From positions 992,001 through 1,056,000 of the forward strand of contig NZ_JAPPRA010000001.1 in NCBI RefSeq assembly GCF_026672375.1: a stretch of DNA of 64,000 nucleotides. The letters run 5' to 3'. The stretch comes from Caulobacter sp. SL161. GTDB taxonomy: Bacteria > Pseudomonadota > Alphaproteobacteria > Caulobacterales > Caulobacteraceae. The notes under the pieces are model-generated. The model was not told where the DNA came from. It ran no database searches and saw only the letters and a program-made list of their open reading frames with translations. Of the stretch, positions 1 to 64,000 are shown in pieces (position 1 is the stretch's first letter; each line of letters begins with the position of its first letter). Made by a program: the position numbers and the translations under genes.

Positions 1-231
1 CACGTCGTGGCCGGCAAGGTCGAGGCCAAGACCCTGCTGGGCGCCATCCAGGCGAACGGCGGCAGCTACACGATCAACACCGTCGGCGGCTGCGCCTTCA
101 AGGCCGCCGTCGAAAGCGGCAAGGTGGTCATCACCGACGAGAAGGGCGGCAAGAGCACCGTCACCGCCACCGATGTCGGCGCCAGCAACGGCGTGATCCA
201 CGTCATCGACAGCGTGCTGATGCCGCGCTGA
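1..231 (+). CDS. Fasciclin (FAS1) domain protein, C-terminal part
   Basis: Only the last 76 residues lie in the window; the frame is open through the left edge. The segment reads like the end of a FAS1 domain: a HVV start, a region forming beta strands (VVITDEKGG, STVTATD), and the terminal GVIHVIDSVLMPR motif, the conserved second box of fasciclin repeats. Bacterial FAS1 proteins are usually secreted or cell-surface proteins of one or two such domains. The N terminus, where a signal peptide would be, is outside the window. A strong terminator follows 25 bases after the stop. The domain call is firm; the cellular role is unknown. Confidence 0.85.
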   Translation, partial: HVVAGKVEAKTLLGAIQANGGSYTINTVGGCAFKAAVESGKVVITDEKGGKSTVTATDVGASNGVIHVIDSVLMPR

Positions 232-255
232 TAGACCCTTTCAGGTCTCCCAGAA

Positions 256-290
256 GGGGCGCTCCGGCCGCAAGGTCGGGGCGCTCTTTT
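256..290 (+). terminator. Rho-independent terminator after the FAS1 gene
   Basis: An 11-bp stem, 259-269 (gcgctccggcc) against 274-284 (ggtcggggcgc), pairs completely if two G-U pairs are allowed. It has a gcaa tetraloop and is followed directly by tctttt. It lies between the FAS1 stop and the convergent gene ending at 295. Confidence 0.75.
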
Positions 291-294
291 CGTT

Positions 295-846
295 TCAGGG
301 CAAGAGATCGGCGGGCGGGTCGCGCGGGTCGAAGTCGGCCGGCCGCGCCAGCCAGGGCAAGGCGGCGACCATCAGGATCAGGACAAAGGCCATGCGCGAG
401 GCCAGATCCACGCCCACCGCGACCATGCCGGCGGTCAACGAGAACAGCAGGGTCGAGGCCGCGCCGAACGCCAACAGGCCCATGACGAAGGTCAGGGCCG
501 TCCGGGCCTCCAGCCGCGCCAGACCAAAGCGGGCGCGCGGCGACAGGTCCGCACCCACGGCCGCGAGGGCGCGCGCCAGAACCGAGAAGGCGGCCAGCCG
601 GTCCTCGAACCGTCCGGGGCCGACATAGCTCTGAGACGGGATCAGCAGCCTCCGCCGTCCAAACACCACCAACAGCACCCGCCGCCGCCCGTCCGGCGCC
701 AGCGACAGGCTGTAGCGGGTCAGGGCGGACAGGGGAAAGCGGCGCTCGATCCGGCCGCGCGTCTCGATCAGCGTCCCGGCCTCCAGGGTCCAGACCGTTT
801 CGGGCTGGAACGGGGCGAGCCGGGCGCTGAAGGTGATCATGGTCAC
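295..846 (-). CDS. Hypothetical two-TM membrane protein downstream of folB
   Basis: A 183-residue protein that I do not recognise. The N-terminal two thirds are predicted cytosolic, with many Arg residues (for example GRRRVLLVVFGRRRLLI) and alternating beta-like hydrophobic stretches. Two hydrophobic segments near residues 117-140 and 145-165 look like a transmembrane hairpin, followed by a short Pro/Asp-rich tail. The chosen start is a GTG that overlaps the folB stop as GTGA, which suggests translational coupling. An ATG two codons in is the alternative start. It is the last gene of the minus-strand group with folB and the SDR. Nothing in the sequence links it to folate chemistry beyond position. 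Confidence 0.7.
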   Translation of the reverse strand: MTMITFSARLAPFQPETVWTLEAGTLIETRGRIERRFPLSALTRYSLSLAPDGRRRVLLVVFGRRRLLIPSQSYVGPGRFEDRLAAFSVLARALAAVGADLSPRARFGLARLEARTALTFVMGLLAFGAASTLLFSLTAGMVAVGVDLASRMAFVLILMVAALPWLARPADFDPRDPPADLLP

Positions 847-1205
847 GCGCGGACGGCGGTGATCTCGACGCCGGCGGCGGCGGCGTGCGGGGCGAGCGCC
901 AGAGGCTTTTCGACCCGCACGCGGGCGCGCATCACACGAGGATCGGCGAAGCAGGCCTGGGCCAGGCGCTCAGCGAAGGTCTCGACCAGATCGATATGGC
1001 CCTCGGCGACGAGGGCGCGGGCGGCCTCGCCGACCATCTCGTAATTGACCGTATCGCCCAGGCGCTCGCAGTGGCTGGCGGCCACGTCCAGCTCGACATC
1101 GACGACCAGCGGCTGCTCGCGGCCATGCTCGTGGTCATAGACGCCGATCTGGGCCTCGACCTTCAGGCCGCGCACGAAGACCTTGGTCACGATGATGCGG
1201 GCCAT
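843..1205 (-). CDS. folB: Dihydroneopterin aldolase
   Basis: FolB converts 7,8-dihydroneopterin to 6-hydroxymethyl-dihydropterin plus glycolaldehyde in cytosolic folate synthesis. From the chosen ATG the product has 120 residues, the usual family length. Family features are visible: the N-terminal strand IIVTKVFVRG, the EAQIGVYDHE segment with the conserved Glu, YEMVGEAARAL with the active-site Tyr, and the RVRVEKP segment with the catalytic Lys. A TTG at 1271 would add 22 residues that do not fit the family and would sit close to the upstream stop, so I prefer 1205. It lies downstream of the SDR and is coupled to the membrane gene through a 4-base overlap. Confidence 0.88.
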   Translation of the reverse strand: MARIIVTKVFVRGLKVEAQIGVYDHEHGREQPLVVDVELDVAASHCERLGDTVNYEMVGEAARALVAEGHIDLVETFAERLAQACFADPRVMRARVRVEKPLALAPHAAAAGVEITAVRA

Positions 1206-1260
1206 GTCCTGCGCGGCGGGGGTGGTCTCGGCGAGGGGCGAAGCGGCCAAGTGCGGCCTC

Positions 1261-2013
1261 CTAGGGAGCAACGATGTCCGGCGTCTTCCAGCCCAGATGC
1301 TGGCCGCCGTCCACGGCGATCATCTGTCCCGTGACTGAGGATGCGTCAATCAGATAGCGCAGGGCGGCGGCGACCTCTTCGGGGCTGGCGCGCCGCTGCA
1401 ACAGCACGCCCGCCGCCTCGGCCTCGAACTCGCCCGGCGCCTGGTGCACCGACGGCAGGGTGGGGCCGGGGCCGATGGCGTTGACGCGGATGCGCGGGGC
1501 CAGGGCCTGGGCCAGGGTCTGGGTGGCCCACCACAGGCCGGCCTTGCTGAGCGTGTAGCTGAAGAACTGCGGATTGGGCCGCCAGACGCGCTGATCGATC
1601 AGATTGACCACCAGCCCCTGGCGGTCCGCCGGCAGGGCCCCCGCCATCGCCTCGGCCAGCACGATCGGCGCGCGCAGATTGGTCTCGAGATGGCGGTCCC
1701 AGCTGGCCCGCGACAGGCCGCCGACGCGGTCGTCCTCGAAGGCCGAGGCGTTGTTGATCAGCAGGGTCAGCGGCCCCAGCGGCGCGGCCTGGGCGATGAG
1801 GCTGCGGGTCGCGTCCTCGTCCGAGAGGTCGGCGCGGACGAGCAGGGCGCGGCGGCCCAGATCCTGGACGCCGCGTGCGGTCTCTTCGGCCTCTTCGGCC
1901 GAGGCGCGGTAGTGGATGGCGACGTCGTAGCCGGCGCGCGCGGCCTCCAGGGCCAGGACCTGGCCGATCCGGCGTCCCGCGCCGGTGACCAGGGCCGCGC
2001 CGCGCGAAGTCAT
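1261..2013 (-). CDS. SDR oxidoreductase, pteridine-reductase (FolM/PTR1) type
   Basis: A 250-residue short-chain dehydrogenase. The cofactor loop is TGAGRRIG, which fits the TGxxxRxG form used by NADPH-dependent pteridine reductases rather than the classical TGxxxGxG. The catalytic Tyr-Lys pair is in SYTLSK, the NN motif is LLINNAS, and a C-terminal TGQMIAVDGGQ segment is typical of the fold. Pteridine reductases of this group reduce dihydropterins or dihydromonapterin. The neighbouring folB, about 55 bp downstream on the same strand, strengthens that reading. A generic SDR with another substrate remains possible. It starts one base after the stop of the 26-residue gene, so the two are probably co-transcribed. 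Confidence 0.8.
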   Translation of the reverse strand: MTSRGAALVTGAGRRIGQVLALEAARAGYDVAIHYRASAEEAEETARGVQDLGRRALLVRADLSDEDATRSLIAQAAPLGPLTLLINNASAFEDDRVGGLSRASWDRHLETNLRAPIVLAEAMAGALPADRQGLVVNLIDQRVWRPNPQFFSYTLSKAGLWWATQTLAQALAPRIRVNAIGPGPTLPSVHQAPGEFEAEAAGVLLQRRASPEEVAAALRYLIDASSVTGQMIAVDGGQHLGWKTPDIVAP

Positions 2014-2014
2014 C

Positions 2015-2095
2015 TTAGTCGATGCGGCCGAACTCGGTCAGGTTCAGGCCCATGACGACGGCCAGGAAGAGGGCGATGACACCGATCGCGATCAT
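2015..2095 (-). CDS. 26-residue membrane micropeptide
   Basis: A short reading frame beginning MIAIGVIALFLAVVMG and ending NLTEFGRID. It is almost entirely one hydrophobic helix with a short polar tail. A GGAG ribosome site sits seven bases before the ATG. The stop is followed by one base and then the start of the SDR gene, so translational coupling is likely. The longer open frame that runs through it (to 2215) has an Arg-rich N terminus without membrane character and no comparable ribosome site. Function unknown; it could be a leader or a small membrane protein. Confidence rests on the ribosome site, the clean helix and the spacing. Confidence 0.55.
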   Translation of the reverse strand: MIAIGVIALFLAVVMGLNLTEFGRID

Positions 2096-2183
2096 GGCGC
2101 GGCTCCGAAAAGAGAAACAGATATCTGCGGGCTTTACCGCTCGCCGACGCTGACCGCAAGCGCGCGCCGGGCTAGAAGGCCCC

Positions 2184-2654
2184 ATGCTCTGGCGCCGCCG
2201 CATCGAACCGTTCACCCGCCCCCTGGTCTACGCCTGGTTCCGCCTGGCGCGGGGCCTGACGCTGGGCGTGCGGGCTGTGGTCACCGACGAGACCGGCAAG
2301 GTGCTCCTGATCCAGCACACCTACATCAAGGGCTGGTACCTGCCCGGCGGCGGGGTCGAGCGCGGCGAGACGGCCGAGACCGCCGTGATCCGCGAGTTGG
2401 CGGAGGAGGCGGGGGTCCGCGCCCTGTCGCGGCCGCGCCTGGTGTCGGCCCACAGCAACGAGGTGCTGCATCCCGGCGATCACGTGCTGCTCTATCGCGT
2501 CGAGACCTGGGAGCCCTGTCCGTGCGATGCGGCCGGCGAGATCCACGCGGTCGGCTGGTTCGACCCTCACGCCCTGCCGGACGAGACCACCCGCGCGACC
2601 CGTAAGCGCATCGCCGAGGCGCTACACGGGGACGAGACCGATCCGATGTGGTGA
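2184..2654 (+). CDS. Nudix hydrolase
   Basis: A 156-residue cytosolic hydrolase of the Nudix superfamily, which cleaves nucleoside-diphosphate-linked substrates. The Nudix box GX5EX7REUXEEXGU is complete at roughly residues 57-79: it begins GGVERGE and ends RELAEEAGV, with all metal-binding Glu residues present. A hydrophobic or amphipathic N terminus (PLVYAWFRLARGL) precedes the first strand and is common in this subgroup. Substrate cannot be read from sequence. It is divergent from the micropeptide/SDR group with an 88-bp gap that must hold both promoters. Confidence 0.9.
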   Translation: MLWRRRIEPFTRPLVYAWFRLARGLTLGVRAVVTDETGKVLLIQHTYIKGWYLPGGGVERGETAETAVIRELAEEAGVRALSRPRLVSAHSNEVLHPGDHVLLYRVETWEPCPCDAAGEIHAVGWFDPHALPDETTRATRKRIAEALHGDETDPMW

Positions 2655-2762
2655 GGCGCTTGTTACCCCTTCCCACCTGAACGCCGATCACATTAAATGG
2701 CTGTTTGAAACCGTCCGCCGCGTCTCCCAACTAAGAGCGGACCACAGGGCAGGAGCGAAGGC

Positions 2763-4202
2763 ATGCGCGAGTATACGAAGTTCTATATCGACGGCGCCTG
2801 GGTCGACCCGGCCGAGAAGAAGACGCTGGACGTCATCAACCCGGCCACGGAAAGCGTCTGCGGCGTCATCTCGATGGGCTCGGAAGCGGACGTCGACAAG
2901 GCCGTCCGCGCCGCCCGCAAGGCCTTCGCCAGCTTCAGCCAAACCAGCCGCGAAGAGCGCATCGACATCCTCGAGCGCATCATCGCCGAGTACCAGAAGC
3001 GCTTCGAGGACATGGCCAAGGCCATCACCGAAGAGATGGGCGCCCCCGCGTGGCTGGCCCAGCGCGCCCAGGCCGCCATGGGCATCGGTCACGTCCAGAC
3101 CGCCGCCGCCGTGCTCAAGGGCTACAAGTTCGAGGAAGATCGCGGCACGACCCGCATCGTCAAGGAGCCGATCGGCGTCTGCGCCTTCATCACGCCGTGG
3201 AACTGGCCGGTGAACCAGATCGCCTGCAAGGTCGGTCCGGCCATCGCCACCGGCTGCACCATGGTGCTCAAGCCCTCGGAAATCGCCCCGTTCAGCGGCT
3301 ATATCTGGACCGAGATCCTTCACGCCGCCGGGGTTCCGGCCGGGGTGTTCAACCTGGTCAACGGTGACGGCCCCACGGTCGGTGCGGCGCTCAGCAGCCA
3401 TCCGGAAGTCGACATGGTCTCGTTCACCGGCTCGACCCGCGCGGGCATCGAGGTGGCCAAGAACGCCGCCCCGACCGTCAAGCGCGTCCACCAGGAGCTG
3501 GGCGGCAAGAGCCCCAACATCATCCTCGACGACGCCGACTTCCAGAAGGCTGTCGCCGGGGGCGTGGCCTCGGTGATGCTGAACTCGGGCCAGTCGTGCA
3601 ACGCCCCGACCCGCATGCTGGTGCCCGGCCAGCGCATGGACGAGGTCATCGCCATCGCCAAGGCCGCCGCCGAGGCTCACACGGTCGGCGACCCGAACGG
3701 CAACCACAAGATGGGCCCGGTGGTCTCCGAGACCCAGTGGAACAAGATCCAGGGCCTGATCCAGAAGGGCATCGACGAGGGCGCCACCCTGGTCACCGGC
3801 GGGACGGGGCGTCCCGAAGGCCTGGACAAGGGCTACTATGTAAAGCCCACCGTCTTCGCCAACGTCACCAACGACATGACCATCGCCAAGGAAGAGATCT
3901 TCGGCCCGGTCGTCTCGATCCTGGGCTACGACACGGTGGACGAAGCCGTCACCGTCGGCAACGACACCGAGTATGGCCTGGCGGCCTATGTCTCGGGCGG
4001 CGATCCGGAGGCGGTCCGCAAGGTGGCTTCGAAGCTGCGCGCCGGCCAGGTCAACCTCAACGGCGCCGGCCCCGACCTGATGGCCCCGTTCGGCGGCTAC
4101 AAGATGAGCGGCAACGGCCGCGAATGGGGCGACCACGCGTTCGGCGAGTTCCTGGAGACCAAGGCGATCCTCGGCTACTCGGCGAAGGTGGCGGCGGAGT
4201 AG
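2763..4202 (+). CDS. NAD(P)-dependent aldehyde dehydrogenase
   Basis: A 479-residue member of the aldehyde dehydrogenase superfamily, oxidising an aldehyde to the acid. The signature elements are all present: PWNWPVNQ at the cofactor domain, the FTGST loop, the general base Glu245 in ELGGKSPNI, the nucleophile Cys279 in SGQSCNAPTRM, and EEIFGPV near the C terminus. Length is normal. An AGGAG ribosome site lies before the ATG. The gene stands alone, with a convergent neighbour downstream. The nearest group appears to be the broad-specificity class of proteobacterial ALDHs; the real substrate is not inferable. Confidence 0.92.
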   Translation: MREYTKFYIDGAWVDPAEKKTLDVINPATESVCGVISMGSEADVDKAVRAARKAFASFSQTSREERIDILERIIAEYQKRFEDMAKAITEEMGAPAWLAQRAQAAMGIGHVQTAAAVLKGYKFEEDRGTTRIVKEPIGVCAFITPWNWPVNQIACKVGPAIATGCTMVLKPSEIAPFSGYIWTEILHAAGVPAGVFNLVNGDGPTVGAALSSHPEVDMVSFTGSTRAGIEVAKNAAPTVKRVHQELGGKSPNIILDDADFQKAVAGGVASVMLNSGQSCNAPTRMLVPGQRMDEVIAIAKAAAEAHTVGDPNGNHKMGPVVSETQWNKIQGLIQKGIDEGATLVTGGTGRPEGLDKGYYVKPTVFANVTNDMTIAKEEIFGPVVSILGYDTVDEAVTVGNDTEYGLAAYVSGGDPEAVRKVASKLRAGQVNLNGAGPDLMAPFGGYKMSGNGREWGDHAFGEFLETKAILGYSAKVAAE

Positions 4203-4229
4203 GGGTTCCGCTGCTGCTGATTTAGACGG

Positions 4230-4258
4230 AGAGGGCGGGGCCGTGAGGCTCCGCCTCT
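4230..4258. terminator. Hairpin between convergent ALDH and SIR2 genes
   Basis: An imperfect GC-rich inverted repeat, agagggcggggcc against ggctccgcctct with a gtga loop, lies between the two convergent stops and touches the SIR2 stop codon. No clear T-run follows on either strand. A bidirectional terminator is plausible but unproven. Confidence 0.4.
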
Positions 4259-5258
4259 ATCCAAAGAGAACGTCTTCTCCGTCCGTCCTCATAAATTCTG
4301 ATGCGATCATTTTTCGCCAGAATTGCCTGCTCGCCGTTTCGAAGCGTGCGGCTGGCTGCGTCCACGCTCTCGTCTCAAGGATCGAGCTCGTACCAAATAC
4401 TGGGATGTCTGGGCAATTGCAGTTGTTGCCAAATAGAAGATCAAGATTTCGATTATGGAAGCCAAATCCTAAGAATATCAATCTTCCTGCGTGAAATATG
4501 GTATTGCGGATACGCTGAGCGGCCCCGCTTTCTACCTCTTCTGTAAATGTTTTTATTTGCGTTGCGGCCTTATGAATGTGGTATGGATCTGTTGATCCAT
4601 ACGGAACTGTGAATAATGTTCCGTCCGAGGACAACGGACCCAATCGCCCGTAGGCGTGATGAATTTCCACGTTGTTCAAGGCTGCCAGCGCGACATCCTG
4701 ATGCAGATTGCATGTGTGCATAAAGTTGGCCAAGAGGAATTGCTCTAGGCATCTGTCATAATTGAAGGTCACGAATGCCACGTCGCTAAATGCTTGGAAT
4801 GCGTGGCGACGTTGTACTCCTTGCCCACCTACATTGCGGAAAAGCCAACTCGCCCAACTATCCCTCATAGGGCGGAACGCAGATGCCCATGCCACTTCAT
4901 CGTGAATTGAGTGGCAAAGATTACTGCGAAATTCTGCTGTAAGAAGAGCAGCAGCAATTGCGTGCTTTGCGACGTTGGAAAATTCTGGGAAATCTGACCA
5001 CTCGTCGATTAACTCGTCGATTGATGATTTTGAGTGTAGGCTTTTGCCAATTTGAATCGCGGCGGCCCGGTGTTCCCGATAGAGCCCCGTCCCACGCCTA
5101 AATGCATCTTTGACTAAGCCGTCGCTGTGCATAGATGCGTCAGCAAATTCCTTTATCAGCATATCGTCTATGGTTGCGGCAAGCTCCTCGCCAATAGGCA
5201 TGTTGTTTCCGAAATCTTTCGACGCGCCTGCACCAAGAACGAATACAGTCTTACCCAT
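4257..5258 (-). CDS. Stand-alone SIR2-like domain protein, probable NADase
   Basis: A 333-residue protein with the SIR2-like (SIR2_2) fold over most of its length. Visible are an N-terminal nucleotide-binding motif VFVLGAGASKDFG, FVTFNYDRCLEQFL in the place of the sirtuin TxNxD motif, a conserved His in HAYGRLG, and a late Rossmann strand LIFLGFGFHNRNLDLL. Proteins of this class occur in several anti-phage systems where they destroy NAD, but here there is no Argonaute, HerA, TIR-sensor or other partner gene next to it. The gene is clearly lower in GC than its neighbours and uses AT-rich codons, so it looks recently acquired. It is flanked by palindromic repeats. Defence activity is inference; the domain assignment is well supported. 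Confidence 0.78.
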   Translation of the reverse strand: MGKTVFVLGAGASKDFGNNMPIGEELAATIDDMLIKEFADASMHSDGLVKDAFRRGTGLYREHRAAAIQIGKSLHSKSSIDELIDEWSDFPEFSNVAKHAIAAALLTAEFRSNLCHSIHDEVAWASAFRPMRDSWASWLFRNVGGQGVQRRHAFQAFSDVAFVTFNYDRCLEQFLLANFMHTCNLHQDVALAALNNVEIHHAYGRLGPLSSDGTLFTVPYGSTDPYHIHKAATQIKTFTEEVESGAAQRIRNTIFHAGRLIFLGFGFHNRNLDLLFGNNCNCPDIPVFGTSSILETRAWTQPAARFETASRQFWRKMIASEFMRTDGEDVLFG

Positions 5259-5349
5259 GTTTCCGTCGAACTCCCCGAGTCGAACCCACCCTTACATCCC
5301 TCGAAGGCAGCAGCGTGCCGGACTGTCCAGGTCCGTCAAGGCTCGCGCG

Positions 5350-5386
5350 CCCCCTCTCCCATGGGGAGGGGGTCGGGGAGAGGGGG
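5350..5386. repeat. GC-rich intergenic palindrome
   Basis: ccccctctccc at 5350-5360 is the exact reverse complement of gggagaggggg at 5376-5386, with an internal cccat/ggggaggg element between them. It is the first of several CTCTCCC/GGGAGAG palindromes around the DUF559 gene; another is at 5491-5511 (ccctctccc gcc gggagaggg). Confidence 0.75.
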
Positions 5387-5424
5387 TAAGCCGTCCGCCG
5401 GAGCGCCGGCAGGGCGGCGGCTTT

Positions 5425-5476
5425 GAAACCCCTCTCCCGACCGCTTCGCGGCCACCCTCTCCCTCTGGGAGAGGGA
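5425..5476. repeat. 52-bp repeat, copy 1, with CTCTCCC palindrome
   Basis: This 52-base block is identical to 5928-5979. It contains gaccgcttcgcggcc and a hairpin, ccctctccc against gggagaggg. The two copies lie on either side of the DUF559 reading frame in the same orientation. The stretch 5259-5576 holds only such repeats and no gene I can support. Confidence 0.85.
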
Positions 5477-5576
5477 ACAGCTTCGCTCCGCCCTCTCCCG
5501 CCGGGAGAGGGATCGAAAAGAGAAATCCCGATTCCTTCTGTTGAATGCGCCCAAGGGTTGAGTCCATTCTTCCGCC

Positions 5577-6002
5577 ATGGACGCCACCGCCACCGCTCGC
5601 CGCCTGCGACAGGCCCAGACCCTGGCCGAAAAGATCCTGTGGGCCCTGGTCCGGGCGCACCGGCTGGGCGGGTTCAAGTTCAGGCGGCAGGTCCCGATCG
5701 GCGGCTATTTCGCCGACTTTGTCTGTGAACAGGGCAGGCTGATCGTCGAGCTGGACGGCGCGGCGCATCAGGGGCGGGAGGACTATGACGCCCGCCGCAC
5801 GCAGGCGCTTGAGCGGTTCGGCTACGCCGTCTTGCGGTTCCCCAACACGCGGGTGCTGGCCGATCCCGGCGGGACGGCGGGACGGCGGACGACATTCTGG
5901 CGGCGCTGCGGGGCGCGCGGCCGGGGTGAAACCCCTCTCCCGACCGCTTCGCGGCCACCCTCTCCCTCTGGGAGAGGGATTGGGCTACCCTCCCGCCCAT
6001 GA
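5577..6002 (+). CDS. DUF559 endonuclease-like protein, C terminus frameshifted
   Basis: Residues 1-100 match the DUF559 family, small Vsr/restriction-endonuclease-fold proteins: RRLRQAQTLAEKILWALVR, FKFRRQVPIGGYFADFVC with the conserved Asp, LIVELDGAAHQ with the Glu/Asp/His cluster, and YAVLRFPNTRVLADPGG. After that the frame departs from the family and runs 40 residues into repeat DNA. An 8-bp tandem duplication at 5869-5884 explains this: with one copy removed the frame continues DDILAALRGARPG and stops at 5927-5929, giving a 114-residue protein of normal length. All putative catalytic residues lie before the break, so the altered product could still be active. Function of the family is not established. 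Confidence 0.72.
   Translation: MDATATARRLRQAQTLAEKILWALVRAHRLGGFKFRRQVPIGGYFADFVCEQGRLIVELDGAAHQGREDYDARRTQALERFGYAVLRFPNTRVLADPGGTAGRRTTFWRRCGARGRGETPLPTASRPPSPSGRGIGLPSRP
5869..5884 (+). repeat. 8-bp tandem duplication causing the DUF559 frameshift
   Basis: gcgggacg occurs twice in direct succession (5869-5876 and 5877-5884). Eight bases shift the frame by two, and deletion of one unit restores the family-typical C terminus. It may be a fixed mutation, a slippage-prone site or a sequencing error. Confidence 0.85.
5928..5979. repeat. 52-bp repeat, copy 2
   Basis: This block is identical over 52 bases to 5425-5476. Its first bases overlap the TGA that would end the unshifted DUF559 frame, so the repeat abuts the gene exactly. 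Confidence 0.85.
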
Positions 6003-6175
6003 CCACCTCCCCGCCCCCCGAAGCGCCCCTTGACGAGACCCCGATCCAGCGCGCGTTGCGCTTGAAGCAGGCGGCGCTCGACGCGCGGCCCAAGCCGCCT
6101 CGGGGCGGGAAGTTTCAGCGGCAGCAGGCCGCCGGCATCGCGGCGGGAAACTCAAAACCCTGGATGACCCGATAA
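5999..6175 (+). CDS. Small basic hypothetical protein (58 aa)
   Basis: A short frame starting MTTSPPPEAPLDETPIQ and ending NSKPWMTR. The middle is rich in Arg, Lys, Gln and Pro (LKQAALDARPKPPRGGKF), so the protein is basic and probably partly disordered. The stop and the next ATG overlap as TAATG, which suggests that it is translated together with the DUF3606 gene. I recall similar small proteins upstream of DUF3606 genes in related bacteria, but I assign no function. No membrane segment or signal peptide is visible. Confidence 0.55.
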   Translation: MTTSPPPEAPLDETPIQRALRLKQAALDARPKPPRGGKFQRQQAAGIAAGNSKPWMTR

Positions 6176-6357
6176 TGGCCGGCCTGAAAGACAAGCGCGG
6201 CTTCATCGACAAGGACCGCCTGGATCTGACCGAGCGTCAGGCTGTCGAATACTGGATGAAGCGCTGGGGCGTGACCCGCGACCAGATCACCGCCGCCCAC
6301 CGCAAGGTCGGGCGCATGACCAAGGATATCGCCGCGGAGCTGGGCAAGAAGCGGTAG
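6175..6357 (+). CDS. DUF3606 domain protein
   Basis: A 60-residue protein matching DUF3606 over its whole length: a short N terminus with KDKRGFIDKDRLDLTE, then YWMKRWGVTRDQITAAHRKVG with the typical helix, and a basic C-terminal end. Members are small, soluble and widespread in alphaproteobacteria; their role is unknown. Its ATG overlaps the stop of the 58-residue gene. It is the last gene before a long non-coding stretch. Confidence 0.8.
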   Translation: MAGLKDKRGFIDKDRLDLTERQAVEYWMKRWGVTRDQITAAHRKVGRMTKDIAAELGKKR

Positions 6358-6410
6358 CGGCCCTTTCTCATCCTCCGATGGGGGAGAGAACGGCTCCCGC
6401 CACCCCTCTC

Positions 6411-6516
6411 GTGTCATCCCGGCCGCAGCGCGGAGCGCCGGGACCCAGGGGGTGACCAAGCGCGGCGCTCTTGCAGCCCCTGGGTCCCGGGTCGGCTTCG
6501 CCGCCCGGGATGACAC
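6411..6516. repeat. 106-bp intergenic inverted repeat (GTCATCCCGG type)
   Basis: The outer arms gtgtcatcccgg (6411-6422) and ccgggatgacac (6505-6516) are exact reverse complements. The inner arms ccgggacccagggg (6438-6451) and cccctgggtcccgg (6477-6490) are also exact. The interval between outer and inner arms on each side can form its own small hairpin. This is a structured intergenic repeat and has no coding content. Confidence 0.85.
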
Positions 6517-6858
6517 GCGCTTACGGGGACTGAGTGGCCTCTATCCTCGGAGTTCGCAGAATCGAAGTCAACGAAATCAACTACTTATCACTTTTACGCG
6601 CCAATTTATCCCCGGCCTGAAAACCCGCTCCATACTGAACTCATCCCCGCCGCGGGGGAGGGCGTTTGGATCCGGCCCAATACGGCGGCGGGGCTAGGTT
6701 GAGCGGGGCCGCGTGGTCTCGAAGCGGTTTCGACCGGGGTCTGTTCGTTGGATAGATCCGGGACCTCGGAAGAAGCCGTGGAGAGGCGAGCGCGGAGCGA
6801 CAGGGCGGTGATCGTACAAGCCGCCTATCGTGGATCGTCGGGCTGGACACGGATGTAG

Positions 6859-6960
6859 CCGCTCCAGTTGGTCCGCGCCCGTCCGGGGGCTCCTGGGGTC
6901 CCGAGCTGAAAGACGCTCACGCCCCCCATCCTCACGGGCAAGAACAACCTGGCGGAGCGG
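6859..6960. other. Dumbbell-like fold, possible structured RNA
   Basis: Three nested helices fit one axis: ccgctcc (6859-6865) with ggagcgg (6954-6960), gcccgt (6877-6882) with acgggc (6934-6939), and gggggc (6885-6890) with gccccc (6921-6926). An 11/14-base open bubble lies between the outer two. Long hairpin, central bubble and terminal arm resemble a 6S-like layout, but no conserved 6S sequence, promoter or T-run could be identified, and the strand is undecided. Confidence 0.3.
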
Positions 6961-7078
6961 ACAGTCGAGCCGAAACGCAAAACACACTCACGGTCTCCGG
7001 GTTCGCCCGGCCGCTCCGTCGCCTCCCCATGAGCCTTCAGCGGTCACGCCGCGTGAAGCGGCGGACGTGCGCCCCAAA

Positions 7079-7193
7079 TCCTCCCCCCAGCGGCGGAGGT
7101 GTCGACTCGAAGGGACGACGGAGGGGGAAGAGGCCGGTTCGGCAGGACTTCCCCCTCCGGCGCTTCGCGCCTCCTCCCCCGCTGGGGGGAGGA
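7079..7193. repeat. 115-bp intergenic inverted repeat (CTCCCCCCAGCGG type)
   Basis: tcctccccccagcgg (7079-7093) pairs exactly with ccgctggggggagga (7179-7193), and an inner arm cggagggggaag (7119-7130) pairs exactly with cttccccctccg (7148-7159). It belongs to a different palindrome type from the CTCTCCC repeats at 5.35-5.98 kb. Confidence 0.85.
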
Positions 7194-7207
7194 TCGTCTA
7201 GCCCCCC

Positions 7208-7675
7208 TCACGTCGGGGCGATCGGCAGGGCGGTGGTGAACTTGATCTGCTCCATGGCGAAGCTGGACGAGACGTCGGTCAGCGGGGCGGTGGCGATCAG
7301 GCGTTTGTAGAAGCGGTCATAGGCGGCGATGTCCTTGACCACGACCTTGAGGAGGTAATCGACATCGCCGCTCATCCGGTAGAACTCGACCACCTCGGGC
7401 AGGGCGCTGGCGCCGGCGGCGAACTGGTTCAGCCAGCCCTCGTCGTGGTGGCCGGTCTTGACGGCGACGAAGACGGTCAGGCCCAGGTCGAGGGCCTCGC
7501 GGTCCAAGAGGGCCACCCGGGCGGTGATGACGCCGGCGTCCTGCAGGCGGCGCACCCGCTTCCAGCAGGGGGTCTGGCTCAGGCCCACCCGCTCGGCCAG
7601 CTCGGCGATGGGGACGGTGGCGTCCTCCTGCAGGATGGCCAGCAGGCGGCGATCGATTTGATCGAGATCAATCAT
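7208..7675 (-). CDS. Lrp/AsnC family transcriptional regulator
   Basis: A 155-residue regulator of the feast/famine family. Residues 1-55 form the winged helix-turn-helix (DQIDRRLLAILQEDATVPIAE, then VGLSQTPCWKRVRRLQDAG); the rest is the ligand-binding RAM domain with the FVAVKTGHHDEGW strand and the FYRMSGDVDYLLKVVV core. The family binds amino acids and acts as oligomers on DNA. It is transcribed away from the DUF6356/YeiH genes, and an Lrp-type palindrome lies just upstream of its start. A local role on the divergent genes and on itself is likely; the amino-acid permease about 1.4 kb away is another possible target. Confidence 0.92.
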   Translation of the reverse strand: MIDLDQIDRRLLAILQEDATVPIAELAERVGLSQTPCWKRVRRLQDAGVITARVALLDREALDLGLTVFVAVKTGHHDEGWLNQFAAGASALPEVVEFYRMSGDVDYLLKVVVKDIAAYDRFYKRLIATAPLTDVSSSFAMEQIKFTTALPIAPT

Positions 7676-7694
7676 CTCGAAATCCGCTTTCAGA

Positions 7695-7709
7695 GAGAAC
7701 GAAATTCTC
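7695..7709. promoter_or_regulatory. Candidate Lrp-type operator
   Basis: gagaa-cgaaa-ttctc is a perfect inverted repeat with an AT-rich centre. It lies 20 bases upstream of the Lrp-family gene, in the divergent promoter region. Its size and shape fit operators of Lrp/AsnC regulators. Autoregulation is inferred. Confidence 0.5.
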
Positions 7710-7800
7710 CATATCGCGGAAATGGTAACCTTTCAAACAATGCCTTTCTCCGAATCCGCGCCATTCTAGAACGCCTCGGTTTCAGCCAGCGGGGGCTTCC

Positions 7801-8058
7801 ATGGACCTGTCGTTCACGCGTCATCCCAAGTCGGTCGGCGAGACCTATGGCCAGCACATGGGCGTGGCCTGGAGCTTTGGCTTCACCCTGCTGGGCGCGG
7901 GCCTGGCCTGCCTCATCCATGGCGTCCTGCCCTTCGCCTTCGAGCGCACCGGCAGCCAGACCGTGCGCCGCCTGCATGAGCGGCTCTCGAACCGCTGCGC
8001 CAAGGCCGACGCGCATTTCGCCGCCGCCCCGATCAGCGGCGACACCGTCCGCGGATGA
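7801..8058 (+). CDS. DUF6356 family protein
   Basis: An 85-residue protein with the family-typical start FTRHPKSVGETYGQHM followed by one hydrophobic helix (WSFGFTLLGAGLACLIHGVLPFAF) and a short basic tail. It is probably a small inner-membrane protein. Function unknown. Its stop overlaps the start of the YeiH-family gene by four bases (ATGA), so the two are translated together and may work together. Confidence 0.75.
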   Translation: MDLSFTRHPKSVGETYGQHMGVAWSFGFTLLGAGLACLIHGVLPFAFERTGSQTVRRLHERLSNRCAKADAHFAAAPISGDTVRG

Positions 8059-9056
8059 CCGCCGCGGCCCTGCGCCTGGGCGCCGCCCGCATGGGGCCGG
8101 GCCTGCTGGCCGGCCTGCTGATGGCGGTGCTGGCCAAGCTCCTGTCCCAGAGCCTGCACGCCCCGGCCCCGCTGCTGGCGGTGGTGCTGGGCATGATGCT
8201 GGGCGCGCTGGGCCTGCAGGGGCAGCTGGGCGCGGGCCTCGACGTCTTCGCCAAGCCGGGCCTGCGGCTGGGCGTGGCCATGATGGGCGCCCAGATCAGC
8301 TGGAGCGAGTTCGCCGCCCTGGGCGGTCCGGCCGTGCTGGCCAGCGGCGCGGTGGTGCTGGGCGGCCTCGGGATCGGAGCCCTGGCCGGCGCCGCCTTGG
8401 GCCTGCCGCTGGCCGAGGCCCTGATCGCGGCGGCCGCCTGCTCGATCTGCGGCGCCTCTGCGGCGCTGGCCGCCTCGCAGGCCGCCCCGTCCAGCCCGGA
8501 GAACCAGCGCACGACGGCCCTGGTCATTGTCGGGGTCAATCTGCTTTCCACCTTGGCCATGCTGGCCTATCCGCCGATCGCCAACGCCCTGGGCCTGACC
8601 GCGCACCAGGCCGGCGTCTTCTTCGGCCTGTCGATCCATGACGTCGCGCAAGTTGCCGGCGCCGGCGCCTCGGTGTCGCCGGAGGTCGCGGGGACGGCGG
8701 CCCTGGCCAAGCTGTCGCGGATCCTGTGGCTGGGTCCGGCCGTGGTGCTGATCGGCCTGATGCTGACCCGCACGGCGCAGGGGGGGCGGATCTCCGGCCT
8801 GCAGGCCCCGCCGCTCTTCGTCTGGGGCTTCGCCGCCCTGGCCGCTGCAAGGGGTCTCAATCTGATCCCGCCGGCCCTGGTGTCGGCCCTGGGCGCCTGT
8901 TCGGGCTTCCTGCTGCTGGCCGGTGTGGGGGCGATCTCGGCCAAGCTCGGCCCCAAGGCCCTGCTCGAGGTCAAGCCGCGTCTGGCGATCCTGCTGCTGA
9001 CGCTCACGGTGGCCGTCGCAATCCTCGCCTACGCCCTGACGAGGATTTTCTTCTAA
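8055..9056 (+). CDS. YeiH/UPF0324 family membrane transporter
   Basis: A 333-residue integral membrane protein with about ten hydrophobic helices. The UPF0324 hallmark CSICGASAALAAS is present in the middle, and GLSIHDVAQVAGAG follows. Family members are annotated as putative sulfate exporters, often beside LysR- or Lrp-type regulators and sulfur-metabolism genes; the substrate is not proven. It is coupled to the upstream DUF6356 gene and is divergent from the Lrp-type regulator, its probable local controller. Family assignment is certain, transport substrate is not. Confidence 0.85.
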   Translation: MTAAALRLGAARMGPGLLAGLLMAVLAKLLSQSLHAPAPLLAVVLGMMLGALGLQGQLGAGLDVFAKPGLRLGVAMMGAQISWSEFAALGGPAVLASGAVVLGGLGIGALAGAALGLPLAEALIAAAACSICGASAALAASQAAPSSPENQRTTALVIVGVNLLSTLAMLAYPPIANALGLTAHQAGVFFGLSIHDVAQVAGAGASVSPEVAGTAALAKLSRILWLGPAVVLIGLMLTRTAQGGRISGLQAPPLFVWGFAALAAARGLNLIPPALVSALGACSGFLLLAGVGAISAKLGPKALLEVKPRLAILLLTLTVAVAILAYALTRIFF

Positions 9057-9123
9057 GGTCGAGGCTTGGCGCGGAACGAAACCCGCTCCATGGTCCGCAT
9101 CGAGAGTCGGAGGGACCCCCAAA

Positions 9124-10554
9124 GTGAGCTTCTGGACGCGCCGCAAGGCCATCGACACCATCACCGCTGGCCATGCGGACAGCCATCAACTGAAGAAGAC
9201 CCTGAGCTGGCCGCATCTGGTGGCCCTGGGCGTCGGGGCCATTGTCGGCACCGGCATCTACACCCTGACCGGGGTCGGGGCGGGTCTGGCCGGGCCGGGC
9301 GTGATCCTGTCCTTCCTGATCGCCGGCGCCGTCTGCGCCTGCGCGGCCCTGTGCTACGCCGAGCTGTCGACCATGATCCCGGCCTCGGGCAGCGCCTACA
9401 CCTACAGCTATGCGGCGATGGGCGAGCCGGTCGCCTGGTTCGTCGGCTGGAGCCTGATCCTCGAATATACCCTCGTCTGCGCGGCGGTGGCGGTCGGCTG
9501 GTCGGCCCACGCCCATGGCCTCTTCAAGATGATCGGCTTCCCCGACGCCCTGCTGGCCGGACCCCACCAGGGCGGGCTGATCAACATGCCGGCCGTCTTC
9601 ATCTCGATGGCGGTGGCGGGCCTTCTGGCCCTGGGCACCCGCGAGAGCGCGACGGTCAATATGGTGCTGGTCTTCGTGAAGATCATCGCCCTGATCGTCT
9701 TCGTCGTGCTGTGCCTGCCGGCGTTCAACATCGCCCACTTCACCCCCTTCATGCCCAACGGCTTCCAGGCCCATGTGCCGGAAGGCGCGGCCGCAGACGC
9801 CGCCAAGATCGGGGTGATGGCCGCCGCCAGCCTGATCTTCTTCGCCTTCTATGGCTTCGACGCGGTCTCGACCGCCGCCGAGGAGACCAAGAACCCCAAG
9901 CGCGACCTGACCATCGGCATCGTCGGCTCGATGGCTGTCTGCACGGCGATCTACATGATCGTGGCCGCCGTCTCGATCGGCGCCTCGCGCACCGAGGTCT
10001 TCTCCAAGAGCGAAGCGCCGCTGGTCTTCATCCTGGAGAGCCTGAACCACGGCAAGATCGCCCAGCTGGTCGCCCTGGCCGCCGTGATCGCCCTGCCGAC
10101 CGTGATACTGGCCTTCATGTACGGCCAGAGCCGGATCTTCTTCGTGATGGCCCGCGACGGCCTGCTGCCCCGCGCCCTGTCGAAGGTCAACGCCAAGACC
10201 GGCACCCCGGTGATGATGACCCTGCTGACCGGCGTCCTGTCGGCGGTGATCTCGGGCCTCTTGTCGCTGAAGGACATCGCCGAGCTGGCCAACGCCGGCA
10301 CGCTGTGGGCCTTCATCGCCGTCGGCGCCTCGGTGATCCTGCTGCGGCTGCGCGAGCCGAACCGTCCGCGGGTGTTCTCCACCCCGCTGTGGCCGATCGT
10401 GGCCCCGGCCGGCATCCTGGGCTGCCTCTATCTCTTCCTCAGCCTGCCCGGGAAGACCCAGCTCTACTTCCTCTACGCCCACCTGATCGGCGCGGTGGTC
10501 TATCTGGCCTACGGCATGCGCAAGAGCGTGCTGGCCCAGCAGGAGCGGGCGTAA
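9124..10554 (+). CDS. APC-family amino-acid permease (cationic-type)
   Basis: A 476-residue permease with about 12-14 membrane helices. The APC signature is in the first helix (LVALGVGAIVGTGIYTLTG), with the conserved GSAYTYSYAAMGE at helix 3 and FYGFDAVSTAAEETKNPKRD at helix 6, typical of the cationic amino-acid transporter branch. A GTG start at 9124 with AGGGA before it fits the family N terminus (soluble leader, then LSWPHL). Uptake of an amino acid by proton symport is expected; which one is not visible. Confidence 0.9.
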   Translation: MSFWTRRKAIDTITAGHADSHQLKKTLSWPHLVALGVGAIVGTGIYTLTGVGAGLAGPGVILSFLIAGAVCACAALCYAELSTMIPASGSAYTYSYAAMGEPVAWFVGWSLILEYTLVCAAVAVGWSAHAHGLFKMIGFPDALLAGPHQGGLINMPAVFISMAVAGLLALGTRESATVNMVLVFVKIIALIVFVVLCLPAFNIAHFTPFMPNGFQAHVPEGAAADAAKIGVMAAASLIFFAFYGFDAVSTAAEETKNPKRDLTIGIVGSMAVCTAIYMIVAAVSIGASRTEVFSKSEAPLVFILESLNHGKIAQLVALAAVIALPTVILAFMYGQSRIFFVMARDGLLPRALSKVNAKTGTPVMMTLLTGVLSAVISGLLSLKDIAELANAGTLWAFIAVGASVILLRLREPNRPRVFSTPLWPIVAPAGILGCLYLFLSLPGKTQLYFLYAHLIGAVVYLAYGMRKSVLAQQERA

Positions 10555-10664
10555 GGGAAGGCTTCCATTCTCGAGGGCCGTCGCTACAGTTCCCGGCAAA
10601 ACAAGCGTTTGACGCCACTCTCGCGGTTTCCGCGAGGGGCCAAGGAAACTGGGAGACGAAGCGA

Positions 10665-11813
10665 ATGGCCCTCGATCTGGAAACCCGTGAACAGCTGATC
10701 GACACGGTCGCCCGCTTCGTGGCCGAACGTCTGCGGCCCATCGAGGCCCAGGTCGCCGAGAACGACGCCGTCCCCGACGATGTGATCGAGGAGATGAAGG
10801 GCCTTGGCCTCTTTGGCCTGACGATCCCGGAAGAGTTCGGCGGGCTTGGCCTGACCATGGAGGAAGAGGCGCTGGTGGCCATCGAGCTGGGCCGCGCTTC
10901 GCCGGCCTTCCGCTCGGTGTTCGGCACCAATGTCGGCATCGGCAGCCAGGGCCTCGTCATGTTCGGCAACGCCGAGCAGAAGGCCAAGTGGCTGCCGGGG
11001 ATCGCGTCCGGCGCGGTGATCACCTCGTTCGCCCTGACCGAGCCGGAGGCCGGTTCCGACAGCGCTGCGGTCCAGACCCGCGCCATCCGGGACGGCGACG
11101 ACTACATCCTGAACGGCTCCAAGCGCTACATCACCAACGCCGGCAAGGCCTCGCTGTTCACGGTGATGGCCCGCACCAATCCCGACGCCAAGGGCGGGGC
11201 GGGGGTCTCGGCCTTCCTGGTGCCGCGCGACCTGCCGGGCCTGACGGTCGGCAAGCCCGAAAAGAAGATGGGCCAGCAGGGCGCCCACATCCACGACGTG
11301 ACCTTCGACAATGTCCGCGTGCCGGCCTGGAACCGGCTGGGCGCCGAGGGCGAGGGCTTCAAGGTCGCCATGCAGGTGCTCGATCGCGGCCGGTTGCACA
11401 TCGCCGCCGTCTGCGTCGGGGTCGCCGAGCGCTTGATCGCCGACTGCGTCGCCTATGCCTCCGAGCGCAAGCAGTTCGGCCAGCCGATCGCCAGCTTCCA
11501 GCTGATCCAGGCGATGATCGCCGACAGCAAGACCGAGGCCCTGGCCGCCAAGGCGCTGGTGCTGGAGACCGCCCGCAAGCGCGACGCCGGCGTCAATGTC
11601 ACGCTGGAGGCTGCCTCGTCCAAGCTGTTCGCCTCGGAAATGGTCGGCCGGGTGGCGGATCGGGCGGTGCAGGTGTTCGGCGGCGCCGGCTATGTCGCCG
11701 ACTACGGGATCGAGCGGCTCTACCGCGATGTGCGGATTTTCCGGATCTACGAGGGCACCAGTCAAGTCCAGCAACTGATCATTGCGCGTGAAACGCTGAA
11801 GCGCGGCGGGTGA
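10665..11813 (+). CDS. Acyl-CoA dehydrogenase
   Basis: A 382-residue flavoprotein of the acyl-CoA dehydrogenase family, introducing the alpha-beta double bond in acyl-CoAs. The family patterns FALTEPEAGSD and YITNAG (FAD binding), QVFGGAGYVADYGIERLYRDVRIFRIYEGTS-type C terminus and the RKQFGQPIASFQ segment are all seen. The base would be Glu in the IYEGTSQVQ segment, as in short- and medium-chain members. A GGGAG ribosome site precedes the ATG. The open frame extends far upstream without a stop, but that part is an antisense-like shadow of the permease gene. Substrate chain type is undetermined. Confidence 0.92.
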   Translation: MALDLETREQLIDTVARFVAERLRPIEAQVAENDAVPDDVIEEMKGLGLFGLTIPEEFGGLGLTMEEEALVAIELGRASPAFRSVFGTNVGIGSQGLVMFGNAEQKAKWLPGIASGAVITSFALTEPEAGSDSAAVQTRAIRDGDDYILNGSKRYITNAGKASLFTVMARTNPDAKGGAGVSAFLVPRDLPGLTVGKPEKKMGQQGAHIHDVTFDNVRVPAWNRLGAEGEGFKVAMQVLDRGRLHIAAVCVGVAERLIADCVAYASERKQFGQPIASFQLIQAMIADSKTEALAAKALVLETARKRDAGVNVTLEAASSKLFASEMVGRVADRAVQVFGGAGYVADYGIERLYRDVRIFRIYEGTSQVQQLIIARETLKRGG

Positions 11814-12024
11814 GTGCGACACCCGGTCGCCCCCCTCCACCTATCGGCCGTATGCAATCGATAAACCATACTCTTTCTCCAGCAGAATTGGCCGCTCGGC
11901 CTCCGCAAACGGTTGCAACCTGAGCGGGGGTGCGGCGAGGCGTCGCACCCGATGCGGGAATATTTAAGCGCTCATTAGGGATAAGGGCCCGAGGATTTCC
12001 CCAAGCGAAACAATGGGGACCGCC

Positions 12025-13626
12025 ATGAACCAGGACTACGCGATCGGTGAACGGACCGCGTTCATGGGCATCGACGACAAGGCGCGATCGGCGCTGCGCG
12101 ACCTGCGCCCGGTTATCCGGGCCGAGATCGGCAAGGCGCTCGACAGCTTCTACGGCAAGGTCCGGGCGACCCCCGAGACGCGCAAGTTCTTCAGTGACGA
12201 CCGACATATGAACGCGGCGAGTTCGCGGCAGCAGGCGCACTGGGGCGTGATCGCCGAAGGACAGTTCAGCGACGACTACGTGCAGGCGGTGCGAGCGATC
12301 GGCCAGACCCATGCCCGCATCGGCCTGGAGCCGCGCTGGTACATCGGCGGCTATGCCGTCGTCGGCGACCATCTGGTTCGCGCGGTGATCGACTCGATGT
12401 GGCCCAGGGGCCTGCTGGCCAAGGGCGGCTCCGACCGCGCGGGCGAGGCGGTCGCCGCCCTGGTGAAGGCGATCTTCCTGGACATGGACTTCGCCATCTC
12501 GATCTATCTTGAAACCCTGGAGAACGAGCGGCAACGCCTGGAGGCCGAACAGAAGGCCGCCCGAGCGCGTCAGGAGCACGTCGTCACCCTCCTGGCCGAA
12601 GCTCTGGATCGCCTCGCCGCCGGCGACTTGCTGGCGCGGATCGATGGCGAGGTCTGCAGCGAGTTCGAGAAGCTCAAGGGCGACTTCAACCACGCCGTGG
12701 AGCTTCTGGATCAAGCGATGTGCGGCGTCGGTGGCGCGACGGAGGGTATCCGCTCCAGCACCGAGGAAATCAGTGTCGCGGCCGACGACCTGTCGCGTCG
12801 CACCGAACAGCAGGCCGCCAGCCTCGAGCAGACGGCCGCCGCCTTGGACGAGATCACCGCCACCGTCCGGCGCTCAGCGGCCGGCGCCAAACAGGCGCAG
12901 GAGGTCGTGGCCGGCGCCAAGACCGAAGCCGAGCGATCGGGCTCGGTCGTCAATCAGGCCGTCGCGGCGATGGGGGAGATCGAGACAAGCTCCCGCGAGA
13001 TCGGCAACATCATCGGGGTGATCGACGAGATCGCCTTCCAGACCAACCTCCTGGCCCTGAACGCGGGGGTCGAGGCGGCCCGCGCCGGTGAGGCCGGCAG
13101 AGGTTTCGCGGTGGTCGCTCAGGAGGTTCGGGCGCTGGCGCAGCGCTCGGCCGACGCGGCCAAGGAGATCAAGGCGCTGATCAACACCTCGACCAAGCAG
13201 GTCGAAGCGGGCGTCGCCTTGGTAGGCCAGACGGGGGACGCGTTGCGCGGGATCGTCTCGAAGGTCGCCGAGATCGATGAGCTGATCGCGCAGATCTCCG
13301 TCTCGGCTCAGGAGCAGTCTGGCGGGCTGCATGAAGTCAACACCGCCGTGAACCAGATGGATCAGGTGACCCAGCAGAACGCGGCGATGGTCGAGCAGAC
13401 CACGGCGGCGACCCATTCGCTGAAGAGCCAGACGGGCGAACTGGTGAGGCAGGTGGAGACCTTCCGGACCTCCGAGGGGCGACCTTCTACTGCGGCGCCA
13501 TCTCCGGCGCCCGTCCAGAAGGCGCAACCCGCCCGCCCGCCGCGTCCGCAGAGCCGGCCGGGCGGATCGCCGATCTCACGGGGCGCTACGGCGGTCGCGG
13601 TCAAGGAAGAGTGGGAAGAATTCTAG
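12025..13626 (+). CDS. Globin-coupled soluble chemoreceptor
   Basis: A cytosolic chemoreceptor of 533 residues. Residues 10-170 form a protoglobin-type sensor globin; the proximal heme His is expected in IGQTHARIGLEPRWYIGGY. A linker helix follows, then the signalling coiled coil whose hairpin tip is [24 protein letters not shown]-like. No transmembrane segment is present. The last residues are EEWEEF, matching the WEEF end of McpA and resembling the C-terminal pentapeptide that tethers CheR. It therefore probably senses oxygen or redox gases and feeds the nearby che cluster. The ATG at 12025 has GGGGAC before it; an in-frame ATG at 12013 would add four residues. Confidence 0.88.
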   Translation: MNQDYAIGERTAFMGIDDKARSALRDLRPVIRAEIGKALDSFYGKVRATPETRKFFSDDRHMNAASSRQQAHWGVIAEGQFSDDYVQAVRAIGQTHARIGLEPRWYIGGYAVVGDHLVRAVIDSMWPRGLLAKGGSDRAGEAVAALVKAIFLDMDFAISIYLETLENERQRLEAEQKAARARQEHVVTLLAEALDRLAAGDLLARIDGEVCSEFEKLKGDFNHAVELLDQAMCGVGGATEGIRSSTEEISVAADDLSRRTEQQAASLEQTAAALDEITATVRRSAAGAKQAQEVVAGAKTEAERSGSVVNQAVAAMGEIETSSREIGNIIGVIDEIAFQTNLLALNAGVEAARAGEAGRGFAVVAQEVRALAQRSADAAKEIKALINTSTKQVEAGVALVGQTGDALRGIVSKVAEIDELIAQISVSAQEQSGGLHEVNTAVNQMDQVTQQNAAMVEQTTAATHSLKSQTGELVRQVETFRTSEGRPSTAAPSPAPVQKAQPARPPRPQSRPGGSPISRGATAVAVKEEWEEF

Positions 13627-13781
13627 CGCGCGGACCCTCGAGCGCCCCGGGCTCAGGCATGTTCGCTTAAGCCGTACGACGTGCTCAGCAGATTTGGTTC
13701 TGGAGCTTGTCGACAGCGGGGCCGTGTCGTCTTGGCGCGGTCTCTCGTCGTTCCTGCGCCAACATCGCCCCAGACAGCAGA

Positions 13782-13816
13782 ACGCCCCCGCCGACCAGGT
13801 CGACGGGGGCGTTTTG
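13782..13816 (+). terminator. Rho-independent terminator
   Basis: acgcccccg (13782-13790) pairs exactly with cgggggcgt (13804-13812); ccgacc/ggtcg extends it inward, and tttgt follows on the plus strand. It lies after the globin chemoreceptor and in front of the convergent small secreted gene, and may serve both. Confidence 0.7.
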
Positions 13817-13836
13817 TGTTCCGATCGGAAAGACGC

Positions 13837-14148
13837 TTACGCGCCGCCCGGGAAGCGGAACGGAACCTTCACGGTGCCGGTCTTGGCGCCCATCGGGAGC
13901 TTTTCGGCGATGCACATCGCGGCCTTGTCGAAGCCCTTGCCCGCGGCGCTGTTGTCCACGACCTTGCAGTCCGACAGCTTGCCGCCGTCGGCGTTGCACT
14001 CAAGCATCACCTGCGCTGCGTCGCGCGTATTGGCGTGCTGCTGCAGGCAACGAGCCATTTGATCTTCGAAACCGCCGCCGGCCGAAGCGGCCTGAGCGAC
14101 AAAAAAGCTGCCAGCGATTCCCGCGGCAATAGCGATCGGATATTTCAT
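13837..14148 (-). CDS. Small secreted protein with TonB-C-like domain
   Basis: A 103-residue precursor: MKYPIAIAAGIAGSFFVAQAASA is a signal peptide with an AXA cleavage site. The mature 80 residues resemble the C-terminal domain of TonB-like energy transducers: LECNADGGKLSDCKVVDNSAAGKGFDKAAM, then GTVKVPFRF. There is no membrane anchor or proline-rich span, so it cannot work as a normal TonB. AGGAG precedes the ATG at 14148; the open frame upstream of that has no signal-like start. It lies between two chemoreceptor genes on the opposite strand. Periplasmic location is likely, role unknown. Confidence 0.7.
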   Translation of the reverse strand: MKYPIAIAAGIAGSFFVAQAASAGGGFEDQMARCLQQHANTRDAAQVMLECNADGGKLSDCKVVDNSAAGKGFDKAAMCIAEKLPMGAKTGTVKVPFRFPGGA

Positions 14149-14492
14149 CCCGCTGCTCCTAGTAATGAATTCACGTCCTGTGGACGACGCGCCAACCGGA
14201 CGCTGGAGCAAATTCGCAGGTGCGAGTTAAGATAATCTGAGTCGCACGGTAATATTGCGAGTTTACTTTCAGGTAACCACGATCCACTGCTTCGGTGGCC
14301 CCCGTTATGTGGTGGGGGTATCGCAGATTCCGTGCGGCGGAGCCTGCGACCAAACGACCACATGCTCCAAAATGGGACGAAAATCTCTGACTTCCTTTAA
14401 CCAAGTCAGAGTCTGTTAGGAATCTATCGGGATTATCACCCTTCATGTTGGCGATCCGTGGGCACGGAGCGCTGGTTGGAGGGGACCTTGCG
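14149..14492. other. Divergent regulatory region upstream of mcpA
   Basis: 344 bases without a gene, AT-richer than the flanks, separating the small secreted gene from mcpA. Promoters for both must lie here. I see a single CtrA-like half site (tttaacc at 14397-14403) and a small gggggt/cccccgt hairpin, but no element I can call firmly. Confidence 0.45.
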
Positions 14493-16466
14493 ATGAAACG
14501 GATCCGGCTCGTCGATCTACCATTGATCATCAAGATCGGCTTTGCGCCGGCGTTCGCGCTTCTGATGCTGGCCGTGATGGCCGGCGGCGCGATCCTTGTT
14601 CAGAAGAGCCAGTCGGCTGCGCTGAAGCAGGTCGTGGAAAGCGACATGCGTCAGAATTTGGAGATCCAGCGGATTTCCAAGCGCATCTCGAACATCAACG
14701 GCGAGTTGTTCGTCGTGATGACTCACAAGGCTGGCAATATCGACGTCGACAAGAACGACGCGCGTATGGCCGCCGTTCTGGTCGAGACCGACGCAGTCAA
14801 GAAGGACCTGCTGGCGCTGAAGAGCAAGCTGCCGGCCGCCGAACAGCCGAAGATCGCTGAACTGATCAAGTCGCTTGAAGAGTGCCGCAGCGCTATCGAC
14901 ACGGTCAGCGGGATGATCAGCGTCGACTTCAACATGGCCGCAGGCTTCATCGCGCCGTTCGAAGAACAATACGTCAAGATGACGGGCCAGCTGGACCAGG
15001 TCGTCGCCGCCGCCAATCAGCGGATCGAGACTGAGAGCGCCAAGCGTCAGGCTCAGGCCACCGCCGCTATGAGCGTGACGATCATCATGTCGCTCCTGAC
15101 CCTGGGTGCGGTCGGCGCTCTGGCGTTCCTGACGGTCATGACGACGCGCAAGTCGATCAACGACATCGCCGCCGCGACCGACAAGCTGTCGAAGGGCGAC
15201 AACAGCATCGATCTTGAGAAGATGACGCGCGGTGACGAACTGGGCGCCATCGTCACGGCCCTGAAGGTCTTCCGCGACAACCAGCTGCACCTTGAGCAAC
15301 TGCGCGCCGATCAGGAAAAGTCCGCCGCCCTCACGGCTGACGAACGCCGCGCCAAGGAAGCCGCCGCCGCCGCCGCCGCCCAGGAAGCCTCGCTGGTTGT
15401 TTCCAACCTGGCCGAGGGTCTCGAGAAGCTGGCCTCGGGCGACCTGACCTTCCGCGTCACCGCCGACTTCCCGGGCGACTACGGCAAGCTGAAGGACGAC
15501 TTCAACGCCGCCATGGGCTCGCTGCAGGAGACGATGAAGGTCATCGCGGCCTCGACCGACGGCCTGCGCACCGGCGCCGACGAGATCGCTCACGCCTCGG
15601 ACGACCTGTCGCGCCGCACCGAGCAGCAGGCCGCGAGCCTGGAAGAAACCGCCGCCGCCCTCGACGAGCTGACCGCCACGGTGCGCCGCACCGCCGCCGG
15701 CGCCCGTCAGGCCTCGGACGTCGTCTCCACCACCCGTGGCGAAGCGACGCATAGCGGTCAGGTCGTGCACCAGGCAGTCTCGGCTATGGGCGAGATCGAG
15801 AAGAGCTCGGGCCAGATCAGCCAGATCATCGGGGTCATCGACGAAATCGCCTTCCAGACCAACCTCCTTGCCCTGAACGCCGGCGTCGAAGCCGCCCGGG
15901 CGGGCGAGGCGGGCCGCGGCTTCGCGGTCGTCGCTCAGGAAGTCCGGGCCCTTGCCCAGCGCTCGGCCGAGGCCGCCAAGGAGATCAAGGCTCTGATCTC
16001 GAGCTCGACCCAGCAGGTCAGCCAAGGCGTGAGCCTGGTCGGTCAAACGGGCGAGGCGCTGCAGCGGATCGTGACGAAGGTCGGCGAGATCGACGCCCTG
16101 GTCACCGAGATCGCCGCGTCGGCCGCCGAACAGGCCACCGGCCTGAACGAGGTTAACACCGCCGTGAACCAGATGGACCAGGTCACCCAGCAGAACGCCG
16201 CCATGGTCGAGCAGTCGACCGCCGCGACGCACTCGCTGAAGGGCGAGACCGCCGAGCTGGTCCGCCTGATGGCCCGCTTCCAGGTGGGCTCCGGTTCCTC
16301 GTCCTACGCCCGTCCGGCCGTCGCCGACGCGGGTCATCACGCCCCCGCGCGAAATCCGGTGGCCGAGCAACAGGCCCGTCTGAACACCTTCGCCCGCCCG
16401 GGTCGGGGCAACGGTTCGGCGGCCCTCGCCCAGGCCCCCGCCTCGGATGGTTGGGAGGAATTCTAA
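14493..16466 (+). CDS. mcpA: Methyl-accepting chemotaxis protein McpA
   Basis: A 657-residue transmembrane chemoreceptor and first gene of the che operon. TM1 is near residues 10-31, followed by a periplasmic helical sensor domain of about 150 residues, TM2 near residues 195-220, a HAMP domain, a second HAMP-like stretch ([17 protein letters not shown]) and a long signalling coiled coil with the [20 protein letters not shown]-type tip. It ends in WEEF, a probable CheR-docking tail. The ATG at 14493 is preceded by GGAGGGGA; an upstream in-frame ATG (14445) lacks a ribosome site. Position at the head of this che cluster identifies it as McpA of Caulobacter, the polar receptor. Confidence 0.88.
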
Positions 16467-16753
16467 TGGTCGCCGCGATCTCGCTGCCTGAAAACCTGGA
16501 TCTCAAGACCGCAGCCCCTCTGAAGGCGGCTTTCCTCGAGCGGCGCGGCGCGGAGATCATCGTCGAAGCCGATCAGGTCCGTCGTCTTGGCGGGTTGTGT
16601 CTGCAAGTGCTGCTGGCCGCCCGCAAGGCCTGGGAACAGGACGGTCACCCCTTTTCCATCAAGGGGCCTTCAGAGGCCTTTGTCGAAACCACCCGTCTAT
16701 TCGGCGCCGCAGGGGCGCTCCTTTCGACGGAATTCCAAGGAGCTGAATCGTGA
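16466..16753 (+). CDS. STAS-domain protein of the che operon
   Basis: A 95-residue single STAS domain: ISLPENLDLKTAAPLKAAFL, IIVEADQVRRLGGLCLQVLLAARKAWEQ and a C-terminal helix. STAS proteins usually act as anti-anti-sigma-like or partner-binding modules, with a Ser or Thr phosphorylation site at the loop before the second helix; here that position reads RRLGGLC, so no clear phospho-Ser is present. The ATG overlaps the mcpA stop (TAATG). Its conserved place between mcpA and cheY suggests a role in the receptor array. The Caulobacter literature has called it CheX, but it is unrelated to the CheX phosphatase. Confidence 0.85.
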   Translation: MVAAISLPENLDLKTAAPLKAAFLERRGAEIIVEADQVRRLGGLCLQVLLAARKAWEQDGHPFSIKGPSEAFVETTRLFGAAGALLSTEFQGAES

Positions 16754-17115
16754 CGCGTACGGTTCTCACGGTCGATGATTCCCGGACAATGCGGGACATG
16801 CTGCGCATGGCGCTCGCCGGCGCCGGCTTCAATGTGGTCGAGGCGGTGGACGGCGAGCATGGTCTCGAAGTCCTGTCCGCGCATCGGCCCGATGTGATCA
16901 TCACGGACATCAACATGCCCAAGCTGGACGGCTTTGGCTTCATCGAGGCGGTGCGCGTTGACGACGACTACCGCGCGATCCCGATCCTGGTGCTCACCAC
17001 CGAAAGCGACCCTGCCAAGAAGCAGCGGGCTCGCGAGGCGGGCGCCACGGGCTGGATCGTCAAGCCGTTCAACCCGGAAAAGCTCGTCGACGCCATCCGC
17101 CGCGTCGCCGCCTGA
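16750..17115 (+). CDS. cheY: CheY response regulator (first copy)
   Basis: A single receiver domain of 121 residues. The acidic pocket is D9-D10, the phosphorylation site Asp53 lies in IITDINMPKLDG, the switch Thr is in VLTTES and the conserved Lys in WIVKPFNPEKL. It receives phosphate from CheA and, as a stand-alone CheY, acts at the flagellar motor or as a phosphate sink. The GTG start overlaps the STAS stop as GTGA. It is one of three receiver genes in this operon, and which one directly controls the motor cannot be read from this sequence alone. Confidence 0.92.
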   Translation: MTRTVLTVDDSRTMRDMLRMALAGAGFNVVEAVDGEHGLEVLSAHRPDVIITDINMPKLDGFGFIEAVRVDDDYRAIPILVLTTESDPAKKQRAREAGATGWIVKPFNPEKLVDAIRRVAA

Positions 17116-17184
17116 TCCCGGTCACGGACCCCAGTACCCCGTTATTGAATACCCGTTGCTAGACGCGAATTAGGACTTACGGGA

Positions 17185-19473
17185 ATGGACGAGCTAGAGG
17201 CCATCAAGGTCACCTTCTTCCAGGAATGCGAGGAACTGCTCGCCGACCTCGAAGGCGGTCTCCTGGCCATGGAAGAAGGGGCCGGCGACCTTGAGACGGT
17301 CAACGCCGTGTTCCGCGCCGTCCACTCCATCAAGGGCGGCGCTGGGGCCTTCGGTCTCGAGCCGCTGGTTCGCTTCGCCCACGTGTTCGAAACCCTGCTG
17401 GACGCCGTACGCGCTGGCTCGGTGCCGAACACGGTCGAACTGGCCGCGGTCCTTCTTCGCGCTTCGGACATCCTGGCTGACCACGTCAGCGCCGCCCGCG
17501 GCCTGGGCGATGTCGACATGGCCGCCTCGGCCGCCATGGCCGCAGAGCTGGAGCAGTGGACCGACCCCAACGCGACGCCGACGGCCCCTGCGCCCGTCGC
17601 CGCGCCGACGGTGGCCGAAGAGTCCGCCCCCGCCCCCGCGCTGATCGGCGCCGATGACGACGCCATGGACGGAGACGATCTTGGCTTCGTCTTCGTGCCG
17701 CAGACGATCACGGTCGAAGCGCAGGCGGCCGACGCCGAGCTGATCCCGTCGAACGTCTGGACGGTGTCGATCCGGCCGAAGTCCGATCTCTATCGCAAGG
17801 CGAACGAAACCGCGCTCCTGCTGCGCGAACTCAGCCGCCTGGGTCCGATCAAGGCGACGCTCGACGACAGCGCCCTGCCGCTGCTGCAAAATCTCGATCC
17901 CGAAGCCGCTTTCATCACCTGGAGCGTGCGTCTCGAGACCGACCAGGACGAAACCGCGATCCGTGAGGTCTTCGAGTTCGTCGATGGCGACTGCGATCTG
18001 GAGATCACGCGCGGCGAGGGCTCCGTCGAAGCGTCCATCGCCGCCCTGACCGCGCCGGCCGAGCCGATGGCCGCCGTCGAGCCGATCGCTCCGACGCCCG
18101 AGCCTGTCGAAGTCGCTCCGCCGATCGCCCCGCCCGCCGCCGCCCCGGTGGCGGAAGTCGCTCCCGCCGTCGAGGCCGCCAAGCCGGCCGCCGCCGCCCC
18201 TGCGGCCGCCGCCGCTGGGGCGCCGAAGGCGACCCCGGTCGAAGTGCCTGGCCCCGGCCAGTCGGTCATCCGCGTCGATCCCGAGCGCATCGACCGCCTG
18301 ATCGACCTCGTCGGCGAGCTGGTCATCAACCAGGCCATGCTGGCGCAGCGCGTCGGCGAGTATGGCATCGCCCCATCCTCCAACCTGGCCATGGGCCTCG
18401 ACGAGCTAGAACAGCTGACGCGCGAGATCCAGGACAGCGTCATGGCCATCCGCGCCCAGCCGGTGAAGTCGGTGTTCCAGCGCATGCCGCGTCTGGTCCG
18501 CGAAGTCGCCAACATGACGGGCAAGCAGGCTCGCCTGGTGATGGACGGGGAAAACACTGAGGTCGACAAGACCGTCATCGAGCGTCTGTCCGATCCGATC
18601 ACCCACATGCTGCGCAACGCCATCGACCACGGGCTGGAAAGTCCCGAGGAGCGCAAGGCGGCCGGCAAGAATCCCGAAGGCGTCGTGCGTCTGGCGGCCC
18701 TGCACCGCAGCGGCCGGATCGTCATCGAGGTCTCCGACGACGGCAAGGGCATCAACCGCGAGCGTGTCTTCGGCATCGCCGTCAAGAAGGGCCTGATTGC
18801 GCCCGACCTGCAGCTGACCGACGAAGAGATCGACAACCTGATCTTCCTGCCGGGCTTCTCCACCGCTGAAAAGATCTCGGACGTGTCGGGCCGCGGCGTC
18901 GGCATGGACGTGGTCAAGCGCTCGGTGCAGGCCCTGGGCGGCCGCATCTCGATCTCCTCGCGTCCCGGCCAAGGCTCGACCTTCACGCTCAGCCTGCCGC
19001 TCACCCTGGCCGTCCTGGACGGCATGGTGGTCGACGTCGCCGGCGAGACCCTGGTCGTTCCGCTGGCGGCCATCGTCGAAAGCCTACGTCCGAAGCCGGA
19101 AGAGGTCCGTCCGCTGGGACCGGTGGGCTCGGTGCTGGCGGTCCGCGACAGCTTCGTGCCGCTGATCGATGTGGGTCTGACGTTGGGCTATCGCGAGGAA
19201 AGCCCGCATCCGACGGATGGCGTGGTGCTGCTGGTCGAAGGCGAAGACGGCTCGCGGGCCGCCCTGGTCGCCGACGCCATCCATGGCCAGCGCCAGGTGG
19301 TCATCAAGTCTCTGGAGCAGAACTATCAGCAGGTCGAAGGCGTCGCCGCCGCGACGATCCTCGGTGACGGCCGTGTGGCTCTGATCCTCGACGTCGACGC
19401 CACGATCAACCTCCGCCGTCGCGAAGGGGGCGCCCCGCGTCCCCCCGAGCCCAGCCTGATCGCAGCGGAGTAA
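17185..19473 (+). CDS. cheA: Chemotaxis histidine kinase CheA
   Basis: A 762-residue kinase with the standard layout: Hpt/P1 domain with phospho-His47 in AVHSIKGGAGAF; a middle region containing a P2-like section and a long Ala/Pro/Val-rich linker (about residues 280-350); the P3 dimerisation helices (IDRLIDLVGELVINQAML); the ATPase domain with the N-box HMLRNAIDHGLESPEER, the G1 box SDDGKGIN and the G2 box SGRGVGMDVVK; and a C-terminal CheW-like P5 domain. It phosphorylates the CheY and CheB proteins encoded around it. It is preceded by a 69-base gap and followed 3 bases later by cheW. Confidence 0.97.
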   Translation: MDELEAIKVTFFQECEELLADLEGGLLAMEEGAGDLETVNAVFRAVHSIKGGAGAFGLEPLVRFAHVFETLLDAVRAGSVPNTVELAAVLLRASDILADHVSAARGLGDVDMAASAAMAAELEQWTDPNATPTAPAPVAAPTVAEESAPAPALIGADDDAMDGDDLGFVFVPQTITVEAQAADAELIPSNVWTVSIRPKSDLYRKANETALLLRELSRLGPIKATLDDSALPLLQNLDPEAAFITWSVRLETDQDETAIREVFEFVDGDCDLEITRGEGSVEASIAALTAPAEPMAAVEPIAPTPEPVEVAPPIAPPAAAPVAEVAPAVEAAKPAAAAPAAAAAGAPKATPVEVPGPGQSVIRVDPERIDRLIDLVGELVINQAMLAQRVGEYGIAPSSNLAMGLDELEQLTREIQDSVMAIRAQPVKSVFQRMPRLVREVANMTGKQARLVMDGENTEVDKTVIERLSDPITHMLRNAIDHGLESPEERKAAGKNPEGVVRLAALHRSGRIVIEVSDDGKGINRERVFGIAVKKGLIAPDLQLTDEEIDNLIFLPGFSTAEKISDVSGRGVGMDVVKRSVQALGGRISISSRPGQGSTFTLSLPLTLAVLDGMVVDVAGETLVVPLAAIVESLRPKPEEVRPLGPVGSVLAVRDSFVPLIDVGLTLGYREESPHPTDGVVLLVEGEDGSRAALVADAIHGQRQVVIKSLEQNYQQVEGVAAATILGDGRVALILDVDATINLRRREGGAPRPPEPSLIAAE

Positions 19474-19476
19474 GTC

Positions 19477-19944
19477 ATGACTGACCAAGCCGCCGCCACC
19501 AGCGCTGATCGCCGCGAACTGATCTCCTTCCGCGTGGGCGAGCAGGAGTACTGCGTGGATATCATGGCCGTGCGCGAGATCCGGGGCTGGAGCCCCGCGA
19601 CGACGCTGCCGCAGTCGCCTGGCTACATGCGCGGTGTCATCAACCTGCGCGGCGCGGTCCTGCCTATCATGGACCTGGCTTGCCGTCTGGGCATGCCGGT
19701 GATCGAGCCGACCGTCCGCAGCGTCTTCATCGTCGTCAAGGCGGGCGATCGCACTGTGGGCCTGCTGGTCGACGCCGTGTCCGATATCCTGTCGATCAAT
19801 GACGACATGATCCAGCCGACCCCCGACGTCGCGTGCGACGCCGTTCGCAGCTTTGTGCGGGGGATCATCTCGATCGAGGGGCGCATGATCAGCGAGATCT
19901 CGCTCGACCGCATCCTACCTGAACGGGAGGCTATGGCCGCCTGA
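19477..19944 (+). CDS. cheW: Chemotaxis coupling protein CheW
   Basis: A 155-residue CheW domain protein that links receptors to CheA at the cell pole. Family features are the [21 protein letters not shown] strand region, the [14 protein letters not shown] motif with the receptor-binding Arg, and [14 protein letters not shown]. It lies between cheA and cheR, overlapping the latter in a TGATG arrangement. No extra domain is present. Confidence 0.95.
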
Positions 19945-20825
19945 TGTCTACTGTCACCGCACCCTCTTCTGACCGCCGCGAGGCCATCGTCGATGGCGAG
20001 TTCGCGTTCACGAACCAGGACTTCAAGCGCATCGCCGCGCTGCTCTACGATCTGGCGGGCATCAGCCTGCCGGACAGCAAGGCGACGCTGGTCTATTCGC
20101 GTCTCGCCAAGCGCCTGCGCGCCCTGGGTCTGCGATCGTTCAACGAGTACTGCAGCTTCGTCGCCAGCGATAAGGGCCATGACGAGAGCCAGGAGATGCT
20201 CCGGGCGCTGACCACCAACGTCACGCGCTTTTTCCGCGAGCCGCACCACTTCGATGATCTGCGCGCCAACGTTCTGGAGCCGGTCGCCGACAAGGTCCGC
20301 GCCGGTGGCCGCCTGCGCTTGTGGTCCGCCGCCAGCTCGTCGGGGCAAGAGCCCTATTCGATGGCCTTCACGGTGCTGTCGGTCTGGCCGAACGCTGCGG
20401 ATCTGGACATCCGGATCCTGGGCACGGACATCGACACCAACGTTCTCGCCACGGGCCGGGCCGCCGTCTACGACGAGAGCCTGCTGGAAGGCATTCCTAC
20501 CGCCGCGCGCGGCCAATACTTCGAGCGCGATGCGAGCGATCGCCGCAGCTGGCGTGTTTGTGAGGCGGCGAGAAGCCTCGTCGCGTTCCGCGAACTAAAT
20601 CTCAACGGTCCGTCCTGGCCAATGAAAGGCCCGTTCGACGCCATTTTCTGTCGGAATGTCGTGATCTACTTTGATGAACCTACTCAGGAACGTGTCTGGA
20701 ATCGGTTTGCGCCGCTCGTCGCGCCCGGCGGGCGCCTTTATGTCGGCCACTCCGAACGCGTCGGCACGTCGGTGACCGCGTTCGAGAGCTGCGGCTTGAC
20801 CGCCTACCGGAAGGTGGGACGCTGA
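19944..20825 (+). CDS. cheR: Chemoreceptor glutamate methyltransferase CheR
   Basis: A 293-residue S-adenosylmethionine-dependent methyltransferase. Residues 25-95 form the alpha-helical N-terminal domain; the catalytic Rossmann domain follows with [19 protein letters not shown] (SAM motif I), [14 protein letters not shown] and [13 protein letters not shown]. It methylates Glu side chains of the chemoreceptors, opposing CheB and CheD. The WEEF tails of the two receptors nearby may serve as its docking sites. Start and stop overlap the neighbours as TGATG. Confidence 0.96.
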
Positions 20826-21859
20826 TGGCCAAAATTCGCGTTCTTGTCGTCGATGACTCCGCCACGATGCGGAGCCTGATTTCGGCGGCCCTCAACCGTG
20901 ATCCGGACATCGAGGTGGTCGGCGGCGCTGGCGACCCGTTCGAGGCGCGGGGCATGATCAAGGCCCTGAACCCCGACGTCGTGACCCTCGACATCGAGAT
21001 GCCGAACATGAACGGCATCGATTTCCTCGAAAAGATCATGCGCCTGCGGCCGATGCCGGTGGTGATGGTTTCGACCCTGACCCAGGCGGGCGCGGAGATG
21101 ACGCTGCGGGCGCTGGAACTGGGCGCGGTGGACTGCGTCGGCAAGCCCGCCGACGCCACCGGCACCCAGGAAGCCCTGGCCGAGATCGTCGCGAAGGTGA
21201 AGATCGCGGCCCGTGCCTCGGTTCGCACCAACGCCGGCGCCGCGCCCACCACGACGGCTCCGCGTCGCAAGGACTTCATGCCGTCGGGCGACATCGTGGC
21301 GATCGGGTCGTCGACCGGCGGGGTGGAAGCCCTGCTGTCGATCCTGCAACTGTTCCCCGAGACCTGTCCGCCGACCGTCATCACCCAGCACATGCCGGCC
21401 ACCTTCACGGCCAGCTTCGCCGCGCGCCTCGACCGCTCGAGCGGCGCGAAGGTGCAGGAGGCCTCCGACGGCGCCCTGCTGGAGCCCGGCAAGGTGTACG
21501 TGGCGCCGGGCGGGGCGACCCACCTCGAAGTCGTTCGATCGGCGGGTCTGCGTTGCCGTCTGGTCGCGGGCGACCCCGTGAGCGGCCACCGCCCCTCGGT
21601 GGACGTGCTGTTCAACTCGGTGGCGCACGCCGTCGGCGACAAGGCGGTGGGGGTGATCCTGACCGGCATGGGCCGCGACGGCGCCCAGGGCCTGCTGACG
21701 ATGCGCAAGGCCGGCGCCAAGACGCTGGGCCAGGACGAAGCAAGTTGCGTCGTCTACGGCATGCCCCGATCCGCTTTCGAAATCGGCGCCGTGGAGAGGC
21801 AGGTCAGCCTGTCCTCCATGGGCCAGTCCATCCTCGATTTGGCCTCCGCGAGGCGATAG
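20825..21859 (+). CDS. cheB: Chemoreceptor methylesterase/deamidase CheB
   Basis: A 344-residue two-domain protein. The receiver domain carries the phospho-acceptor Asp56 in [13 protein letters not shown]; a linker near residues 130-155 leads to the methylesterase domain with the catalytic Ser in [10 protein letters not shown], His in ITQHMPATF and Asp in [11 protein letters not shown]. CheA-phosphorylated CheB removes methyl groups added by CheR and can deamidate Gln residues. All catalytic residues are intact. It is coupled to cheR upstream. Confidence 0.97.
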
Positions 21860-21862
21860 ACC

Positions 21863-22252
21863 ATGCCCCAAGCAAGCACCATCTCCGTTCTGGTGGTCGA
21901 CGACCAGCTCACCATGCGGGCCTTGATCCGGAATGCGCTTCAGCAGATCGGCTTCAAGGACATCCGTGAGGCGCCCGATGGCGAGGAGGCTCTCAAGAAC
22001 CTCCTGGCCAAGCCGGCGAACCTCGTCATCTCGGACTTCAACATGCCGAAGATGGATGGCCTGGCGTTGCTGCGGGCGGTTCGCTCGCACCCGCCGATCC
22101 GCCAGACCGCCTTCGTGATGCTGACGGGCCGCGCCGACCGCGAACTGGTCCAGCGCGCCGTGCAGTTCGGTGTGAACAACTACTGCGTGAAGCCCTTCAC
22201 GGTCCAAGGCCTGAAGGAAAAAATCGAGCAAGTGTTCGGGCAACTGACATGA
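21863..22252 (+). CDS. cheY: CheY response regulator (second copy)
   Basis: A 129-residue receiver domain, closer to enteric CheY than the first copy: [18 protein letters not shown], phospho-acceptor Asp58 in [17 protein letters not shown], the switch Thr in [11 protein letters not shown] and the Lys in [11 protein letters not shown]. The aromatic switch position (N-Y-C before VKP) is occupied by Tyr, as expected for a motor-binding CheY. It starts 3 bases after cheB and overlaps cheD by four bases. Confidence 0.94.
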
Positions 22253-22812
22253 CCGCATTCCATCACGACGACCCGGAACGCGCGATCAAGGTTCACGTCA
22301 CGCAGGGCGAAAGCCATGTGTCGACGGATCCCAACGTGGTCATGACCACGGTCCTGGGCTCTTGTATCGCCGCGTGCATCCGCGACCCGCAGAGTGGCGT
22401 CGGCGGCATGAACCACTTCCTGCTGCCGGACTCCGGCGACGGGCGCCGGGACGGCGACGCCGTCCGCTATGGCGCCTACGCGATGGAAGTCCTGATCAAC
22501 GACCTCCTGAAGCGCGGCGCGCGACGCGAGCGTCTTGAGGCCAAGATCTTCGGTGGCGCCAAGCTGTTCGACGGCCTGTCGGACGTGGGCGCCAGCAACG
22601 CCGCCTTCGCCGAACGTTTCCTGCGCGACGAAGGCATTCCGATCGTCTCGTCCAGCACGGGCGGCGTCTCGGCCCGGCGCGTGGAGTTCTGGCCGGCGTC
22701 CGGTCGGGTTCGTCAGCGTCTGGTCGCCGTCGACAACGCGCCGCAGGACGTCCGGCGTCCGACTCCCCCGCCGATGCCGGCGGTGGCGAGCGGCGACGTG
22801 GATCTGTTCTAG
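22249..22812 (+). CDS. cheD: Chemoreceptor glutamine deamidase CheD
   Basis: A 187-residue CheD family enzyme that converts receptor Gln residues to Glu. The catalytic Cys39 is in VLGSCIAAC and the partner His56 in [10 protein letters not shown]; a Thr lies before the Cys (TTVLG). The central [12 protein letters not shown] and [17 protein letters not shown] motifs are complete. Length is typical with a Pro-rich tail. The start overlaps the cheY stop as ATGA. Confidence 0.95.
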
Positions 22813-22815
22813 GGC

Positions 22816-23199
22816 ATGGCCGCAAAACCGCTCCAGGCCAGCGCGATCGCGACACCCGAAGAGCTCCTTCCGGTGGGCGAGTTGTCGCGACGTCTGGCGG
22901 CGGAGTTGGCTTCGGCCGCCGCCATCTGTCAGGACTGCGAGCACCTCGTGGGCGACTTGGCCGACGGCGGCGCGGCGCTGCCAAACCTGACCAGACTTCA
23001 GGCGCTCGACGAACTGAGCCAACGCCTTCACGGCCTTTCGGCCGTGCTTCAACGCATCGGGCAGCATGCGTCCGGGGAGTGGAGCATGTCGATCGAGCCG
23101 CTGCTGGAGGGGCTAGGCCTTTCGGATCTCGTCGTCAGGCTGCGCGCCAGCCAGGAAGCCGAGTGGAAAGCCGAGGCCGGCGAGCTGGACTTCTTCTAG
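22816..23199 (+). CDS. cheU: CheU, small che-operon protein
   Basis: A 127-residue, mostly helical soluble protein. It starts MAAKPLQASAIATPEELLPV and ends WKAEAGELDFF. No enzymatic motif is visible. I recognise it by position: between cheD and the third receiver gene, the place of CheU in the Caulobacter che operon. The four-residue end LDFF and the helices suggest a protein-binding role; the activity is unknown. Three bases separate it from cheD and seven from cleA. Confidence 0.75.
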   Translation: MAAKPLQASAIATPEELLPVGELSRRLAAELASAAAICQDCEHLVGDLADGGAALPNLTRLQALDELSQRLHGLSAVLQRIGQHASGEWSMSIEPLLEGLGLSDLVVRLRASQEAEWKAEAGELDFF

Positions 23200-23206
23200 G
23201 GCGCCG

Positions 23207-23809
23207 ATGACAGACGCCCTCCTTCCCTCGACCCGCATCAATCTTGAACGGGCGACGGTGCTCGTGCTGGACGACAACGGACCCTCGCTGGACATTCTGT
23301 CCCAGGTGGTTTCCGGCTTTGGCGTCAAGCAACTGCATCGCGCCGAGAGCGTCGCTGACGCGCAGTCTCTGATTAAGACCAAGACCTTCGATCTTATCAT
23401 CAGCGACGTCCAGATGCCGGTCACCGATGGTATCGAGTTCATCGAGTGGCTGAGACGCGAGGGCGGGGACGCCAACCGCTTCATTCCCGTCATCCTGGTC
23501 ACGGGTCACACGCGGACTTCGCAGATCGTCAAGATCCGTGACGCCGGCGCCAACTATGTGGTGGCCAAGCCGATTACGCCCAAGGTGCTGCTGGAGCGCA
23601 TCTTCTGGGTCGCGCGCGAGGACCGAGCGTTCATCGAATGCCCGACCTTCGTCGGGCCGGATCGACGATTCAAGCATATGGGCCCGCCTCCGGGGACGGA
23701 TGGCAGGCGCAAGGATGACCTTCCGGCGGAGGTGGGCGAGGCGCAGACGCCCAACCTGTCCGACGATGAAATCAGCAATATGATGCGCCCAGCGAAGGTG
23801 CAGATATGA
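23207..23809 (+). CDS. cleA: CheY-like protein with C-terminal extension (CleA)
   Basis: A 200-residue receiver with an extra tail. Residues 15-140 form the receiver domain, with D22-D23 and the phospho-acceptor Asp67 in LIISDVQMPVTDG, and the Lys in VVAKPITPKVL. Residues 145-200 are a polar tail with clustered Arg/Lys (GPDRRFKHMG, TDGRRKDDL), then an acidic helix and MMRPAKVQI. Caulobacter Cle proteins are CheY-like regulators that bind cyclic di-GMP through an Arg-rich stretch and act on the flagellar motor; the position in the operon matches CleA (older name CheYIII). The assignment is from operon order and the Arg-rich tail; c-di-GMP binding is not shown by sequence alone. Confidence 0.8.
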   Translation: MTDALLPSTRINLERATVLVLDDNGPSLDILSQVVSGFGVKQLHRAESVADAQSLIKTKTFDLIISDVQMPVTDGIEFIEWLRREGGDANRFIPVILVTGHTRTSQIVKIRDAGANYVVAKPITPKVLLERIFWVAREDRAFIECPTFVGPDRRFKHMGPPPGTDGRRKDDLPAEVGEAQTPNLSDDEISNMMRPAKVQI

Positions 23810-24276
23810 CCGTCCGCAAATTCAAACCACCGAACCGCCTTTCCAAGATGATCAAGGAGCGGGGGGGCTTGCTCGCCCAGGACGCCATCGCGGCGGCCGA
23901 GGCGGGCGTGGAGTCTCTTCGGGAGGCGTCCTTGGCCGCCCTCGACGAGACCCTGGCCGAGATCGAGACGCGTTTTGGCAAAGGCGCCGAAAACCGGGAG
24001 TCCGAGTCGTTCGAGGCCCTGTACGTCCTCGCGTCGCGGATCATCGACGTCAGCGCCTTTGTGGCCGGAACCGGTCTGGATCGCGCCGCCATGTCGCTCT
24101 GCGGATTGGCCGACAACTGCGCTGAGGCCGGCGCCTGGCGATGGGACGCGGTCGACGTCCACCTGAACGCCTTGAAGCTTCTGCGGAGCGTGGGGGCCAG
24201 CTTGCCCACCGCGCAACGCGACTCCATGCTCCAGGGGCTCTACAAGGTCAGTCATTTCCGCCCCGAAGAGGCCTGA
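23806..24276 (+). CDS. cheE: CheE, last gene of the che operon
   Basis: A 156-residue helical protein. It begins TVRKFKPPNRLSKMIKERGG and ends LLRSVGASLPTAQ...LYKVSHFRPEEA. The pattern of long amphipathic helices with a His-containing end vaguely recalls Hpt-like or phosphatase-like helix bundles, but no canonical motif is present. It overlaps cleA by ATGA, so it is translated with it. In Caulobacter the gene at this place is CheE; its activity is unknown. I give the name by position and general resemblance. Confidence 0.75.
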   Translation: MTVRKFKPPNRLSKMIKERGGLLAQDAIAAAEAGVESLREASLAALDETLAEIETRFGKGAENRESESFEALYVLASRIIDVSAFVAGTGLDRAAMSLCGLADNCAEAGAWRWDAVDVHLNALKLLRSVGASLPTAQRDSMLQGLYKVSHFRPEEA

Positions 24277-24385
24277 GGCCCGCTTCGCTGAGCGAACATT
24301 GTGTCGGAAACGCAACGACCGGCGGAGTCTGTTGGGTTGTGACCGCTTTGTGGCCTTGCCGGTCGGCCTAGCCTTTGTTAGCACT

Positions 24386-24401
24386 CTGATACCGGTGTCA
24401 G
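24386..24401. promoter_or_regulatory. Palindromic operator 1 upstream of TonB receptor
   Basis: ctgataccggtgtcag is a 16-bp palindrome with one mismatched pair and a central ACCGGT, typical of LacI-family operators. A second related site follows 16 bases later. It lies about 145 bp before the receptor ATG. Confidence 0.65.
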
Positions 24402-24417
24402 AAACACAGATCGGTTT

Positions 24418-24433
24418 CTGACACCGGTGGCAA
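24418..24433. promoter_or_regulatory. Palindromic operator 2 upstream of TonB receptor
   Basis: ctgacaccggtggcaa shares ctga-accggtg with operator 1 (first half ctgacacc, 6 of 8 symmetric pairs). The centres of the two sites are 32 bases apart, about three helical turns, which suits cooperative or looped binding. No LacI-type gene is in the window. Confidence 0.6.
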
Positions 24434-24544
24434 AAACGAAGACTTCAAGGCCAAGGGGCGGTTTCGCAGGAACGATGCGGAGCCGAGACGAAGGCCAAGG
24501 CGGCGGCTACGTCGCCGTCCAATGGTCGAACGGGAGGAGGTTCT

Positions 24545-27500
24545 ATGTCCAAGAATACCACGGGGCGCGTGCGCGGCCTGCAATACGGCGTCTCGGGCGG
24601 CGCCCTGGCGCTGGCGATGGCGTTTGCCGGCGCGGCGAGCGCGCAGACCGCCCCGTCCGCTCCGGCCGACGATCAGGTCGAAGCCGTCGTCGTCACCGGT
24701 TTCCGGGCCTCTCTGGCCAATGCGCTGGACGTCAAGCGTCGTGAGAACGACCTCGTCGACGTCATCAAGGCGCAAGACATCGCCGACTTCCCCGATCTGA
24801 ACCTCGCCGAGTCGCTGCAGCGCGTGCCCGGCGTCTCGATCGACCGTGACGGCGGCGAAGGCCGCACCATCACCGTTCGCGGCCTGGGCCCTGACTTCAC
24901 CGTCGTGCGCCTGAACGGCCTGGAAGCCCTGGCCACCACCGGCGGCAAGGACGGTTCGGGCGGCGCCAACCGCGGCCGCCAGTTCGACTTCTCGATCTTC
25001 GCCTCGGAGCTGTTCAACAGCGTCACGGTGCGCAAGTCGACCTCGGCCATGAACGAGGAAGGCTCGCTGGGCGCGATCGTCGACCTGCAGGCCGGTCGTC
25101 CGTTCGACTTCAGCAAGTTCACGATGAGCGCCAGCGCCAAAGTGGGCTGGAACGATCTCTCGCGGAAGAGCGACCCGCGCTACACCTTCCTGGTCAGCAA
25201 CCGCTGGGACACCGGCATTGGTGAAATCGGCGCTCTGCTGTCGGTCGCCTACGCCACCCGCGCTCAGCGCGAGGAAGGCTCCTCGACCGGCCGCTGGGAA
25301 AACCCCTCGGTCCGCTTCAACTCGGCGACGGCGTTCCCCTGCACGGGCGCGGCCTACAACCCCGTCAGCGGTCCGGCCCTGAGCTGCGCCCAGATCGGCA
25401 CTGTCACGGGCGGCACCAACCCGACCGTCACCGCCGCCTCGGGGACGGCCAACAATCTCTGGCACCCGCGGATCCCGCGCTACGGCCGCCTGGACTATGA
25501 TCAAGAGCGTCTGGGCGTGACCGGCTCGCTGCAATGGCGTCCGAACGACCGCTCGACCCTGACCCTCGACACGATGCTGGCCAAGTTCCAGAACAACCGT
25601 GACGAGACCTATCTGGAGATCATCTCGTTCAGCCGTAGCGGCGCGGGCCTGCCCCAGACCGACGTCGTGAACTTCACGGCCGACAGCAAGGGCACCCTGA
25701 TCAAGGGCACCTTCGACGACGTCGATGTCCGCACCGAGTATCGCCACGACACCCTGAAGACCGAGTTCAATCAGTTCGCCCTGACCTACGACACCCGGTT
25801 CGGTGAAGGCGGCAACCTGAAGGTCGGCTACGGCCAGTCGCGCTCGATCCAGGACAACCCGGAACAGACGACCTTCTCGTTCGAGCGCTACGACAGCGAC
25901 AACTACAGCTACGACTACTCGGCTGACGACAAGCTGCCGAACTTCAACTACGGCTTCGACGCGACGAACCCGGCCAACTACGTCTATAGCCCGACCAACA
26001 CCCTGGGCGACGCCTCGTTGCTGCGTATGCGTCCGAGCAAGGCGGTCAACACCTTTAAGACCGTCTTCGCTGATGTGGACTACCAGATCCTCGATGGGTT
26101 CAAGCTGCGTTACGGCGCCAAGTACAAGGAGTACGGCTTCACCTCGTGGGAGAAGCGCCTGAGCTCGCGCGTGCTTGCCGGTAACTCCGCCACCACCTTC
26201 ACCAACGAAGCTGCGTTCGGCCTGCCGGCCGGCGTCACCGTGGCTGACGTGTCGCGCGTGATCACCGGCTTTGGTCGTGGCCTCGACATCCCGGCCGGCG
26301 TACCGACCTCGTGGTTGGCCCCCGACCTGGACAAGCTACGTCAGAAGCTCGGCTACGACTGTAACTGCGTGAACGCCAACGGCGACTTCCGCCTCAGCGT
26401 CCTGAACCAGCTGGGCGCGATGCGGGCGATCACCGAGAAGGACACCGCCTTCTACATCCAGGGCGACTTCGACTACGACATCTTCAACATCCCGGTGCGC
26501 GGTAACTTCGGCGTCCGTTATGTGAAGACCGAGCAGGAAGCGACCGGCAACTACAGCACCGGCAACACCACCCAGACCGTCACGACGCTGGGCGGCACCT
26601 TCAGCCAGCGCGTGCCGATCGCCGCCACCCAGACGGTCAAGCGCCAGTACACCAACACGCTGCCGTCGCTGAACATCTCGGCCCAGCCGTTCGACAGCTT
26701 CTTCGTCCGCTTCGCCGCCGCCAAGGTGATGACGCGTCCGCAGCTGCCGAACCTGTCGCCCGGCTTCACGGCGATGAGCCAGCAGGCTCAGACCCTGACG
26801 CGCGGCAATCCCGAACTGAACCCGATGCTCGCCAACAATCTGGACCTGAGCTTCGAGTGGTATCCGGACAAGGAAACCCTGTTCTCGGTCGGCTTCTTCC
26901 AGAAGGACATCAAGTCCTACATCCAGACCTCGTCGGTCGCGGTGCCGTGGGCGGAAACCGAGCTGCCGGACAACCTGCTGACGAACGGCAACACCGCCGA
27001 CACGCTGTTCACGGTCACGACCCAGATCAACACCCCCGGCGGCAAGCTGAAGGGCTTTGAGGTCTCGCTGCAGCGTCCGTTCACCTTCCTGCCGGCGCCG
27101 TTCGATGGCTTCGGCGGCATCGTGAACTACACCCACGTGCAGAGCGACATCCAGTACGTGATCGCCAACCCGGTCTATTCGGGCACGCCCCGCGTCCTGG
27201 TCACGCCGGCGGTCATGCTGACCCAGCCGCTGGTGAACCTGTCGCCCGACGCCTACAACGCGACGCTCTACTACGAAAAGAACGACTTCAAGGCCCGTAT
27301 CTCGGCCTCGTATCGTGACCCGTACCTGATCCAGGTGGCGCCGTCGGCGACCAACAACAACGATGTCCGCATCAAGGAAAAGACGCTGAACATCGACAGC
27401 CAGGTCAGCTACAACTTCAAGAACTTTACGGTCACGTTGGAAATGATCAACCTGACCGACGAAAAGGACAGCAAGGTTATCGACTCGACCCGTATGATTT

Positions 27501-27559
27501 CGGAAGAGTACGTTCACTACGGTCGCCAGTACTATCTGGGCGTGAAGTGGAAGTTCTAA
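24545..27559 (+). CDS. TonB-dependent receptor (Xanthomonas/Caulobacter type)
   Basis: A 1,004-residue outer-membrane receptor. The N terminus has a signal peptide (ALALAMAFAGAASAQ), a TonB box region VEAVVVTGFRASL, a plug domain (FPDLNLAESLQRVPGVSIDRDGGEGRTITVRGLGPDFT) and then a long beta barrel ending in YYLGVKWKF, with the required final Phe. The plug opening is characteristic of the large TonB-dependent receptor family found in Xanthomonas and Caulobacter that takes up carbohydrates. GGAGGAGG precedes the ATG. It is between che and nag genes; its promoter carries LacI-type operators rather than the NagR-like sites, so its substrate may not be GlcNAc. Confidence 0.92.
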   Translation: MSKNTTGRVRGLQYGVSGGALALAMAFAGAASAQTAPSAPADDQVEAVVVTGFRASLANALDVKRRENDLVDVIKAQDIADFPDLNLAESLQRVPGVSIDRDGGEGRTITVRGLGPDFTVVRLNGLEALATTGGKDGSGGANRGRQFDFSIFASELFNSVTVRKSTSAMNEEGSLGAIVDLQAGRPFDFSKFTMSASAKVGWNDLSRKSDPRYTFLVSNRWDTGIGEIGALLSVAYATRAQREEGSSTGRWENPSVRFNSATAFPCTGAAYNPVSGPALSCAQIGTVTGGTNPTVTAASGTANNLWHPRIPRYGRLDYDQERLGVTGSLQWRPNDRSTLTLDTMLAKFQNNRDETYLEIISFSRSGAGLPQTDVVNFTADSKGTLIKGTFDDVDVRTEYRHDTLKTEFNQFALTYDTRFGEGGNLKVGYGQSRSIQDNPEQTTFSFERYDSDNYSYDYSADDKLPNFNYGFDATNPANYVYSPTNTLGDASLLRMRPSKAVNTFKTVFADVDYQILDGFKLRYGAKYKEYGFTSWEKRLSSRVLAGNSATTFTNEAAFGLPAGVTVADVSRVITGFGRGLDIPAGVPTSWLAPDLDKLRQKLGYDCNCVNANGDFRLSVLNQLGAMRAITEKDTAFYIQGDFDYDIFNIPVRGNFGVRYVKTEQEATGNYSTGNTTQTVTTLGGTFSQRVPIAATQTVKRQYTNTLPSLNISAQPFDSFFVRFAAAKVMTRPQLPNLSPGFTAMSQQAQTLTRGNPELNPMLANNLDLSFEWYPDKETLFSVGFFQKDIKSYIQTSSVAVPWAETELPDNLLTNGNTADTLFTVTTQINTPGGKLKGFEVSLQRPFTFLPAPFDGFGGIVNYTHVQSDIQYVIANPVYSGTPRVLVTPAVMLTQPLVNLSPDAYNATLYYEKNDFKARISASYRDPYLIQVAPSATNNNDVRIKEKTLNIDSQVSYNFKNFTVTLEMINLTDEKDSKVIDSTRMISEEYVHYGRQYYLGVKWKF

Positions 27560-27587
27560 GCTTCCACTAGCCCCAGGGCTGAATATG

Positions 27588-27621
27588 GAAAGGGCGCTGA
27601 CCTCACGGTCAGCGCCCTTTC
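27588..27621. terminator. Bidirectional terminator between receptor and nagA
   Basis: gaaagggcgctgacc (27588-27602) and ggtcagcgccctttc (27607-27621) are exact reverse complements, a 15-bp stem with a tcac loop. AAA/TTT ends on both sides give short U-tracts in either direction. It sits between convergent genes. Confidence 0.85.
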
Positions 27622-27640
27622 TGCATCCAACACACCTGTC

Positions 27641-28777
27641 TCAACCTTCCTGGCCGTCGATCCAGGTGGCCGTGACCTCCAGGCGGTCGTTCAGCAAGCA
27701 TAGGTCCGCCGCATAGCCCGGCGCGATCCGGCCGCGACCGTGTCCAAGACCCAGGAAGCTCGCCGGGGCGTGAGACGCCATCATCACGGCGTCTTCCAGG
27801 CTGAGGTCCAGCAGCTCGATCGCGTTGCGCACCGCGCCGATCATGTCGAGATCCGATCCCGCCAGGGTGCCGTGGTCATCAACGCAGACACCGTCGACCA
27901 CTCGGATATCCCGGCCCTGAAGATTGAACCGCTTGTCAGGCAGACCCACCGTCGGCATCGCGTCGGTGACCAGCATGAAGCGATCGAGGGCGCGGGTCCG
28001 CAGGGCGATTTTCAGCACCACCGGGTCGACATGGCGGCCATCGACGATGATCCCGCACCAGGCGTCTGGGCTCTCCAGCGCCGCGCCGACTGCGCCGGGC
28101 TCGCGGCTCGTCAGGGGCGACATGGCGTTGAACAGGTGCGTAAAGCCGGTCAGGCCATGCTCCAGGGCCTGGCGCATGGTCGCGTAGAGGGCGTTGGTGT
28201 GCCCGGCGGCCACGATGACGCCGGCGTCCGCCAAGCGCCCGATAATCTGGGGCGTGGTGCGTTCCGGCGCGAGGGTCACCAGCGTTTTGCCGCGCTTGAG
28301 CGAGGTGAGCAGCGCCAGCGCCTCGTCGTCGATGACCCGAAATTTTTCGGCGTCATGGATGCCTTTCCGCTTGGGGTTCAGGAATGGGCCCTCGATGTGA
28401 AGTCCCAACACCCCTGGCACGCCCTGCGCGATGGCCTCCTCGGTGGCGCGCATCGCCTGGTCGACGACGCGCAGATCGTCGCTGATCAGGGTGGGCAGGA
28501 AGCCCGTTGTCCCGAAGCGACGGTGCGCCGCGCCGATCGTCGCGATCGTCTCGACCGTGGGCGCGTCGTTGAAAAGCACGCCGCCGCCGCCATTGACCTG
28601 GGTGTCGATGAAACCCGGGACCAGCAGACCGCCCTTCAGGTCGCGAGGCTTGGCGTCCGAAGGCGTCTGCGCGGCGTCGATGACGTCCAGGATCAGACCA
28701 TCCTTGACCAGGACGACTTTGCCTTCGACGACGCCGCTCTCCGTCAGGACGCGGCCATTGATCAGAGCAGCCGGCAT
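27641..28777 (-). CDS. nagA: N-acetylglucosamine-6-phosphate deacetylase
   Basis: A 378-residue amidohydrolase that removes the acetyl group from GlcNAc-6-P, giving glucosamine-6-P. Motifs: GFIDTQVNGGGG after the first strand (the first metal ligand pair is replaced by Q/N as in single-metal NagA enzymes), the metal Glu in LGLHIEGPFLNP, the His residues in AAGHTNA and THLFNAM, and the catalytic Asp in LVTDAMPTVG. Full length. The start overlaps the stop of the SIS deaminase gene by one base, so the two are coupled. Confidence 0.95.
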   Translation of the reverse strand: MPAALINGRVLTESGVVEGKVVLVKDGLILDVIDAAQTPSDAKPRDLKGGLLVPGFIDTQVNGGGGVLFNDAPTVETIATIGAAHRRFGTTGFLPTLISDDLRVVDQAMRATEEAIAQGVPGVLGLHIEGPFLNPKRKGIHDAEKFRVIDDEALALLTSLKRGKTLVTLAPERTTPQIIGRLADAGVIVAAGHTNALYATMRQALEHGLTGFTHLFNAMSPLTSREPGAVGAALESPDAWCGIIVDGRHVDPVVLKIALRTRALDRFMLVTDAMPTVGLPDKRFNLQGRDIRVVDGVCVDDHGTLAGSDLDMIGAVRNAIELLDLSLEDAVMMASHAPASFLGLGHGRGRIAPGYAADLCLLNDRLEVTATWIDGQEG

Positions 28778-29865
28778 CAGACGGTTTCGGTGACCTTGTT
28801 CAGATGCGGCGGGCTATCTGGATCATAGCCACGCGCGACCGAGAGCGCATTGGCCATGCGGTAGAAGCTCTGGATCATCAGGATCGGCTCCAGCACAGGG
28901 TGGCTGGCAAGGGTCGGCAGCGCGTCTGTCGCGCTGGCGCCGCCGGCGATCAGCACGCTGGCGCCGCGCGCCCGCAGGCCGGCGGCCATCTCGTCGACGC
29001 TGGCGCGGCTCTCGTCGTTCTGGGCGAAGACCAGGGCGGGGAAGCCGTCCTTCACCAGGGCCATCGGGCCATGCAGCACCTCGGCGGCGCTGAAGGCCTC
29101 GGCGTGCAGGCCGCAGGTCTCCTTGAACTTCAGAGCCGCCTCCAGGGCGACGCCAAACCCGACGCCGCGCCCCAGCACATAGAGGTTGCTGGCGGTCTTC
29201 AGGCGCTCGACCGCGGGGGACCAATCCAGGGTCCAGGCGGCCGCCAGGGCTGCGGGAAGGTCCTGCAGAGCGGCGGTAAGCTCTGCGTCCTCGGTCCAGG
29301 CCGCGATCAGCTGGGTCACCGCGACGAGGGCTGCGATGTAGGACTTGGTGGCCGCGACGCTGATCTCTGGCCCGGCATGCAGAGGAATGACCTCGTCCGC
29401 CAGCGCCGCCAGCGGCGAGTCGACGACGTTCACCAGCGCCACGGTGTGAGCGCCGGCCGCCTTGGCGGCCTTCACAGCCGCCAGCAGGTCGGGGCTTTTG
29501 CCCGACTGGGAAATGGCCAGATAGAGCGCGCCCTCAAGGTTAGGGGAGGCGTCGTACACCGAGCTGACCGAAGGGCCTGCAGACGAGGTCAGCACCCCGG
29601 CCTTGGTCTCGATCAGGTAGCGGGCGAAGGTGGCGGCATGGTCGCTACTGCCCCGGGCGCAGGTGACCACGACCCTGGGCGGGTTTGCGCGCAGGCGCTG
29701 GGCCAGCGCCTGGATCTTTGGGGCGTTGGCGGTCAGCTGGACGGCGGCGATCCTGGCGGCCTCGCCGGCCTCCCGAAACATGTGGGTCGAGGCCGGCGCC
29801 AGGCTCGGAGGCGACGCGCCTGTGGGCGCGGGGGTCTCATGACGGGTCAAGACGGTCGCCTCCAA
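28777..29865 (-). CDS. Glucosamine-6-phosphate deaminase, NagB-II (SIS) type
   Basis: A 362-residue protein of two SIS domains without a glutaminase domain. SIS motifs: CARGSSDHAATFARYL, SQSGKSPDLL, VLGRGVGFGVALEAALKFKETCGLHAEAFSAAEVLHGP. This is the isomerase half of GlmS used as a deaminase in genomes that lack the classical NagB, for which none is seen here. It would convert glucosamine-6-P to fructose-6-P and ammonia, completing GlcNAc use after NagA. The start is TTG at 29865: GGAGGAG lies seven bases before it, and no ATG occurs before the first SIS helix. Confidence 0.85.
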   Translation of the reverse strand: MEATVLTRHETPAPTGASPPSLAPASTHMFREAGEAARIAAVQLTANAPKIQALAQRLRANPPRVVVTCARGSSDHAATFARYLIETKAGVLTSSAGPSVSSVYDASPNLEGALYLAISQSGKSPDLLAAVKAAKAAGAHTVALVNVVDSPLAALADEVIPLHAGPEISVAATKSYIAALVAVTQLIAAWTEDAELTAALQDLPAALAAAWTLDWSPAVERLKTASNLYVLGRGVGFGVALEAALKFKETCGLHAEAFSAAEVLHGPMALVKDGFPALVFAQNDESRASVDEMAAGLRARGASVLIAGGASATDALPTLASHPVLEPILMIQSFYRMANALSVARGYDPDSPPHLNKVTETV

Positions 29866-29893
29866 GCTCTACTCCTCCGACTTCAGCGCGTAC

Positions 29894-30637
29894 TCAGGAC
29901 AGGGAATTCAGTTCGGCGACGAAGTCGTAGGCGTCGCCGCGGTAGTAGGATTGCGTGACCTCGACGGCCCGTCCGTCCTTCAGGAAGCCTCGCCGCTCGA
30001 TCAGCAGGCCGGCGTCCTTGACAGGCACGCCCAGCAGGTCCGCCTGCTCGGCCTGGAACAGCACCGCGCGCAGCCGCTGGAGGGCGCGCACCGGGCGGTG
30101 ACCGGTCGTCTCCAGCGCTTCATAGAGCGATGTCCCCACCACTTCGGTGGAGGGCAGGGCGAAGGCCGCGATCGTTGTGTACTCCACCGCCATCGGCGCG
30201 CCGTCCGCATAGCGGATCCGTGCGAACCGATAGACCGGGGTTCCGGGCGACAGGCCCAGGGTCAGCGACTCCTCGGGGGTCACCTGGCCCTCGGTGCGGC
30301 TGATCCACTCGCTGCGCGGGACGCGACCGCGAGAGATCATGTCCTCGGTGAACGAGGACAGCTTGGAGAAGCTCTTCTCGACCCGCGCGGCGACAAAGGT
30401 ACCGGCGCCTTGGCGGCGCGTCAGCAAGCCCTCGCTGACCAGGCCGTCCAGCGCCTTGCGAACGGTGATGCGCGAGATGTTGAACTCGTCCGCCATGTCC
30501 CGCTCGGCGGGAAGGGCGTCGTCCGGAGCCAGCACCTTCTTCTGGATGGCTTCGCGCAGCGCGCGCTGCAGCTGCCGGTACAGCGGGGCGTGATCGCCCG
30601 TGGCGTCGAGACGGCCGATTCGTTCCGCAAACGTCAT
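29894..30637 (-). CDS. nagR: GntR-family (HutC/NagR type) repressor
   Basis: A 247-residue regulator. Residues 15-85 are the winged helix (PLYRQLQRALREAIQKKVL, PAERDMADEFNISRITVRKALDGLVSEGLLTRRQGAGTFV), followed by a UTRA effector domain (SLGLSPGTPVYRFARIRYADGAPMAVEYTTI, ending VTQSYYRGDAYDF). The HutC subfamily includes NagR/DasR repressors that respond to glucosamine- or GlcNAc-phosphates. It is in the nag group and divergent from the receptor, with TTGGTAT-type repeats between. The ATG at 30637 has GGGAGGG before it; a longer frame to 30706 has no such site. Confidence 0.88.
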   Translation of the reverse strand: MTFAERIGRLDATGDHAPLYRQLQRALREAIQKKVLAPDDALPAERDMADEFNISRITVRKALDGLVSEGLLTRRQGAGTFVAARVEKSFSKLSSFTEDMISRGRVPRSEWISRTEGQVTPEESLTLGLSPGTPVYRFARIRYADGAPMAVEYTTIAAFALPSTEVVGTSLYEALETTGHRPVRALQRLRAVLFQAEQADLLGVPVKDAGLLIERRGFLKDGRAVEVTQSYYRGDAYDFVAELNSLS

Positions 30638-30718
30638 GGCTGCGCCCTCCCTGCCTTGAGCTTCCCTGCGCCTCTGAGCGGCGCTCCCCGTCCGCTCCGA
30701 TAACATAGGACCATTCTC

Positions 30719-30726
30719 ATACCAAT
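30719..30726. promoter_or_regulatory. Candidate NagR half-site
   Basis: ataccaat is the exact reverse complement of attggtat at 30838-30845. Between them are caattggttt and ttttggtc, further TTGG-type elements. TTGGT-containing sequences fit HutC-type repressors. The spacing of over 100 bases would need looping. Confidence 0.4.
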
Positions 30727-30837
30727 AATGACCCGGTCTGCAATTGGTTTCTTTTTGGTCTTGTCATTCGAGAAAATTCCGTCACAGTCGCCTCCCGAGG
30801 CCTGAGAAGTACCACTTTCTGCGGATCCTCCCAGGAA

Positions 30838-30845
30838 ATTGGTAT
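30838..30845. promoter_or_regulatory. Candidate NagR half-site near receptor start
   Basis: attggtat, in the orientation opposite to the 30719 site, lies about 65 bases before the receptor ATG, a repressor-like position. Unproven. Confidence 0.4.
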
Positions 30846-30908
30846 CACATTGGGCTTGGGGTTCGGCTCCAGGCTTGATCGGCCCGGCACAATGGGGAGA
30901 AGCCGAGT

Positions 30909-33578
30909 ATGAAGACTATCCGTAAATCCGTCCTGGCGGCGTCCGCCAGCGCCATGGTGGTCATGATCGCCGCGCCGGCCATGGCCCAGAGCGGCGGCAA
31001 CGAGGTGGAGCAGGTGGTGATCACCGGGATCCGCGCCTCGCTGCTGCAATCGATCGAGTCCAAGCGCAAGGCTGACGCGATCGTCGACGTGGTCACCGCC
31101 GAGGATGTGGGCAAGTTCCCGAGCACGAACGTCGCCGAAGCGCTGACCATCGTTCCCGGCGTCACTGTCGATCGCGCCTTCGGTCAAGGCGAGAAGGTCA
31201 GCATCCTGGGCACCGACCCCGCGCTGAACCGCACCCTGCTCAATGGCCAGACCGTCGCCTCGGCCGACTGGTTCATCCTGGATTCTCCGGGCCGCACCTT
31301 CAACTATGCGCTGCTGGCGCCGCAGATCGTCGGCAAGGTCGACGTCTACAAGTCGCCCGAAGCGCGCATAGACGAAGGCAGCATCGGCGGCACCGTCATC
31401 GTCAACACCCGCAAGCCGCTGGACCTGAAGTCGGGCACGATCGCCGGCGCGGTAAGCTATCTCTACACCGATCGCTCGAAGAAGGGCGATCTGCAGGGCT
31501 CGCTGCTGGCCAGCTGGAAGAACGCTGACAGCACCTTCGGCGCCAGCTTTTCGATCCAGCGCGCGGAAGATCAGCTGCGTCGCGACGGCGTCGAGACCTA
31601 CGGCACCATCGCGGCCAACCAGTGGGCCGGCGGCAACCCGGACAATCCGGTCGACTCGCGCACCAAGGGGTGCGTCGGCTCGTGCGCCAGCACGCTGACG
31701 GCGAACCTGGGCGCCCGCAGCCCGAACGCCTTTGGCGCGTCCTATTTCGAGCAGGGCCGCACGCGCACGACCTACACCACCGCGCTGCAGTACAAGCCGA
31801 ACGACCAGCTCTCGCTGGAGTTCAACTGGCTGAAGATCGACGCCGACTACGACAACACCAATCAGTCGATGTACGCCTTCCAAGGCAACACCTGGAACAG
31901 CCTGGGCGCCCTGACCGGCCTGACCGTCAACAATGGCGTCGTCTCCAAGGCCTCGTTCAACAACGCGCTCAGCGTTCTGGACGTGCAGTACCGCGAGGCC
32001 GGCCTGAAGTCCGACACCTTCCACCTGAAGGGCGGCTACAAGGGCGATGGTTGGGACCTGAACGGCGAGGTCGGCAAGTCGACCGCCGACGGCGGCACCA
32101 AGCGTCAGGTGTTCCTCGAGTTCCTGAACTGGGCCAGCTACACGGTCGACATCAGCGGCGCGCCCAAGAGCCCGGGCAGTCTGACCTACACCACCAACGT
32201 GCTGGGCAATCCGAGTGCGTTTGCGACCGATCCGGGCTGGAGCGGCAACCTCGTCAGCAAGCCCACCTCGGATGAGGAAAAGTACGCCCAGTTCGACTTC
32301 GGCAAGGACTTCGACGGCGTCATCCAGCGCGTCCAGGTCGGCTACAAGCGTCGTGAACACCAGACCGGTCAGCAGTATGCGGGCATCGCCATCACCGGCG
32401 TCGCCGCCCCGGCCTCGTCGTTCAATCCCTCGACCGTGCCCAGCAACTACCTGAAGGGCTTCGACGGCGTCGGAACCCAGATGCAGAGCCGCTTCCGCAT
32501 CGACGGCGGGTCGATGGTCTCGTATGTCGAGAGCGGCAAGTGGCTGGCGGCGGGCGCCACCATGCCCAAGCCGTCGATCTTCGCGGCCGCCGAGTTCACC
32601 GCCGGCAACTGGAACATCCAGGAAGACATCGACGCCCTGTACGCCCAGGCCAACTTCAAGGCCGACAACGTGCGCGGCAACTTCGGCGTTCGCTATGTGA
32701 AGACCTCGGTCGACAGCGCCGGCTATGTCTGCAAGCCCGGCGCGGCCTGCAACAAGGCCGCCGACTGGAGCTGGAAGTCGACCAAGAAGAGCTACGACAA
32801 CGTCCTGCCCAGCGTGAACATCATCGTCGACGCCCGTGAGGACCTCGTCCTTCGCTTCGCGGCGGCCCAGGTGATCGCGCGTCCGAACTATTCGGACATG
32901 ACCAACTATTTCTGGCTGTCGGACGGCATCCTCACGGGCGGCGGCGGCAACCCGGCGCTGGAGCCCTACAAGTCGAGCAACTTCAACGCCTCGGCCGAGT
33001 GGTACTTCCAGCCCCAGGCGATCCTGTCGGCGGAGGTGTTCTACAAGGACATCTCCAACTACATCCTGCAGCGCACCCAGCCAGAGTCGTACTTCAACCA
33101 GTCGCAAGGCAAGGTCACGACCTACCAGATCAGCCGTCCGTTCAATGCGGGCTCGGCTGAGGTCAAGGGTCTGGCGATGGCCTACCAGCAGACCTTCGGC
33201 GGGGGCTTTGGCCTTCTGGCCAACTACACCTACGCCGACGCCTCGGGCCAGTCGGGCGCGCCGCTGCCCTACAGCTCGAAGAACCAGGTCAATCTCAGCC
33301 CCTTCTACGAGAACGGTCCGTTCTCGGCCCGGGCCACCTTCACCTGGCGCTCGAAGTACTTCACCGGCGTCGATCGCGGCGACGACATGTTCGTCAAGGC
33401 CGCCAAGACCCTCGACGCCACCGTGGGCTACGCCGTGACCAAAAACATCACGATGTCGCTCTCCGGCCAGAACCTGCTGGACAGCGAGTACTATGCCTAC
33501 GCCAACACCACGGCCCTGCCGCGCGGCGTCTACCGCACGGGCCGCAAGCTGCAAGCCACGCTGAACGTCGCGTTCTAG
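30909..33578 (+). CDS. TonB-dependent receptor of the nag locus
   Basis: An 889-residue outer-membrane receptor. It has a signal peptide ending AAPAMAQ, the TonB box VEQVVITGIRASLLQSIESKRKA, a plug with VGKFPSTNVAEALTIVPGVTVDR and GTDPALNRTLLNGQ, then a barrel of about 22 strands ending LQATLNVAF. It is the first gene after the NagR-like regulator and is followed by the hexosaminidase, the PTS genes and no competing transporter. In Caulobacter the receptor at this place takes up GlcNAc and chito-oligosaccharides. I rely on locus context for the substrate; the receptor class is certain. Confidence 0.93.
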   Translation: MKTIRKSVLAASASAMVVMIAAPAMAQSGGNEVEQVVITGIRASLLQSIESKRKADAIVDVVTAEDVGKFPSTNVAEALTIVPGVTVDRAFGQGEKVSILGTDPALNRTLLNGQTVASADWFILDSPGRTFNYALLAPQIVGKVDVYKSPEARIDEGSIGGTVIVNTRKPLDLKSGTIAGAVSYLYTDRSKKGDLQGSLLASWKNADSTFGASFSIQRAEDQLRRDGVETYGTIAANQWAGGNPDNPVDSRTKGCVGSCASTLTANLGARSPNAFGASYFEQGRTRTTYTTALQYKPNDQLSLEFNWLKIDADYDNTNQSMYAFQGNTWNSLGALTGLTVNNGVVSKASFNNALSVLDVQYREAGLKSDTFHLKGGYKGDGWDLNGEVGKSTADGGTKRQVFLEFLNWASYTVDISGAPKSPGSLTYTTNVLGNPSAFATDPGWSGNLVSKPTSDEEKYAQFDFGKDFDGVIQRVQVGYKRREHQTGQQYAGIAITGVAAPASSFNPSTVPSNYLKGFDGVGTQMQSRFRIDGGSMVSYVESGKWLAAGATMPKPSIFAAAEFTAGNWNIQEDIDALYAQANFKADNVRGNFGVRYVKTSVDSAGYVCKPGAACNKAADWSWKSTKKSYDNVLPSVNIIVDAREDLVLRFAAAQVIARPNYSDMTNYFWLSDGILTGGGGNPALEPYKSSNFNASAEWYFQPQAILSAEVFYKDISNYILQRTQPESYFNQSQGKVTTYQISRPFNAGSAEVKGLAMAYQQTFGGGFGLLANYTYADASGQSGAPLPYSSKNQVNLSPFYENGPFSARATFTWRSKYFTGVDRGDDMFVKAAKTLDATVGYAVTKNITMSLSGQNLLDSEYYAYANTTALPRGVYRTGRKLQATLNVAF

Positions 33579-33589
33579 GACGTTTGGCG

Positions 33590-33627
33590 ATCGGAGGCTT
33601 CGGCGCGATCCGAAGCCTCCGATGTTT
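33590..33627 (+). terminator. Hairpin after the nag receptor gene
   Basis: atcggaggcttcgg (33590-33603) pairs exactly with ccgaagcctccgat (33610-33623), with a cgcgat loop and gttt after it. It may attenuate transcription between the receptor and the hexosaminidase rather than stop it fully. Confidence 0.7.
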
Positions 33628-33734
33628 GCGCATTGATCCTACCCCTCCTGACTGCAAGCATGGAGCTGGGGCGGGGCGGCCTTGCCGTCCCGCCCGCTTT
33701 TTGCCGGCCGCCCACGACCTTTCCTGCGAGGCGC

Positions 33735-36008
33735 GTGACCTTGACCCCGCTCCGTATCGTCGCCGTCTCGGCGTTCGCGCTGACCGCTGTGCTCGCCACC
33801 GGCGCTTTCGCCGACAATCTCACGATCACGCCGGCGCCCGCCAAGGTCGTTCGCGCCGAGGGGACCTTCACCCTGTCGGCCGCCACCCGAATCCATGTCG
33901 CCAGGGGCGACGTCGAGGCCAAGGGCGTGGCGCTGCAACTGGCTGACCTGATCCGAAGGTCGCGAGGCTTCCGGCCCAAGGTGGTCGAGGGGCCGCCCGC
34001 GGCCGACGCCATCGCCCTCACACGCGAAGGTCCGGCGGGCGAAGCCTACAAGCTCGATATCAACGCCAAGGGCGTGACCATCGCCGCCGCCAAGCGCGCC
34101 GGCCTGTTCTACGGCGCGATGTCGCTCTGGCAGCTGGCGACCCCGGACGAGGCCAAGGGGCCGGTCGCGCTTCCCGCCGCCAGCATCGAGGATGCGCCGC
34201 GCTTCGCCTGGCGCGGCCTGATGATCGACAGCGCCCGCCACTACCAGTCGCTTGATACGCTGAAGGCGGTGATCGACGCTATGGCCGCGCACAAGCTCAA
34301 CACCTTCCACTGGCACCTGGTCGACGACCAGGGCTGGCGGCTGGAGATCAAGAAGTATCCGAAGCTCACGCAGGTCGCCGCCTGGCGGCGCAATCCCGGC
34401 GCGGCGGTGAACTATCCCAAGTACGGCGGCTTCTACACGCAGGACCAAGCCCGGGAACTGGTCGCCTACGCCGCCGCGCGCAACATCACCGTGGTTCCCG
34501 AGATCGAGACCCCCGGTCACGCGCTGGCGCCGATCGTCGCCTATCCCCAGCTGGGAACCGCGCCGCCGGACGCCAGCAAGATGGGCGACTGGGGGATCTT
34601 CCCGTGGCTCTACAACACCGATGACGCCACCTTCGCCTTCCTCGACGATGTGCTGAACGAGGTGATGGACATCTTCCCGTCGACCTTCATCCACGTCGGC
34701 GGCGACGAGGCGATCAAGGACCAGTGGAAGGCTAGCCCGAAGGTCCAGGCCAAGATCAAGGAACTGGGGCTCAAGGACGAACATGAGCTGCAGAGCTGGT
34801 TCATCCAGCGGGTCGGCAAGAGCCTGGAAAGGCGCGGCCGCCGCCTGATCGGCTGGGACGAGATCCTCGAGGGTGGCCTTGCGCCCAACGCCACGGTGAT
34901 GTCCTGGCGCGGCATCGACGGCGCGATCGCCGCCGCCAAGCAGGGCCATGACACGGTGCTGTCGCCGCATCCGGTGCTTTATCTCGACCATCGCCAGAGC
35001 GCCTCGGCTGAGGAGCCGACCGGACGAGGTCACATCTCCAGCCTGAAGGACGTCTACGCCTTCGATCCGGCGCCGGCGCAGCTGACGGCGGATGAGCGCA
35101 AGCACATCCTCGGCGTCCAGGCCAATGTCTGGACCGAGCACATGCAGACCGACCAGCGCATGCAACTGATGGCCTTCCCGCGCGCCGTGGCCCTGGCCGA
35201 GCGGGCTTGGTCGCCCGAAGCCGGCGCCGACTGGGATGGCTTCGCCAAGCGCCTTCCCGCCGAGATGGCGCGCTTGAAGGTCCTCGGGGTTGCGGCCAAT
35301 CCGGTTCCGTTCGAGCCGCAGCCGGCGCTGTCGGAGGCCGAGGGAGGCAAGACGCGTGTGGTGTTGTCGACGGGCCTGGGCGTCGGTCAGATCCGTTACA
35401 CCACCGATGGCAAGGCGCCGACGGCGACGTCTTCGACCTATGCCGGCCCCATGGAGCTACCCACCGGCGCGGTGCTGAAAGCGCAGACCTTCGTCGAGGG
35501 CCAGCCGCTGGGTCGTGAGCGGTCCTGGACGATGTCGGCGGACCTTCTCCAGACGCGAACGAGCGGTCAGCTCAGGCTCTGCACCCAGCAGGTGCCGCTG
35601 ACCATGATCGACGATGCGCCCGCCGCGCTCGATCAGCGTCCGATGATGATGGTCGACATCTTTAATCCCTGCTGGATCTGGGAAGGCGCGCGTCTCGACA
35701 AGGGCGCGATGCTCAGCGCCCGCGTCACCCAGATCCCGTTCAACTTCCAGGTCGGCAAGGACCGCGACAAGATCCCGCTGCGTCCGCCGGCCACGTCAGG
35801 CGGCGAGCTGGAGGTGCGTGCAGGTTGCACGGGCGAAAAGATCGCCGCCATCCCGCTCGGCGACGCCGCCCGCAATGCCGGCCTCTCGGCCATCGCCGGC
35901 CGTCTGCCGGCGCGCGCTGATAAGGTCGATCTGTGCCTGACCTTCACGTCCAAGAGCCTCGATCCCTTCTGGGTGATCGAACGCGTGACCCTCAAGCCTG
36001 CGCACTAG
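33735..36008 (+). CDS. Beta-N-acetylhexosaminidase (GH20)
   Basis: A 757-residue periplasmic or surface hydrolase of family GH20, releasing GlcNAc from chito-oligosaccharides. After the start comes a signal peptide (TPLRIVAVSAFALTAVLATGAFA). An N-terminal GH20b-like domain (residues about 25-155) precedes the barrel with FAWRGLMIDSARHYQ, KLNTFHWHLVDDQGWRLEIK and the catalytic pair in FIHVGGDEA. A C-terminal region of about 200 residues contains a chitobiase-type CHB_HEX domain (RYTTDGKAPTATSSTYAGP). I chose the GTG at 33735, preceded by GAGG; the frame runs further upstream without a signal peptide. Confidence 0.9.
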   Translation: MTLTPLRIVAVSAFALTAVLATGAFADNLTITPAPAKVVRAEGTFTLSAATRIHVARGDVEAKGVALQLADLIRRSRGFRPKVVEGPPAADAIALTREGPAGEAYKLDINAKGVTIAAAKRAGLFYGAMSLWQLATPDEAKGPVALPAASIEDAPRFAWRGLMIDSARHYQSLDTLKAVIDAMAAHKLNTFHWHLVDDQGWRLEIKKYPKLTQVAAWRRNPGAAVNYPKYGGFYTQDQARELVAYAAARNITVVPEIETPGHALAPIVAYPQLGTAPPDASKMGDWGIFPWLYNTDDATFAFLDDVLNEVMDIFPSTFIHVGGDEAIKDQWKASPKVQAKIKELGLKDEHELQSWFIQRVGKSLERRGRRLIGWDEILEGGLAPNATVMSWRGIDGAIAAAKQGHDTVLSPHPVLYLDHRQSASAEEPTGRGHISSLKDVYAFDPAPAQLTADERKHILGVQANVWTEHMQTDQRMQLMAFPRAVALAERAWSPEAGADWDGFAKRLPAEMARLKVLGVAANPVPFEPQPALSEAEGGKTRVVLSTGLGVGQIRYTTDGKAPTATSSTYAGPMELPTGAVLKAQTFVEGQPLGRERSWTMSADLLQTRTSGQLRLCTQQVPLTMIDDAPAALDQRPMMMVDIFNPCWIWEGARLDKGAMLSARVTQIPFNFQVGKDRDKIPLRPPATSGGELEVRAGCTGEKIAAIPLGDAARNAGLSAIAGRLPARADKVDLCLTFTSKSLDPFWVIERVTLKPAH

Positions 36009-36027
36009 TTTCGAGGAAGCGTAGATC

Positions 36028-38565
36028 GTGTCCAACCTCGTCCTCACCGCCCCCCTGAGGGGCTGGATCGCGCCGCTTGAAGAAACGCCGGACGCCGTAT
36101 TCGCCGAGCGGATGTTGGGCGATGGGCTGGCGATTGATCCGCTGGGCTCGACGCTGCATGCGCCGTGCGACGGGTCGGTGGTGAGCGTGCACCGGGCGCG
36201 CCATGCGGTGACGCTGCGGGCGACGAACGGCGCTGAGATCCTGATGCATGTGGGCCTGGAGACCGTCGCCCTGAACGGCGAGGGTTTCGAGGTCTTTGTC
36301 CAGGACGGCCAGTCGGTGAAGGCGGGTGACCGGTTGATCAGCTTCGATCTCGACCTCCTGGCTCAGCGGGCCCGCAGCCTGATCACGCCGGTGGTGATCA
36401 CCAACGGCGAGGCCTTCCAGATCGTGCGCCGCGACCAGGACCGCCAGATCGGCGTGGGCCAGTTCCTGATGGAGCTGTCGCCGATCGCGGGCGCATCGCT
36501 CGCCGCTGCGCCCGGAACCGCAGATGAGATCACCCGCCAGATCATCGTGCCCCTGGCCCACGGGATCCATGCCCGCCCGGCCGCGCGGATCGCCGAGGCG
36601 GCCAAGACCTTTGACGCCGAAATGGCGCTGGTGATCGGCGCGCGACGCGCCAACGCCCGGAGCCCGGTGGGATTGATGTCGCTGGCCGTCCGCCATGGCG
36701 ATGTGGTCCAGCTGCTGGCCTCTGGCCCAGACGCTTTGGCGGCGGTGACGGCCCTGGCCGAGTTGATCGAAAGCGGCATGGGCGAGGGCGCGCCGGTGGG
36801 CGCCAAGGCCTCCCCGACCAAGGCAGAACCCTCCGAACCGCCCCCGCCGGCGCCGCTGCCGCGCGACGGGGTGCTGAAGGGCGTGCTGGCCGCGCCGGGC
36901 CTGGCCATCGGCAAGGCCGTGCGGCTGTCGACCGCCGAGATTGTGGTGCGCGAGGCCGGCGAGGGCCTCGCCCACGAGGAAGCGGCGCTGACGCGGGCGT
37001 TGGAGATGGTCCGTGTCCGGATCGGCAAGGCCGCCGAGACCGGCGACAAGGCCCGCAAGGCGATCCTGTCGGCTCACCAGGCGTTCCTCGACGACCCCGA
37101 ACTTTACGCCGGCGCCCATCGCCTGATCGTGGAGGGCAAGAGCGCAGGCTTTGCCTGGCGCCAGGCCGTGGGCGGCTATGTCCAGGCGCTGCAGGCGCTG
37201 GGCGATCGCCGCATGGCCGAACGGGTCGACGACCTGATCGACCTGGAACGCCAGGTCCTGCGCGCCCTGAGCGGCGAGGAAGAGACGGGCGCGGCGCTGG
37301 CGCCGGGCTCGATCCTGCTGGCCGACGAGCTGTTGCCCTCGCAGCTGATGGGCGCAGACCCCGCCGCCCTCGCCGGCTTCGCCACCGCGCGGGGCGGGCC
37401 CACCTCGCACGTGGCCATCCTGGCCGCGGCCATGGGCGTCCCGGCCCTGGTGGCCGTCGGCGGGGCGCTGTCGAAGGTCAAGGACGGGGCGACCCTGATC
37501 CTGGACGCCGATGCGGGAACCCTGCGCGTGGCCCCTGACGCCAAGGCCCTGGAAGCCGCGCAGACGGCGCTCGCCCAACGCCAGCAGCGCAAGGCCGCCG
37601 CCAAGGCCGCCGCCCATGAGCCGGCGGTGACGCGCGATGGGGTGCGTATCGAGGTCTTCGCCAACACCGGCTCGGTCGCCGACGCCCAGGCCGCCGTGGC
37701 CAACGGCGCCGAGGGCTCGGGCCTGCTGCGCACCGAGTTCCTGTTCCTGGACCGCGAGACCCCGCCCGACGAGGACGAGCAGGCCCGTCAGTACCAGGCC
37801 ATCGCCGAGGCCCTGGACGGCCGGCCCCTGATCATTCGAACGCTGGATGTCGGCGGCGACAAGGCTGCGCCCTACCTGCCGATCCCGGCCGAGGAGAACC
37901 CGGCCCTGGGCCTGCGCGGGGTGCGGGTCAGCCTGTGGCGGCCGCATCTGTTGAAGGCCCAGCTGCGCGCGATCCTGCGGGTCGAGCCGCGGGGCCAGTG
38001 CAAGATCATGGTCCCGATGGTGGCCAGCCTTGATGAGCTGCGCGCGGTGCGCGCGGTGCTGGAGGAGGCCAAGCGCGAGCTTGGGATCACTGATCGCGTC
38101 GAGCTGGGGGTGATGATCGAGACCCCGGCGGCGGCGGTGACCGCCGACCTGCTGGCGGCCGAGGCCGACTTCCTGTCGATCGGCACCAATGACCTGACCC
38201 AGTACGTGCTGGCCATGGACCGGGGTAACCCGGAACTGGCCGCCGGCATCGACGCCCTGCACCCGGCGGTGCTGCGGATGATCGACCAGACCTGCCAGGG
38301 CGCGGCCAGGCATCATCGCTGGGTGGGGGTGTGCGGCGGCCTGGCCTCGGACCTGGACGCCACCCCGATCCTGCTGGGTCTTGGGGTCGCGGAGCTGTCG
38401 ACCACGGCCTCGATCGCGCCGGACGTGAAGGCCCGGGTGCGGGCGCTGTCGCTGGAGGCCGGACGGACCTTGGCCAACGAGGCCCTGGCGCAGACCTCGC
38501 CGCAGGCGGTGCGCGCGCGCGTGCAAGGCCAGACCAACACCCCCTTCGGAGGCTTGAACCCATGA
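36028..38565 (+). CDS. PTS EIIA-HPr-EI fusion protein
   Basis: An 845-residue multiphosphoryl-transfer protein. Residues 1-150 form a glucose-type EIIA with the phospho-His74 in ILMHVGLETV; residues 165-255 form HPr with His181 in PLAHGIHARPA; residues 275-845 form enzyme I with the active His461 in GGPTSHVAIL, the PEP-binding LLRTEFLFLDR and IGTNDLTQYVLAMDR, and a C-terminal GLASDLDATPILLGLG. One chain therefore carries phosphate from PEP through EI and HPr to EIIA. The acceptor is the IICB permease encoded directly downstream with an ATGA overlap. A GTG start 19 bases after the hexosaminidase stop suggests one operon. Confidence 0.93.
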   Translation: MSNLVLTAPLRGWIAPLEETPDAVFAERMLGDGLAIDPLGSTLHAPCDGSVVSVHRARHAVTLRATNGAEILMHVGLETVALNGEGFEVFVQDGQSVKAGDRLISFDLDLLAQRARSLITPVVITNGEAFQIVRRDQDRQIGVGQFLMELSPIAGASLAAAPGTADEITRQIIVPLAHGIHARPAARIAEAAKTFDAEMALVIGARRANARSPVGLMSLAVRHGDVVQLLASGPDALAAVTALAELIESGMGEGAPVGAKASPTKAEPSEPPPPAPLPRDGVLKGVLAAPGLAIGKAVRLSTAEIVVREAGEGLAHEEAALTRALEMVRVRIGKAAETGDKARKAILSAHQAFLDDPELYAGAHRLIVEGKSAGFAWRQAVGGYVQALQALGDRRMAERVDDLIDLERQVLRALSGEEETGAALAPGSILLADELLPSQLMGADPAALAGFATARGGPTSHVAILAAAMGVPALVAVGGALSKVKDGATLILDADAGTLRVAPDAKALEAAQTALAQRQQRKAAAKAAAHEPAVTRDGVRIEVFANTGSVADAQAAVANGAEGSGLLRTEFLFLDRETPPDEDEQARQYQAIAEALDGRPLIIRTLDVGGDKAAPYLPIPAEENPALGLRGVRVSLWRPHLLKAQLRAILRVEPRGQCKIMVPMVASLDELRAVRAVLEEAKRELGITDRVELGVMIETPAAAVTADLLAAEADFLSIGTNDLTQYVLAMDRGNPELAAGIDALHPAVLRMIDQTCQGAARHHRWVGVCGGLASDLDATPILLGLGVAELSTTASIAPDVKARVRALSLEAGRTLANEALAQTSPQAVRARVQGQTNTPFGGLNP

Positions 38566-40316
38566 GGTCTCCGCTCGAGATCCTGCAGCCGCTGGGCCGG
38601 GCCCTGATGCTGCCGATCGCGGTGCTGCCGGTGGCGGCGCTGCTCCTGCGCATCGGCCAGCCGGACCTGCTGGGCGCGCCGGCGCTCGCGACCATGACCC
38701 ACGGGGTGTCGCTGACGGTGGCCAACACCTTCGGCGCGGCCGGCGGGGCGATCTTCGCCAGCCTTGGCCTGATCTTCGCCATCGGCGTGGCGGTGGGCCT
38801 GGCCCGCGAGAACCACGGCGCGGCCGGCCTGGCGGGCGTGGTCTGCTATGTCATCGCCACCAAGGGGGTGGAGGCGCTGCTGGTCGCCCCGCCCGAGGTG
38901 GCGGCCAAGGCGGTCGAGGGAGCCAAGGATCTCGCCATAGCCGCCTGGAAGGCCAAGGAGATCGGCAAGCTGTCGATCCCGGTGGGCATCCTCTCGGGCG
39001 TGATCAGCGGCGCGCTCTACAACCGCTACAGCACCATCCAGCTGCCCGAGTACCTGGCCTTCTTCGGCGGTCGGCGGTTCGTGCCGATCGTGGCGGGCCT
39101 GGCCGGCGTCGTGCTGGCGCTCTTGTTCGGCGCGTTCTGGAGCACGCTGGAGGCCGGCGTTGACGGCCTCAGCGGGCTGGTCACGGCCTCCGGGAACCTG
39201 GGCCTGGTCGTCTACGGCCTTCTGAACCGCCTGCTGATCGTCACGGGCCTGCACCACATCCTCAACAATGTGGTCTGGTTCATCCTGGGCGACTTCAACG
39301 GCGTCACCGGCGACCTCAACCGGTTCGCGGCCGGGGACAAGACCGCCGGGGCGTTCATGAGCGGGTTCTTCCCGGTGATGATGTTCGGTCTGCCGGCCGC
39401 GTGCCTGGCCATGCTGCACACCGCGCGGCCCGAGCGTCGCAAGGCGGTGGCGGGGATGCTGGGCTCGCTGGCCCTGACCTCGTTCCTGACCGGCGTGACC
39501 GAGCCGATCGAGTTTACGTTCATGTTCCTGGCGCCGGTGCTGTTCGCCATCCACGCGCTGCTGACGGGCCTGTCGATGGCCCTGATGAACATGCTGGACG
39601 TCAAGCTGGGCTTTGGGTTCTCGGCGGGTCTGTTCGACTATGTGCTGAACTTCAACAAGGCCACGCGCCCGCTGCTGCTGATCCCGGTGGGGCTGGTCTA
39701 TGGCGCGCTCTATTACGGGGTCTTCCGGTTCGCGATCGTGCGCTTTGACCTGAAGACCCCCGGCCGCGAGGACGAGGCGCCGCCCTCCGCCCAGGCGGTG
39801 ACCACCGGCGGCGGGCGCGGGGCCGACATGCTGGCGGCGCTGGGCGGCGCGGCCAATCTGGTCAGCGTCGATGCGTGCACCACCCGTCTGCGGCTGATCG
39901 TGGTCGACCAGGGGCTGGTCAACGCGCCGGCCCTCAAGGCGCTGGGCGCCCGGGGCGTCGTCCGGCCCTCCGACAAGGCCCTGCAGGTGGTGCTGGGTCC
40001 CATCGCCGACACGGTCGCCGGCGAGATCCGGCACGCCATCAGCGCTCCGCCGGCGACGATCACCGCGCCGGCCCCCGACGTCTCCCAGGCGGCCAAGGCC
40101 CTCCTGGCCGCCCTCGGCGGCGCCGACAACCTCCGCGACCTCTCCGCCCACGCCAGCCGACTGCGCGTCGTCCTCAACGACCCCGAACGCGTCGACCAAG
40201 CCGCCCTTCACACCGCAGGCGTGCGCGGCTTTGTTCGCGTGAGCGAGCACGCGGCGCACGTCGTCCTGGGGCCGGGAGCCGAGCAGATCGGCCAGGCGGT
40301 GCGCGCGATGGTCTAG
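38562..40316 (+). CDS. nagE: GlcNAc PTS permease IIC with two IIB domains
   Basis: A 584-residue inner-membrane permease of the glucose/GlcNAc PTS family. The IIC part (residues 1-400) has about ten helices, the loop VTGLHHILNN and the substrate motif TEPIEF. The first IIB domain (about 420-495) carries the phosphorylation Cys439 in SVDACTTRLRL. A second IIB-like domain (about 505-584) aligns without gaps but has His530 in place of the Cys (LSAHASRLRV). No IIA domain is present, because EIIA is in the fusion protein upstream. It imports GlcNAc with phosphorylation at C6, feeding NagA. The substrate is from context; the duplicated IIB is visible. Confidence 0.9.
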   Translation: MRSPLEILQPLGRALMLPIAVLPVAALLLRIGQPDLLGAPALATMTHGVSLTVANTFGAAGGAIFASLGLIFAIGVAVGLARENHGAAGLAGVVCYVIATKGVEALLVAPPEVAAKAVEGAKDLAIAAWKAKEIGKLSIPVGILSGVISGALYNRYSTIQLPEYLAFFGGRRFVPIVAGLAGVVLALLFGAFWSTLEAGVDGLSGLVTASGNLGLVVYGLLNRLLIVTGLHHILNNVVWFILGDFNGVTGDLNRFAAGDKTAGAFMSGFFPVMMFGLPAACLAMLHTARPERRKAVAGMLGSLALTSFLTGVTEPIEFTFMFLAPVLFAIHALLTGLSMALMNMLDVKLGFGFSAGLFDYVLNFNKATRPLLLIPVGLVYGALYYGVFRFAIVRFDLKTPGREDEAPPSAQAVTTGGGRGADMLAALGGAANLVSVDACTTRLRLIVVDQGLVNAPALKALGARGVVRPSDKALQVVLGPIADTVAGEIRHAISAPPATITAPAPDVSQAAKALLAALGGADNLRDLSAHASRLRVVLNDPERVDQAALHTAGVRGFVRVSEHAAHVVLGPGAEQIGQAVRAMV

Positions 40317-40441
40317 CCGTCAAAGCCGCTTCGACGGCTTGCCCGTCCGGGCGTCTGATGCGATAGGCGGGACTGGGTGGTCGATCGTCTTGGTCGATCA
40401 GGGTTTACGTTGGTCGGGCCGCCAGCGCGGAGACCCGCGCC

Positions 40442-41683
40442 ATGCTGCAACGCGTCCGCAAACTGTCGGTTCTGAGAGAGCTTCTGGAAAGCGGGGCCGC
40501 CGGCGGTCTGCTTCTGATGGCCTGCGCCGTTCTAGCCCTCTTCGTCGCCAACTCGCCGCTGGCGGAGGGCTATTTCCACGCTCTGCATGTCCCGTTCGCC
40601 GGGCTTGATCTGCTGCACTGGATCAACGACGGCCTGATGGCGATCTTCTTTCTGTTCGTCGGCCTGGAGATCAAGCGAGAGTTCCTGGACGGGCAGTTGT
40701 CGACCTGGGCCAACCGCGCGCTGCCGTGCATCGCGGCGGCGGGGGGCGTCGTCGTTCCAGGCCTCATCTACGCAAGTCTGAACGCTGGCAGTCCCGAGAC
40801 GCTGCGCGGCTGGGCAATTCCGACGGCGACGGATATCGCCTTCGCGCTGGGCGTCCTCTCGCTTCTGGGATCACGCGTCCCGACCAGCCTGAAGGTCTTC
40901 CTCGCGACGCTGGCGATCGTCGACGACCTCGTGGCGGTTCTGATCATCGCCGTGTTCTATACCGCTGACCTCAACACCGCCGCCTTGATGGGCGCGGGGT
41001 TCGTCACCCTGGTGCTGGTGGGCTTCAATCGGCTGAAGGTGAAGCGGCTCGCGCCGTATCTGGTCATGGGCGTGGCGCTGTGGTGGCTGGTCCTTCTGTC
41101 CGGAGTTCATGCGACCATCGCCGGCGTGGTGCTGGCCATGACCATCCCCTTGCACGCCTCGAAGGCTGCGCCGGATGACGCGACCTCGCCGCTGCATCGC
41201 CTGGAGCACGCGCTCTCGCCCTGGGTGGCCTTCCTGGTGGTTCCGATCTTCGGCTTCGCCAATGCGGGCGTGTCGTTCGCCGGCATGACGCCGTCGGTCC
41301 TGGCGGAGCCCGTGACGCTCGGCGTGGCCCTGGGGCTGTTCTTCGGCAAGCAGATCGGCGTCTTCGGGGCGGCGTGGCTCGCCATCCGCCTGGGCGTCGC
41401 GCGCCTGCCGGTGGCGGCCTCCTGGGCGCAGCTCTATGGGGTCAGCCTGCTCTGCGGCATCGGCTTCACCATGAGCCTCTTCATTGGCCTGTTGGCGTTC
41501 CGCGACGCAGCGCTGCAAAACGAGGTGAAGGTCGGCGTGCTGGTCGGTTCGCTCAGCTCGGCCCTGATCGGCGCGACCCTGCTGAGCCTGACGAAAAGGC
41601 GGCTACCGGCTGGCGATCCGTCGCGCGATCATCAGGCTGACGCCGCCGCGTTGGACGACATCGGCCGCGGAGACGCGCGCTGA
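40442..41683 (+). CDS. nhaA: Na+/H+ antiporter NhaA
   Basis: A 413-residue inner-membrane antiporter with about 12 helices. The family hallmarks are present: [13 protein letters not shown], the discontinuous helix [11 protein letters not shown] with the conserved Asp, [18 protein letters not shown] with the paired Asp residues that bind Na+ and H+, and [16 protein letters not shown] near the C terminus. It exports Na+ in exchange for protons. It follows the nag operon by about 125 bp, with a small hairpin (agccgtc against gacggct) between them, so it is probably transcribed from its own promoter. Confidence 0.95.
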
Positions 41684-41957
41684 GGCCGAAGGCCCTCGAG
41701 GCTTCCCGCCACCTTGTCGACGACCATTCGGAAGGAAGTGGCGCTTGAAGTGCCAATTGATGTCGATCAGCTTGCGGTCAGGACACAAAGCGCGCTAGCA
41801 AGCAGCCCCCTCGCCACCCCGCCGGTGAGGCAACTTGGGCGGTGCCCTATCGGGGGAGGGCCGCCCGTCCTTGCTTCGATCAGCATGACAAACATTACGG
41901 CTTCACCTCGCGGCGACGCGCGAGCGTTACGCTTTTGGGTGTCTGTTTGCAGGGGAG

Positions 41958-42047
41958 TGGCGGAGAGGGTGGGATTCGAACCCACGTTACGCTTTCACGT
42001 AAACCGCATTTCGAGTGCGGCGCATTCGACCACTCTGCCACCTCTCC
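41958..42047 (-). tRNA. tRNA-Ser (anticodon CGA)
   Basis: Reading the minus strand from 42047: acceptor GGAGAGG, D arm, anticodon stem CCGCA/TGCGG with loop CTCGAAA (anticodon CGA), a long variable arm as in serine tRNAs (TTTACGTGAAAGCGTAA), the T arm GTGGG TTCGAAT CCCAC and the acceptor complement CCTCTCC. Discriminator G and an encoded CCA end the gene at 41958. All stems pair. Confidence 0.97.
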
Positions 42048-42094
42048 AGGCGCTGTTCGGGAGGCCGATAATCGCCGCCCGAGGTCGAGGGCGC

Positions 42095-42125
42095 GATACC
42101 TAGCGGCGTCGCCCAGAAGACGCAA
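42095..42125 (-). promoter_or_regulatory. Candidate promoter of the tRNA-Ser gene
   Basis: On the minus strand ttgcgtc (-35) is followed after 14 bases by gctaggtatc (-10), near the Caulobacter housekeeping consensus TTGACG/GCTANA. It would leave a 5' leader of about 40-50 nt before the tRNA. Confidence 0.35.
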
Positions 42126-42251
42126 GCCCCCGGTGCGCTTTCTTTCCAAGCTTTTTTGCGGTCAGCCCCGCGGGCGGGAAATCATCCGCCTGCAACCGAA
42201 ATTGGCGGCCGCCTGGCGGGCGGACTTCGCCGCCGGTCTGCGGCCGGACCG

Positions 42252-43094
42252 TCAGAGCTTGCTGAGATCCACGGAGGGAAAGCGGGGGCCGGACTCCGGC
42301 GGTGAGGGCGGCCGGCCGGCTCGGATGGCGACGCGCAGCGCTGCTGCGGCCAGCTCCGGATCGGGCAGGAAGGCGTCGGCTGCGGTGCGCAGGGCGATGA
42401 AGTCCAGTTGATCGATCGTGTCGTTCAGCTGGATGTTCGACGCCTTGGCGTCCGCAACGGTCGACTCACAGGCCGCGGTCGTGGAGACGCCGGGCAAAAT
42501 GCGGGTCTCGGGCGGCAAGGCGAGAATCTTGCGGGCGTCGTCCCACGCCTTGCCGGCGTCGGCGCCGGGGATGTCGCAGCGGCCGGAACCTTCGGCGGGC
42601 GCGAGCACTATATCGCCCGTGAAGACCATGTCGGCCATCCGGTAGGCCACCGCGCCGGGCAGGCGACCCGTGAGGGCGATCGGCGTAATCTCAAGGCCGC
42701 CCATGGGAAAGGTGTCGCCGTCCTGGGCCAGCTTGTCGAAATCCCAGCCGTCCAGGTCGACCATGGTCTCGCCGAACTGGGGCGCCAGACGCTTCAGGCT
42801 CTCGACGACGCCGGCCCCGATGCACACCGACGCACCGGTCTCGTACTTCAGGTGGCCGGCGGCCGAGAGGTGACCGGTGTGGAGGCCGGTTTCCAGGATC
42901 CAGGTCGGGCCAAGGTCCTTGGCGCGGATGTCGGCGATGATCGCATCGACAAAGCGGGTGTCGATCTCTTCCGTGACCGGATCGAAATCCAGTACGGGGT
43001 CGACGATGGCGCAGAGAAAGGTGGCCGGGTCGACGACCAGGTAGCTCACCGTCCCAGTGGCGGGATGGCGATAAGAAGTGATTTCCGGCTGCAT
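42252..43094 (-). CDS. MBL-fold protein with degenerate metal site
   Basis: A 280-residue protein of the ETHE1/Blh-like branch of the metallo-beta-lactamase superfamily, whose active members oxidise persulfides. Frame and fold markers are kept: SYLVVDP, ILETG-LHTGH-LSAAGHLKY, VFTGDIVL and GRCDIPGAD. Most metal ligands are lost: the HxHxDH motif reads GLHTGH (residues 70-75, first His and Asp both Gly), the GHTPG His is Arg144, and the final PGH His is Val203. Only His72, His75 and Asp161 remain. It may be a non-enzymatic sulfur sensor or a decaying copy. The ATG at 43094 has GAGG before it. Confidence 0.8.
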   Translation of the reverse strand: MQPEITSYRHPATGTVSYLVVDPATFLCAIVDPVLDFDPVTEEIDTRFVDAIIADIRAKDLGPTWILETGLHTGHLSAAGHLKYETGASVCIGAGVVESLKRLAPQFGETMVDLDGWDFDKLAQDGDTFPMGGLEITPIALTGRLPGAVAYRMADMVFTGDIVLAPAEGSGRCDIPGADAGKAWDDARKILALPPETRILPGVSTTAACESTVADAKASNIQLNDTIDQLDFIALRTAADAFLPDPELAAAALRVAIRAGRPPSPPESGPRFPSVDLSKL

Positions 43095-43186
43095 CAATAA
43101 GCCTCAGACGCCCGAGGCGCGCACCATGGCGCGCAAGCCGTTAAACATGAGCGAACAGCCGCGCTCTAAAAACAGTTTTCTTTCGG

Positions 43187-43894
43187 CTAGCGAGACGGGG
43201 TCGCGCCGGCGCAAGGATGGGCGCCGTCACGCATGCCTTCGACCCACAGGGGTTCGACATAGCGTCCGCCGCTTCGGAAGCCTGGCGCGCACCCGTCCGG
43301 CACGCCCCCCGAAGCGTTGGACCCGCCGGTCATGACAGAAAGGGCGATGGATTGGCGTTCGCCGCCCCGCCCGCGGCCGAAGCCAGGGGCATAGCCATAG
43401 CCATAGCCATAGTCGTACCCGTACCCGTATCCGGGGCCATAGGCGCCGTAGCCCGGACCGCCATACCAGCCGCCGTGCTTGCCAAAGTCGGTCTTGGAGA
43501 CCGCAACGCCGATCGTGGCGCTTTCGCCGACGGGAAACAGCGCTGACGCATAGGCGCTGCGATAGCCGCCCGTGCCGACTGAGACGCCCATGGAACCATG
43601 CACCTTGCGCTTGCCGTCCTCGTCGCGTTCGGCCGGCAGGACGCCGCGCGGCGCGTCTTCCGCCGGGGCGTTGGCGGCGATGAACGCGGCGATCTGCTCC
43701 TGGGTCGTCAGCGGCCGCGACGGGGTGGTCGCGACCGAAGGCGGCGTGTCGGGCGCGACGGCGGTGAGGGCCTTGGCGGACATCTTGGCATGGGCGGTGG
43801 CGATGACCTCGTCGTCGCCGGCCAAGGTGGTCGCGGCCTGGGCCGAGCCCGCTAGGGCTGCGGCGAGGGCGAAGGTCGTAAGATAAGGCCGCAT
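43187..43894 (-). CDS. Secreted protein with Gly-Tyr repeat
   Basis: A 235-residue protein that I do not recognise. It starts with a signal peptide (RPYLTTFALAAALAGSAQA). A middle region of charged and Ala-rich sequence is followed by VHGSMGVSVGTGGYRSAYASALFPVG, which looks like beta strands, and then a Gly/Tyr-rich block (YGPGYGYGYDYGYGYGY) encoded by tandem hexamers. The C terminus has two Cys (PDGCAPGF and AHPCAGA), a possible disulfide. GGAG precedes the ATG at 43894. It looks like an outer-surface or periplasmic protein. Confidence 0.65.
   Translation of the reverse strand: MRPYLTTFALAAALAGSAQAATTLAGDDEVIATAHAKMSAKALTAVAPDTPPSVATTPSRPLTTQEQIAAFIAANAPAEDAPRGVLPAERDEDGKRKVHGSMGVSVGTGGYRSAYASALFPVGESATIGVAVSKTDFGKHGGWYGGPGYGAYGPGYGYGYDYGYGYGYAPGFGRGRGGERQSIALSVMTGGSNASGGVPDGCAPGFRSGGRYVEPLWVEGMRDGAHPCAGATPSR
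43390..43431. repeat. Hexanucleotide tandem repeat in the Gly-Tyr block
   Basis: Seven successive 6-mers: catagc three times, catagt, cgtacc twice, cgtatc. Each unit encodes Gly-Tyr on the minus strand. Because units are in frame, slippage would change protein length without breaking it. Confidence 0.8.
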
Positions 43895-43992
43895 CGGGAC
43901 GCTCCACTTTGGCGAGGCTGAACCCTGCGGCGCCAAGCCAGCACAATTAGGGCGCTTTTGTTGCGCGGGCGAAAGCTTGGGCTTTCCTGGCT

Positions 43993-45021
43993 TCAGAGCG
44001 TGGCGAGGGCGACCTCAAGGGCGTCCATATCGGCGGGAAGCGGGGTCTCGAACCGCAGTGTCTCGCCGGTGATCGGGTGGACAAAGCCCAGCATCGCCGC
44101 ATGCAGCGCCTGTCGCCGGAGACCCGCCGCCTCGATCCGCTCCCGGACGGCCGCCGCAGGCTGCCCGGCGCCATAGACGGGATCGCCAAGACAGGGTGAG
44201 CCCTTGCTGGCCATGTGAACGCGGATCTGGTGTGTACGGCCGGTCTCGAGCCGGCACGCTACGCGCGCGGCGAGCGGCCGATCCGCTGGGCCGAAGGCGG
44301 CCTCGACCCTGTAGTGGGTGATGGCCTCGCGGCCGCCCGCGCGCAGCACGGCCATCTTCTTGCGATCCCCGGGCGAGCGGCCGATCTGGGTCTGGATCGT
44401 GCCGGTCGGCGGGTTGGGCGCGCCGCGCGTCAGGGCCACGTAGAGCCGATCGATGTCGTGGGTGGCGAACAGGGCCGACAGACCCCGATGGGCCGCGTCG
44501 CTCTTGGCCGCCACCATCACGCCCGAGGTGTCCTTGTCGAGGCGATGGACGATGCCGGGTCGCGCGACGCCCCCGACGCCCGAGAGACTGGCGCCGCAGT
44601 GGTGCAGCAGGGCGTTGACCAGGGTGCCGTTATAGGTTCCCGGCGCGGGATGCACGGCCATGCCGGCGGCCTTGTCCACGACGATCAGGTGGGCGTCCTC
44701 ATACAGGATCGACAGCGGCAGGGCCTCCGGCTCGGGATCGGCGGGGGCGGGCGGCGGGACGACCAGGCTATAGACTCCCGCCCGAGCCTTGCGCGAGGCG
44801 TCGGCGATCGTCTGGCCGTCAAACGCCAGCCGGCCCTCAGCGATCAGGGCCTGTAGCCTGGCGCGCGACAGGTCGGGGAACAGGGGCGCCAGCACCTTGT
44901 CCAGGCGCTGGCCGGCCAGATTTTCCGGAAGGTCTGCGGTGAGGCGCTCGCCCTGGCTGTCGTCGGGCGGGGCGACATCGTCGAGCAGGTCGTCGTCCGC
45001 GATGTCGTCCACGTCGTTCAC
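43993..45021 (-). CDS. rluD: 23S rRNA pseudouridine synthase RluD
   Basis: A 342-residue enzyme making pseudouridines in 23S rRNA. An acidic N-terminal tail precedes an S4-like RNA-binding domain (AGQRLDKVLAPLFPDLSRARLQALIAEGRL), and the catalytic domain carries the Asp in RPGIVHRLDKDTSGVMV. ETGRTHQIRVHMA and GDPVYG are also family motifs. All key residues are intact. It is divergent from the receptor gene at 45114, with 92 bases between the starts. Confidence 0.93.
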   Translation of the reverse strand: MNDVDDIADDDLLDDVAPPDDSQGERLTADLPENLAGQRLDKVLAPLFPDLSRARLQALIAEGRLAFDGQTIADASRKARAGVYSLVVPPPAPADPEPEALPLSILYEDAHLIVVDKAAGMAVHPAPGTYNGTLVNALLHHCGASLSGVGGVARPGIVHRLDKDTSGVMVAAKSDAAHRGLSALFATHDIDRLYVALTRGAPNPPTGTIQTQIGRSPGDRKKMAVLRAGGREAITHYRVEAAFGPADRPLAARVACRLETGRTHQIRVHMASKGSPCLGDPVYGAGQPAAAVRERIEAAGLRRQALHAAMLGFVHPITGETLRFETPLPADMDALEVALATL

Positions 45022-45036
45022 TGGGGTTTCATGGCT

Positions 45037-45054
45037 CCGTCATCAGCCCGTCGC
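45037..45054 (+). promoter_or_regulatory. Possible Pho-box-like direct repeat
   Basis: ccgtcat-cagc-ccgtcgc shows two 7-mers 4 bases apart, the spacing of PhoB sites (CTGTCAT-N4-CTGTCAT), but each unit differs from consensus by one and three or so bases. It is upstream of a receptor followed by a PhoD-type phosphatase. Confidence 0.25.
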
Positions 45055-45113
45055 GCCGCCGACACGCTGGGCGCCTAGGTGCGTGCTCAAGTTTCGTATT
45101 TTGGGGATAGTCC

Positions 45114-47603
45114 ATGCGCGCCTTCCGCACCACCACGCTGTTGACCGCCAGCGCTCTGAGCCTGCTCGTCGCCGCTCCTGCCCTGGCCGCCGGTCAGGAA
45201 GGCGCCCCGAGCAGCAACAACGAACCCGCGCTGCTCGGAGAGCTCGTGGTGACCGCCCAGAAGCGCGCTCAGGATCCGGTGGACGTGCCGATCGCCGTGA
45301 CCGCCTATTCGGGCAAGTTCCTCGAAGCGATCGGCGTGAAAGCGTTTGACGAGCTGTCGGCCTTCACGCCGGGCTTCCTGGTGCAGAACCAGTCGAACAA
45401 CAACTCGGGCTTTGTGATGCGCGGCATCACCTCCGACTCCGGTTCGGCCACCGATGAAACCCGCGTCTCGATCTATCAGGACGGCGTGCCGATCTCGCGC
45501 TCGCGCGGGTCGTATGTCGAGCTTTTCGATATGGAGCGTGTGGAAGTCGCCAAGGGGCCGCAGTCGACGCTGTTTGGTCGCGGCGCCCTGATCGGCGCGG
45601 TGAACCTCGTTCAGAACAAGGCCAATCCTGGCGGGTTTGACTGGGCTTTGCGGGCTGAGGCCGGCACGCGCGGCTACCGCGTCGGCGAGGGCATGGTGAA
45701 CTTCGCGTTGGGTGGAAGCTCCGCCCTGCGCATCGCCGCGCGCCTCCGCCAGACCGACGGCTATGTGAAGGACGCTGCGGGCGGCGACCCCTACGACTCC
45801 ACCGACAGCCAGGCGGTGCGGGTGGGCTTCCACACCGAGGCGGGCGGGCTGAAGTTTGACCTGATCGGCAACTATCAGGTCGACGACACCACCGGCACTT
45901 CGTTCAAGAGCAACACGTTCAACCCTAGCAATCCGATCACTGGCCAGGCGCTGAGCGACACCTCGGTGGGCGGCTTCGCGACGCTGGCCCCCGGGGCGGG
46001 CTTCGAGGGCGGCGCGCCGCTGGGGCTGGACCGCAAGGTCTATGGCCTGACGGCGCTGGCGGACTACCGGATCAATGACAGCCTGACCCTGTCGTCGATC
46101 ACGGCCACGCGGGCCTTCCACTCGACGGAGGTCTTCGATCCGGACGGTTCGTCCCTGCCGATCCTGACCTTCGCTGAGGATGCGCAGGGCCGCCAACAGA
46201 GCCAGGAACTGCGCCTGCGCTACGACGCCGGCGGCCGTTTCTCGGGCTTTGTCGGCGCCAACTATTTCCACGAGACCGGTTCCTGGCGCATCCCGGGCCA
46301 GATGGACGAGCGTCTGGTGCTGGCCCTGCTGGCGGGCGCCTCGCCGCTGGGCATCAGCCGCCCGACGCCGCAGCCGCAGGCTTTCCTGACCAACCCGGCC
46401 TATCTGGCGCAGGTGCTGCAGCTGGGCTTTGGCATCCCGTCCTCGCTGGCGACGGGCTTCGCGTCCAACCTGAAGCCGATCCACCGCGAAGAGTTCGCCA
46501 ACTACAGCGAAAACACCACCTATGACGTCTATGCCGACGGCACGCTGCGCCTGACCGACAAGCTCGAACTGACGGCGGGCGTTCGCTACACCAGCGAAGA
46601 CCGCGAAGCGTCCTATCGCTCGACCGTCCAGAACGGCCGCTCGATCCTGGGTGTCCTGCTGGCCGCGCCGACGCCGACCAACCTGTTCCTGGCAGCGCAG
46701 CCGAACGCGGTGAACAATCCGGCCCTGCCGATGCTGGGCCTGCTCAACCAGCCGACGGCCAACAACGGCGACACCTTCAGCAAGTCGATCTCCGACAGCG
46801 GCGTCACCTGGCGCCTGGTGGGCCGCTACGCCGCGTCCGAGGATCTGAGCCTCTACGCCTCGTTCGCGCGCGGGCGTCGCCCGGACGTGATTTCGACCAG
46901 CGCTCCGGCCGCACCGCTGGGCCAGCCGCGCTTCGGCGTCGTGAAAGCCGAGGTCGTCGACAGCTACGAAGCCGGCGCCAAGGGCAAGCTGATGGACGGC
47001 CGCCTGTACCTGTCGGGCGCGGTGTTCCGCTATGACTACGACAACTTCGCCACCACCTTCCGTCAGGGCGCGCAGGTCGTGACGCTGAACGCCGGCAAGG
47101 CCAAGGCTTATGGCTTCGAAGGCGAGGCGCGACTGCAGGCCGGCGACTTCTGGACCCTGTTCGGGACCTACGGCTACAACCACGCCCGCCTCGAAAGCGG
47201 TCTGCGCAAGGGCAACCAGTTCCGCCTGTCGCCTGACCACGCCGTGTCGGTGGGCGCGCTGTTCAGCCGCGAGGGCCTGGGCGGCAAGGTCACGTTCACG
47301 CCGACCTACACCTGGCGTTCGAAGATGTTCTTCGACGACAACAATGACCGCGCGGACCTGCAATCGGCCGGTCTCTTCCCCGACACCCGGCTGGACGAGT
47401 TCCAGGACGCCTACGGCCTGCTGAATGTCCGCCTGGGCTTTGGCGCGGTGGATGATCGCTGGAAGATCGAGGCGTTCGTCGAGAACCTCAACGACAAGCG
47501 CTATCTGAAGGATGCGGGCAATACCGGCGACAGCTTCGGTATCCCGACCTTCATCGCCGGCAAGCCGCGCTTCATGGGTATCGGGATCACCTTCCGCCAC
47601 TAA
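45114..47603 (+). CDS. TonB-dependent receptor upstream of phoD
   Basis: An 829-residue outer-membrane receptor with a signal peptide (LLTASALSLLVAAPALAAG), TonB box LLGELVVTAQKRAQDP, plug (AIGVKAFDELSAFTPGFLVQNQ, VFGRGALIGAV-type motifs) and a barrel ending in FMGIGITFRH. The VTAQKR opening belongs to the siderophore/carbohydrate-like class rather than the Xanthomonas-Caulobacter type of the two other receptors in the window. The next gene encodes a PhoD phosphatase, so a phosphorus-containing ligand is a reasonable guess. The last residue is His rather than Phe, a small departure from the usual barrel end. Confidence 0.9.
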   Translation: MRAFRTTTLLTASALSLLVAAPALAAGQEGAPSSNNEPALLGELVVTAQKRAQDPVDVPIAVTAYSGKFLEAIGVKAFDELSAFTPGFLVQNQSNNNSGFVMRGITSDSGSATDETRVSIYQDGVPISRSRGSYVELFDMERVEVAKGPQSTLFGRGALIGAVNLVQNKANPGGFDWALRAEAGTRGYRVGEGMVNFALGGSSALRIAARLRQTDGYVKDAAGGDPYDSTDSQAVRVGFHTEAGGLKFDLIGNYQVDDTTGTSFKSNTFNPSNPITGQALSDTSVGGFATLAPGAGFEGGAPLGLDRKVYGLTALADYRINDSLTLSSITATRAFHSTEVFDPDGSSLPILTFAEDAQGRQQSQELRLRYDAGGRFSGFVGANYFHETGSWRIPGQMDERLVLALLAGASPLGISRPTPQPQAFLTNPAYLAQVLQLGFGIPSSLATGFASNLKPIHREEFANYSENTTYDVYADGTLRLTDKLELTAGVRYTSEDREASYRSTVQNGRSILGVLLAAPTPTNLFLAAQPNAVNNPALPMLGLLNQPTANNGDTFSKSISDSGVTWRLVGRYAASEDLSLYASFARGRRPDVISTSAPAAPLGQPRFGVVKAEVVDSYEAGAKGKLMDGRLYLSGAVFRYDYDNFATTFRQGAQVVTLNAGKAKAYGFEGEARLQAGDFWTLFGTYGYNHARLESGLRKGNQFRLSPDHAVSVGALFSREGLGGKVTFTPTYTWRSKMFFDDNNDRADLQSAGLFPDTRLDEFQDAYGLLNVRLGFGAVDDRWKIEAFVENLNDKRYLKDAGNTGDSFGIPTFIAGKPRFMGIGITFRH

Positions 47604-47651
47604 GACGTACACGCCCGGCTCGACGTGGCGCATGTCGGGCCGGGACGCCTG

Positions 47652-47766
47652 GAGCGTTCTCCGATCAGTGTGAAGCGATGATCGGATCGAAGAATGCTCT
47701 AAACTTTTGAAATAGAGCCCCTTTTTATCCGACCTGATTGGTTCAATCAGGTCGCAAAGGGCTCTA
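47652..47766. repeat. Two-hairpin element, copy 1
   Basis: Hairpin 1 spans 47652-47700 (gagc to gctc, with ccgatc/gatcgg inside). Hairpin 2 spans 47713-47766: outer stem tagagccc/gggctcta, inner stem gacctgattg/caatcaggtc with a gtt loop. It shares its outer stems and layout with copy 2, but the inner stems differ in sequence. It ends in gctctag. Confidence 0.75.
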
Positions 47767-47789
47767 GAAGGGCATCCGGGGAGAACATC

Positions 47790-49484
47790 ATGACCATCGA
47801 TCGTCGCAGACTGTTGGGCTTGCTGGGCGTTTCGGGCGCCGCCGCCGGTGAAGCCGCCGCTCAACCGATCAGCTACTTCAAGGGCCCCGTCGCCTTTGAG
47901 CACGGCGTGGCCAGCGGCGATCCGGGCCTTACCTATGTGATCTTCTGGACCCGTGTGACGCCAAAGCAGGCGACCAGCGGCGACATCGACGTCGATCTTG
48001 AGGTCGCCGCCGACCCGGATTTCAAGACGCTGGTGACCACCAGCCGTGGCCTGCGCGCCCGCGCCAGCCGCGACTGGACCGTCAAGCATGACCTGGACGG
48101 CCAGGGCCTCAAGCCGGGGACCGAGTACTGGTACCGCTTCAAGGCCAATGGGGTCACCTCGCCGGTCGGTCGGACCAAGACCCTCGTCAAGGGCGCGGCC
48201 AAGGACGCCGTGCTGGCGGTGGTCTCCTGCAGCCTCTATCCGAACGGCTACTTCAACGCCTACGACGCCATCGCCAAGCTGCCGCGCGTCGACGCCGTCG
48301 TGCATCTGGGCGACTACATCTACGAGTATGGCGGCGCGCCGCAGGACTACGGCATGAACTCGCCGGTGGCGAAGTCGCGCACGCCCGAGCCGCCGCACGA
48401 GATCGTCACCCTGGACGACTATCGTCGCCGCCACGCACAGTACAAGACCGATCCGGCTCTGCAGGCCGCCCACGCGCGCGCGCCGTGGATCGTGGCTTGG
48501 GACGATCATGAGACCGCCAACGACAGCTGGGTCGGCGGCGCCGAGAACCATGATCCTGACAAGGGCGAGGGCGACTGGACGGCCCGCAAGGCCGCCGCCC
48601 TGAAGGCCTATTACGAGTGGATGCCGATTCGTGAAGCGGCCTTGCCGGAGGCCGCCTGGCGATCGTTCCAGTTCGGCGACGTCGCGTCCTTGCTGATGGT
48701 CGAGACCCGGCTGACCGCCCGCACTCCCGAGCTGAGCTATGACCGCGACATGCCGATCGTCGATGGCAAGCCCGATGTCGCGGCGTTCGCGGCCAAGTGG
48801 AAGGATCCTTCCCGCCGGATGATGGGCGAGGGACAGGAGCAGTGGCTGGCCGGCCAGGTCGGCGCCTCGGTCCAGGCCAAGACCGCCTGGCAGGTTCTGG
48901 GCAATCAGGTGGTGATGGCGCGCGTCGCCTCGGCCAATCTGAAGGCCACCATGGGCGAGGCGGCCTATGGCGACCTGCAGGCCAAGCTTCCGGAATATGC
49001 GCGTAAGCGGGTGGATCAGTCGGTGGCGATGTCGGCCTTCGACGTGCCGTCCAATCTGGACGCCTGGGACGGCTATCCGGCCGATCGCCAGCGGGTCTAC
49101 GACATCTTCACGGCCGCCAAGGCGCGTCCGATCGTGCTGGCGGGTGATAGCCACATGTTCTGGGCCAACGAACTCTGGAACGATGCGGGCCAGAGGCGCG
49201 TGGCGGTCGAGTTCGGGACCACCTCGGTCACCTCGCCTGGTTATGGCGACTACCTGCCCGGCGTGCCGATCGGCGAGGCCTTCGTGCAGCGCAACAAGGA
49301 AGTTAAATACGCCCACGCCAGCGCCAAGGGCTTCGTGCTGCTGACGCTCGAACACGGCAAGGCGACCAGCGAACTGATGGCTGTCTCAACCATCATGAAG
49401 CCGACTTACGAACTGGCTGCGATGAAGCGCTTCGTGGTCACGCCCTCGGCTGACGGCGGAGTGGAAGCGCTGCGCGAGGCCTAG
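47790..49484 (+). CDS. phoD: PhoD-family alkaline phosphatase/phosphodiesterase
   Basis: A 564-residue exported phosphoesterase. The N terminus TIDRRRLLGLLGVSGAAAG carries a twin-arginine motif. The PhoD N-terminal domain is followed by the catalytic domain with AVVSCSLYPNGYF, VVHLGDYIYEYG, IVAWDDHETAND, YDRDMP and VLAGDSHMFWANEL, the metal-binding residues of the family. It releases phosphate from organic phosphodiesters or monoesters in the periplasm. It follows the TonB receptor by 186 bp, which hold a two-hairpin element, and its stop codon lies at the edge of the second copy of that element. Confidence 0.9.
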   Translation: MTIDRRRLLGLLGVSGAAAGEAAAQPISYFKGPVAFEHGVASGDPGLTYVIFWTRVTPKQATSGDIDVDLEVAADPDFKTLVTTSRGLRARASRDWTVKHDLDGQGLKPGTEYWYRFKANGVTSPVGRTKTLVKGAAKDAVLAVVSCSLYPNGYFNAYDAIAKLPRVDAVVHLGDYIYEYGGAPQDYGMNSPVAKSRTPEPPHEIVTLDDYRRRHAQYKTDPALQAAHARAPWIVAWDDHETANDSWVGGAENHDPDKGEGDWTARKAAALKAYYEWMPIREAALPEAAWRSFQFGDVASLLMVETRLTARTPELSYDRDMPIVDGKPDVAAFAAKWKDPSRRMMGEGQEQWLAGQVGASVQAKTAWQVLGNQVVMARVASANLKATMGEAAYGDLQAKLPEYARKRVDQSVAMSAFDVPSNLDAWDGYPADRQRVYDIFTAAKARPIVLAGDSHMFWANELWNDAGQRRVAVEFGTTSVTSPGYGDYLPGVPIGEAFVQRNKEVKYAHASAKGFVLLTLEHGKATSELMAVSTIMKPTYELAAMKRFVVTPSADGGVEALREA

Positions 49485-49596
49485 AGCGCGTTAGGTTCAA
49501 GTGTGAGCGGTTAAACCGCTCGAACGCGCTCTAAGTCTATGAATTAGAGCCTGTTTATCTGGTTTAGATGTTTCCATCTAAACCAGGCAGGCTCTA
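49484..49596. repeat. Two-hairpin element, copy 2
   Basis: Hairpin 1 (49484-49532): gagcgcgtt against cgcgctc, with gcggtt/aaccgc inside. Hairpin 2 (49544-49596): outer stem tagagcctg/caggctcta, inner stem ggtttagatg/catctaaacc. Its first base completes the TAG stop of phoD, and its last three bases give the TAG stop of the convergent LysE-type gene. Confidence 0.75.
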
Positions 49597-50220
49597 GCGA
49601 CGGTCCAGCGCCAGGCGCAGCCCGAACGCCACGAACACCAGGCCGGTGGTCCGGTCCAGCCAGCGGACCACCACCGGCAGTCGCAAAAGTCCTGCGATCG
49701 GGACGGTGGCCGCGATCAAGAGTGCGAACCACAACAGGCCCTCCACGACATGGATCGTCGTCAGCAGAAGGCCAAAGCGCGCCGGATCAACGCCGACCGG
49801 CATGAACTGGGGCAGAAACGAGACGTAGAAGATCCCGACCTTGGGATTGAGCAGGTTGGTCAGCAGACCCCGGCGCAGCGCCGCCATCGGACCTGCGTCC
49901 ACGGCCCTGGTCTCGCCGGGCTCGAACGCCTCGCGCGGCTTCAGGATCATCCGTAGGCCCGTCCAGGCCAGATAGAGCGCGCCGACCCATTTCAGCACCG
50001 TGTAGGCGGTTTGAGACGCGGTCAGCAGGGCGCCGACTCCGAACGAGGCGGCCGCGCCCCAGAGCAGACATCCCAGTCCGATCCCGATCGCCGCGCCGGC
50101 GGCGCGACGCGGGCCTTCGGCGGCGGCCGTGCGGATCACCAGCGCGGTGTCCAGGCCCGGCGTCAGGGTCAATAGACCTGCGGCCAGGGTGAAGGCGATC
50201 AGGGCCTCAGGCGTGGTCAT
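49594..50220 (-). CDS. LysE/RhtB-family amino-acid exporter
   Basis: A 208-residue inner-membrane protein with about six helices, typical of LysE/RhtB translocators. The start has the family motif LLTLTPGLDTALVIRTAAAEG, followed by GIGLGCLLWGAAASFG and GALYLAWTGLRMILKP. The C terminus has FGLLLTTIHVVEGLLWF and VFVAFGLRLALDRR. It exports an amino acid or related metabolite. The start overlaps the end of hisI by 14 bases on the same strand, so the two genes are linked. The stop is supplied by the two-hairpin element. Confidence 0.88.
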   Translation of the reverse strand: MTTPEALIAFTLAAGLLTLTPGLDTALVIRTAAAEGPRRAAGAAIGIGLGCLLWGAAASFGVGALLTASQTAYTVLKWVGALYLAWTGLRMILKPREAFEPGETRAVDAGPMAALRRGLLTNLLNPKVGIFYVSFLPQFMPVGVDPARFGLLLTTIHVVEGLLWFALLIAATVPIAGLLRLPVVVRWLDRTTGLVFVAFGLRLALDRR

Positions 50221-50626
50221 GCAGCGGCGCTTCGCGTTCGATCAGCACCCCGTTCTCCAGCACACGATAGAAGCACGACCGGAAGCCCACATGGCAGGCC
50301 CCGCCGTCGCCACGCGGCCTCACCTTGAGCAGCACCGCATCCTGGTCGCAGTCGACCCGCAGTTCGACCACGTCCTGCAGCTGGCCGCTGGTGTCGCCCT
50401 TCTTCCAGAGTTCGTTGCGCGAGCGACTGAAGTAGTGCGCGATCTGCGTTTCGACGGTCAGCTTCAGCGCCTCGGCGTTCATCCAGGCCAGCATCAGGAT
50501 CTCGCCGGTGTCGGCGTGCTGGGCCACCGCTACGACCAGGCCGTCGGCGTTGAAGCGCGGCGCGAGGGCAAAGCCCCGTTCCAGATCGTGCTTGCTGTGG
50601 GCTTGGGGGAACAGGTCGGTGCTCAT
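50207..50626 (-). CDS. hisI: Phosphoribosyl-AMP cyclohydrolase
   Basis: A 139-residue enzyme of histidine synthesis that opens the adenine ring of phosphoribosyl-AMP. Diagnostic motifs: MLAWMNAEALKLTVETQIAHYFSRSRNELWKKGDTSGQ, VDCDQDAVLLKV with the metal Asp/Cys cluster, and GACHVGFRSCFYR with the zinc Cys. The second step enzyme (HisE) is not fused here. I use the ATG at 50626; an ATG three codons upstream is equally possible. No other his genes are nearby. Confidence 0.93.
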   Translation of the reverse strand: MSTDLFPQAHSKHDLERGFALAPRFNADGLVVAVAQHADTGEILMLAWMNAEALKLTVETQIAHYFSRSRNELWKKGDTSGQLQDVVELRVDCDQDAVLLKVRPRGDGGACHVGFRSCFYRVLENGVLIEREAPLHDHA

Positions 50627-50715
50627 GCGCCACATATGGCGCAGGCCGCTGGTCTGCGCTAGTTTCCGCGCCGCTTCTGGGGGACGGAGCGCGGCGACGC
50701 GCTCCGGGGAACGCG

Positions 50716-51600
50716 ATGAACCTGAAAGACCGCATCAAGGCCGGCGTGGCGACGCTGGATGAGCGGGCCAGGCCGTGGGCGCGGAAGTCGCGCTGGAACG
50801 GCTACGCCTACGAGTTTCTTCTGTTCGGCCTGAAGCAGGCCTGGGCCTGCCTGTTCGGCGGGCTGATGCTGGCCCTGCTGGTCGGCACCAAGCTGTTCTG
50901 GCCCGAGGCCGCGCCGATCGCCCGCTATGACTTCCTGGTCGTCGCCGCGATCGCCATCCAGGCTTCCCTGCTGGCGCTGAAGCTGGAGCGTTGGGACGAG
51001 GCGCTGGTGATCTTCATGTTCCATGTGGTCGGCACCATCATGGAGCTGTTCAAGACCGCCCAGGGCTCATGGGTCTATCCCGAAGAGAGCGTCCTGCGGA
51101 TCGGCGACGTGCCGCTGTTCACGGGCTTCATGTACGCCTGTGTCGGCAGCTACATCGCCCGCATCTGGCGATTGTTCGACATCACCTTCATCCGCTATCC
51201 GCCCTTCTGGACCACCCACATCCTGGCGGTGCTGATCTACGCCAACTTCTTCACCCACCACTACATGATCGACATCCGGGTGGGGCTGTTCGCGCTGTCG
51301 GTTCTGCTGTTTGGACGCACCTGGTTCGTGTTCACGCCGGATCAGACCGCGCGTCGCATGCCCATGCTGATGGGCGCGGTGTTGGTGTCATTCTTTATCT
51401 GGATCGCCGAGAACCTCGGCACCTTCGCCGGCGCCTGGGTCTATCCCAGCCAGACCGAAGGCTGGCGCATGGTGCCCTTCGAGAAGATGGGCGCCTGGTA
51501 TCTGCTGATGCTGATCAGCTTCGTGCTGGTGACGCTGGTGCATCCGCCGGTGCACGCCTGCGTGGCGCGGATCCGTCAGGGGATCTGGCGGGCGGCTTAA
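50716..51600 (+). CDS. DUF817 integral membrane protein
   Basis: A 294-residue membrane protein with about eight helices that matches DUF817. Conserved features are GLKQAWACLFGGLMLAL, the HVVGTIMELFKTAQGSWVYPE motif, YFFLF-like hydrophobic blocks (LLIYANFFTHH) and IAENLGTFAGAWVYPSQTEGW. Two HxxxE/W-rich loops face one side, which could hold a metal or substrate, but no function is known for the family. It is divergent from hisI with 90 bases between starts and is followed by a perfect hairpin. Confidence 0.85.
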   Translation: MNLKDRIKAGVATLDERARPWARKSRWNGYAYEFLLFGLKQAWACLFGGLMLALLVGTKLFWPEAAPIARYDFLVVAAIAIQASLLALKLERWDEALVIFMFHVVGTIMELFKTAQGSWVYPEESVLRIGDVPLFTGFMYACVGSYIARIWRLFDITFIRYPPFWTTHILAVLIYANFFTHHYMIDIRVGLFALSVLLFGRTWFVFTPDQTARRMPMLMGAVLVSFFIWIAENLGTFAGAWVYPSQTEGWRMVPFEKMGAWYLLMLISFVLVTLVHPPVHACVARIRQGIWRAA

Positions 51601-51605
51601 GTGAG

Positions 51606-51636
51606 GAGATCCTCCCCCTCTGCAGGGGAGGATCTC
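51606..51636. terminator. GC-rich hairpin between convergent genes
   Basis: gagatcctcccc pairs with ggggaggatctc around a short ctctgca loop. It lies between the DUF817 gene and folE, which are convergent. No T-run follows on either strand, so termination is only likely. Confidence 0.5.
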
Positions 51637-51643
51637 GTCACAC

Positions 51644-52285
51644 CTACTTCCGCTGCACTAGATCCAGGAAGCGCTGCTGCAGGACCTTGTCGGTCTTGAA
51701 CACGCCGCGGAACTGGGTGGTGATCGTCGAGACGTCGTGGTGGTGGACGCCGCGGGTGCTCATGCACTGGTGCTCGGCGTCGATCAGGACGGCGACGCCG
51801 GCGGCCGACAGGTGATCCTCGATGGCGTCGGCGATCTGCATGGTCATGGTCTCCTGGGTCTGGAGACGCTTGGCGAAGATCTCGACCAGGCGCGCCAGCT
51901 TCGACAGGCCCACGACCTTGCCGGTCGGCATGTAGGCGACCCAGGCCTTGCCCAGGAACGGCGCCATGTGGTGCTCGCAGTGGCTCTGCACGTCGATGCC
52001 GCGCAGCATGACCATGTCGTCATAGCCCTGCACGTCCTCGAAGGTGCGCGACAGCTCCTTGGCCGGATCGCCGTGATAGCCGGCGAACCACTCGTCGAAC
52101 GCCTCGACCACGCGCTTGGGCGTGTCGAGCAGGCCCTCGCGCTCGGGATTGTCGCCGGCCCAGGCCAGCAGCGTCCGAACGGCGGCCATGGCCTCGTCCT
52201 TGGTGGGGCGCTGAACGGGTTCAAGATCAAGACCGGTCGTGTCATCCGAGCCGATCAGGGTTCGCTCGCGGGTCAGTGCGTCCAT
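51644..52285 (-). CDS. folE: GTP cyclohydrolase I
   Basis: A 213-residue enzyme making dihydroneopterin triphosphate, the first step of folate and pterin synthesis. The zinc and active-site motifs are intact: SHCEHHMAPFLGKAWVAYMP, VVGLSKLARLVEIFAKRLQTQE, and C-terminal EHQCMSTRGVHHHDVSTITTQFRG. N-terminal PTKDEAMAAVRTLLAWAGDNPEREGLLDTPKRV is the usual helix. I use the ATG at 52285; a frame to 52363 adds a basic stretch that is unlike the family. It may functionally pair with the folB/SDR group at 1 kb. Confidence 0.95.
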   Translation of the reverse strand: MDALTRERTLIGSDDTTGLDLEPVQRPTKDEAMAAVRTLLAWAGDNPEREGLLDTPKRVVEAFDEWFAGYHGDPAKELSRTFEDVQGYDDMVMLRGIDVQSHCEHHMAPFLGKAWVAYMPTGKVVGLSKLARLVEIFAKRLQTQETMTMQIADAIEDHLSAAGVAVLIDAEHQCMSTRGVHHHDVSTITTQFRGVFKTDKVLQQRFLDLVQRK

Positions 52286-52480
52286 TTTGGAGGGTTTCTT
52301 TCCACGGGCTGAGTTGCGCCGAGACGCCGATCGCCTCGGAATGACGCGTGCCACCCGTTTCACATACGGCCGGGCCGGGAACTTAGACGCATCACGCCGT
52401 GGCCCTAGCCGTAACAGAAAGCTATATGGGGCCGATCATGGGGTGGGCAACACCCTTCCGCTACGTCAGAACCCAGAGTC

Positions 52481-53872
<1,392 letters not shown>

Positions 53873-53874
53873 CC

Positions 53875-54336
53875 ATGCAGCGCGCTGTCGAGCATCGCAT
53901 CGGAGTCCAGGCGCCGGCTGAGGTGATTTGGGAGGTCGTCTCCGACTTCGAGGGCTGGACCCATTGGAATCCGCTCTATCGCCGGGCCGAGGGCGTGATG
54001 AAGGTGGGCTCCACCCTGGTGCTGGAGCAGCATCTGCCGGGCCAAGCGCCGATGGTCATCCAGCCGGTGGTCCAGGACTGGGTGCCTTACGAGCAGCTGC
54101 ACTGGCGCTCGAGCCGGCTGGGCGGTTTCGTCACCGCGATCCGCTATCTCGAGATCGAGGCCATGGGACCCGCGAACGCCACCTTCTCGAACGGTGAGCT
54201 GTTCATGGGCATGCTGCTGCGGTTCGTCAGCCGCGACGAGCGTCGCCGTCTGAAGGCGGCGTTCACCCAGATGGGCGAGGCGGTGCGCGATCGGGCCGAA
54301 GCCGTCTGGTCCGAACGCTCCAGCAACCCCACCTAG
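53875..54336 (+). CDS. SRPBCC-superfamily protein
   Basis: A 153-residue protein of the START/SRPBCC (polyketide-cyclase-like) fold. It begins EHRIGVQAPAEVIWEVVSDFEGWTHWNPLYRRAEG, the usual first strand and helix, continues with VGSTLVLEQHLPGQAPMVIQPVVQDW and PYEQLHWRSSRLGGFVTAIRYLEIEAM, and ends in a long helix. Such proteins bind hydrophobic ligands in a central cavity. No specific function can be given. It starts 2 bases after cysS and precedes the NifU/IscU-like gene by 6 bases, suggesting one transcript. Confidence 0.85.
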   Translation: MQRAVEHRIGVQAPAEVIWEVVSDFEGWTHWNPLYRRAEGVMKVGSTLVLEQHLPGQAPMVIQPVVQDWVPYEQLHWRSSRLGGFVTAIRYLEIEAMGPANATFSNGELFMGMLLRFVSRDERRRLKAAFTQMGEAVRDRAEAVWSERSSNPT

Positions 54337-54342
54337 GCGACG

Positions 54343-54804
54343 ATGATCGACGACCTCTACAGCGCCAAGATCCTGGGGCTCGTGGCCAACATGCCGCGCG
54401 CGGGGCGTCTGGCGGCGCCCGACGCCAGTTCGGAGAAGACCGCCAAGCTGTGCGGAAGCCGGATCACGGTCGATGTGATGGTCAAGGACGGCAAGGTTGT
54501 CGACTACGCCCAGGACGTTTCGGCCTGCGCGCTGGGCCAGGCCGCGGCCGCGATCCTGGGCGCCCATGTGATCGGTGCGGAACTTTCCGACATCGAGTTG
54601 GCGCGCGACTCGCTTGCCGCTATGCTGAAGACGAACGGTTCGCCTCCTGCGGGCCGGTTTGCGGAGCTCGCCGTGCTGGAGCCGGTCAAGGACTATCCCG
54701 CTCGTCACGCCTCGACGCTGCTGGCGTTCGAGGCGACGGTCGAGGCTGTCCGGAAGGCCACAGGCGTCGGCGAAACGCGAACTAGCACCGCCGGCGCGTC
54801 TTGA
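54343..54804 (+). CDS. NifU/IscU-like iron-sulfur scaffold-type protein
   Basis: A 153-residue protein of the NifU N-terminal (IscU) fold. The Cys in AKLCGSRITVDV corresponds to the first scaffold Cys and the one in SACALGQAAAAILGAH to the second. At the third position the family has a Cys, but here the sequence is YPARHASTLLAFEA with no Cys. Canonical IscU uses three Cys, so it may bind a cluster or metal differently or act in another process. A short Ser/Thr tail ends the protein. It is between the SRPBCC gene and yidD. Confidence 0.82.
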   Translation: MIDDLYSAKILGLVANMPRAGRLAAPDASSEKTAKLCGSRITVDVMVKDGKVVDYAQDVSACALGQAAAAILGAHVIGAELSDIELARDSLAAMLKTNGSPPAGRFAELAVLEPVKDYPARHASTLLAFEATVEAVRKATGVGETRTSTAGAS

Positions 54805-54856
54805 TCGCCACCCCCTTCGGGGTGTGTAACCGCATCGCAACAATTCGCGCGCCGGC

Positions 54857-55111
54857 ATGACCTTCTACGAACGCACCGTCGACCTGGGTCTTAGAGCCTA
54901 CAAGTTGACGCTCTCGCCCCTCATCGGGCGTCAGTGCCGCTTTACGCCGAGCTGTTCGGAGTACACGGCCGCCGCTCTTAAGGATCATGGCCCGCTCAAG
55001 GGCTCCTGGCTGGGGTTGCAACGGATTTGCCGCTGCAATCCGTTTGGTGGATCGGGCTACGACCCGCCGCCGCCGCGACACCAGCCACGCAAGTGGAAAT
55101 GTGAAGAATGA
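54857..55111 (+). CDS. yidD: Membrane protein insertion efficiency factor YidD
   Basis: An 84-residue YidD protein. The core [11 protein letters not shown], with the three-Cys pattern completed by [16 protein letters not shown], is unmistakable. An N-terminal amphipathic helix ([19 protein letters not shown]) attaches it to the inner membrane, where it aids YidC-dependent insertion. It usually sits next to yidC and rnpA; here it is placed between a scaffold-like gene and thrS instead, overlapping thrS by four bases (ATGA). Confidence 0.93.
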
Positions 55112-57075
55112 TCGATCTGGTTTTCCCCGACGGCTCGTCGCGTCAGTATCCTGACGGCGCGACGGGGCGCGATGTCGCCGCCGCCATCTCCAAATCGCTG
55201 GAAAAGAAGGCGCTGCTGATCAAGCTGGACGGGCAGGTTCTGGACCTGGACCGTCCGCTGACGCCCGACCTGCTGACGGGCGAGCGCAAGTTCGAGATCC
55301 TGACGCGCGAGGCGCCCGAGGCGCTGGACACCATCCGCCACGACACCGCCCACGTTCTGGCCGAGGCGGTGCAGGAGCTGTTCCCGGGCACCCAGGTCAC
55401 GATCGGCCCGAACGTCGAGGACGGCTTCTACTACGACTTCGCCCGCGACGAGCCTTTCAGCCTGGACGATCTGGAGAAGATCGAAAAGCGCATGAAGGAG
55501 ATCGTCGACCGCGACGAGAAGATCACGCGCGAAGTCTGGGATCGCAACGAGGCGATCGCCCACTTCGACGGGATCGGCGAGCAGTACAAGGCGCAGATCA
55601 TCCGGGATCTGCCGGACACCGACACGATCACGGTCTATCGCCAGGGGAACTGGAAGGACCTGTGCCGGGGGCCGCACCTGCCGTCGACCAAGCATATCGG
55701 CAAGGCCTTCAAGCTGACCAAGCTGGCGGGGGCCTACTGGCGCGGCGACCAGAACAACGCCCAGCTTCAGCGCATCTATGGCACCGCCTGGGCTTCGGAA
55801 GCCGATCTCGAGGCGCACCTGAAGCGTATCGAGGAGGCCGAGAAGCGCGATCACCGCAAGCTGGGCAAGACCATGGACCTCTTCCACATCCAGGAAGAGG
55901 GCAAGGGCATGGTGTTCTGGCACCCGAAGGGCTGGGCGCTCTATCGCGTGCTCGAGGACTATATGCGCCGCCGCCTCGACGCGGCCGGCTACAAGGAAGT
56001 GAAGACCCCGCAGATCCTGGATCGGAGCCTGTGGGAAAAGTCGGGCCACGCCGAAAAGTTCGGCCACGCCATGTTCATGTGCGAGAGCGCCGAGGGCGAG
56101 GTCCTGGCGGTCAAGCCGATGAACTGCCCCGGCCACATCCAGATCTTCAATGTCGGCCAGAAGAGCTATCGCGAGCTGCCGCTGCGCATGGCCGAGTTCG
56201 GCGCCTGCCACCGCTACGAGCCGTCGGGCGCCATGCACGGCATCATGCGGGTGCGGGCCTTCACCCAGGACGACGCCCATATCTTCTGCCGCGAGGAGCA
56301 GGTCACCGAGGAGAGCGCCCGGTTCATCGAACTGTTGCGCTCGGTCTATAACGACCTTGGCATGACGCTGGCGGACACCAAGTTCTCGACGCGCCCCGAG
56401 CTGCGCGCCGGCACGGACGAGACCTGGGACAAGGCGGAGGCTGCTCTGGCCGCCGCCGCCGAGGCCGCTGGTGAAACCCTGACCCTGCAGCCGGGCGAAG
56501 GCGCCTTCTATGGCCCCAAGCTGGAATTCTCGCTGAAGGACGCCATCGGCCGCGTCTGGCAGTGCGGCACGCTGCAACTTGATTTCGTGCTGCCGGAACG
56601 ATTGGACGCCGAGTACGTTTCGGAGGATGGTTCGAAGAAGCGTCCGGTGATGCTTCACCGTGCGATCTTGGGGTCCTTCGAGCGTTTTATCGGCATTCTG
56701 TTGGAAAACTTCGCGGGCGCTCTGCCCGTGTGGCTGGCTCCGACGCAAGTCGTCGTGGCCACGATTACCTCTGACGCCGATGACTATGCCCGTGAGGTCG
56801 TCGAGAAATTGACGAAACTGGGCATGCGTGCAGAGCTGGACCTGCGAAACGAGAAGATCAACTATAAGATTCGCGAGCACAGCCTCGCGAAGGTGCCAGT
56901 GATCGCCGTGGTGGGACGTAAAGAAGCAGAAACGGGGCAATTGGCCCTTCGTCGCCTCGGCGGCGAAGGTCAGAGCGTCCTGTCGCTTGAAGACGCCCTG
57001 CGGGTTTTGAAGTCCGACGCCACGCCGCCCGACGTCGCGCGGGCCCTGGCCGCCCAGGAGGCCGTGACCGCCTGA
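55108..57075 (+). CDS. thrS: Threonyl-tRNA synthetase
   Basis: A 655-residue class II synthetase. The N terminus carries a TGS domain ([24 protein letters not shown]), then the editing domain with [10 protein letters not shown] and [13 protein letters not shown], the catalytic core with [43 protein letters not shown] and the zinc ligands, and a C-terminal anticodon domain ([13 protein letters not shown]). It charges tRNA-Thr. Full length, intact. The start overlaps yidD by ATGA, the end overlaps the glycosyltransferase start as TGATG. Confidence 0.97.
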
Positions 57076-58001
57076 TGAACAGCATTCTCCCGTCCGTTTC
57101 CACCCTTGCCGTTGGTGCGCGTCCGGCTCGTCCGAACGTGTCTGTCGTCATGGTCGTCTATCGGACGGGCGAAGCGCTGGTCGAAAGCATCCGCCATGTG
57201 CTGGCCGAGCCGTTGGTCGATGAGTTCATCATCGTCGATAACGGCTCGTCCTCGCGCGATGAGGACATGCTGCGATCCCTGGCGCTGACCGAGCCGCGCG
57301 TCGTGCTCAAGCAGGGCCACGGCAATGTTGGTTTCGCGCGCGGCGCCAATCTGGGCGCGGTGACGGCCGGCGGCGAGTACATCGTCTTCCTCAATCCCGA
57401 CGCCAACCTGCGGCCCGGCTGCGTGGCTTCGCTGGTGACGGCTTTCAAGGGCCAGCCCGTGCCCACGATCGTGGGCGCGCGGGTGTTGAACACCGATGGC
57501 AGCGAGCAGCGCGGCGGCCGTCGAGGCGACGTCACCCCGATCAGCACCGTACTGAGCTTTGGCCAGCTGACCCGCCGCTATCCCATGCTGGCCGGGTTCG
57601 AGATCCACCGCGAGAACGAACCGTTGCCTGGCGCGCCCGTGCCGATGCCGACCATTTCGGGCGCCTGTTTCGCCATGCGCCGCGCCGACTTCGTCGCGCT
57701 GAACGGCTTTGACGAGGGCTATTTCCTGCATGTCGAGGACATCGACCTGTGCTGGCGCGCACGCCGCGCCGGCGGCCAGGTGCTGTTCCAGCCCAACGCC
57801 GAGGTCGTTCACCTGGGCCACACCAGCCTGGAACACCCGGTGAAGGTCGAGTTCCACAAGGGCGTGGGCCTGACCCGCTACTTCATCAAGCGCGCCGACA
57901 GCCTGCAGTTGTTCGCGGCGGCGGTGCTGCTGGCCCCGGCCATCATGCTGATGAGCGTGTGCCGCCCGCTGCTGTGGAAACTGACTGGGCGGCCTATTTA
58001 G
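57075..58001 (+). CDS. Family 2 glycosyltransferase (rhamnosyltransferase-like)
   Basis: A 308-residue cytosolic-face glycosyltransferase of the GT2 fold. It starts with a short tail, then VSVVMVVYRTGEALVESI, EFIIVDNGSS, VGFARGANLGA, the metal site LNPDANLRPG, and a late GFDEGYFLHVEDIDLCWRARRAGG with the acceptor-loop ED. The C terminus has one hydrophobic helix (AAAVLLAPAIMLMSV) that anchors it. The pattern fits rhamnosyl- or similar transferases of cell-envelope polysaccharides. Its coupling to thrS looks accidental to function. Confidence 0.88.
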   Translation: MNSILPSVSTLAVGARPARPNVSVVMVVYRTGEALVESIRHVLAEPLVDEFIIVDNGSSSRDEDMLRSLALTEPRVVLKQGHGNVGFARGANLGAVTAGGEYIVFLNPDANLRPGCVASLVTAFKGQPVPTIVGARVLNTDGSEQRGGRRGDVTPISTVLSFGQLTRRYPMLAGFEIHRENEPLPGAPVPMPTISGACFAMRRADFVALNGFDEGYFLHVEDIDLCWRARRAGGQVLFQPNAEVVHLGHTSLEHPVKVEFHKGVGLTRYFIKRADSLQLFAAAVLLAPAIMLMSVCRPLLWKLTGRPI

Positions 58002-58010
58002 GGGTGCGTC

Positions 58011-58418
58011 GTGCTAACCAAAAAGACTCCGCTTCCGATCTCAATCAAAATCGCGATCGGGTTCTGGATGCTTTTTATGGTCCTGCAGGCCATTGGGCTT
58101 GTAATCATGGTTGCCAGCGGGAAGGCGAGTGCGGCTGCGCTAGTCCTGGCCGTGCTGATATTCTTTGGCCTTGGCTATCAGAGCTTCGCTGCACACCGGC
58201 TCAGTCGCTGGAGCATACTGTGTCACTCACTCGTCTACGCCTGCATCAGCTTGAGACGGTATATGGCTAATCCCCATTGGACGGACGATTACCCACTCCT
58301 GGGGGTATTTGTGGATGTCATTCCATGGGCCTTGATCACAATTCTCGTCGCCATTCACTGGCGCAAAATGACCTGGAAGCCACTAGGCGAGTCGCGTTCC
58401 AAACTCCCTACAGGATAG
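58011..58418 (+). CDS. Hypothetical four-TM membrane protein
   Basis: A 135-residue protein with three or four hydrophobic helices (IKIAIGFWMLFMVLQAIGLVIMVA, AALVLAVLIFFGLGY, HSLVYACISL, LLGVFVDVIPWALITILVAI). It starts at a GTG 9 bases after the preceding gene. I do not recognise the family. Base composition is more AT-rich than around it, so it may have come in by transfer. No partner is obvious. Confidence 0.65.
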   Translation: MLTKKTPLPISIKIAIGFWMLFMVLQAIGLVIMVASGKASAAALVLAVLIFFGLGYQSFAAHRLSRWSILCHSLVYACISLRRYMANPHWTDDYPLLGVFVDVIPWALITILVAIHWRKMTWKPLGESRSKLPTG

Positions 58419-58467
58419 GCCCCTTCGTTAGAAGCTCCGCCACCCTTTTGGGACACCCAACGCTTGC

Positions 58468-58833
58468 CTAAATCGGCGCGATGGTCTCGAAACGCAGGCC
58501 ATCAGGCCCTTCGATCGCGGTCGGAGCCTTCAGATTTCTAGCCGGCAGCATCGCCCTGTAGCGCTCGTACATCGCCTTCGCGTCCCGCCCAGGCTTGGCC
58601 GTCAGGCACTGGTCGAACTCGCCTTCGCGGCCCCAGGGTTTGCGTTCGGAGCGCGCGATGTCGCGGTCGACCTGGATTGCGGCGGCGATCTTGTCGGCGA
58701 GCACATGGTCGATCCCCGCGCCGTAGCTGCCGAACCGGATCGTGACATCGCAGCGCGCGGGCCCTGCGTCAGCGACGGGCGCGGAGACGCATGCGGAAAG
58801 GCCAAGGGCGAGTAGAACAGCCAGACGTTTCAT
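58468..58833 (-). CDS. Small lipoprotein
   Basis: A 121-residue lipoprotein. MKRLAVLLALGLSACVSAP has a lipobox (LSAC) with the modified Cys at residue 15. The mature part has CDVTIRFGSYGAGIDHVLADKIAAAIQ, KPWGREGEFDQCLTA with a second Cys, and an Arg-rich helix. I do not recognise the family. It is probably anchored to the outer membrane. The start overlaps the HMG-CoA-lyase gene stop by four bases (ATGA), so the two are translated together. Confidence 0.7.
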   Translation of the reverse strand: MKRLAVLLALGLSACVSAPVADAGPARCDVTIRFGSYGAGIDHVLADKIAAAIQVDRDIARSERKPWGREGEFDQCLTAKPGRDAKAMYERYRAMLPARNLKAPTAIEGPDGLRFETIAPI

Positions 58834-59729
58834 GCGGGGAATCCTCCGGCGCGGGCGAGAGACGAGGCGGGCGCCTTGCCGAGACGCGCGCTGATGTCAC
58901 GGCCGATCTCGATCAGCATCGCCAGGTCGTAACCGGTCTCGAAGCCGGCGCGTTCCAGCATGTAGACCAGATCCTCGGTGCCGATATTGCCCGTGGCGGC
59001 CGGTGCGAACGGGCAGCCGCCCAGCCCCCCGACCGAGGCGTCCAGCACGTCGACCCCCGCCTCGACGCTGGCGAAGGCGTTGGCGAGACCTGTATTGCGG
59101 GTGTCGTGGAAGTGCATGCGCAGGCGCGTGTCCGGCGCTGCGGTCCGGACGGCCTCGATCCGCCGGCGGACGGTCCAGGGGTCGGCGACGCCGATGGTGT
59201 CGGCGATGGCGATCTCGGGCACGCCCAGGGCGGCGGCTTCGCGGACGATGGCGACGACCTGATCTTGCGAGACCTCGCCATCGAACGGACAGCCGAACGC
59301 CACCGAGAGGGTGGCGGTGATCGGCGGGCCGCCTTCGGTCGCCTGGCGCTCGACGATGGCGGCGAGGGTTTCGACCTGCTGCCGTGTCGTTGAGCCCTGG
59401 TTGCGGGTGGCGAAGCCGTCCGAGGCGCAGACCACGACATTGGCCTCGTCGCATCCCGTCGACACGCACCGCTCCCAGCCTCGCATGTTCAAGACAAGAC
59501 CGATGCGCGAATGGACGAGATCGGCGGGCAGGGCGGCCATGATCTCCTCGGCGCCGGCCATCTGCGGCACGCGGCTCGGATTGACGAACGACACGACCTC
59601 GGTGCGCTGGGCGCCGGCCGCTTCCAGCTTGGCGATCAGGCCGAGCTTCTCCTCGACGGAGAGCACCGTCTTCTCGTTCTGCAGACCATCGCGCGGCCCG
59701 ACCTCGACGATCTGGATGAAGCGGCTCAT
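58830..59729 (-). CDS. Hydroxymethylglutaryl-CoA lyase family protein
   Basis: A 299-residue TIM-barrel lyase of the HMG-CoA lyase family, cleaving HMG-CoA to acetyl-CoA and acetoacetate in leucine breakdown. Signature: IQIVEVGPRDGLQNE (metal Asp and Arg), HSRIGLVLNMRGWE, MHFHDTRNTGLAN (metal His residues) and the catalytic Cys segment SVGGLGGCPFAPAATGNIGTEDLVYML. Length is normal. Its start overlaps the GT39 gene by four bases. Other leucine-pathway genes are not in the window, so the exact substrate is inferred from the family. Confidence 0.88.
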   Translation of the reverse strand: MSRFIQIVEVGPRDGLQNEKTVLSVEEKLGLIAKLEAAGAQRTEVVSFVNPSRVPQMAGAEEIMAALPADLVHSRIGLVLNMRGWERCVSTGCDEANVVVCASDGFATRNQGSTTRQQVETLAAIVERQATEGGPPITATLSVAFGCPFDGEVSQDQVVAIVREAAALGVPEIAIADTIGVADPWTVRRRIEAVRTAAPDTRLRMHFHDTRNTGLANAFASVEAGVDVLDASVGGLGGCPFAPAATGNIGTEDLVYMLERAGFETGYDLAMLIEIGRDISARLGKAPASSLARAGGFPA

Positions 59730-61405
59730 GGCTGGGCCTCCTGGGGGGCGATGGGTTCGCCGCGATAGATCGTCAGGCGCTCTTCGTCGCCATCGGAATA
59801 GTTCAAGCCTTCGACCACGGCGGCAGGCTTGGCGGTCAAGCCGAGCTTGGCCAAGGCGGCCTGGAAGGGTTTTTCCTCCCGCGCCTCGACGATGGCAGGC
59901 CGGCCTTCGGCGACCGCCTGGGCCGCCCCGGCGCCGTCCGTCAGCTCCGTGGTCGTCCCCAGCTGGAAGATCATGCTGGGTTCGGCGTAGCCGGTGACCG
60001 CCACCGGACCTGGCGCGCCTGAACGGGGGGAGAGGCGGGCGGAGTCCAGCGCCTTGGCGAGGTCCTTGGACAGGAACAAGGGCTCCAGCCGCGGTATCAG
60101 GCCGGCGGTCAACGCGATATGCGCCCCAACGCCCAGCGCCCCGGCGAACACCAGGGCCCGCATCGACTGCCGCCGCAGCAGCAGCACCGCGCCGACGAGC
60201 CCGGCTCCGAAGGCCAGACCGGCGGCGATGATCGTCCAGACCAGATCGCCGGCGCCGCCGAACGCCGTCTGGCCATAGATCGCCACGGCCGCCAGCACCG
60301 CGCCCATCAGGACCGACAGCCCGCCGCCGATCCAGCGCGACCGCGCGCCGATCGGTCCACGTACGGCGGCGGCCATCAGCATGGCCAGCGCTCCATAGGC
60401 CGGCAGTTCGTAGTGGACCAGCTTGGTCGGCAGCAGCTCGAACATCAGCCAGGTCGGGATCAGCCAGCAGAGGGCGAAGCGCACGCCCGATTCGTTGCGT
60501 TGCGACCAGCCCACGACCAGAGCGGCCGGCAAGAGCAGGGTCGCGGGGAACGACAGCAGGGGGGCGAGCAGGGTATGGTAGCCGAAGGGGCCCGAGTGGC
60601 CTTCCTGACCGCCGGCCAGCTTAGGCGCCAGGTCCGCGCCGACCGCCGCGCCCCAGAAGGCGCCGTCGGTGGCGACGGTGATCATCATCGCCCAGGGCAG
60701 GGTGATGGCGGCGAACAGGATCAGGCCCCAGGTCCAGCCCAGGTCCTTCATCCAGCCGGCCTTGCGGTCCCAGATCGCCAGCATGAGCAGCGCGAAGAGG
60801 GCGACCAGCAGGCCGACCGGCCCCTTGATCAGGGCCGCCAGCGCCAGGCCCAGCCAGAAGGCGAACTTGGTCCATTTGCTGGAGGGCTCGTCCTTGAGGT
60901 GGGCCATGTAGATCCGCGCCAGCGCCGCCATGGCCAGGGTGGTCGCGCCGCAGAGAGCGGCGTCGGTCTTGGCGATGAAGGCTTCGGACGACAGCAGGAA
61001 GGTCGCCCCCAGGATCGACCCCGCCAGCAGGCCGGTGCGGGCGTCGAACAGCGCCGCCGCGCCCCAGGCGCAGGCCGCCGCCGCCAGCATGGCCCCCAGC
61101 AGGGAAGGAATGCGGTAGGCCCAGATCTGGCGCGCCTCGGCGTCGGACAGCGCCGTGACGCTCAGCGCCTGCATCCAGTGTATGCCGACCGGCTTCTTGA
61201 AGCGCGGCTGGTCCTGGAACTTGATGACCACATAGTCGCCCGTCTCGAGCATCTGCGAGGTGGCCTGGGCGAAGCGCGACTCGTCGCGGTCCAGCGGCGG
61301 CATGGCGAACAGGCCGGGCAGGCCGGCGATCAGGGCGACCAGCGCAGCGAACAGCGGCGAGCGCCACCCCCGGCTCCAGGCGTCGAGGCGAGATTCAAGC
61401 GTCAT
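59726..61405 (-). CDS. GT39-type (ArnT-like) glycosyltransferase
   Basis: A 559-residue inner-membrane transferase with about 11-12 helices. The first periplasmic loop has the PPLDRDESRFAQATSQMLETGDYVVIKFQDQPRFKKPVGIHW motif, in which the Asp-Glu pair and His are the catalytic signature of PMT/ArnT-like enzymes that use polyprenyl-phosphate sugars. A C-terminal soluble part (residues 460-559) completes it. It glycosylates lipid A or another envelope component. The divergent gene at 61462 encodes a polyprenyl-phosphate sugar synthase-like enzyme, which may make its donor. Confidence 0.88.
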   Translation of the reverse strand: MTLESRLDAWSRGWRSPLFAALVALIAGLPGLFAMPPLDRDESRFAQATSQMLETGDYVVIKFQDQPRFKKPVGIHWMQALSVTALSDAEARQIWAYRIPSLLGAMLAAAACAWGAAALFDARTGLLAGSILGATFLLSSEAFIAKTDAALCGATTLAMAALARIYMAHLKDEPSSKWTKFAFWLGLALAALIKGPVGLLVALFALLMLAIWDRKAGWMKDLGWTWGLILFAAITLPWAMMITVATDGAFWGAAVGADLAPKLAGGQEGHSGPFGYHTLLAPLLSFPATLLLPAALVVGWSQRNESGVRFALCWLIPTWLMFELLPTKLVHYELPAYGALAMLMAAAVRGPIGARSRWIGGGLSVLMGAVLAAVAIYGQTAFGGAGDLVWTIIAAGLAFGAGLVGAVLLLRRQSMRALVFAGALGVGAHIALTAGLIPRLEPLFLSKDLAKALDSARLSPRSGAPGPVAVTGYAEPSMIFQLGTTTELTDGAGAAQAVAEGRPAIVEAREEKPFQAALAKLGLTAKPAAVVEGLNYSDGDEERLTIYRGEPIAPQEAQP

Positions 61406-61461
61406 GCCGCCTGCTTTAGCACGATCCTTTCGTGGGGAAATTTTTCCGGTATTAGAGGGCG

Positions 61462-62199
61462 ATGAACGCCGCCCGCGCCTCCGCCCCCGATTTTTCCGTC
61501 GTCGTGCCCGTCTTTGACGAGGGCGAGGCCGCGCCCAAGCTTGCCCGCGAGATCGCGGTCGCCTTCGCGGGCGAGAATTACGAGATGATTTTCGTCGACG
61601 ACGCCAGCCGCGACGACACCAAGGCGCGGCTGATCGCCTTGAAGGCCGAGATCCCGCAGCTTCGCGTGCTGGGCCATCGCAAGAACTCCGGCCAGAGCCG
61701 CGCCGTGCGCAGCGGCATCCTGGCGGCGCGGGGCGGGATCATCGTGACCCTGGACGGCGATGGCCAGAACGATCCTGCCGACGCGCCCCGTCTGGCCAAG
61801 ACCCTTGCGGCCGGCCCCGAGACCCTGGCCCTGGTCGGCGGCGAGCGGGTCAAGCGCCAGGACAGCAGCGCCAAGCGTTTCGCCTCGAAGGTCGGCAATG
61901 GCGTGCGCAAGCGGCTGTTGAAGGATACGGCCAACGACACCGGCTGCGGCCTTAAGGCTTTCCGTCGTGAGGCGTTCCTGCGCCTGCCGTACTTTGATCA
62001 CATCCACCGCTACATCCCGGCCCTGATGATGCGCGAGGGCTATGAGGTCGCGTTCCAGCCGGTCAATCACCGTCACCGCGAGACCGGCGTGTCGAAGTAC
62101 ACCAACCTTGGCCGCCTGAAGGCGTCGATCTCTGACCTGCTGGGCGTGATGTGGCTGCAATCGCGGGCGCGCAATCCGCAGGGCGTCGACGAGGTCTAG
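61462..62199 (+). CDS. Polyprenyl-phosphate glycosyltransferase (GT2, DPM1/ArnC-like)
   Basis: A 245-residue cytosolic transferase. It begins FSVVVPVFDEGEAAPKLAREI, then YEMIFVDDASRDDTKARL, the metal site GGIIVTLDGDGQNDPADAP, and RFASKVGNGVRKRLLKDTANDTGCGLKAFRREAF, ending RETGVSKYTNLGRLKAS. This is the pattern of enzymes that put a sugar on a polyprenyl-phosphate carrier. It lies divergent from the GT39-type gene by 56 bp, so donor synthesis and transfer are encoded together. The sugar is not known. Confidence 0.9.
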   Translation: MNAARASAPDFSVVVPVFDEGEAAPKLAREIAVAFAGENYEMIFVDDASRDDTKARLIALKAEIPQLRVLGHRKNSGQSRAVRSGILAARGGIIVTLDGDGQNDPADAPRLAKTLAAGPETLALVGGERVKRQDSSAKRFASKVGNGVRKRLLKDTANDTGCGLKAFRREAFLRLPYFDHIHRYIPALMMREGYEVAFQPVNHRHRETGVSKYTNLGRLKASISDLLGVMWLQSRARNPQGVDEV

Positions 62200-62297
62200 G
62201 CGCGCGTCAGGCGAGCCGGCTTCACCGAAGCCGAATTTCCGGCTAGGCCTTAACCATGGCGGCCACACCTCGCGTGGACGCTGGAGGGGGAAGCTCG

Positions 62298-62720
62298 ATG
62301 TTCGCGGCCGTTCCGCTGCTGGCCTTGCCGGTGATTGTCTACAATCTCGTCGCCCTGACGCTGACCGGAGGCTTCAAGGCCACCGACGCGACGGCTCGGA
62401 TGAACGAGGCGCTGTTCACCATCCATATGACCTCGCGCACCGACTGGGCGGTCAGTCTGGGCGATCTGCTGATGGCGGCCTCGCTGGTGGTGCTGTTCGT
62501 CGAGCTGCTGAAGTCGACGACCAGCCGCAAGATCGCGATCATCAACCACTCGCTGTCGATGGTGCTGTTCATCCTGTGCCTGGTCGAGTTCCTGCTCGCC
62601 CCGGCCTTTGCGACCTCGACCTTCTTCCTGATCACCCTGATGGTGCTGCTGGACGTGCTGGCCGGCTTTATCGTCACCATCGTCGCCGCGCGGCGGGACG
62701 TGGATTTCGGCGATAACTAA
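62298..62720 (+). CDS. Hypothetical four-TM membrane protein
   Basis: A 140-residue protein with four hydrophobic segments (FAAVPLLALPVIVYNLVALTLTG, WAVSLGDLLMAASLVVLFVELL, LSMVLFILCLVEFLLAPAFA, FFLITLMVLLDVLAGFIVTIVAA) and a short acidic end. GGAGGGGG lies before the ATG at 62298; the frame extends 14 codons further without that support. I recall similar proteins in related alphaproteobacteria, but no function. Its stop overlaps the convergent trmL stop by three bases. Confidence 0.7.
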   Translation: MFAAVPLLALPVIVYNLVALTLTGGFKATDATARMNEALFTIHMTSRTDWAVSLGDLLMAASLVVLFVELLKSTTSRKIAIINHSLSMVLFILCLVEFLLAPAFATSTFFLITLMVLLDVLAGFIVTIVAARRDVDFGDN

Positions 62721-63181
62721 CCCAGCTCGGGGAAGCCGCCCGTCTGGCGCAGGGCCTCGCCCAGCGCCATGGCGGCGGTCGTCGCCAGATTCATCGAGCG
62801 CGCCTCGGGGCGGATCGGAATGACGATTCGGCCATGCGCCGCAGCGTGAACCTCTTCCGGCGCACCGCGACTCTCGTTGCCGAACAGCAGCGTATCTCCG
62901 GGTTCGAACGAAAACCGGTGGAACGGAGTCGCGCCCTTGGTCGTGAACAGCAGAAGTCGCCCGTCAACGCGTTCCGGCGCCTTAAGGAATGTCTCCCAGC
63001 TGTCGTGGCGGGTCAGGTGCGACAAAGGGCCATAGTCCAATGCGGCGCGCTTCAAGCTCTTGTCGTTCAAGGGAAAACTGCAGGGCTCGATCACGTCTAA
63101 CCCCAAGCCGAAACAGGCTGTCAGTCGGATGCAGGCCCCTACGTTTTGGGGAATGCCTGGTTGAAAAAGTGCGATGCGCAT
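62717..63181 (-). CDS. trmL: tRNA (cytidine/uridine-34 2'-O)-methyltransferase TrmL
   Basis: A 154-residue SPOUT-class methyltransferase acting on the wobble base of leucine tRNAs. The family start RIALFQPGIPQNVGACIRLTACFGLGLDVIEP, the central DYGPLSHLTRHDSWETF, and the knot region LLFGNESRGAPEEVHAAAHGRIVIPIRPEARSMNLATTAAMALGEALRQ are all present. The long open frame upstream is an antisense-like continuation without protein character, so I use the ATG at 63181. The gene converges with the four-TM gene. Confidence 0.93.
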   Translation of the reverse strand: MRIALFQPGIPQNVGACIRLTACFGLGLDVIEPCSFPLNDKSLKRAALDYGPLSHLTRHDSWETFLKAPERVDGRLLLFTTKGATPFHRFSFEPGDTLLFGNESRGAPEEVHAAAHGRIVIPIRPEARSMNLATTAAMALGEALRQTGGFPELG

Positions 63182-63385
63182 AATAAGCGAACCAACCACA
63201 AGGGCAGCAGGGGCTTTGCCACGAATCGAAAGGACTTGCGGACTTGGCCCGCGCGTCCGATAGGACGATTTGACCGCTGCCTTGTGGCGGAGATCCGCTT
63301 GCGGGTCGAGCAAGATATGGCGCCGCAAGGCGCGTCTCCAAGCCGGTCGCTCCCGCGGCCTGGCGGAACCAAAGGGTGACTTAAG

Positions 63386-63937
63386 GTGGCCGACACCGCC
63401 GTGGGCGCAACGACCGAGCCGGAACACGGGGGCGATCCCTCCCGGCGCGACTTCATTCATATCGCCGCGATCGCCGCCGCTGCTGGCGGCGCGGCGACTC
63501 TGGCGTGGCCGTTCATCGACCAGATGAACCCGTCGGCGGATACGCTGGCCATGGCCTCGACCGAGTTCGACCTGACCAAGGTGCCGGAAGGCCAGCAGGT
63601 CACGCTGAAGTGGCGCGGCAAGCCGCTCTTCGTGCGCAATCGCACCAAGGGCGAGATCGACAAGGCCGTCGCGGACGACGCCGTGTCGATGAAGGACCCG
63701 CAAAAGGACGCCGACCGCGTGAAGCCGGGCAAGGCTCAGTGGCTGGTGCTGATCGGCTCGTGCACGCACTTGGGCTGCGTGCCGACGTTCGGCGGCGGCG
63801 ACTTTGGCGGCTGGTTCTGCCCCTGCCACGGCTCGCACTACGACACCTCGGGTCGTATCCGTAAGGGCCCCGCGCCCACGAACCTGGTGGTTCCGGAATA
63901 CGCCTTCCTCTCCGACACCAAGGTCAAGATCGGCTAA
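63386..63937 (+). CDS. petA: Rieske iron-sulfur protein of the cytochrome bc1 complex
   Basis: A 183-residue subunit of ubiquinol-cytochrome c reductase. The twin-Arg motif SRRDFIHIAAIAAAAGGAA directs it to the Tat route and anchors it. The cluster-binding loops are SCTHLGCVPTF and FCPCHGSHYD, with both Cys-His pairs. The structural loop KGPAPTNLVVPEY is also present. It is the first gene of the fbc/pet operon, with the cytochrome b gene five bases downstream. The start is GTG at 63386 with AAGG before it. Confidence 0.95.
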   Translation: MADTAVGATTEPEHGGDPSRRDFIHIAAIAAAAGGAATLAWPFIDQMNPSADTLAMASTEFDLTKVPEGQQVTLKWRGKPLFVRNRTKGEIDKAVADDAVSMKDPQKDADRVKPGKAQWLVLIGSCTHLGCVPTFGGGDFGGWFCPCHGSHYDTSGRIRKGPAPTNLVVPEYAFLSDTKVKIG

Positions 63938-63942
63938 CGGAT

Positions 63943-64000
63943 ATGAGCGGACATTCGACCTACCAACCCAAGACCGGTTTCGAGCGCTGGCTCGACGCCC
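63943..64000 (+). CDS. petB: Cytochrome b of the bc1 complex, 5' end
   Basis: Only 19 codons are in the window: MSGHSTYQPKTGFERWLDA. The sequence matches the start of alphaproteobacterial cytochrome b (soluble N-terminal tail before the first helix), and its position right after petA fits the usual petABC order. The frame is open at the window edge. Confidence 0.75.
   Translation, partial: MSGHSTYQPKTGFERWLDA

Follow-up and report, generated by a model that had tools for sequence, protein, structure and literature searches.

Short palindromes are among the commonest repeats of bacterial genomes, and many of them have no known source. A locus in a 4.0-Mb Caulobacter genome, where a gene of the DUF559 family (PF04480) lies among identical repeats and short hairpins, raises the question of whether such palindromes may owe their spread to the gene that they surround. 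The window, which is the whole 64-kb stretch of DNA analyzed here, covers positions 992001-1056000 of this genome. The initial annotation had likened the arrangement to the link between RAYT transposases and REP palindromes, with an endonuclease-like family as the partner, and had considered it possibly mobile, a reading that is supported by the enrichment and the one-copy site described below.

Architecture of the DUF559 locus

The DUF559 gene occupies 5577..6002 on the + strand and has 141 codons as read, its frame being shifted from around residue 100 onward by a tandem duplication of 8 bp (GGGACGGC GGGACGGC, about 5868-5890, + strand), which is missing from the relatives L063, L140, and L145. 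Because the gene is frame-shifted, the window copy has probably decayed. Without the duplication, the frame would end at the TGA (5927-5929 region) that opens the downstream repeat, and the duplication-free copies that L140 and L145 carry at this position do stop there, at the TGA of TGAAACCCCTCTCCC, in agreement with the earlier proposal that the repeat abuts the unshifted stop. In L140 and L145, a different sequence directly precedes the unit. A gene with a SIR2_2 domain, a defence-like family, is located at 4257-5258 (- strand), just upstream of the DUF559 locus.

Identical repeats had been noted around the gene, and they are present as described, although their length is 53 bp rather than 52; the upstream copy lies at 5424..5476 and the downstream copy at 5927..5979 (both + strand), with a spacing of 503. 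The pair does not mark the opposite ends of a single gene unit. Instead, the copy on the upstream side forms the right end of a separate, complete, gene-less REPIN-like element with two terminal palindromes (5352..5475, + strand), situated upstream of the DUF559 gene in the same orientation, while the downstream copy forms the right end of the DUF559 unit itself, opening with the ancestral stop codon and containing the terminal palindrome of that end (5955..5978). On the left, an extra palindrome, CCCTCTCCCGCCGGGAGAGGG (5491..5511), which is matched by one in L063, L140, and L145, borders the leader of the gene (5512..5576, + strand), whose AAATCCCGATTCCTTCTGTTG core is conserved in the comparison of units.

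The region had also been called dense in CTCTCCC/GGGAGAG palindromes, which is borne out by the fact that the only three exact CTCTCCC(n2-9)GGGAGAG palindromes of the 64-kb window (5457, 5493, and 5960) all lie beside the DUF559 gene; the palindrome loop is three bases, and a fourth palindrome, at 5352-5372, is imperfect. In the genome, matches with at most three mismatches were found at 139 places, compared with 19 for a reversed control, so the repetition is beyond chance; many of the 139 places are 97-113 bp apart, often as inverted pairs. This genome has just one further DUF559 gene, L002, and there too palindromes lie on both sides, although their sequence differs (CCTCCCCC-n-GGGGGAGG, combined with an inner hairpin). 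Positions 6540-6660 of the window contain another repeat of intergenic DNA (GATTTTGTTGACG..AATCCCCGTAAACCGGTTC), which is longer, often adjoins palindrome elements (L007, L011, L013, L033), and is possibly one of the Caulobacter intergenic repeats already described.

The window protein matches PF04480 with an E value of 3.5e-41 (139.9 bits, cut-off 20.6), and an intact relative reaches 154.1 bits. In Pfam scans, the window protein matched DUF559 and MTES_1575 only, with no HuH/Y1 domain (PF01797); neither this protein nor the intact relative matched PF03852 (Vsr), and no transposase of a known class encoded by the unit was found in the domain scans. The gene of the window DUF559 clade gave no defence-system match. 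In an alignment of 25 diverse members, D47, D60, H64, and W22 are invariant, and E58 is present in at least 90%. The closest folds to an AlphaFold model (pLDDT 83.6) are 3HRL, which is N. gonorrhoeae NGO0050 of the same family as YcjD, then I-Bth0305I, whose catalytic domain (Foldseek E 1.4e-4) is the nearest fold outside DUF559, and then E. coli Vsr (structure 1CW0, TM 0.56 to the model). Judged by its acidic residues and modeled fold, DUF559 is predicted to be a PD-(D/E)XK nuclease, the superfamily in which YcjD had been placed by earlier work (PMC1189080).

Association of DUF559 genes with palindromes

DUF559 is present in 56 of 61 Caulobacter genomes, with up to 13 copies. The feature scored around these genes was a hairpin whose 5' arm consists entirely of pyrimidines, no more than 300 bp from the gene, and in Caulobacter-centred loci it was found near 34 of 35 DUF559 genes and on both sides of 31. 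If palindromes filled most intergenic gaps, any gene would look linked to them, and 94 of the 379 other ORFs in the same loci (25%) do have one within this distance, but only 6 of the 379 have one on both sides. A phylum-wide sample of 40 loci was drawn from the stronger DUF559 matches and therefore represents clear DUF559 members; a hairpin lay near 35 of these genes and on both sides of 25, compared with 19 and 0, respectively, of 380 other ORFs in the same loci (Fisher 6e-32 for the genes with a nearby hairpin), and 5 of the 40 had no hairpin within 300 bp. Vsr genes, used as a control, showed a pyrimidine-arm hairpin in 0 of 27 cases. The counts for both sides, together with the Vsr control, rule out a coincidence produced by palindrome-rich intergenic DNA, the probability of which we regard as negligible, and the enrichment near DUF559 genes relative to other ORFs, which the initial annotation had put forward as a check, is very strong in the 300-bp range.

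The upstream and downstream arms of the same locus were exact matches in 19 of 25 cases, compared with 15% across loci (0 of 10000 permutations). The pattern is also found in plasmid-collection records from Deinococcus, cyanobacteria, and Neisseria, while palindromes are absent around a Thermoactinomyces plasmid DUF559 gene. The gene is paired with palindromes in phyla that are only distantly related, even though the palindromes themselves differ in sequence. The link between DUF559 and palindromes is general, and the phenomenon extends far beyond Caulobacter. In many Pseudomonadota, predicted proteins (L110, L113, L114, L116, L117, L125, and others) end with SPxPxxxRGE-like tails, which arise where the reading frame enters the palindromes.

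The number of palindromes per genome was assessed by counting CTCTCCC(n2-9)GGGAGAG across 299 genomes. The 80 genomes with clear DUF559 had a median of 14 palindromes, with at least 10 in 49 of them, and the 191 genomes without DUF559 had a median of 0, with at least 10 in 8 (p 2e-30); 7 of the 80 DUF559 genomes hold none by this pattern, which is one pattern only. Because the genomes are related, the comparison was also made within genera, and among those holding both DUF559 states the counts were higher with DUF559 in 8, lower in 0, and tied in 3 (p 0.008), so that all 8 informative genera agree. Within Caulobacter, the number of DUF559 copies correlates with that of palindromes (rho 0.40, p 0.0015). 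DUF559 is absent from five of its genomes, several being incomplete, and these contain 0-15 palindromes against a median of 43.5. The counts were unaffected by whether a genome carried Y1 transposases, to which the RAYTs belong (medians of 0 and 0 without DUF559, and of 14 and 17 with it). Palindrome number thus follows DUF559 and not the RAYT transposase family. A RAYT acting as a hidden mover was considered and rejected, as Y1_Tnp occurs in only 16 of 61 Caulobacter genomes and has no effect on the counts.

Gene-bearing units and gene-less elements in Caulobacter

In most Caulobacter copies, the order is terminal palindrome, inner hairpin, leader, gene, inverted inner hairpin, and terminal palindrome, with a total length of ~530 bp, ends of ~62 bp each, and no second gene inside. 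Units at unrelated intergenic sites are 80-97% identical, and in 292 ordered unit pairs the median offset between the edge of homology and the edge of the palindrome was 0, being at most 5 bp in 90% on the left and 82% on the right. For example, L090 and L091, two copies from Caulobacter sp. Root655 that share no flanks, have 97% identity across 514 bp. In Caulobacter, the gene and its palindromes have thus moved together, as a single unit of ~530 bp. Gene-less elements of ~105-135 bp, in which only the two ends are kept, are abundant, and a survey of 1.53 Mb gave 130 palindromes, of which 119 have an extension on one side and one side only, with about five being naked.

These observations bear on the idea that the palindromes serve mainly as terminators, mRNA stabilisers, or regulatory binding sites for the nuclease gene and are spread by recombination only. 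Hairpins do lie to either side of the gene, in many cases starting at its stop codon; however, most palindrome copies are far from any DUF559 gene, and movement has involved whole units with sharp borders, which makes such a control or protective function very improbable as the main explanation.

In relatives, the orthologous slot may be filled by a unit, by a gene-less element, by one hairpin, or by other repeats, and in some cases it contains nothing recognisable. The one-copy site that had been sought is represented by the L300 slot (G056), in which a single 21-bp palindrome, CCCTCTCTCTTAGAGAGAGGG, stands in the place that the whole unit occupies in L312 and L313. On Sinorhizobium pSymB, a 126-bp palindrome element shows clean presence/absence between L321 and L328 (S. 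meliloti USDA1021 and R11), with no target duplication at this slot, where the difference may be a loss. These two clearest pairs could both be losses rather than gains, and target-site duplications were not visible in the slot comparisons, in which the flanks have diverged or the events are possibly losses. A 400-kb comparison (G000:C1:850001-1250000 with G041:C1:296001-696000) likewise gave presence/absence differences of elements between intergenic flanks too diverged for junctions; many intergenic gaps of these related Caulobacter genomes differ because palindromic repeats from several unrelated families have been exchanged for one another.

A solo hairpin exactly where relatives carry the unit, the five or so naked palindromes in 1.5 Mb, and the fold of the I-Bth0305I catalytic domain, the closest outside DUF559, are consistent with a free-standing selfish homing gene, in which DUF559 would cut at or near a solo palindrome serving as its target and the unit would be copied by recombination from the filled allele. 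Homing alone reaches only allelic or strongly matching targets, yet the units occupy many unrelated intergenic sites, and one-side-extended hairpins greatly exceed naked ones (119 compared with about 5), so we consider this explanation unlikely.

Proposed role of DUF559 and related systems

DUF559/YcjD genes are probably the gene-bearing members of widespread small REP-like mobile elements, with DUF559 as their mover. A broader proposal, to which we give about an even chance, is that a PD-(D/E)XK nuclease of Vsr/homing type, DUF559/YcjD, mobilises a distinct REP-like class found throughout bacteria, spreading its own unit together with gene-less copies, and that this class evolved independently of RAYT/REP. 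From the associations described above, we infer that the cutting of the ends and the movement of the palindrome elements are due to DUF559. The full Caulobacter element of ~530 bp would consist of a left end of ~62 bp, a short leader, the gene for a putative PD-(D/E)XK nuclease of ~115 residues, and the same end inverted, with gene-less elements keeping only the two ends, as REPINs or MITEs do. DUF559 may recognise the paired hairpin ends, either double-stranded or extruded on the lagging strand, and cut at or next to the terminal palindrome, after which host replication and repair would copy or move the element to another intergenic site. It would also act in trans on gene-less copies, and palindrome number is proposed to follow gene presence for this reason, whereas loss between two terminal palindromes would leave a single hairpin.

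Alternatively, another enzyme might move the elements and DUF559 might be their cargo, serving the cell in a house-keeping function such as mismatch repair of the Vsr type. In C. crescentus, VsrA (CCNA_02930), which contains a DUF559 domain, drives the SOS response in cells without the methyltransferase ScmA, and a role in T:G mismatch repair was proposed by its authors (PMC12907096). Nevertheless, true Vsr genes lack such palindromes, the unit holds no second gene, palindrome number tracks DUF559 and not Y1 transposases, and the same pairing recurs in distant phyla although the palindrome sequences differ. A passenger status is therefore improbable.

Among known systems, REP/REPIN with RAYT (TnpA-REP) is similar to the DUF559 units in having numerous short extragenic palindromes per genome, arranged as inverted pairs, together with one small nuclease gene that is flanked by its own palindromes and whose presence is followed by their copy number. 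The RAYT enzyme belongs to the HuH/Y1 type, whereas DUF559 is a predicted PD-(D/E)XK enzyme whose palindromes are unrelated in number to Y1 genes, and the REP palindromes of RAYT systems are of the GTAG-tagged type, whereas those of DUF559 have pyrimidine arms. As in insertion sequences and their MITEs, gene and terminal inverted repeats move as a unit, with sharp borders at unrelated sites, and gene-less derivatives share the ends; unlike in these, there is no DDE, HuH, or serine transposase, no target-site duplication was seen, and the ends are themselves complete palindromes. Selfish spread is plausible for DUF559 as for EDxHD homing endonucleases such as I-Bth0305I, but the DUF559 units have no intron or intein, occur at many unrelated sites, and possess paired palindromic ends and gene-less copies. 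The Vsr family (PF03852) shares a related nuclease fold, but the DUF559 units are multicopy and mobile. The breadth of the association and the movement of whole units in Caulobacter suggest that DUF559 with its palindromes is a previously unrecognised counterpart of RAYT/REP systems. No paper linking the DUF559/YcjD family to palindromic repeats was found in the open-access literature, a scope outside which preprints and most subscription papers fall, and prior reports are possible.

If the proposal is true, the nuclease fold would be new to this role as far as the literature found goes, and the "domain of unknown function 559" would gain a concrete, testable function. Some Vsr-like repair assignments would also be recast, because DNA-damage effects have already been seen in cells for a DUF559 protein of Caulobacter (PMC12907096). 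If palindromes were uniformly tied to a single nuclease family, represented in E. coli K-12 by ycjD, a large class of them would have a candidate maker, and their spread could be tested.

YcjD and NGO0050 have been described only as predicted nucleases (PMC1189080 and PDB title, respectively), and no repeat link was found in these descriptions, but the ycjD coding region of E. coli extends into a palindrome of the kind described here. The E. coli repeat occurs at a median of 17 places per genome and is found in 5352 of 5426 genomes, while the full ycjD locus is missing from about 2000; strains without ycjD thus also appear to keep the repeats, which counts against dependence on DUF559. The ycjD locus was considered as an empty site and rejected: in the ycjD-less strains examined (among L216 and L217-L222), an RND efflux operon lies next to fabI, a replacement that makes the locus uninformative on target duplications. 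The sapF-ycjD-fabI arrangement is found in about 3333 of the 5426 E. coli genomes, ycjD being polymorphic in this species.
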